A stretch of DNA of 64,000 nucleotides from Mugil cephalus (lineage: Eukaryota; Chordata; Actinopteri; Mugiliformes; Mugilidae). Below the pieces are notes generated by a model. That model was given only the letters and a program-made list of their open reading frames with translations. It had not been told where the DNA came from and searched no databases. Made by a program: the position numbers and the translations under genes. This document shows positions 1-64,000 of this stretch, one piece after another (the first letter of the stretch is position 1; each line of letters begins with the position of its first letter). The stretch covers positions 2,482,326 to 2,546,325 of the forward strand of contig NC_061788.1 of assembly GCF_022458985.1 (NCBI RefSeq). The letters run 5' to 3'.

Positions 1-1793
1 AACAGTTTCATAATGAAGGAAACAAAATAGAATTAAAATTAGCCTGTGGTTAGCTCATGTTAGCGAGCTATGCTAAAGCATATTTTGTCAAAATAAAATT
101 AAATAAATTTGTAAAAACTGCTTGTTCACTTTGATCAAATTTAACAACAACATAATAACAATAAATTAACAAATACACAATAAAATATAAGATTTTAAAG
201 CTTAAATACACACGTTTCCATTTTATGTGAAATATTTTGTTTATAATATTAGTTAATAGTTAATATTATTACACAAATAACATAAAATATGTGATTTCTG
301 TGGATAAATAAGCAAATATTATGTTTTATTTCATAGAGTATTTTACCTAAACCACAGAGAACTGTCACCAACCTAAGAATTAAACAAATGAAAAGTTGAA
401 AATAGAATCTGTCTGAGCTGATATGAGTTAATGAAGATAAATGAGTGAAGCCGTGAGGCTGTTTGTTACCTGAGGCGTGAACACAGATGTGTTGTCGTTG
501 TTGCTCCTGTTCAGGATGTGAGTTTCCTCAGTGTAACGACGCCGGCACCGTCTCAGCGTCCAGCGTCCAGCATCCTTCTCCTCCGCTCTGAGCCTCCTCA
601 GCTCAGCCAGCGTAGTAAAAGCCTCGCTCCGCCTCCCTCCCTCCATCCTTTCATCCTTTACTACCCTCCTCCCTCTCACAACCATCAGCACAAGAAAAGA
701 TGCTCATATAAAGATGTGCATGCAGCTTAAAGCTCATCCACTCTACCATGCGTCTACTAATGTATTTTTACTCTGAAATCCACCATTCTGCAGCTTTCAC
801 GTCCATTATTTACGTTTTAACTGCAAATTTGATTAATTTTGCTCAAGTGTTCACATTTTATTTTACTGCAGTGACATGTTTCTCTGCAGATTCACATTAA
901 TAAGACAAAACGTTTAAGAAAAAAGCCTTAAAATTAAGATTTACCTTCATCAGATGCACGTTAATGCATCAGTTTCTTATACTGCTGCTACTGAAAAGAA
1001 ACTAAAGCCACATTGTTTGATGGATTTTAAACCGTGCATCACATGCAAATACTTTCAACGTCCAGTAACGTGTTTTATTCTGAAACAGACGTTTACTTCC
1101 TATTTTTTATGTTTGTAGAAAATAAATTAACTAATCTGTACCTTTTAATCCGTTTTCCGTTTCTCTAAATGTGTTTTTAACGTTGAATGGTTCTTTATGA
1201 GGCCTGTCGATCAATCCATCAAGTATTTCTTCTTTATTTCACGTTACTTTGATGTTTCTCTGCAGATTCAGAATATAAACCGTTTAAATAACAGTCTTTA
1301 AATGCATCATCTCTTTTCTACCCTCCTGCTGGTGGTTCCACTAATTTAAAGCGTCATCGTTTGAAGGACTTGAGTCTGTGTGAGCGGCCGTTAGCACGCG
1401 TCCACCATGTGGGAATACTTTCTAATAAACAGATCTATTTTCAGTGCTTTCTTTCTCCCTCCAGCTAAACAGCTGCACTTATTATGTGCAACACAATACG
1501 AAACCCAATGGGCTCGGCTGCACCGTGCAATTACGGAGCGTAATCATTATGTAATTCCATTATTCGACCAACGAGAGCTTAACCTTAAGCCATTTTCTGG
1601 AGCGGTCAGTGGAGCAACAACAAAGCCGAGCGTTGTTACTGTAACACATGCAGGACGCGTCCACTGACATGTGAGATGATTCTAAGCTTCTGGAGCCATT
1701 GAGCTGCTTCCATTGACTTTGCTGAGGTCCCAGAGGTTCGATTCCCTCTGAACGGCTCAGCTCAAAGCAAACAACAGCGACGCGTCCAGAACC

Positions 1794-1822
1794 TGCAGCA
1801 GCAGCAGCAGCAGCAGCAGCAG
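1794..1822. repeat. (CAG)n microsatellite, about ten units
   Basis: A run of perfect CAG triplets. No open frame of useful length covers it and no splice context suggests a glutamine tract, so it is treated as non-coding. Confidence 0.9.
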
Positions 1823-2189
1823 TCGGACGTCGTCCTTCTTGTCGTCGCCCTCTTGTGGCTTTTTTGTAATTGTAACGTCTACAGTTACATCTACATCGGC
1901 CCCCAGCGCCGCTCTGTCATCGCGCTACGCTGCACATTTAATTGACCGAGCTATAAGAGGTCTGCTCTAAACGAACGTTAACGCGAGCTGGAAGAATAAA
2001 AACAAAAACAAAAGACAGAAACAGGGTTTTTATGTGAAGGTTTAAAGAACCAAATGTTAGAAGTGACTTTTCTCAAACACACTCTGAATCAGGAGGGTCT
2101 GACCATTAACTTAATTTTTATTTTGTGATGAATATGGAATTGTATTTTGAGAATTAAAATGGAAACATGACAGTCAGTGTATCAGCCAA

Positions 2190-2484
2190 TACCCTTTTTA
2201 TTTCATTTTATTTTATTATTGCCATTATTTTGCTGCTTATTGTGTTGTTTTTTTTAATATGAGTTCTTTGTAAATTGATTCTTGGACGATTACATCAGAT
2301 TCTTCTTTCTGTTTCCTTTCATTCACAATTTATATTATTTATTCTATTTTTTTTTATTAAAAATATTTTTACACAGTCCACTCTTTATTCTTGTTACCTT
2401 TCTGCCCTATATTTATATATATGTGATGTTGCAAACTGCAATTACTCCACTGAGGGATGAATAAAGGTTTTCTATTCTATTCAG
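2190..2484 (+). repeat. Dispersed repeat with LINE-like 3' tail, copy 1
   Basis: The stretch around 2200-2340 (ATTATTTTGCTGC, then TTCTTTGTAAATTGATT, then TTTCATTCACAA) recurs in the same order at 33405-33550 in a ddx55 intron. It ends with GAGGGATGAATAAAGG followed by TTCTATTCTATT. Fish LINE and LINE-dependent SINE copies often end in a gggatnaataaag motif followed by a short tandem tail. The assignment to a retroelement is inferred from that tail only; no reverse-transcriptase piece was seen. Confidence 0.5.
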
Positions 2485-5400
2485 GAACGTTTGTGTTTAT
2501 ATCGAATTGTTTTGTTTGAATTAATGAATGAAATAAAAAAACTAACCAAATGTTTTAGTGCAAATAAGAACATGATGAAGTGTTTACATTTAATGAACTC
2601 CACTATAATAACACATGTAATGAACAACTGGACATTTCTTAAGAAAAAGAAATGCAATTTCTATACGGCTCTATCTTGTCTCAGAGTTTCTGTTCCGTCC
2701 ACAGTTATTACTGAAACTGTCTGAAACCTCAGAATAATAAAAAATAACACATCTCTTCATAAAAAAGTGAAAGAAAGAAACAACTTATTTTGTCCTCTAG
2801 CTCATTCACACCATACAAATAGATGCATCAGCTCAGACCGCTTTGAGCATAATCTTTACTAATATTTAAATAATATTTACCTCAGACGCTTTTATTGGAC
2901 AAATTGCAGTTAATGTGTTTAAAGTCATTTTTGCACTTTTTTTCAGATTAGACCCTTTAATCATGATGTAGACGAGTTCATTTCAGAATATTAACTGATA
3001 AACTGATTAATGTTGTGGTAGGTTGATGTATAAAAACATGAATGAGCTGATCTGAATCATAAAACATAAAATAAAATGTAAATCTGAAGAAACACTTGAA
3101 GACGTTTTACAGTGAAACATCAAAGTGTTTCCTCACGTTTAAATAAAAAGCTGCTGTGATTGATGCTGAGGCCACAGATGAACCAGTTTTCTTAATTAAA
3201 CGTCACATGTTCGCCTGAGGTGTTTCACGTCGCCTTGTTTCTTCAACATATTTGCATAATTAAGCGTCCGGTCCAACACCACTGCTCACGTAACGAGTCG
3301 GAGCGGAGACGACTCATGTGGTAAGAATCTATGAACATTACACCTGCTAAAGGCTGACGTTAGCATTTAGCTTAGCGCTGCACAACCTTGTACTAACACT
3401 ACAAACAACTCTCAAACTGTTGTGATCAGAATGAGTCTGGTTACACTTCACCGTGGGGCACGTTTCATCTCGTACAGACAAAAAAAATAAACTCTCAGAT
3501 CAGAAGAACAGGAACCGCTGGTTGTTGAGTGCATCATGATACATATTTTGGAACAAGCTGTAAAGTCTTTCTTAATAATCTCTATTTTGACGTTAGTTAG
3601 TGTCGTCTCTAATGAATCTCTGCTGTTTCAGAACCAGGAACACTTCTGTTTTATACGTGTCTTTATTTCTTGTTTAGTTTGGTTCATAGACTTTCTAACT
3701 CTAGCACGGTGAAATATTTTTGTCTCTTTTTGTGTGTGTGAAATGATTTTTAAACTATTTGACTTGAATGTTTTTGAGCGATACAGATACGTGGAAAACA
3801 TATTATGATTCCATATTCATTGTCCTCCAGGGAGAGAGTTAAATCAGACACGGCAACAACACGATTTACTGAATGACAGTAAACAGGGCTAAGCTAAGCT
3901 AATCTCTGGGTTGTGTGGTGGCAGCATGGAGGCTGCCTCCTGCTGTTGGCTAGGCTAAGTTAGCTAGTGTCTTCCTGTTGGTTGCTAGCTGGTAGCTAAC
4001 TGCTAGCCTGCTGCTCGGTTTCTAAATGTCATCTTATCCTCTGTAACAATAAATGCAACCATTTATTTTTTTGTATTTAAAAATGTGTAAAATAACAAAA
4101 AGTTTTAAAGTTTGTCGTCGTCTCCAAGCAACAGTACCTCGACCAATGAGAAGGGCTGATGAGATTCTGTATTGTCGACTCATTGGTCAGAGCCGTAGAG
4201 CATTAAAATTACCGTAAATGTTCATATAAAAGGGCCTCGACATTTATTGATTCAACTGACATTTTAACGACTGTTTTTTGATTCTCACGGAAACACGGGA
4301 CAAAGTCGGTTCCTTTACGGCTCAATACAGGACGACTGGCGACGCTAGGTTCTCAGCTCCAGGTCCAAATAAAAGTCTTATCACTAATAAACAGACGTCA
4401 CTGATTCAGGTTCATTTCTACCGGTGATTTAATGAATGAGTTCAGCTCCTCGTCTGGTCAGTAGGTGGTCTTTAACAGGACCCGGGACTCATTGTGTGTT
4501 CACACTAACCGAAAGGAATGAGGTCACATGGTCCCAGAACCACCTCCACATGTGGACTGAGCCCAGATCCAGATCCCTGTTAATTTGAGGTCTGCACGAG
4601 GCCGTTTGTGAGCTGGTTGTTTGGGACACTAAACAACGCCTGCATGTTACAGACGACCTGGTGAACATCCTGGAGCGTTTAGACGCTAAAGACGCTGATG
4701 TTTATCTGGGGAGTTTGAAATAGTTTCCTTATCTCGGGCAGGAGAAAACATTTCTTTTATCAATGCGAGGCAGCGAGTCCTTAAAGCCAAACACCAGCGA
4801 ATTTTAGGAAAGTAGAGCAGAAGATTTTTAAAAAAAAGGATGCACGGTTATAATGTCAAATGACGGATAAATGCCACATTCATTAGTGCGACGCTGAGAG
4901 TTTAAGGTCAGCGACATGTTGGCTGAGTGTTCGTCCAGCCTGCATCCAAACGTTCAAACATACGACTGTCTCTCCTCAGTAACGTCACTAACAGGCCTGA
5001 GGATGAAGTCCTTCAGAGAGACCGTGTCCAAGCCGCCCGTGAACTCACCGGGAGGCTGGTTTCTCTTTACTGCAGGGACGTCACAGTCTGTCAACATGAA
5101 TCACAGCCAGCGGAGGCTTTTTTTATTTATTTTTTATTTTATTTGTCCCAGTGATGAGCGCTGATAGTGAACGGTCTCTGTCTGAGAAATCCAACTCTCC
5201 CGGAGGAGTTTGTGCGTCGCTGTCTGACGCTGGGAGTTACTGTACGTAGACCGACCCAGAAAGAAGGAAAACGAGTGGGAAACAGGGTCAGAGAGATTCA
5301 TCAGACACAAACACTCGGGGGCAACAGAACGTACGACTCAAGAGGAACTCAATGTTTTCAGTTTAACACCATCAGTACATATTTAACGTTTGAATATCAG

Positions 5401-5535
5401 GAAATAAGTAAATGATTTAAGTGGATGAAATAAAAAGATCAAATAAACACAAAACATGATCATCAGGAAACTCAATTAAATTTAATTCTATTCTATTTTT
5501 GATGATTTATTTCCTGAATATGAACAATGCTCTGA

Positions 5536-5735
5536 TATGGACAGATGAGACCAGAGTAGAATAGTTTGGTTTAAATGTTTGGAGATGAACCAACACTGCA
5601 TTCCAGCATCAGAACCTCATCCCTCCATGAAACATGGGGGCGCTAATGTCCTGGTTTGGGCCTGTTCTGCTGCATCTGCTCATCATTGATGGACCAATGA
5701 ACTGTGAATTCTACCAGTGAACTCTGCAAGAAAAT
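5536..5735 (+). pseudogene. Decayed Tc1/mariner-type transposase fragment
   Basis: Translation gives WTDETRVE, a stop, then FGLN in one frame. After a frame change it gives MKHGGANVLVWACSAA. These match the order of conserved blocks in the catalytic core of Tc1/mariner transposases: a DE(T/S)-type block around a catalytic Asp, then the HGG...VW.C block. In-frame stops and at least one frameshift break it, so it cannot encode a working transposase. No terminal inverted repeats were located. The right side runs into the GGAA polypurine tract, so the element is truncated. Identification rests on motif order, not on a database search. Confidence 0.7.
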
Positions 5736-5756
5736 GAAATAAGAATAAGAAATAAT

Positions 5757-6425
5757 GGAGGAAGGAAGGAAGGAAGGATAGGAAATAATGGAGGAAGGAA
5801 GGAAGGAAGGAAGGAAGGAAGGAAGGAAGGAGGGAAGGAAGGATAGGAAATAATGGAGGATGGATAAAACAAAGGAAAGATGGAAAGAATGAGGAAGGAA
5901 GGAAGGAAGGAAGGAAGGAAGGAAGGAAGGAAGGAAGGGAGGAAGGAAGGAACGAGGGAGGGAGGGAGGGAGGGAGAGAGGAAGTAAGGAAGGAAGGAAG
6001 GAAGGAAGGAAGGAGGAAGACAGGAAGGAAGGAGGGAGGGAGGGAGGACGAATAAGGATGTACGGAAGGAAGGAACGAAGGATTGATAAAACAAAGGAAA
6101 GAAGGGAAGAATGAGGAAGGAAAGAATGAAAAGGGAAGGAAGGAAGGAAGGAGGGAGGGAGGGACAGAAGGAATGAAGGAAGAAAGGATGGAAAGAAGGA
6201 AGGAAGGACAAATAAGGATGTATGGAAGGAAGGAACGGAGGAAAGATGAAAGAACGAAGAAAGGAGAGGAAGGTAAGAAGGAGTGAAGGAAAAAGGAAGG
6301 AAGGAATCCAAGAAAGGATTGATAAAACAAAGGAAGGAAGGAAAGAAGGAAGGGAGGAAGGAAAGAAAGAAAAAGGAAGGAAGGAAGGACAGAAGGAAAC
6401 AAGGTGAGAAGGAAGGAAGGAAGGA
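5757..6425. repeat. (GGAA)n polypurine tract, about 670 bp
   Basis: Almost every base on the plus strand is A or G, mostly GGAA or GAAGG units with patches of GGGA. Interruptions are few (for example GGATTGATAAAAC at three places and GGATGTA at two). Those interruptions recur, so parts of the tract were themselves duplicated. Long frames that read Ser/Phe/Pro/Leu on the minus strand are by-products of the repeat. Long purine mirror repeats can form triplex (H-DNA) structures. Confidence 0.95.
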
Positions 6426-7026
6426 AGGAATGGATGCAGACTGAGTGAATGTATAATATTTGTGTTTCGTGTTGTTTTCTCTTCGTTTATTTCCAGGACT
6501 GACGACACTTTCAGTCATTTTTAAACAGAAATTAATACAAATAGTTTAATCATCACTGTATCAGATGAGACGTGTTGGTGATAGAATTCAGAGAAAATAT
6601 GATCTGGACTCAACAGATGAAACGTTACAGCAGAAGCTGCGGACGAGAACTTAACACTGAACGAATACGAAGATGCTCTTTCTTTCTTTCTTTGTTTCTT
6701 TCTTTCTCCTAAATGTCATTAAGCTCCCGTCGGCTTCACTGAGCTTCGGCCCAAAGAGGAAAACAAACAGGATTAAGATAAACTAATAAAGTGACTAAAC
6801 GTCTCCACCTGCTTTAATTACAACAAAATAAACAGATTGAATTTCTCGACAAACAAAAGGAAGGAAATCAGGAGAGAAACATTTTAAACTGATTCAGATC
6901 CAATAAAAATCAAATGAAATGAAATAATAATTAAACGTTGGTGGATATAAGCGATATCTCGACACGTGTTCACAGCAGCAGCCAAAGAGAAAGCAGACGG
7001 CGACGTTCTGAGGCATGAGCGAGCCA

Positions 7027-7032
7027 TTTATT
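7027..7032 (-). terminator. ptpn11: Probable ptpn11 poly(A) signal
   Basis: The minus strand reads AATAAA here, downstream of the inferred terminal exon and just before gene-free sequence. It is the most distal canonical signal noticed in this block; nearer ones exist at 7876-7889. Confidence 0.45.
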
Positions 7033-7772
7033 GGTACTGAGGATGTTAACATGGTTAACTGCATTGAAAGTCATACAATAAAACCTCTGAAGCTCGGTGT
7101 GAGAGGTTCCTCCCTGCGTCCACAGAGAGGAAGCTGCAGGAATATACATACAGTATATTTTATTGGCAAGTAGATATGTTTTTAGTAAGTACATTCTCCT
7201 CTACCTGGAACTCATGTACAATATACATGTTAAAAAATATAGTTTGTCTGCATTTTTGTTTATTTTATTTTTTTTACCTTGTTATTTATTAATTGTTTTT
7301 TTGTTCAGGTTGAAAGAATTCACATTTACGTCATGTTACAGTTTGTTGAACGGCGGATGAAAAGTGAAGAGCACTGGTTTTTATTTTCATTCTTTTTTTT
7401 TTTAGTAGCTAATCTAATACACAAATGCATAGAAGGCACGTCTATGCATCTAAATTGCTTACATGATAAATGGAAAGCGTTTTTTCTGTTTTTTTTTTTT
7501 AATTATCATCATCATCATCATCATCATCATGTGGGAGGAGAAACATTAAAAGAAAAAAAACAAAATAAACAGACAGGAAAGTATCTGAGAAGGTAATGGC
7601 TGTTAGCAGCATCCCTGCGCACGTCACAGGACACAACGAAACACCACGAGCAAGCGCGCCACGAAACGTTTAGACGGGTACGAGGTTCATCCGCTCGACG
7701 GGACGACGCGCTACAGAGGGTCTCAGGTAGAGGATGGCCGTCGCCCGGGCAACGAGAGGATGGGGGCGAGGA

Positions 7773-7792
7773 GGGGGGGGGGGGGGGGGGGG
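7773..7792. repeat. G homopolymer, 20 bases
   Basis: Twenty consecutive G on the plus strand, that is C20 in the inferred ptpn11 3' UTR. Length is prone to sequencing and replication slippage. Confidence 0.9.
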
Positions 7793-8913
7793 AATCCAAG
7801 AACACTTGCTGTGAAGCAGCAACCGGGCGTTAGAGGAAGCAGCTCCCGAAAAACACTGATTTTACACATGATTCATTTATTCATTTATTGGCTTTAAAAA
7901 AACCGTCGCAGAAAGAAGCCGCTCAGTGATCGTGGATCAGTGGTTCTTCAGGACCGTCGCGCAAAAAAAGGCAAAGAGGAGAAACGCTTCTTTCTCCCAG
8001 GTCAGCGAGTTTAAAGTAGAAGGCTTCGCGTCAAACACAGCGATAAAGGAACAGTTTGACACTGGTTCCACTCTCACAGCAGCCCCTTTAAAAGCTGGTG
8101 ATTAGCGTAGCTTAGCATCATCAGTCAAGAACCAGTTCACACCTGATGTTTTTTTTTCAGCCTTTACTCTGTGGACTGCGACGTCGTTTCGCCGCTTTGG
8201 TCCAGGCTGAAACATCTCGTCACCTGTTAGACGGAGCGTCGCGCTCCCCTGAGGATAAAAACTCTCATCACTCATCCATCCAACGGCGTCATAAGGTCCC
8301 AAAAGTTCGTCTGACACCAGGAAACAAACCCGGCTCCTCCACCGGCCTCGTTTCATTCTGCCCGTAGCGACGATAAGCTTAATATAGCACGCTAAGCTAA
8401 GGTAAACAACAGCATTGTCAGCCACTTCCTTGCTCGTTAGCATTAGCGCTGTCAACATCAAAAGTGAGATTTGTTCTAGTTTGAAAAGTCTCAGCTCATC
8501 ATCTGCTGCCGGTAGCTTCATATTCAGTCCAGATACGAGAGAGAACGGCGCCAACGGTGTCAAACTCTTCCTTTAAACACGAGAGAGAACTCGTCTCTTA
8601 CGAACCACCGAGTCCAGCCGACCACGACAAGGACCAGCGAACGCCGCCGAAAGCCGACAGACGTGTGAACGCTTCTTAAAACAAAAAGTGACTCTGAAAC
8701 TTAAGTACATGTGGTGCTCGAAACAGGCAATGGTACACGAAAAGGCAACTGTAAAACGGTACACAAAAGGCAAAAGTAAAAAATAACGCTGTTTTTTTTT
8801 TTGTTTTTTTGTTTTTGGCAGCCGTGCGTCTGTGGTGAGATAAATGAAAAACTCCCCTGAAGTCTTGACATAAACGTGCATGTGGCCCCCGGATGAGATC
8901 ATTCAGAAACCCA

Positions 8914-8956
8914 CCGGGCGAACAAACGAACGAACGAACGAACGAACGAACGAAGG
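8914..8956. repeat. (CGAA)n microsatellite
   Basis: About nine CGAA-type tetranucleotide units inside the inferred ptpn11 3' UTR. An AAC run (9063-9086) and a GAA run (9110-9135) follow within 200 bases. Confidence 0.85.
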
Positions 8957-10604
8957 CGGCGACTGAAAAACGGTTCATGCCGCTAAAGAAAAGGCGCAGC
9001 ATTAAGGACCTTCGGCGTGAGCTAAGGAATGGTTTGGCTAACAGACGCTGTGAATCCCAATGACAACAACAACAACAACAACAACATGTTAAATCCATGT
9101 GAACTAGACGAGAAGAAGAAGAAGAAGAAGAAGAGGAAGAAAAGACGTTTTTAAAGTCAGTCAGTCAGTAAATAATCTCTGGAAATCTGAGGCCAAACTT
9201 TTGTGCAGAAATAAGGTCTCTAACGTTTTAAATGTGGTTAAAAATCACTTACTTGGGGGGGAGGAAGGGGAAAGTTTGGCACAGGCCTTTATCCAGAAAA
9301 TTTCCATCTAGAAACAATCACTTTCCTTTGGTTAATAAAAAAAAACAAAAAAACAAACAAAAAGAAATAGAAAAATGAGACATGAGCGAAAGGTTAGCTA
9401 GGTGTTACCCCCCCTCAGCCCTTATTGGGAGGGGGTGAGATTTACAAAGGCTTAAAAAACCCAAACTGCTGTTTAGTTAAGGGGATTCAGCGCAAAAAAA
9501 GGCTCTTCTTGACAATCACAGTGGTTTAGAATTCAACTGGAGGGAAAATGTTCGAGGAGGATGAGTGAGAGAAGAGGCGGCCGACCCAGGTGTCTGGTCT
9601 CCCTCGCGCTTTTTCTTTCGTTTCTTTTGTTTTTTTTTCTTTTGTTTTCCTGTGTGTGTGTGTTTGCGTTTTGTTATTTCCCCATTTGATCCATGTCGTT
9701 ACGGTCAAGTCTCAGGCGTCAAGGTGTGGCTGGCGAAAAAACTGTCAGGTATCGAGATCCTGAAAAGGACAGAAAGATAAATAAATAAAATAAAGCGACC
9801 GTGGTTAAAGCTGGAAAAAGTGGTTTAAATTTAGACGCTACACTGTTAATTTAAAAGCTACACCGTTTATTTACATGTTACACCGTTTATTTACAAGCTA
9901 CACTGTTTATTTACACCTTATACTGAGACACTTCAGCTAAAATGTTTGTATATCTCATGTAAATTATTCTTATTTTATTATTTTATTTGTATTCTTATTC
10001 TTACGTCTGGTTCATATATGTTCTTAAAATTATAGAAACTATGAAGCTGATTTTGGTTGTGTCTTTTGTGGAAGTAATGCAGCTCAGAGATTAGATGGAC
10101 GGGGGCCACGCTGAGGTTTTTAGAGCCTTTTTTAAAGACAGATGTTGGTAGCAAAACAAAACAAGATGCGAATCCTAAAATCTTAAAACTCAAGAGTCTG
10201 GCCTCAAACTACAGGATGATTTAAACCAACATATAATCTCAGACGTGAACACAATACAAGATATTATTTATATTTTCCAGACAGAGCAGGGGGCTTTGAA
10301 TGCACCACTTCACACTGAAATGGATGAAAAACAACATTGTGGTGGAGAAACTTTTTTCTCCACACTCCAGTCCAGTAGGTGGCGGTAAAGCTGCTGGTGA
10401 GGATGGTTTGCCAACCACAAAATAACCCCCAAATTTAACAGTTTTTTGCAGCAAGTAAAAATAAAGCAGGAGGCTAAATGAGTTGTGGATGATGTTCATC
10501 AACGGTAGCATTTTAGCTAACGTTTAGCGTAGCTTAACTTCAGTATCGAGCTTATTTTTTATCCAGTTGTTGGGAGGGATGAGTTTGGGAATATATCGAC
10601 CCAA

Positions 10605-11162
10605 ATCTCTTATAGTCTGAGCCTCATTTTTAATTTCTCTTCAAGGTATTTGGGATCAGTCGGACCTAGGAAGTATAAAAACTAAGCATCATCTTTCAAC
10701 AGGAAGTAGTAGTTTTTGGGGAAATCACCTCATATGTGGACACTGGGATTATTGCATCATTTATATTATAATAAAGTCATCCAATGTGTGACAAAATATA
10801 AAACTGTTTACTTTAATACCTGAACGTGGCTGAGCAAAACCGGAACAATGAAGTCCCAACGTCCTCAAACGAGTACTTGCTAATTAGCGACGTTGTAGCT
10901 CGTTGCTATTGATAAAATGTGTTAAATTTGTGTCATATCAAACTATAAATGTTAATAAGTATAAATAAATAAGTTTTAACCATAGAATTTGATGGAGTTT
11001 TGTTCCTCGTCTTTAGAATGAATCATGCTTTTACCGTCAAGTATATTGACCCTTTTCCACCACTAGATGGCGCACTAAGTATTTAAATGAAGCAGAATAA
11101 GCTGCAATGAAACCTAAAACTTAACGAGCCCCATATGAGGACGCAGGGTCTCAGGAGGTTAC
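10605..11162 (-). mobile_element. piggyBac-like MITE, copy 1 (degenerate left end)
   Basis: This stretch in the ptpn11 3' UTR intron aligns by eye with two other copies at 15997-16465 and 61129-61490. Shared landmarks are GGTATTTGGGATCAG, CCCAACGTCCTCAAACG, GTATAAATAAATAAG and a terminal CATATGAGGACGCAGGGTC. The right end is TCTCAGGAGGTTA followed by C, a one-base change from the TTAA target site. The left end is too diverged to place exactly. No transposase frame is present, so it is non-autonomous. Confidence 0.7.
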
Positions 11163-11244
11163 TCATCATGTAAATTTAGTGAATATTGCCGTTTTTGCCT
11201 GAGGTTACCTGGAACTGATGGAGCCTCGGCGTCCGGAGCGAGTC

Positions 11245-22254
<11,010 letters not shown>

Positions 22255-22274
22255 TTTTTTTTTTTTTTTTTTTT
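22255..22274 (-). promoter_or_regulatory. ptpn11: A20 leader directly before the ptpn11 start codon
   Basis: On the minus strand twenty A residues immediately precede ATGACATCTC, the ptpn11 initiation codon. The start is fixed by the conserved MTSRR and by a GTAAG donor 14 bases later, so the poly(A) stretch must lie in the 5' UTR of any message using this exon. It replaces a conventional Kozak context, although A at -3 remains favourable. Slippage or assembly error may affect its exact length. Confidence 0.8.
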
Positions 22275-22559
22275 GCTCGTTCCTCACTTCCTCGCTGGCA
22301 GTTAGCAGTTAGCTTCACCTAGCCGACTAGCGCCTCCGACCGTTACTGCTTCAGTCACAGAATAAAGTGCTTCATGGGTTCATAGCCGGTCCAGAAACGG
22401 GCTCCGAAATCCGGCAGGGCATCGACGGCAAAAAAATTTAAATGTCGTCCGGTACTAAAAAAAAAAAAAGAGCGTCTCTAGGCCTCGGCCCCGGAGACTC
22501 CAACAGAACAGAAGTCGATTATTGCGGACGTCACCAAACATGCGACAAAATAAAGTTTT

Positions 22560-24590
22560 TTTTTTTTTTTATTAACATTTTTTTTATTATTATTATTTTA
22601 TTTTTATTATCAATATTGTCTAGACCCTTTTTTATTTCGTAGTTTTTATTGTTTTTTTGGTGCGTATTTGGAGTTTTTACTGTACTTTGTAGAACTTTTT
22701 TTCAATATATATATATATTTATTTTTTTAAGCGCGTTCAATAACAAACAGGGAGCAACCACATGACACAACAAAATAAAAGACCAATAAAAAGCGATACA
22801 ATTTGAAGCAACTTTAAAAAAAAACTACATTTATGTATAGAAAAATATGCAATTATCACTATATTGTTACACTTAAATTCCCAATCTTTGTTTCACGCAA
22901 AGAAACTGAACTTATCTGAATCCCTGAACGACTGCACATAAGTTCCTATGTGTATATACACAATAAAATTCTTGAATATTAATGAAATTGTATTGTACAA
23001 ACACAGGTATAACATTCTTTGCCATTCATGCGTGCTGTCCCAAAACTTCCTCCCCACACAACAGATGTAGAAAGGATGTTCTTGAGTTTTATTATTATTA
23101 TTATTGATAATAATAAATTAATTCAGTAAGCGAAACTTTCGCCTCAGGCTGCTGTCAAAGCGAAACTTTTCACAAATCATCAGATAAGAATAATAAATAT
23201 TACTAATTTTGAACTGATAAACTAAAATTAAACTCACCCTCAATACCTCCACAAATAAACATAATTTGAGAAAAAGTGAAAATATTCATGCAAACTCGAA
23301 ATGCTGCCTAACTGCCTCATATTTCAACTATTTTATTTGATTTTAATAAAATCTAGGTGGAAAACGTCACGTAGCCAACGTTTCACTGTGACGCAGTGAG
23401 CACTCAGTTTGACCTTAATTAGGGTGAGTAAACTTTTCCTTAAAATACATGGCCCAAAGATATGTGCAGGTTAAACAAGTTCAGTCAAAAAGAGGAAAAA
23501 CAACATGACACTTCTCCTCGTTCCTTGTTGGTTCATGGCTTCTCGAAGCAATATGAACATAGTGCATTTTTTTATGCACTAGTGTCAAACACTCGGACAA
23601 GCATTTATTTTTCTGTAAGAAATTGTAGGTTGTTCATAAATATTTTGTAAAAGGACAGGATTTCATTAAATTCAAATAATATTGTTCATAATGTACTTTT
23701 ATTTTTATTTATTTTTAGTAGTTATATACACAAAATGTTTATGTATGACATCTCCACAGTCTCACTGTCTTTTTTTCTTAAAGCAGCAGATTTAAAATTT
23801 ATGAAACCGTATAGTAGAGGAGGAGCAGAACTGTGCATGATGTTATATATTGGACAGATGTTTTTTGTCTATAATATGATGAATGGTTTATAAGTGGTTT
23901 GGTACAGGTTGTTTTTATAGCATATGGACAATATATACAGATGGAAACCTATGTACAGGTGAGGCCATATATTCAGGTGAGTGAGCAGAATGTACATAAT
24001 GACTGACTGAGGTATTATCAACATATACAGATGGATTTGTGCGTTAAATGTGAGTAGACTATAATATATATATAATGTACAATAAAGGAAATGGGTTAAG
24101 CTACTATACTTTCAATTTTATTGCTCCTGGACCAAAGAACAGTCAAACTGTTGTTTTTCATCAGACAATGACAATAAAAACTTCTGTATCATGTATTTTT
24201 TATTATTATTATTTTTTTTTTTTTTGGATTAATCAGTTAAAATCCAGTACATACAGGATTTGTGCAAAGTTTAAACTAAATAAATTAAAAATATGTTAAT
24301 ATTACAATAACAGTTGTAACAGCACAAAATGATAACTTGAGAACAAATGAAAACAAATTCAAAACATATTCAAATACAACATTTTCAGGTAGGATTCAGA
24401 AACTACGGCTATAAAGCTAAATGTCTCCCTTCATTGCACCATTTCAAAGAAAAGTGTCATAACCGCAGTATTTAGACAAACACAGTGAAGCTGCCTCTTT
24501 AATGAAACCTCTGCAAAGAAAAAATAGCAATAAATAAATAAATAAAAATAATGAAACCTCTGGAGTCATGATTTGAGAAACCAAATGATC
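22560..24590. other. Intergenic spacer between divergent ptpn11 and tmed2
   Basis: AT-rich sequence with T-runs and ATT microsatellite patches (22560-22720, 23090-23115). No coding exon is recognisable. The two flanking genes are transcribed away from each other, so both promoters should lie at the edges of this block. Confidence 0.6.
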
Positions 24591-24592
24591 AA

Positions 24593-24689
24593 TATCGATA
24601 CCACAGTTGGTGTCGATACTTGCTAGATACTAAAACAGTGGTATCGATAAATATCGATACACAATTGTGGTATCGATATTTGGATCGAT
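24593..24689. promoter_or_regulatory. Cluster of TATCGATA palindromes upstream of tmed2
   Basis: Four perfect TATCGATA octamers lie at 24593-24600, 24642-24649, 24652-24659 and 24671-24678. A TGTCGATA variant lies at 24611 and an ATCGAT at 24684-24689. The cluster is about 200-300 bases before the tmed2 start codon. TATCGATA is the DREF-binding DRE of insect promoters; whether anything binds it in fish is unknown. The block could equally be a small transposon remnant rich in ATCGAT. Confidence 0.5.
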
Positions 24690-24892
24690 CCACCCTCTAC
24701 TTCGCTCCTGTTTGTCCCTCGCAGCTCGCCGTCTTATTAGCCTGTACGTGGCAGTCTGACAGCAGCTGAGGCTGTAGCTGCTCCTCTCCCGCAACAGTCC
24801 CCACTCATACAAACCCACAGTCCGCAAGGCACACGCAGACGAGGCCACTCTTTAAATCGCCACGTAATTTTTTACTCCACAACGCTTGGACC

Positions 24893-26771
<1,879 letters not shown>

Positions 26772-28165
26772 CGCCATCTTAACGAGTCCCTCTGTGTCCT
26801 CCACTGTTTCCTCCAACACCAAGACAGTTATTTTACATTCAGACATGAGACTGGCAGTTTTTGAGTAAACCCACCCCCCAAAAAAAATGATCGGATCTCA
26901 GATGTTTTGTTTCTTTTTTTTTCCTGTTCCCTGTTTGTTTCTTTCTTTACAGATGTTTTGATGGAAGATTCTGCAATAGATGTTCATCGTTTCTTTATTT
27001 GTCTTAACAGATTTATTTGTTTGTCCAGTTTAATTTAAAACTACAGTTAATTACTTGCTAGTACAGTTTGACCTGTGAAGACGACTTGAGTCTCATAATT
27101 TGAAGTAAGTGGCAAAAAAAAAAGACTAAAATAAAAAAAAGCACTGGATAGACATAAGTGGAGTCTACAGGAGGAGGTTTCCTTCATCCAGATTTAAATG
27201 GATTTTGAAATAATAAAAAAAAAAAACGGAACGCATTAGTTTATTGTCTGAGATGCAGAGGATCGTGTTTCCAGTGTGAAAGTCAGACGATGCTCTGCAG
27301 ATATATGTGATATCTGCACTAACGCTCTCAAACAAATTGCACTCCTGATGAGAACGTGTGAACACCTGAAGGATTCACGTCGCTGCCGGTCTTTAAGGGA
27401 AACCGTGCAGCTCGTAGGACCGTCTGTCGACTCGTGGACGTCTTTTCCTGGGGGGGTGGACGTGTCTCGCTCCACGTCTAGTTGAGAAAAAAGGGGCGAC
27501 AGGCGAGTAGTTTCTCGGGCCTGAGAGTTCACACTTTGATTAAATTTTAAAACAATTTGGCCTGAAGATGTCGAGGAGCCGGAGCAGGGCGGGGATTTAA
27601 CCGAATTACGTGGGGTTTGGCTCCAAAGCAGAAAAACGTAGAGGAATGCTGATGTTACATGTTGATTGAGGCTTGCTGGGTGGGGGGGGCGGGTGGGGGT
27701 CTGACACCTAATGACTGCTGTGACCTTTTAGTTGCTTCTACTATAGTTATTTTGTTGGGGTCGGGGGTTTTAAATTATACGATTGTATACAATTTTGAAC
27801 GTTTTTTTTTTTTTTTTCTGGGAGCATATCCAGTAACGTGCAAGTATTTGGAGGAACTTCTTTTACCGTCTTCTTTCACCACACGATTTAAAAACGTACG
27901 TCCAAGGCCGTAGCTTGACACCTAGCACACAGCAGCATCTCCACGAGCGACGCATGTTACCGGATATGCTCCGGTTTTCTATCAGAAACAAATCTTTGGT
28001 GAACTTGGGCAGGTGAGCTGCTCTGTACATGTTTGTTTTTTTTTTTTTTTTAATTTTCTTTTTGTGATTAAAACAATATCTGCTAAATACAGCTGTACAA
28101 ATACAGAATGGTTGTCCGTGGAAATGCCCCAGGTTTCATAATAAAGCCGATATTCTGTACGATTA
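26772..28165 (+). other. tmed2: tmed2 3' UTR
   Basis: The block after the TAG has no recognisable coding exon and reaches a canonical AATAAA at 28140-28145, the likely end of the message. It contains several T-runs. Mammalian TMED2 also has a 3' UTR of more than 1 kb. Extent is inferred from the poly(A) signal alone. Confidence 0.6.
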
Positions 28166-28931
28166 CTCTGATGTCTTTCTAAACGAGTGTGATGAGTTTA
28201 TAGTGGCCTGAAGAGAAAGAGCTCGAAGGGTTTAAATATTAATTGCTCCATTTCGTTGCAGTAGCACTCGGAGCTGAGCTGCTGCTGTCGCTTCTTTTTC
28301 CTGTGTGAATCAGAATCAGAATCAGAAATACTGAATCAGACTAGAAAAGCTTCTAGTAATAACCATGAATCAGCTCCGTGATGTACATGAAGTGCTGCTA
28401 CATCAGCATTTCTATATTATTTGACTATGCTGCATTTATTTGATGAGTAAAAGTTACTCAACAGATTTTCATTTAGTAAAATAACTTTTTTAAAGACTGT
28501 AGAATCTAAAAACCCAAATTAGCTTCACATAGAAACATACTGTGCTTATATAGTTGCACCAGAAATATGTATGTTACTTTATGCCATATCACCATGAAAT
28601 ATCATTCATTTTTAATCTATATTAGTAGTGTGGACTGCAAACTCAGTATTTTGACATATATTTTTGAGCTATGGTCATATGTTCAAAAGTGCCATATCTC
28701 AAAAAGTATAAAAACCACAGCCTAGATATTTGTATATATAATGTGTAATGCAACTTTGTGTATCTTCCAAATTAAATCACCAGCTATGGTTAGAAAACAG
28801 GTTCAAAATGAGAAATTAAGGATTTTATTGTCTACTACTACAGCATATGTATGAAGGTGAGACAAGGGGAGAAGAGAGTAGCAAATTAATTCATACAGAA
28901 ATCCAGATAAAACAAAAACATGCAACATGAA

Positions 28932-29029
28932 CTGATCAGCCACAACATTAAAACCACTGACAAGTAAATATAATGAGGCAGACATGTACAATATTAGGAA
29001 AGTGGTCATAATGTTATGCCCGATCTGTG
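28932..29029. mobile_element. MITE-like dispersed element, short copy 2
   Basis: It begins CTGATCAGCCACAACATTA then AAACCACTGAC and ends AGTGGTCATAATGTTATGCC then CGATCTGTG. These are the two inverted ends of the 12692-13275 element with almost all internal sequence deleted, about 98 bases in all. Confidence 0.65.
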
Positions 29030-29315
29030 TATGTGTATAAATTTGTAATTTACAGCAGTTTAAAGCAATATTTAACCATAACTTTAACGACTGGCAGAAC
29101 AAATCTGCTCAGAAATATGTCGACTGTCAATCTACTCGATAAATTATGAAAGAAAATACCCTCACACAGATGATTTCATAAAAACATTTACTTTAAATTG
29201 TGACGGAATCTACGGCCAAAGTTGTGTCGATTTAGTGATTCATAAAAATGGAAATAAATACAAAAGAAAGGAAGTGTCGACTGAGGCTGTGTGGGTGGTT
29301 GACGGGATGGAAAAA

Positions 29316-29600
29316 CAAAAAAAAAGGAAAAAGAAAAAAAGGCAAAAAAGGAAAAAAGTTAAAAAAGAAAAAGAAAAAAGGGGAAAAAAGAGAAAAAGGA
29401 AAAAAAGTTAAAAAAGAAAAAGAAAAAAGGGGAAAAAAGAGAAAAAGGAAAAAAGTTAAAAAAGAAAAAAGGGAAAGAAAAAAGAGAAAAAGGAAAAAAG
29501 TTAAAAAAGAAAAAAAAGGGAAAGAAAATAGAGAAAAAGGAAAAAAGTTAAAAAAAAGAAAAAGAAAAAAGGGGGGAAAGAAAAAAGGGGAAAAATGAAA
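29316..29600. repeat. A/G-rich minisatellite (GGAAAAAAGTTAAAAAAG type)
   Basis: Repeating blocks of G(A)n joined by GTTAAAAAAG at about 29359, 29408, 29454, 29499 and 29547, so the period is about 45-50 bases. A lysine-rich frame through it and a Phe/Leu/Ser frame on the other strand are products of composition. It ends about 225 bases before the start codon of the 794-codon ORF. Confidence 0.9.
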
Positions 29601-29644
29601 AAGAATTCTGAGTGGCTGGCGTTTCCGCGGGAACATACATCAAA

Positions 29645-29659
29645 GGAACATTCTAGAAC
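29645..29659 (+). promoter_or_regulatory. Perfect three-unit heat-shock element
   Basis: GGAACATTCTAGAAC fits the HSF-binding consensus nGAAnnTTCnnGAAn at every fixed position. It lies 166 bases upstream of the ATG of the intronless 794-codon ORF. A related TTCCGCGGGAAC palindrome is 21 bases further upstream. A match to the nine fixed bases is expected about 0.5 times by chance in a window this size on both strands, so position is the main argument. Confidence 0.45.
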
Positions 29660-29768
29660 ATGAGCCTTTGATATCATGATATATCTTTAATAGAACATAA
29701 TCAGCAGGACAGAAAAACACTGTTCCATTATACAAAGTAGAGTTTACAGAACTTACAGAAAGAAACCG

Positions 29769-29777
29769 TATTTAATA
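29769..29777 (+). promoter_or_regulatory. TATA-like element upstream of the 794-codon ORF
   Basis: TATTTAATA lies 49 bases before the ATG at 29826 and about 110 bases after the heat-shock element. This would allow a very short 5' leader. The sequence is weak and AT-rich matches are common here. Confidence 0.25.
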
Positions 29778-29825
29778 CACTTCACTCGATTATATTTCTC
29801 GTCTCTTCTCCATTTTCATCTCGCA

Positions 29826-32210
29826 ATGGTTCGACTAACATCCGAGATAATCTGTGAATTCCCGCTCATCACATCAGCGACCGTCCGTCCGCTGGTCGCC
29901 ACGTCCCTGGAGAAGTTGAGCCCGGGTCAGTGGAGGATGATCGCGGTCGGAGAACCGGACTCTTTAACCAGGACGGTTCTGGCAGACATGTGTATGAAAA
30001 TCGTCCAGTCCGTCTCCGAAGTCGTCCTCAGTGCAGTGATGCCGGTGATGTATCGACACGTCGCCAGGACCAGCTCAGAGGATCCTCTCTCGCCTGAATT
30101 ATTCGGCGTTTCAGAGGAACGCATTCACACCTGCTTGGGAAACTCAATTGTGCGGAGTTTCACCGAGGTTTTACAGGTTGAACGGCAGCACTCTGCGTAT
30201 TCAGAGTACCTGACCCAGCTGGTAACCAAAGAGGTGGTGCTGAAGGTTCATTTTGTCCTTTCAGTGGCTCTTAAAACCCCTGTTTCACCATCGCACATGC
30301 CAGTATTTTTTATCAGCAGCACTGTATCCTACACCAGCGCTCTGGACGACATGGTGGCGTGCACCATCAGGATACTGAGTGAATGCTTTGCCAGGATGGA
30401 GCACTTGTCTCGGCAAAACTTTGCCAGGATTAAGTTGGAGGGGGTCCAAACTCTGGATATGCTGGCTACTCAGACTGAGCCAGAACCACAAGACGTGCTA
30501 CCCATAGGGAGTTATAGCTGTGCATTAATTTCACCAGTAACTCCAGTAGAAGTCGTGTCTCCAGACCAGATGTCGTCAGCCCTGCATACGAGTCCAGAGC
30601 TACACAAAGAGTCGGTCGTAGCCACTCAGCCTCATCACATAATGTCTTTAACACGAGCTCCGTCTGTGGTGCAAACACTCAGTGAACCACGGGAGTTAGC
30701 GTCAGACTGCTTTGTTTTTGTGGCCACCGAGGCCGTGAGCGAAATCCTTGACAAGTACTCCACACTGTTGTCAGGTGGCGCCGCGCAGCCGCTCAAAACC
30801 GTCCTCCTGACTCGCGCCGTCGCGGCCAACATCGTCGCCCAAGCCCTGCAGAGTTTTCACTACGCCAGCGCTGCCAGTCACAAGCCAGCGTCCACTGGTA
30901 ACGTCCAGCTGACTCCGTACTTGAGTTCAAGTTCGCTGGTGAGTTTGCTGAAGGCCTTTTTCGCCTCGCGCTCTCCGTCCTCTCGAGACGCCTCTCCAGT
31001 CGGTCGATGCCGAGGGTTTGCCAGAGAACTCATGTGTCGCATTGTGAAGGAGCTCAAGAGCAAGATGAATAAGCCACTGACAGAGGTTCCTGTGATTATC
31101 AGCCCCCCATCGCCTCCATCACAGACATCATCAACAACAACGCATGAGTGGGATTCTTTGCCAGGTGTTGTAGAGGACTCTCCCATGTCCTCGCCTGAGG
31201 CTTTTGCCACGATCAGGACCTCAATAAGTGACACAAGTGATCTGCAGTCTCCTCAGGACAGTGAAGACAGCATGCAGACAGTCATGGACGATGTCGATGG
31301 TCTGCTGGAGGACGTATTCCTACCTCAGACAACGCCGTGCGCTTCACCTGTCAACAAACACTCAGAAAGTATCTTTGACGTCAGTGAAGTTGGCAAATTC
31401 ACCAAAAAGCTCACGGAAAGCGTTTATCATCATTTAATGTGCGGGAAGACTTATCAGATTCCCACGGTTCCAGAGGGGCAGCTACTGTCGGACGCGGCCA
31501 TATACGGGGTCAAACGGGAGGAGGAGCTATCGCCCGTCACGTCACCTGAACTTTCCTACGTCATGACGGAAGATGCGGTCAGGAGTTTCTTGCAGCAGGT
31601 GCAACTCTGGTTGAGAAATGAGTCCGTGAGCCACGTTGATCGAGTGTCTGTAGCACTGACTGACATTGAGGAGGTCTTGTCAAATATACTGGCCAGTCCA
31701 GAGGAAGGTGATACGACACCAAACACAGACAAGAACTACGGAGGCGCTGAGATTCAAAAACTGCTCCAGAAGCTGCTAAAACACACTGTTGAAGCCACAC
31801 AAATACAACTGAGTCATGTGGAGCGTAGCGACGCTGTTAACCGTCTTACACGGAAGACACTTGCAGAAATCAAACGTAGCGGCGTCCTCATAATCAACCC
31901 CGAGGCTCTAGACACAGACGATGCCCTTTATGGTTTGTTTGGCGACCTCTTGGACAAGTTTGGCTCGGTGAGTTTGCTTCTGTCCGCAATGATGTCACAT
32001 AACGAGGGTTTGGACGAGGTGTTCGTCAAGGCTCTGATGGCTCGTTTGCACAGGGTAAAATCACTCCCACTGGAAACTATCGCCATGAAGAAAATACCTT
32101 GTCCTCAGCGTTCAACAACACAAACGTGCGTAGTCTGTAGGTTTTTCTCATCCGTGGCCAAATCAACCAGCAAGCCCTTCTCTGCCTGCTTCCAGTGTTT
32201 CAGCAAATAA
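29826..32210 (+). CDS. Unrecognised intronless gene, 794 aa, helical modules and CxxC tail
   Basis: One uninterrupted frame of 794 codons, more GC-rich than its flanks and free of repeats. I do not recognise the protein. It looks like a string of helical modules with a loose F/L-(A/T)-(R/K)-x-L pattern: YLTQLVTKEVVLKV (about 128), LLTRAVAANIVAQAL (327), FARELMCRIVKELKSKM (398) and FTKKLTESVYHHLM (525). These are separated by low-complexity Ser/Thr/Pro linkers (415-475, many SP pairs) and an acidic patch (478-497). The end carries four cysteines as two CxxC pairs (768/771 and 788/791), which could bind zinc or be lipid-modified. No signal peptide or membrane segment is evident. A poly(A) signal follows at 32493. 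The ATG at 29826 is the first in this frame I can support; an upstream exon cannot be excluded. It lies between tmed2 and ddx55, where I know of no mammalian gene. It may be a lineage-specific gene or a retrocopy. Confidence 0.7.
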   Translation: MVRLTSEIICEFPLITSATVRPLVATSLEKLSPGQWRMIAVGEPDSLTRTVLADMCMKIVQSVSEVVLSAVMPVMYRHVARTSSEDPLSPELFGVSEERIHTCLGNSIVRSFTEVLQVERQHSAYSEYLTQLVTKEVVLKVHFVLSVALKTPVSPSHMPVFFISSTVSYTSALDDMVACTIRILSECFARMEHLSRQNFARIKLEGVQTLDMLATQTEPEPQDVLPIGSYSCALISPVTPVEVVSPDQMSSALHTSPELHKESVVATQPHHIMSLTRAPSVVQTLSEPRELASDCFVFVATEAVSEILDKYSTLLSGGAAQPLKTVLLTRAVAANIVAQALQSFHYASAASHKPASTGNVQLTPYLSSSSLVSLLKAFFASRSPSSRDASPVGRCRGFARELMCRIVKELKSKMNKPLTEVPVIISPPSPPSQTSSTTTHEWDSLPGVVEDSPMSSPEAFATIRTSISDTSDLQSPQDSEDSMQTVMDDVDGLLEDVFLPQTTPCASPVNKHSESIFDVSEVGKFTKKLTESVYHHLMCGKTYQIPTVPEGQLLSDAAIYGVKREEELSPVTSPELSYVMTEDAVRSFLQQVQLWLRNESVSHVDRVSVALTDIEEVLSNILASPEEGDTTPNTDKNYGGAEIQKLLQKLLKHTVEATQIQLSHVERSDAVNRLTRKTLAEIKRSGVLIINPEALDTDDALYGLFGDLLDKFGSVSLLLSAMMSHNEGLDEVFVKALMARLHRVKSLPLETIAMKKIPCPQRSTTQTCVVCRFFSSVAKSTSKPFSACFQCFSK

Positions 32211-32492
32211 CATCCCAACACACTTTTCCTTTCCTAAACCTTAGGAACCTTACCCATGTCTTTACCCCTTTAACCCCCTGTCCCGCTTTTCTTTACTAAC
32301 ATATTGCATCAACCCCAAACTTTCCAAGGTTATTTTAATTAACTGACAGTTAATATTTGTTTTTTCTCCCCCTTCTCCCTTTATTATTCATATAATGTTA
32401 ATTAATCACTTAACACTGATTTATTAACCCCACTTCCTGTCTATCACATTGCATTAACTGTACTTCCTTTACTTTCTACTGACAGATTAACA

Positions 32493-32498
32493 AATAAA
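32493..32498 (+). terminator. Poly(A) signal of the intronless ORF
   Basis: AATAAA 283 bases after the TAA at 32208-32210, within pyrimidine-rich and AT-rich non-coding sequence. It is followed within 300 bases by the ddx55 promoter region. Confidence 0.55.
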
Positions 32499-32899
32499 CG
32501 TACTTGTATACTTCAATTAACGAAATGCTTTAATTACTTTTTCATGGCACTCGAGGTCCTCCATACATTTAATACACAAATTGTATTTTTTTGATTCTGG
32601 TACTTTAATTTAAATGACTATGTTTCTAATTTTAACTTTAATTAGACAAAACATTTAATATAGTAATTTAGTGTGTTAAGGGCGAGGTAAAGATAAAAAA
32701 AAAGAAAAAAGAACTAATAATAAAGAATAAAATTATAATAACAACACGGTGATGCGGAACGATTGACGTCTGAAAGCTTCAGTTCCCACCCGACGGGTAA
32801 ACACCAGCGCACAGGGATATCAGAGCAGCGTGTGTGAGTGGCTAAAATCTCGCTGAGAGTTTAAAGCTTAAAACTCGTGTTTCATGTTTAGGTGACAAC

Positions 32900-38699
<5,800 letters not shown>

Positions 38700-38727
38700 C
38701 AGAGGAAATAAATCTGTGACTTTTTTT

Positions 38728-38733
38728 TTTATT
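38728..38733 (-). terminator. eif2b1: eif2b1 poly(A) signal
   Basis: The minus strand reads AATAAA 7 bases after the eif2b1 stop codon. The eif2b1 3' UTR would be only a few tens of bases and would overlap the 3' end of ddx55. Confidence 0.6.
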
Positions 38734-38740
38734 TGAGACG

Positions 38741-41655
38741 TTATAAATAAAGTTTGATGAGTTCGTCGCTAACGGCCGACGGGGTGAGGACGCCCAGGTC
38801 GGTGAAGAGGAGGGTGATGAGGGAGGGAGGCGTGTAGTCGATCATCGGATGCTCCTCCGACAGGTTCTGCACCGTCTTCAGGGTGTCGGCTTTGTACTGA
38901 GGAAAAAACACTTGTAAATAAAATAACTCACAAATAAAATAAATAAAAACAGAATAAAATACAAAATACCTTGAATTTATCTGGGACGTCCTGCTGGTTG
39001 AGCGGATACAGACGCACGAATTTAAAACTCTCGGCCACGACGTAGAAGGGTTTATTATGAGCTTTGGAGCAGACGGCCATCTGATAGGTACCGATCTGGA
39101 GGGTGGGAGGAAGAGGGAGGAGAGCCGTTACCATGGAGACGGGGGACTCAGGTGATGAGAGTTTGCATCAAATTGATGAAGAGGAGGAGAATAAAACGTG
39201 AAAAGGAGAAAAATAAAGAGGAGAAACAGGGTCCCGACTATTTCCTGGAACGCACCTTGTTAATGATTCCTCCGCTCTCCACGACTCCTTCTGCTCCAAC
39301 GATAACCAGATCCACTTTCTCCAAGACGTACCTGCAAATTAATTAATTAATTAATTAGTTAATTAAAATTCTTCTTATTAATTGTCTATACAATAATAAA
39401 ACCAAACGTTATTTACCCGACGGCTGCGTCCAGGACGACTGTTACTGGAACATTGAGTTTCTTCAGGGCCTCGGCCATTTGTTGTCTGAACAAAGAGACG
39501 GGTCAGTGAGGCCTTTCAGAATAAGAGTCTACTACTATAAAAGTCCAGTAAGTCATTTTAGAATAAAAGTCCACTACCTAAAAGTCCAGTGTGTCCTTTC
39601 AGAATAAGAGTCTACTACTATACAAGTTCAGTGTGTCCTTTCAGAATAAAAGTCTACCACTGTAAAAGTCCAGTGTGTCCTTTTAGAATTAGAGTCCACT
39701 ACTATACAAGTCCAGTGTGTCCTTTCAGAATAAAAGTCTACTACTGTAAAAGTCCAGTGTGTCCTTTCAGAATAAAAGTCTACTACTGTAAAAGTCCAGT
39801 GAGGCCTTTCAGAATAAAAGTCGACTACTATAAAAGTCCAGTGAGTCCTTTCAGAATAAGGGTCTATTACTATAAAAGTCCAGTGTGTCCTTTCAAAATA
39901 GAAGTCTACTACTCTAAAAGTCCAGTGAGGCCTTTCAGAATAAAAGTTCACTACTATAAAAGTCCAGTGTGTCCTTTCAGAATAAAAGTCTACCACTGTA
40001 AAAGTCCAGTGTGTCCTTTTAGAATTAGAGTCCACTACTATACAAGTCCAGTGTGTCCTTTCAGAATAAAAGTCTACTACTATAAAAGTCCAGTGAGTCC
40101 TTTCAGAATAAGGGTCTATTACTATAAAAGTCCAGTGTGTCCTTTCAAAATAGAAGTCTACTACTCTAAAAGTCCAGTGAGGCCTTTCAGAATAAAAGTT
40201 CACTACTATAAAAGTCCAGTGTGTCCTTTCAGAATAAAAGTCTACTACTGTAAAAGTCCAGTGTGTCCTTTCAGAATAAAAGTCTACTACTGTAAAAGTC
40301 CAGTGAGCCATTTCAGAATAAAAGTCTACTACTATAAAAGTCCAGTGGGTCCTTCCAAAATAAGAGTCTACCACTATAAAGTCCAGTGGGTCCTTTCAAA
40401 ATAAAAGTCTACTACTATAAAAGTCCAGTGAGTCCTTTAAGAATAAAAGTTCTACTGTAAAAGTCCAGTGAGTCTTTTCAGAATAAAAGTCTCCTAGAGT
40501 TCTCAGTGTCCACTCACCCAGCGGCGTCCGGCTGAGACTCCGTCACGTAAACAAAGAAGCGTTTCTTCTCGGCGGCGGCTCGTTCCAGGACTCTGAGGAC
40601 GACTCTGGAGAACGAGTGGGTCAGTATTTTCTAAAAGAGGGAAGACGGAGGGAAGAATGAATGCGCCGGCGTTCACAGAGAGAGAGAGAGAGAAGGAAGT
40701 GTGACAGGACGTGAACTCACGGCGCCATCTTTGATGAAGGTGTGACACAGCTTGGCCACTTTGGCCCTGGACATGGAGATCTTCTCCAGGAAAAGTTCTC
40801 CTCGCTCCTCCATCACCTTCTTACAGCGAGACAGGTCCTGGAAACGAGGAACCAAACACACACCGATTAAAGAAACAAAAAATAAGACACAAAATGACCA
40901 TAAAAGGACAGTAAATGTCCAAAAATGAATAATGAACAGAGACAGATCTATGTGAGCAGACGTGGCTGATGGTGCGTTCACTGACCTGTTGCTCCAGGGA
41001 CGTGAGGCTGATGAAGCGCAGGAAGAGCTCCCCCCCTGAGGACACGGCCACCGAGGAGTCGACCCCCATCAGACAGTCGGTGGCCGACATCAGACTCTCC
41101 CTCAGACCCAGGATGGTCTCACCTGAGGAACCAAGAGACGGGAGACGTCCATGTGGGGTTCAAAGACAGCCATAACATTATGACCACTGACAGGTGACGT
41201 TAATGATGCTGATAACCTGGCTCCTCTCAGTGGGTGGGATATAGGGGGAGAAGGAGGAGGAGGAGGAGGGAGATAATGAAAAGGAAGAAGAGGAGGAGGC
41301 GAGGGAAGAAAAGGAGACATAGGAATAAGAGGAAAAGGAGGTGGAGGAAGGAGATAATGAAAAGGAAGAAGAGGAGAAGATGGAGGAAGAGGACATAGAA
41401 TAAAGACCAGACACAGGTGGATGTGTAGAGGATGGAGACAGGTTTAAACGCACCTTTGTCTCTCTTGAGGAACTCCAGCAGGGTGCGGATAGCGGCCACA
41501 GCTGAGGCCATGTCCGGGTCCTTCCTCATCTGAGCCCTGAAATACTCCACCAGCTCTGAAACCGGGGACACCCCGAGACCCGGTTAACGTCCCCGACCAC
41601 AACCCGAGACAAGAACCGTGACACACGACAACAAAAACTCACCTCCTTCATTCAT
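38741..41655 (-). CDS. eif2b1: Translation initiation factor eIF2B subunit alpha
   Basis: eIF2B alpha is a regulatory subunit of the cytosolic GEF that recharges eIF2 with GTP; it senses phosphorylated eIF2. Exons in transcript order: 41643-41655, 41454-41555, 40986-41122, 40721-40837, 40518-40630, 39417-39485, 39256-39331, 38970-39095, 38741-38896. They sum to 909 bases, 302 aa (human 305). The N-terminal helical domain contains [18 protein letters not shown]. The Rossmann-like domain contains [42 protein letters not shown] and [11 protein letters not shown]. The end is [11 protein letters not shown], identical to mammals. The first coding exon is only 13 bases (ATGAATGAAGGAG), so the start is the least certain part. 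A large 42-bp tandem array fills the intron between the exons at 39417 and 40518. Position 136 region has GAKIL where human has GATIL. Confidence 0.94.
38746..38751 (+). terminator. ddx55: ddx55 poly(A) signal inside the eif2b1 coding region
   Basis: AATAAA 47 bases after the ddx55 stop. On the opposite strand the same bases fall within the last four codons of eif2b1 (encoding KLYL). Confidence 0.65.
39502..40497. repeat. 42-bp tandem array, about 23 units, in an eif2b1 intron
   Basis: Each unit contains GTCCAGTGTGTCCTTTCAG then AATAAAAGTCTACTACT and TATAAAA. Because 42 is a multiple of three, frames stay open on both strands: 271 codons forward, 248 reverse. Each gives a 14-residue repeat. 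A block of about six units is duplicated (units with GAATAAGGGTCTATTAC, then CAAAATAGAAGTC, then AATAAAAGTTCAC occur at about 39858 and 40110). It lies between eif2b1 coding exons and is not part of either neighbouring exon's frame. Confidence 0.92.
41167..41213. mobile_element. MITE-like dispersed element, fragment copy 3
   Basis: CAGCCATAACATTATGACC then ACTGACAGG matches one end of the elements at 12692 and 28932. Only this end is present, in an eif2b1 intron next to a GGAGGAA-rich stretch (41245-41395). Confidence 0.55.
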
Positions 41656-42499
41656 CCTGGAATCCACAAGAGCTCAAACTACAATATTCAAAGTCACCAG
41701 GTGTTTAATATGACAGGATCCAGTCGGGATGTTTCTGACACATGCCAGATGATGCGGACTCTCGCAGCTTTTGTTCAACGCTGTTGTTTCCACAAGAGTC
41801 AAGATAAATGTTTTAAATTAAGAATTTAAGTCACAATTATCAGAATGCATCCACAAAAACTCGCCAAATTCTGCCTGAAAAGTTTTGTTGTCACTATTTG
41901 CCGAGTAACACAGCTCAAAACTGCGCGTTGATGTGTCGCAGAGTGATGACGCAGCACGTTTTCCTTACACCGTCAACGTGCGTGGCCCCTTCAGGGACTG
42001 TCGGAAATGTTGTAGTTATGGATTTGAAGAAAATACGTTAAATAAAAAAAAAATGACTAAGTTTACGATTTGTGTAATTATTGATATTTATTTACACAAC
42101 AACTACATGGTCGAAGAGCGAATTGAGCTAAAAAGAGACGCAAAACCGCTTCAAGGAGATGTAAAATTTAGTCAAACAGGGTTCAACAACAACAAACAAC
42201 ATAGTCACGGAGACAAACGAGACAAAAAGACACAAAATCACCGCAAGAAAAAATAAATGACTCAAATTAACTTTACTAGATCTTCAGCAACGTGCTCATG
42301 TAGATTTGTTTCAGGCTGCGGAGCAGGTAGATTATAACTGTGTGTTGTTACATAACATAAGATTAGATTTTGGGAGATTTTATTATCATTATTATTGACT
42401 TGAGGGTTGATCAGATAATGTGTGAGATCATCTGTGGTCCAGAAATATCAGGTTGTGTTCCAGGTTAAAGATGTTTTAAAGAATTTGGTTAAGATTAAA

Positions 42500-43560
42500 A
42501 TGACATAAAACAATTACAATAGAGTCAAAATAAGTATAAAGACACACAAACAGATCAGAAAGACTACAAAGAGCCTTAAAAACACTACAAAAACACCTTG
42601 AATTACGCAAAAAAGGTTCAAAATGACTATGAAGACACAAAAACACACACAATCTACTACAAAAACACTTAAAATGTCCACCAAGAAACAAAACTCACTA
42701 CTTAATGAAATCCACTCTAAAGAAAAACACACTCAGTTTGTCTCAGGACTATAAAGACACAATAAAAACCACACAAAACACCTTGAAAAAAAGACCCGTA
42801 CCAAATATAAAGTAAAATACACAAAGGACAGTAGAAAAATGACCGTAAAGAGACACAAAACCACCACAAAACTTCTTAAAACTACCATGAAGAGACAAAA
42901 AGTCATAAAGCAACAGTAAACAACACAGAACCAACTACAAAAAGACTTAAAATGATCAAGAAACAAAACTCACTACAAAATGAACTCTATTTTAAAAAAA
43001 AACACACACACCAACAAACTTAGAACTATAAAAACACAACGAAAAAACCCACAAAACATCTTGAAGAGAACACCTGTGTAAGACATACAAAGGAGAGTAG
43101 AAACAACTACCACAAAGAGACACAAAACTACTTAAAATGATTGTAAAGAAACATAAAACCACTAAAAAAGTACTTAAAATTATCATAAAGAGACACAAAC
43201 CTACTACAAAACTACGTAAATGGCCGTAAAGAGACACAAAAGCACTACAAAGAGACACAAACCCACTTAAAATTATCATAAAGTGACACAAAACCACTAC
43301 AAAACTACTTAAAATGACTACAAAGAGACACAAAATGTCTTAAACTGTCCATAAAGAGACTTAATAAAACAGTAAACGCACACAGAACCTACTACAAATA
43401 TAAACTAACCATCGAGGAACCACTGTGTTATTTGTCCTTACAAGAACTATCAACACAGAAAAACAAAAAACACACAAAACACCTTGAAGAAAAGACCCGT
43501 AAGTCAGACGCACATAGTAAAAGCAAAAATAAAAATAAAAAAGTGACATTAAAGAGCAAG
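42500..43560. repeat. Degenerate ACAAAA/AAAGAGAC minisatellite
   Basis: About 1 kb of irregular units made from AAAGAGACACAAAAC, CACTACAAAACTACTTAAAA and TGACCATAAAG. The period is roughly 40-50 bases, with much divergence. A dozen short leucine/phenylalanine/cysteine-rich frames on the minus strand come from this composition. It fills the spacer between the divergent eif2b1 and bcl7a genes and ends about 400 bases before the bcl7a ATG. Confidence 0.8.
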
Positions 43561-43727
43561 AAAATACAGGTTAGACCAAATCTTCCAGAGTGCAACAGAA
43601 TCTAAAAATAGTTTTTCTCTGGTGTTGCTGTAGTTGTGTGTCTCTCTGTGCTGTTGTGTTGTGAATGAATATAAACGCGTTAAATATATATAAAAAAAAG
43701 TTTTTTCTATTTAAATTGTGCAGCTAA

Positions 43728-49043
<5,316 letters not shown>

Positions 49044-51300
49044 ATGTTTTGGAGTCGTCTCCCTCCCGCCTCCCTCCTCTGTACCTCCCTCCATTAACTC
49101 TAGATAATTTAGGGCTAATGGACACACACCACCTCTCCCCTCTTACTCCTCCTCCTCCTCCTCCTCCTCTCCTCCCTCTTCTCCACCCAAACTCTTCTAA
49201 AGGGAGAATGGACGCCTCCCTCCTCCCCTCTCCTCCTCCCCCTCCTCCTCCCCCTGTTTGCCCCGACACTCCCCCGCCACAGAGGGAGAATGGATATTAC
49301 CTCCGAGCTTCCTTCCAGTCCTCCACACTTTTCACTAATGCCAAGAGAAGCCCCCCGGGCTGCAGTCCCCTCTGTGGCCAGGGGGGGGGGGGCAGCGCTG
49401 TCAGCCCAGCCACCGCCAGGCCAGACGACAAAACACTGACCTGCATCTGTGACTAAAAAAGAGTAACACTGGGGACCCTGCGACGGCCCCCGTCCGCCTC
49501 CTGTTAGACTAATGTTCTATATTTGTTTAGGAAACGTTTAGGGTTTTTTTCTCAGGAGGGTCAATGCACTGTTATGGTATGTCACAATCGATCACAGATA
49601 GATTTGCTGCTGTAGTGGACGTCTTTTTTCTCCATTCACGTGTTTTTTTGTTTCTTTGTTTGTTTTGTTTTTTTAAAGTGAATTAGTTTGTGGTTTTTGT
49701 AGAGGACGGAGATGACGACGGTACTGGTGGAGATGGGTAGTGAAGGCGGGCGTAGCTAGCGTAGGTCCTGGAGGTGTGTGTGTGCCTTGAGTTGCTACGA
49801 TTTAAGACTCGTTTTTAGGTCAAGCAGGTTCTGATTTACAATGTTGGTGCCATGGTTTCATTTTGTTTTCTGTTTTTTTTTTTTCGCCTTATAATTGTCA
49901 CTAAGTTCATGCGACTACAACAGTTTGATTTTTAAAGGAATGTGTAGATTTTTGTTTCCTTGCTGAGAGCTCAAAGTGAAGCCAGGAGAGCTAGCTTAGC
50001 TTAGCGTAGCTTAGCATACAGGCCGGCAGCAAAGGGAAGCTGCTAGCTTGAGTCAGTTCAGAGATGATAAACTCCACCGATCGAAGTGAAAATTAAGAAA
50101 GTTCAGCTTTGTAACCGTGACGTCCAGGAGCTAACGCCGCTAACGAGTTAACGAGGTTTTGTAGCATTTTCTCCGTAACTAGTTTACTTCTAATCCTCCG
50201 GTTCTGTGGTTAAACGGAATCATCGTTGGACTCAACCTTGATCCGCCGTGCGTCACGTCTCACGTTGTAGCTTGTCGCTCTGAACGTAGCATTAGCTGTT
50301 ACAGAGTTTACGCTAAAGCTAACGTCTCCTGGTGCTAACTTCTCTTCACGCGACGCCTCTCAGCAAGGAACCAGAGGAGCGAACTATTCCTTTAAGAGCT
50401 GGAGACTTTGGTTTGAACACTAGCCAGACGTTAGCTCAGTCGTCTGAGACCCTGTGGACTCCCGGTGACTGATCCGTGTCTTCTCCTGAAACACATGTTA
50501 CTCCTCCTCTCATTCGTCCTGTGCGTCACTACTTTCTCTACGACGACAGAAGGGTCCAGGGTCCAGTCTTTAGCTCCGGCGTCGGTTCTAATCCTCCTTT
50601 CAAGGTGCTGTCTGTCGGCTGAATCCTTACGGCCCCATCGAGCTCTCGGCTTTTGTGCAGATTCGCGCAATTTACTTGAACTTTTAATCGTACGGATTCA
50701 GACCTAGGACCTCTAATGTAAAACCTCACGCATGTCACCATTTACTTTACCAATCGATATATTTGTGGATTGAAATCACTGCGGACCGACGACTTCGTCA
50801 CACGCGCAGGGGCTGTCGATTCACACCGAATAATTACTTGATCAGATTTCAGAGAATCAGCGTTTCACATGGATGGAGAGAAAAGAAACTAAAAGCTGAG
50901 AGTTGTGTCGGTTTAGAGGATGGATTAGCATATACCTCATTCCCAGTCCAGCAGCGCTGGAACTTAAAATGCTATTGTATTGACATTAACAGTTATAAAC
51001 AGCATTATGTACACTCAGTTCAAAATAAAATATCTCACTTACGTTGTAGCTTTCACCCGATCGAGCCAATTGCTTATAGTTTGCTCATAACTGTGTGTTT
51101 AAAGAAAAAAAAAATGAAACAAAAAAAGAGCTGTGAGATATGAAATCCTGTTGTTTTTTTCTTTTCTTGGGACCATTTTGTTTTTCTTTAGATCGTGTAC
51201 AGATTTATGGTTTGGTTTGACTTATTTATTCCATCAGTAGTGCTTGGTTTTTATCATGTCCAATGGTTTTGTTTTCTTAATAAAAGTCACAAAAACGTTG
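49044..51300 (+). other. bcl7a: bcl7a 3' UTR
   Basis: Non-coding sequence from the TAA to an AATAAA at 51279-51284. It starts with CTCC/CCCC-rich stretches (49140-49265) and a G run (49380-49392). Later parts include AG-CTTAGC-type repeats near 49990-50020. The 2.2 kb length is inferred from the poly(A) signal; frames inside it (up to about 135 codons) are composition artefacts. Confidence 0.6.
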
Positions 51301-51639
51301 CGGTCGTTTGTTGTCGGTGTTTGACGAGAGCAGGTTTTATTTTCTGTGTGTTTAACTGTTTATGTTGAATTTTAAATGAGTCAAAGTGACATTTTTCCTT
51401 CAGTCGACTCACAACTGAAAACATGTTGAGAACATGTTAGAAACTCTGACAAGTTGTGGGACGTGTTTTTGCTTTTTACATGTTTAACAAAATAAAAGAA
51501 CTTTCTACCTCCTAGTACCAGGTCACTGCAGAGTTCAGGTTCTGTTTTGGTTCCTCGAGTTTCAAAAAGGATTTAACTCAGGAGTCAGAACCTCAACCTT
51601 TATAAAAACAGACGTGTCACATTTATTTCAGAAGAAGCC

Positions 51640-52690
51640 GACTTTCTATTTAAATATGTAGAATAACTGAGAGGATTTGTCTTAAAACATTCAGTAAATG
51701 AGTTTCCTTTTTTAAAAACTTGAACTTTTGTTATGGTCCAGGGTCTGTGCATGTTTTGGTCTTTGGATTTTCCGTTCAGAAAAAAGACATTTAAAAAACA
51801 ACAAATAAGCGTTTATTAGATTTTCATTTTAAAATTAAAATTGGATTTCAAGGCATTTTTCTTTCATTAGGGTCGAGAATGGATAAACAAAACTTTAAAA
51901 CCCGATGGCTTTTCATTTTCTGTTTCTAAAAACAAAAAAATCGTTAGAGACTAAAAAAGTCCCCGATTTTTTTCATATTGTGCGACCGGAAGTTGTCGTT
52001 TTCAAAGTAAGAGCGTGTGTGAGGACAAAGCTGTGTAACAGAAGTTCATGGATCAGAACGTAGTTTTTCTAAACAATAAAATAGTCTCAGTGAAGACGAC
52101 GTCACTGCAGGAAAACTAAGCCGCATATTTCAGTTGAAAACTTATAATAATAATAATAATAATATAATGAGGGAATAATTAGCTACTGGCTAACGTTATA
52201 GATTTCTACAGATAATGAGCCTTGTTTTACCATCACGTCAAAAATCACATCAGAGTAACGAATCAAACACATTTTAGCCTTAAAGAAGGAAACTTCAGAC
52301 AGAAACACAGCGACGTCCTCATACGTGCTCTTATTTTGAAAACGACAACTTCCGGTTTAAAAAAAGAAGAAAAAAAACGCGCTTTCTTTGTTTCTGTCTA
52401 ACGATTTTATTTTTTATTTTTAGAAACACAAAATGAAAATTTAAAGTTTTCTTTATCTCTTCTCGACACCGATAAAGAAAAATGCCTCGAATTTCAATTT
52501 TAATTCATGAATTTTAAAATGAAAATCAAAAAACTGCTCTTTTCTTTTTAATATTCTTTTGTGAATGGAAAATCCAGTGACTAAAACGCAGCTGTTCATA
52601 AAACCTTTTAAGTTTAAGAAAAAGATCAAATTCACTGAACAGTTTTTAAAATGTGATCTAAAAAAAAAACAAAAAAAAGTCTGAATTAAA
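51640..52690. repeat. Long inverted repeat (foldback element), arms about 350-400 bp
   Basis: The left arm (about 51640-52050) reads as the reverse complement of the right arm (about 52290-52690), with scattered changes and small gaps. Shared landmarks, left arm against reversed right arm: TTGGATTTTCCGTTCA / CTGGATTTTCCATTCA; AGATTTTCATTTTAAAATT / TGATTTTCATTTTAAAATT; AAGGCATTTTTCTTTC / GAGGCATTTTTCTTTA; GTTTCTAAAAA; ATCGTTAGA; CCGGAAGTTGTCGTTTTCA followed by AA; TGAGGAC. The loop is about 240-270 bases. No coding frame lies in it. It sits between the bcl7a poly(A) signal and the clip1 3' end. Confidence 0.85.
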
Positions 52691-54620
52691 AAGTTTAATT
52701 GTGCTTTAAGTGGTGAAGAGGTGAGTAAAATAAAAATAAAAGTCGACAGAACGTTTCTTTGTCTCGTATCGTTTCTATTGGACTGTTGAGGAGTTCACAG
52801 AACATAGAAAACATGTCACACCACGTCATCAACATGTGGAAAAGGGTGTTAACATACAAAACACTGAGAATTAGACTCATCACGTAGAAAGTACAACATG
52901 TTTTAAAGTCTGTACAAACGGGCAGAAAAAAATAAAACTCGTCAGGTTCAGTATTTACACATGTTCAGTCGCTGGACGTCTCTCTGAAGATTCAATATGA
53001 TCCAAGAGTTCAGACTTTAGGGAGGATGGTTATCGGCTCGAGCTTTAAACACGAGGCTAAAGAAGGGAGGACGGTTTTTAACTGGTGCAAAATCCAAAAT
53101 GTAAACGTTCCCAGACTCTGTGCTAAGCTACGCTAACCTTCTGTAGCTTCGTATTGTCCTCACAGACGTTTAACTGAACCGTGCTCAGCGTAACCATACG
53201 ACCATACGTATTATTTTTTTAGCTTATTTCGTCTAAAGTGACAGATATTTAAGCCGGAACAACCTTCAGTCCTTTTTTAAACTGTGCTTAATATTCTTTA
53301 AAAGACAAATCTGAGGGTTTAAACCCCAGAGAAACTGGGTAAACGAGTAAATAAGTGCATATACATCTTAACTTTGAGTCATTACTGGTTTAATGTGAGT
53401 GAAGTCTCAGACTAAACGTGATAAAATGTGAAGGATTATTGTGAGAAATCAGACGTAAACTGTGATAAACGTGTTCACTAAACGTATTTGTGTCTCTTTA
53501 TGATTTGAAGTCGCAGCCTCACAAAGTGACGTCCGTGTTTAAATCAGTAAACCTGAGAAGTTCCTTCATTTGAAACTGAATTGAGAAATATTTACTCCAG
53601 TGGAGTAAAACCAGTGATTCTCAACCGGGGTCCGCGGACCCCTAGTGGTCGGTGGTGTAATTGCAAGGTCGTCCATGAAAATAAAATATCCTTTAATCCT
53701 GTATAGAAATAGGATTATTTTACTCAAATGTGACTGAGACCTTTATCTAAACTACAGAGGGGAACAGGACTTTGTTTCTCTAACTGCATCTGTTTAACCT
53801 CGTCTTAGATTTAGAAACGTGATGATTGCGGCTGTGATTGGTCTGAAATGTATCGAGCGCTGAAATAATCTGCTCCGTACGATGAATCTCTAAAGTGGAC
53901 AGTGCAAAAACTAGAGTTAGTCGAGGCTTCGATGCTACATACAGCAGGGCTGGAAAAGATCCCACAACAATAAATAGGTTGATTCTTAGCGGATCCTCAG
54001 GGAGGAGGAGACGTTCAGGAGACACATGGAAACTAGTTCTGACTCTTCTGGTCTCAAACGAGAACGTTTCCGGGTTTAAAACCTCCGAGGTCGCGGCTGA
54101 ACTTCGTTTCTAATGTTCAGGGAGTTTGGGTCACGACGATAAAGTCTGAAGGTTTAGAAAATTAAATAAAAATATAGATAAAAAATAAAGTTAGAAAGAA
54201 AATAGTTATGTTATAGTGTGATATTTAAAGACTTTTCAAAATAAAGCTCTGGAAAGGAAGGTTTAGAGAATAAAATCAGAATATTTAAAAAACAAACAAA
54301 CATATTTAATCTATTTATATATTTATAATACCGCTCTAAAATGTTCTAATATTTAAAGAATAAAGTCGTAATATTTCCAAAATAATTAGTGACATCAGAA
54401 ACATAATAAATATGAGAAGTAAGAGATAATATTTCAAGAATAAAGTCGTAAAGTCACAGAGTTTAAGACTAAAGACGCGTCTTTATATCTGGAAGTTTAG
54501 GAAAATGAAATGAAACGTTCCGATGTTTTTTGGTAACTGTGACTGAACCGTCTTAATTTTGGTTATAAATGACTTTTGAGGTGTTGTGTCAGCAGACCGA
54601 GCTTTGATTTGGTCATTTAT
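52691..54620. other. Intergenic spacer between convergent bcl7a and clip1
   Basis: AT-rich, no recognisable coding exon on either strand. It contains a hAT-like fragment near 53612 and several diverged AATAAAGTC-type repeats (54180-54450). Confidence 0.6.
53608..53665 (+). repeat. hAT-like fragment (TTCTCAACCGGGGTCCGCGG)
   Basis: CCAGTGATTCTCAACCGGGG then TCCGCGGACCCCTAG resembles the 'cagtggttctcaacc' terminal sequence common to non-autonomous hAT (Charlie-type) elements. Only one end is seen. Assigned from remembered motif. Confidence 0.4.
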
Positions 54621-54629
54621 ATGTTTTGT

Positions 54630-55639
54630 TTGTCAAATTATTCCCATTTTATTTTGGTAAAAAGTAATTTTTCCCTCAACATTTTAAGAACATTTTGGGG
54701 TAAAACATTTTCCTCAAATTCCATCCTACTGTTATGTGAAAGTACTTGGACACATTAGAACATTACAACTTATTTTGGTGGAGCAGAACTTCCTTTACCT
54801 CCAGACTTATTTCTGAATCCATATCGACCAGTTCCTCAGCATATTAACGTGTTCCTGCTAAAATTATTTCAGGTTTTTCATGTCAGTTGATGTTTTTTTT
54901 GGTCTGATGGTGCCACTTTTATCCAAAAGTAAATATTTCAACTAATCTTGAACAAGTTTTTACTGGAAATATAACAACTTTTCTTCTCTAAATATCACGG
55001 CCTCTTCTTTCCCTTCCAGTGGCCCTGATGCAGTGGCCCTGATCCAGTGCCCTGATCCAGTGACCCTGGTACAGTGGCTCTGATCCAGTGGCCCTGATAC
55101 AGTGGCCCTGATACAGTGGCCCTGATCCAGTGGCCCTGATGCAGTGGATCTGATGCAGTGGCCCTGGTACTCTCTCTACTATTATCTTTCTACTTTCTAA
55201 CTATCACTGGGCAGGTCGTCTCTGGCTGGAGGAATGTGACGAGTGTCGAGGTGCTTCTTCATGTCCCTTTACTTTAAACTGTGCTTCCTTTTGTTTAAAC
55301 AAGTAATAAAAATCAACAGTTGCTCTTTTCTCCTTTTTTTTTTAGAAACTGAAACACGTTAGAAACGACGAGCGCGGACGACGAGTTCGATAAAAACACG
55401 GATATTGCACCGGAGGAAGCAGCGTATTTGGACGAGCGTTAGCGTTTCTTCTCGGGTCAGATTCAGAGCAGGACAGTGGCGAACAGTGATATGCATAAAT
55501 ACAGTATAAAAATACATTATGGAAAAAATCTGCAGGGGCTTTAGTCAGGCTGGACGGAGGGAACAGAGGAGGAGGAAGAGGAGGAGGGAGGAGGAGGGAG
55601 GAGGAAGGAGGGAGGGAGGGAGTGAAATGCCTGCGTCCT
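54630..55639 (-). other. clip1: Tentative clip1 3' UTR
   Basis: Sequence downstream of the clip1 stop on the minus strand. The first canonical minus-strand AATAAA I noticed is at 54648-54653, which would make the 3' UTR about 1 kb. It includes the 14-bp minisatellite at 55018-55172 and purine-rich GGAGGA sequence near the stop (55557-55620). The extent is uncertain. Confidence 0.4.
55018..55172. repeat. 14-bp minisatellite (CAGTGGCCCTGATC)
   Basis: About eleven units of CAGTGGCCCTGAT(C/A/G) with a few base changes and one short unit, in the tentative clip1 3' UTR. Confidence 0.9.
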
Positions 55640-58600
55640 CTAGAAGGTCTGGTCGTCGTTGCAGGACTCGGTGGCGTGACCGAAGGCCTCGCAGATGTCG
55701 CAGTAGGGCCTCTCGTCGGCCGGGTTGCCGTGGTAGGTGGTGTGGGGGACGGAGTCGGGGCTCTGGGCCTGGGTGGGACAGTCCTCGGTGTCGTGGAGGT
55801 CGAAGCAGTCGCAGATGTCGCAGAAGAGACGAGGCGTCGCCTTCTTCTCACGCTTCGACACGACTTCATCGAATCTACAAAGAAAGACGAGACACAGACG
55901 ATGACGGACGACGTTACACATACAATAAACTACGCTACAGCAGGTTAGCACAAATTAGCATAAAGTCTAGAAACAAGACGCTTAAAGAACAGTAACAGTC
56001 ATCAGAGACTAGTTTCAAACTAAATGTCTCTGATTAGTTGGAGGATGATCTTATTTTATTTTATTCTCTGGATCTGATAAGACGTAGCCTGACTAAACTA
56101 CACTTTATTTGCTAGAATATTCTTAAAAGGTGTATTTTGAGGTTGTAGATCAATTATAGGCTCATGTTCTGATATTAACGGGCTAAAAGGAGCTAGCTAT
56201 GAAGACAGAAACTCTAAATGTGCCTCTCACTGGTTTAAAACCATCTGACTGTTTGAGGCTTTTACCCGTCGGTGCCGTCGTTGCCGTTGAACTCGGCCAG
56301 AGCGAGTTTCTTCAGTTTGATCTTCAGCTCCTCGTTCTTTCTCTGCAGGTCGACGATCACACTGTTCAGGAAGTTGATCTGAAGGAGACGATCAGGAAAG
56401 CGTGAGAGCTGAAACCAAGCCTTAAAGACAGAATATATAAACATGAACGGTTACTTCTAGACTCACCTGCCCCTCAGCGAACTCCTTCTCCTCCCTCAGC
56501 TGCTCCAGAGCTGCGTTGCCTTCAGGGAACGAACCATAAAACAGAAAATATTTCAGCCAATATTTATCGACAGAACTCAGACGTTAACGACGGAGCAGAA
56601 TCATCTCCACACCTGAGGAAGGAGCTTCCACGTCTTCTCCCTCTGAGGTTCCCATGAGCCTTTGCTCCAGACTCTGGACTCGGCTCTGCAGCTGAACCTT
56701 GTCTCTCTCCAGCGTCTCCACGGCCGACTGCAGCGTCTTGGCCACGGCGTTTTCTCCTCGCAGCACCGCGATCTGCAGCGACAGGGACGCCACATTAATA
56801 CATAATACTCCACAAACCCCCCGAGGGTTCACAGGGACACCAGGGACAGAGACATGTGGGACTACCTCATTCCTCAGAGTTTCCAGTTCCCGGTCTTTTT
56901 CTGAGATCAAAGCTCCAGTGGATTTCTGGAAGTTTCCGTCTCCCTCTGGTTCCTGGTTGGTGATGGTTTCTCTGCAGAAACATGAGACATTTATGTTGCA
57001 GCTTCATGGAGAATGAACCATGGAGGGTTAGACACTTAAAAGTGTTTTTGTTTCTCCCTGTTTTAAAGCATTCATTTAATCCTGGGTCACGTTCAGTTAG
57101 TTTTTCCCTGGGTTTTGCCTCACAGGCTCCATATAGATATAAAAACCAGCCATCTACTCTAACATCATCCTTTTTTTCATTATAAATAAATACAAATAGT
57201 TTATTATTTTACAAAAAATTAAATTTATCAAATTTATCAGTTTATTTCTAATGTGTTATTGAGTTGGTTAAAGGTGCAGCATTGAGTTTAAATAAAATCA
57301 TATAAAGTTTTGTGCATCTTTGTGCATCATAAAACATTTATAACCCCCCAACAAGGAGTCACGAACACGACAGGACAATGGATCACATCAACTTTACATT
57401 GTGCAAAAGATAAATAAACCATAAAACCATGAAAAAAAAAAATATATATTTAACATTGAGCAGTGGGAGAGATGTGACTTTTCACTGTTTGAATTAAAAC
57501 AAAGCTGAGAATAACTGGTTTAAATTGTTCTCCTTGAACACAAAGTGGATTCTGCAGCAGACGTCTGTCGTTTATGAAGCGTCTACGAGTAAAAGTTAAA
57601 TTTCTAGAGTTTCTTACCTGGTCTTCATGTCCGGCTGCTGATTGTTGTCTTCATTGTGCTGAGAGACGAACAAACACAGATATAGAAGCATTTAAATAGC
57701 GGCTAAACCCGTCTGAGCTCGTTGAGTTCGGTCGCAGCAGGAGGTCAAACCTCGCTCTGACAAAACCTATTAATCAAGTCATCTTTTCTGGCTTCGCCTT
57801 AACCCCCCCGATCCACAACAGGACGAGGGAAATCATTTACACAACGTGAAATCTGGAAAGGTCAGTACCTCATCATCAAGACGTTGGGAGTTCTGGGAGG
57901 CCAGCTTCAGCTCCTCGCTGAGGGAGAAAGGAAAGAAGTGACACATTTAAGTCAAGAAGTGATTTCTGTGTCAGGATCGTTGCTATCGGCTTAAATCCAG
58001 AACCATGTTCATGATCTGTTACATGTCTTTGCTTCTGAAGTTCATGCAAGTAAAAGTTGCTAAAGTCAAGAGCTACTATTAGCTGAGACGCTAGGAAGAA
58101 ATAATATTAACTACAGTTAGCTTAGAGGCTAGGAAGCTAGGAAGAGCTACTGTTAGCTGAGAGGCTAGGAAGAGCTACTGTTGGTGAGAGGCTAGGATGC
58201 TAGGAAGAGCTAATATTAGTTGGGAGGCTAGGAAGCTAGGAAAAGCTGCTGTTGCTGAGATGATGGGAAGCTAGGCAGTGCTACCATTAGCTAAGAGGCT
58301 AGGAAGCTAGGAAGAGCTACTATTAGCTAAGAGGATGGGAAGAGCTACCATTAGCTGAGAGGCTAGGAAGAGCTACTATTAGCTGAGAGGCTAGGAGGCT
58401 AGGAAGAGTTACTATTAGCTGAGAGACTAGGAAGCTAGGAAGAGATACTATTAGTTGGGAGGCTAGGAAGCGCTACCATTAGCTGAGAGGCTAGGAGGCT
58501 AGGAAGAGTTACTATTAGCTGAGAGACTAGGAAGCTAGGAAGAGTTACTATTAGCTGAGAGGATAGGAAGCTAGGAAGAGCTACTATTAGTTGGGAGGCT

Positions 58601-60364
58601 AGGAAGCGCTACCATTAGCTGAGAGGCTAGGAGGCTAGGAAGAGTTACTATTAGCTGAGAGACTAGGAAGCTAGGAAGAGCTACTATTAGTTGGGAGGCT
58701 AGGAAGCGCTACCATTAGCTGAGAGGTTAGGATGCTAGGAAGAGCTACTGTTAGCTCAGAGGCTGGGAAGGACTACTATTAGCTGCGAGGATGGGAGGCT
58801 AGGAAGCCAGGAAGAACTAGGGTTAGCTGAGATGAGGGGACGCTAGGCAGTGCTACCATTAGCTAAGAGGCTAGGAAGCTAGGAAGAGCTATTCTTGAAA
58901 GACTTCCAAATAAATAAAGTTAGACTGATTCCTTCTTGACATGCTAAGTTTTAAGTCTGCGTACGTTTTAACTCAGCGTACGTTTTAACTCAGCGTACGT
59001 TTTAAGTCTGCGTACGTTGTAACTCTGATCTGTGAGATGAAGTCGCGGTGGAGACAGACTCTGAGAACGTATGAACGTGGATATTTTTAGATGCTGACTT
59101 TGTTGGAGTTTAGCCCCATGTGGGTCGTTCGTAGGGAAGATCTGCAGCTGTGTGACTAATCGTCCGTCTGAGCCTCATCGGGCTGAAATATTCAGCTGGA
59201 TAATCACATTCACCGAGGCTCTTTAACACCTTCACGCTAACGCAGCACAGACAAGGAGGAGCAGCTCCACACTGATCAAACCTCCTGCAGCATCAGGAGG
59301 AACAGGAACATGGAGGCCTCCTCCTCCTCCTCCTCCTCCTCCTCCTCCATGTTGGCCCTCGTCTTTTTCTCCTCTTTTGTTTTTGCCTTCTCCTTCCCCT
59401 CATCGCCTCCTTCTCTTCCTCCCTCTTCTTCTCATCCTTCTCCTTGTCTGTCTACTCTTCTTCTTCTCCTCTTTCTGCTCCTCCTCCCTTATCCTCCTTC
59501 CTCTTCTTCTCCTCCTTCTCCTCCTCCCCCCTCTTCTCCTCTTTCTGCTCCTCCTTCTTCCACCCTTATCCTTCTCTTCTATCCCCCTTTCTCCTCTCCC
59601 TCCCCTCCCTCCTCTTCCTCCTCCCTCTTCTTCTCCCCTTTTCCTCTTCCTCCCCCTTGTCATCCTCCTCCTTGTTTTCCTCTTCCTCCCCCTCCTCTAC
59701 CCTCTTCTTTTCCTACTCCTTCTCTCTCTTTGTCACTTTCTCCTTTTTGTCCTCCTTCTTTCTCTCCTCTTTGACTCCCCCCATCCCTCTCCCCCTCCCC
59801 TCCCTCCTCTCCTCCTCCTCCTCCTCCTCTTTCAGCTCCTCCTTCTTCTTCCCCCCTTATCCTCCTCTTCTTTCCCCCATCCCTCCTCTCCTTCTCCTCC
59901 TCCTCGTTGGCCCACATCTTTTTCTCCTCTTTTGTTTTTGCCTTCTCCTTCCCCTCATCTCCTCCTCCTTCTCTTCCTCCCTCTTCTTCTCATCCTTCTC
60001 CTTCTTCTCCTCCTTCTCCTTGTCTGTCTACTCTTCTTCTTCTTCTCCTTTCTGCTCCTCCTCCCTCTCCTCCTCTTTCTGCTCCTCCTCTTCTTTCCCC
60101 CTTTCTCCTCTCCTCCTCCTCCTCCTTTGCCCCTTATCCTCCTCTTCTTTCCCTCCTCTCCTCCTCCTCCTCCTCCTCCTCCTCCTCCTCCAGTGAACCA
60201 GGCTGTAGAAACTTTGATCGGCCTTTAGAGCTTGTGAACGTTCAGTCTCTGAGTTTATTAATAAATGTGGTTTTATTCTTCTTCTATTTGACTGATGGAC
60301 CAAACAGATGCAAACTGGACGTGACCCACAACAGCAGCACAACACAACACAACACACACACACA

Positions 60365-60419
<55 letters not shown>

Positions 60420-62579
60420 GAGAGACACTTTGTTTCCACACAAACAGTCTAAAAACAGACGCGCTGTGATGTCACAGGGAGAGAGCGGCGGCCATGTTGG
60501 AGCCAGGCGGCTCTAGGAGGAGACGACCGGTTACATAAGAGGAGCAGGGAGGAAGGAGGAAGGATGGAGGATGGAGGAGCACATTGTTGGGACGAGGAAG
60601 GAAGACGCAGCGGTTTGAACATGACTAATCCATTCTGAGGCATTTTATCCTTTAAATTATTTAAGCAAACACAGAGGAGCAGACGAGCAGCTCATTTGTT
60701 GACATTCCCTCCTCCTCCTCCTCCTCCTCCTCTTTATCCGACAGGATGCTACATATTGATGACTATAATTCAGCCACTCAGATCCATCTGGAGCTGTGAC
60801 GTCGCAGCTCTGAGCTCCGATGAGTCAGGGCGGGAACGTAAAGACTCAAAGACCAACACGTGCAAAAAAAAAAAATAGAAATAAATAAACGAGGCACGCG
60901 ACAGCTTTGCACAACGTCTATAAATAGACCTCAGCGTCAGCAGCTACGAGCAAGACGAGGCAACGTGAAAATCTGAGCGATCAGTCAAAGGTCTGCTGCT
61001 AATTTATATTTTATTAACCTGTGAAGCCTGTGGGAGCTGGGAGGTGAAGCTCGCCTAAAAACAGACAAAATAAATCAGCTTGGTCTCTATGGATGAGCCA
61101 GAAAGGAAATTTACATTTTTGTCTGAAATTAACCTCCCGAGACCCAGCGTCCTCATATGGGGACATTATGTTTGTACCTGTTGTCTGTCATCTACTGGTA
61201 GCGAAGAGTCAATAAACTTATTTATTTATTCTTAGTAACTTTTCTAGTTTGATACGACATGAAAATTTAACAAATTGACAAGTACACGTTTGAGGACGTT
61301 GGGATTTCATCGCTTCCAATTCTGCTTTTGCATCAAAATAAACAGTTTTATAGTTTTTGGTTCACATTGGTGACTTAAATTGTAATATACAGTGAAATAA
61401 TCCCTTTTTTAGGTCCTACTGACCCCAAATACCTAAAGATTTTAATCTTATTGTAAATAAATTAAGATGTTTTTGTTCTCAGGAGGTTAATGATATCATG
61501 ACACAGAGATGCCACTGAATTTATTCAACAACCTCTTGACTAAAGCTGGACCAGAGAAACCACAAAGCTCACATGTTCTACAAAGATGTGAGTAAAATTA
61601 GAACCAGACCCAGTCTCTGTTTGGACATTTGGGTAAAACCAAAGGAGCCAACGTGGTCGCACCTTTGTTTTTAAATCTCTTGAAAGCAAATCTTGCTACA
61701 AAATACAACTGATTCCCACTGCAGGAGGAAACGTACATGTAATTCAACCTTTAGCCATTTTATTTAGCATGTACATCATTAGATTCTACAACTGTGCACA
61801 TTATAGAATCCATAAAAATACTGATATTTCTTCCATACGGTTGTTGTTGGTGCATTTAACTCCCCAGAGAAACGACACGTCACATGTTTCTGCAAAGGCC
61901 TCAATCCATACAAGATGGCTAAAGAACCATTTATGAAATATGGGGCATGTGGTTCATAGTAGATGGAGGTTAGCGTGTTAGCTTTAGCTATATGATGCAT
62001 TGTTTTAACGAAAAGTTCAAGTTTCAAATGATATGATATTTTATTTTGAACTCAAACTTAAGCTGAGACTTTAGTTTAGCTGAGACGCACTAGTTAACTT
62101 GGACGAGCACCGTTTTGAATAAACATTTCCAGTGAAGACTCGTGGTTTAGGAATGTTTATTTGGAAGCCGAAATACCCAAGAGGCCGTGACTATTATACG
62201 TTTTGTGCATTGTTCTCCATCAACGCATCCATAATAACGGTAAGTAACAGCGCGATTACGTGTCTCACGCAACAATTTATGGTGTATTTACAAGTGGGAG
62301 CATCTCTCCGGAGAGTCGCACTCATAACAGTTAAACCGATGCATGCGTATAATTCACGGTACAGACCCTCCCCCATCCTCCCCCCTTCCTCCCCCCCTCC
62401 AGGACAGCAGCAGACTGGCTGTGCAGGGTCACCTTTACAGGAAAAAACACATCCGTCACCCCGTGTACTCACATTTCCTTGCAGAGGACGCCGATGCGCT
62501 GCTTTTCAGAGCTGCTCCTCTCCTTGGACAGACTCAGCTCCTCCTGATATTTGGAGTTTTGCTGTTTCAAAGCCTCGAG
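55640..62579 (-). CDS. clip1: CAP-Gly domain linker protein 1 (CLIP-170), C-terminal part only
   Basis: CLIP-170 tracks growing microtubule plus ends and recruits dynactin and LIS1. Only the last eight coding exons are in the window, in transcript order: 62473-62579, 57869-57917, 57618-57658, 56866-56971, 56613-56772, 56467-56519, 56266-56378, 55640-55874. Phases agree at every join and give about 287 aa. The first part is coiled coil ([53 protein letters not shown]). Then comes [18 protein letters not shown]. The end holds both zinc knuckles, [19 protein letters not shown] and [20 protein letters not shown], closing in QTF. The second knuckle binds p150/LIS1 and the CAP-Gly domain in autoinhibition. 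The CAP-Gly domains and most of the coiled coil lie beyond 64000. The exon at 57869-57917 and the 62473-62579 exon are separated by a 4.5 kb repeat-rich intron, so an extra small exon there could have been missed. Confidence 0.93.
58075..58895. repeat. GCTAGGAAG minisatellite in a clip1 intron
   Basis: About 20 irregular units built from GAGAGGCTAGGAAGCTAGG and AAGAGCTACTATTAGCT. A higher-order block (GGAGGCTAGGAAGAGTTAC then TATTAGCTGAGAGACTAGG) occurs near 58385, 58490 and 58625. The reverse complement matches the array in ddx55 intron 12 (37640-38062). Confidence 0.88.
58959..59026. repeat. 17-bp repeat x4 (GCGTACGTTTTAACTCA)
   Basis: Four adjacent 17-base units differing at a few positions; each contains the palindrome CGTACG. 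It follows directly on from the GCTAGGAAG array in the same clip1 intron. Confidence 0.9.
59310..60195. repeat. (CTCC/TTCT)n polypyrimidine tract, about 880 bp
   Basis: Nearly pure C/T on the plus strand, that is purine on the clip1 strand, with CTC, CTCC and TTCTTC units. A segment with CTTTTTCTCCTCTTTTGTT then TTTGCCTTC occurs near 59362 and 59920, so the tract contains an internal duplication of about 560 bases. Frames up to 283 codons of Ser/Pro/Leu/Phe are artefacts of composition. Confidence 0.92.
60352..60414. repeat. (CA)n microsatellite in clip1 intron
   Basis: CA dinucleotide run of roughly 30 units with one early interruption (CACTACAC). Confidence 0.93.
61129..61490 (+). mobile_element. 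piggyBac-like MITE, copy 3, complete with TTAA target duplication
   Basis: TTAA at 61129-61132 then CCTCCCGAGACCC; other end TTCTCAGGAGG then TTAA at 61487-61490. The ends are inverted repeats of about 14 bases inside a duplicated TTAA. It is the reverse orientation of copies 1 and 2 and the shortest (about 360 bases). It has no frame for a transposase. It lies in a clip1 intron. Confidence 0.82.
61525..61915 (+). repeat. Interspersed repeat A, copy 2, in a clip1 intron
   Basis: Same orientation as 35085-35420. It starts close to the right end of piggyBac-like copy 3 but outside its TTAA, so it is an independent element. Confidence 0.65.
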
Positions 62580-64000
62580 CTGCAGAAAAGACCATCAGAG
62601 AGAATATATTTAGATTTAAAAAACCGAAACGCCAATTATAACCTCGTTCGGACTGGATTCATTTCTCTACGGGCGACGGGCCGACTCTGCCCTCCCCCCG
62701 TGTGGAGCGATTATGAGGATATTATATAATTACAGCTGCGATTACCTGCTGTTTTATTTGTTTTGTTTCAAGTAAGTGGTCGACACTTTAAATCCCACCC
62801 ACAGAGGGTTTAAAACTGTTGTCCGTGCTCTTTTTGTTTCACACAAAGAGCTGCTTCTGGTCAAATTAGTGCGAAACATGACTTTTACATTGAGATATGT
62901 TTTGTCTTATGAGCATGTTTTTGTTTATTTGGCACCATTAAAACAAATAAAAGCTAAAAACACGATGCTCGGCTCAAACGTCTCTGGAGCAGGATTTTAA
63001 CGGGGACGTTGGTTAATGGCTGATATCAGAGTGACGTCTCATTTTTGGGGCATTTTAGCTTTTATTTTAATGGCACAGTACAGAGACACTGGAATGTGTA
63101 GGAGGTTTGATCTGAATGCAGGACATGTACGAAAAAAAAAAAACACGTTTAATGACAGATTACATTGTGAAGCACATCCAGACACGAGGGAACGTGAACG
63201 AGCAGGTAACTCAACAGACGACATGACAAAAGACTAAAGCAAAGACGGGACCAAACAAACACACACAGGCCGAGTTAACGAGGTGAAACATGTAACATGT
63301 GAAACTAACGAGGGCAGAAACCAATCAATCAATCAATCAAAGGGGGAAATAGAGACGCAGGAACCAGACAGATCACAGAAAAAGATCAAAAGTCGACACC
63401 GTGACAGCAACACTGACTCAGATTCACATCACATCACTTCTCTTCCAGCTCTTTGTCACCACCTCAGAAAACTTGGACCATTTTTTTTTTTTTTGTTTTC
63501 GGCTTCATACCTTGAAAAGAGGCCGAACCAGAACGATGCTAAAGTTAAACACGTGAAGAAAATAGTCCAATAGGAGCGACTGTTACAGCTGACTGACACA
63601 TGAGACACAGCAAAGAAGTAACTGCAGAGTTTATATATAAGAACAGGCAACAAATACTACGAATGAAACACCAACCAATCAATCAGGTCACCAGAAAACA
63701 CTGGCAAATATAAATAAAACTAGAAGAAGAAGAAGAAACTCGACTCCAAACACACCAAAATACACCAAACAAGAAAAAAATAATTACCTTTTACAAGTCA
63801 GACGTTCATTTCAGTACCTTTTAAGACTTTTTCAAGACCTTCTCAGTATTTTCTCATACCTGTGCTACTTCTAATTGTCACCATTTACATCAGTGACACC
63901 TTTAACGTAACAGTTTTATTTTACGATAAAGTCTATAGACGACTATGACACAACAGAATTCAAACAGGCTGAGAGAATAAATCAAAGCCAAAGTTTGAAC
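62580..64000. other. clip1 intron running off the right edge
   Basis: No further clip1 coiled-coil exon could be supported on the minus strand up to the end of the window. The sequence is AT-rich with A-runs and a T-run at 63480-63494. Short exons with no distinctive residues could be missed. Confidence 0.5.

Follow-up and report, generated by a model that had tools for sequence, protein, structure and literature searches.

A probable single-exon protein-coding gene of no recognised family between tmed2 and a DDX55-type helicase gene in Mugil cephalus

Does the long open reading frame (ORF) located between tmed2 and a DDX55-type helicase gene in Mugil cephalus encode a protein, and if so, what kind of gene is it? 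We analysed it within a window of 64,000 nucleotides (NC_061788.1, positions 2,482,326 to 2,546,325, forward strand), and all coordinates below refer to positions in this window. The first-pass annotation had proposed an intronless frame of 794 codons, and it was recovered with exactly the same coordinates, strand, ATG and TAA. The locus comprises the following features:

29826–32210, + strand: single-exon ORF of 794 aa, stop codon included (frame, codon and periodicity analysis)
29694–29825, + strand: in-frame open stretch without ATG, probably 5' UTR or promoter, as we infer
32493–32498, + strand: AATAAA polyadenylation signal (sequence scan)

The ORF starts with the ATG at 29826 and ends with the TAA at 32208–32210. 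Its reading frame is already open from 29694 but contains no ATG until 29826, where the start codon has a good context (gcaATGG). As a guess, the TATTTAA at 29769 may serve as a TATA-like element. Past the stop codon, the AATAAA at 32493 was found at the claimed distance of 283 bases. Among the 18 complete frames of at least 150 aa in the window, this ORF was the longest, the runner-up being a low-complexity frame of 291 aa, which bears out its earlier description as a 2.4-kb frame that stands out. Separately, a purine-rich tract of about 300 bases (GAAAAA/AAAAGG, 29309–29602) with a higher-order period of 47–49 bases was observed just 5' of the ORF.

The coding potential of the ORF was assessed via its length, three-base periodicity and codon use. 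When this sequence was shuffled 500 times with its dinucleotides preserved, the longest frame reached 323 codons (mean 146), compared to the 794 observed. The three-base periodicity was 15.4 over the whole ORF. It ranged from 3.1 to 6.8 in the six 600-base windows wholly within the ORF, from 0.1 to 2.0 in the ten wholly outside it, and from 0.2 to 2.5 in the four spanning its borders. The reference for codon use was a set of 16 exon pieces from tmed2, the helicase gene, eif2b1 and ptpn11 in the window, totalling 729 codons. The synonymous codon score of the ORF was −0.164, against −0.337 (sd 0.034) for a base-composition null, and none of 1000 random synonymous draws reached it. However, this score was nearly equalled by three of the other frames (−0.175, −0.183, and −0.200), and thus part of the synonymous signal of the ORF reflects composition. 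The whole-codon score ranked the ORF best of the six frames over the full length (−0.068, next −0.130), but in windows of 300 bases the ORF was the best frame in only seven of 14. Its GC3 was 0.577 versus 0.819 in the reference exons of the neighbouring genes (729 codons). Overall, the ORF looks coding, with a weak codon bias and an only moderate codon signal. Weak codon bias is usual in lowly expressed or fast-evolving genes.

The ORF also differs from its surroundings in base composition. GC content varied from 0.476 to 0.560 across the ORF (500-base windows, 29750 to 32249), compared to 0.30–0.36 upstream (500-base windows between 28000 and 29749) and 0.29–0.36 downstream (500-base windows between 32250 and 32999), in agreement with the GC enrichment noted earlier. 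It climbed to 0.44 at 32750–33249, a window containing the first exon of the next gene.

The length of the frame relative to the shuffles (794 codons versus 323), the periodicity, the codon score, the start context and the AATAAA together support a coding gene. We therefore consider it probable that 29826–32210 is a single-exon protein-coding gene, which would be transcribed and translated.

The location of this gene was confirmed by analysis of its neighbours. Upstream, all three of the submitted TMED2 exons matched the Pfam family EMP24_GP25L (the fourth exon was left out), and the TMED2 exons matched a TMED2 chain in the PDB at 2.5e-36. The tmed2 stop codon is at 26769–26771. Matches to Spb4-type helicases in the PDB (1.2e-10 and 3.1e-9) and to CTE_SPB4, above the cut-off (2.6e-10), identify the gene on the downstream side as an Spb4/DDX55-type helicase; CTT_SPB4 fell narrowly below its own cut-off. 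The first exon of the helicase, at 32900, and one further piece had no Pfam match. We provisionally call this helicase DDX55, a name suggested by its sequence and by the order of genes in human. With this proviso on the name, the proposed position between tmed2 and ddx55 is supported by both the Pfam and PDB matches.

Farther out in the window are pieces of PTPN11, eIF2B-alpha and CLIP1. The CLIP1 zinc-knuckle exon (55643–55954, − strand; Pfam PF16641, E 1.3e-16) places clip1 toward the right end of the window. The window also contains tandem arrays. One, at 39504–40496, repeats a 42-base unit 23.7 times; as this unit is a multiple of three, the array is open on both strands and yields long false frames. 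Two others, at 37649–38064 and 58068–58891, have 36-base units and by eye look like mutual reverse complements, the former sitting within an intron of the helicase gene. No tRNA or Rfam families were found in the window.

Of the alternatives to a single-exon gene, the one that survives best, though we regard it as unlikely, is that the ORF belongs to a spliced gene as its large final coding exon, with small 5' exons upstream in the gap between tmed2 and ddx55. Vertebrate genes often have large terminal exons, and a pyrimidine-rich stretch lies immediately upstream of the ATG, with an acceptor-like AG at 29876. However, a crude scan of 29650–29950 picked up no acceptor-like site around the start codon other than this AG, which falls inside the ORF; the ATG has a good context, and no upstream coding exon was recognised when the frames were inspected.

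Still less likely is that the ORF arose long ago as a retrocopy, its spliced parent gene lying elsewhere in the genome. Consistent with such an origin, it is a single exon amid intron-rich genes, an 11-base direct repeat flanks it (at 29770 and 32567), and an A-rich stretch is present at 32689–32741. The repeat, although the longest exact one, was matched in 33 of 500 shuffles. The interval from the AATAAA at 32493 to the repeat copy at 32567 contains no A-tract, and the A-rich stretch begins only after that copy. An old retrocopy would, for its part, have lost both the poly(A) remnant and the target-site duplication. The retroposition or recent origin suggested by the first-pass annotation found no backing beyond what chance produces.

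We next searched for relatives of the predicted protein. Against Pfam, the whole 794-aa protein gave a sole match, PF08066 (E 0.35), under the cut-off. The stop-to-stop frame of 838 aa returned this match in the same position (E 0.41), which is expected given the identical sequence. Three pieces of the protein gave other Pfam matches at E 0.077–0.2, all under the cut-off. The whole protein had one PHROGs match (0.24, no significant relative), no NCBIfam match and no match among PDB sequences, where two pieces matched at 0.46–1.3. We dismissed the PF08066, piece-level Pfam, PHROGs and PDB matches as chance. The earlier statement that the protein has no recognisable family agrees with these searches, as neither Pfam, PHROGs and NCBIfam nor the PDB sequences provided a credible match.

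Among IMG/VR viral contigs, no relative was detected for the whole protein, its N-terminal 158 aa or its C-terminal 280 aa, in a scan that detects close relatives only and was based on six peptide patterns drawn from the full-length protein plus six per end. Prokaryotic genomes, searched from exact peptide patterns and thus likewise for close relatives only, yielded none, nor did phages and plasmids in tblastn searches with E values as high as 1. These results argue only against bacterial, phage or searched-viral relatives at that sensitivity and are silent on relatives in fish. No second copy of the gene was present within the window. Our literature search returned no description of a gene between tmed2 and ddx55, which is no proof of its absence from print.

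The same searches bear on the idea that the ORF is a domesticated virus or transposon gene captured as a single exon, with its C-terminal CxxC pairs as a zinc-binding relic, which we find very unlikely. The single exon, the base composition and codon use differing from those of the neighbours, and the failure to match cellular families would fit such a capture. Against it, there was no significant Pfam or PHROG match, in collections that are sparse in animal transposons, no IMG/VR relative (close relatives only) and no second copy in the window, and the flanking repeat pairs were short, AT-rich and imperfect. An example is the inverted pair 28234–28257 / 32519–32542 (24 bases, 75%), which is among 25 of 38 inverted pairs shown, without a control. 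Both this explanation and the retrocopy concern the origin of the ORF and can overlap with a single-exon coding gene. Least likely of all is a decaying pseudogene or chance open frame, for which the codon signal, weaker than in the neighbouring genes, could speak, but 794 stop-free codons against a shuffle maximum of 323 (n = 500) and a periodicity present within the ORF and absent in the flanks speak against it.

Returning to the single-exon coding gene, we characterized its predicted product. The single-sequence AlphaFold2 model had a mean pLDDT of 36.2 and a pTM of 0.22 and is unusable as a fold. Its helices form three main blocks, the linkers lack structure, and no strand is as long as three residues; this is a hint at most. 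The regions of the protein are:

29961–30440, + strand: predicted helical block, residues 46–205, very low confidence (AlphaFold2 model)
30441–30689, + strand: Pro-rich linker with four SP/TP sites, residues 206–288 (SP/TP count and AlphaFold2 model)
30690–31064, + strand: predicted helical block, residues 289–413, very low confidence (AlphaFold2 model)
31065–31382, + strand: linker with seven SP/TP sites, its second part acidic, residues 414–519 (SP/TP count and AlphaFold2 model)
31569–32048, + strand: predicted helical block, residues 582–741, very low confidence (AlphaFold2 model)
32127–32198, + strand: C-terminal tail with CxxC pairs at residues 768–771 and 788–791 (translation)

SP/TP pairs were enriched in the protein (22 observed versus 9.8 expected, sd 2.6), and none of 2000 shuffles reached 22. 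The two terminal CxxC pairs previously reported were present at residues 768–771 and 788–791, separated by 16 residues (C-x2-C-x16-C-x2-C). The peak 19-residue hydropathy mean was 1.41, which makes a membrane-spanning helix unlikely. The helical repeats claimed earlier could not be substantiated: the best internal self-score was 60, within the null maxima of 46–77 (20 shuffles), and for all six pairs of blocks at least one of 30 shuffles equalled the observed similarity score (1, 8, 1, 28, 11, and 5 of 30). As two of the six pairs were reached by just one of 30 shuffles, and the comparison used a single sequence, the protein may contain a very diverged internal repeat.

From its composition and the low-confidence helices, the product might be a cytosolic adaptor or scaffold, in which alpha-helical bundles would be joined by SP/TP-containing linkers. 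The linkers could be phosphorylated by proline-directed kinases. The Cys-rich C-terminal tail could either bind a zinc ion via C-x2-C-x16-C-x2-C or carry a lipidation anchoring the protein at a membrane. The gene encoding it, situated between tmed2 and ddx55, would have a promoter and a poly(A) signal of its own. We regard the function of a helical Ser/Thr-Pro scaffold with a Cys-rich tail as rather doubtful. A tentative suggestion, with the odds against it, is that the gene is the founder of a fish-restricted family characterized by an all-helical domain absent from structure libraries, a fixed tmed2–ddx55 locus and a Ser/Thr-Pro-regulated scaffold role.

Annotated fish genomes contain many "uncharacterized protein" entries of similar general look. 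The ORF most likely fits as a further member of an already described class in fish, the single-exon orphan genes. According to a zebrafish study, nearly 28% of orphan genes are single-exon versus 6% of conserved genes, and orphan genes are preferentially expressed in reproductive tissue (PMC3599513). The ORF shares with the single-exon orphan and conserved teleost-specific genes of that study a probable single exon and no recognised family. At 794 aa, however, it is long, whereas the orphan proteins are described there as shorter on average than conserved ones (PMC3599513). With single-exon genes of the European sea bass, it has in common that it is probably a coding gene free of introns, presumably within a fish genome, but in that report these genes are treated as reverse-transcribed from multi-exon parents, and here there is no known parent (PMC8207432).

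The gene would be lineage-restricted within ray-finned fish, one more unnamed gene of this sort. As it stands, it points to no new mechanism and does not look like a new kind of system. If expressed and conserved, it would enlarge the dark part of fish proteomes by one more unnamed protein, and reproductive tissue would be a candidate site of its expression, as reported for zebrafish orphans (PMC3599513).
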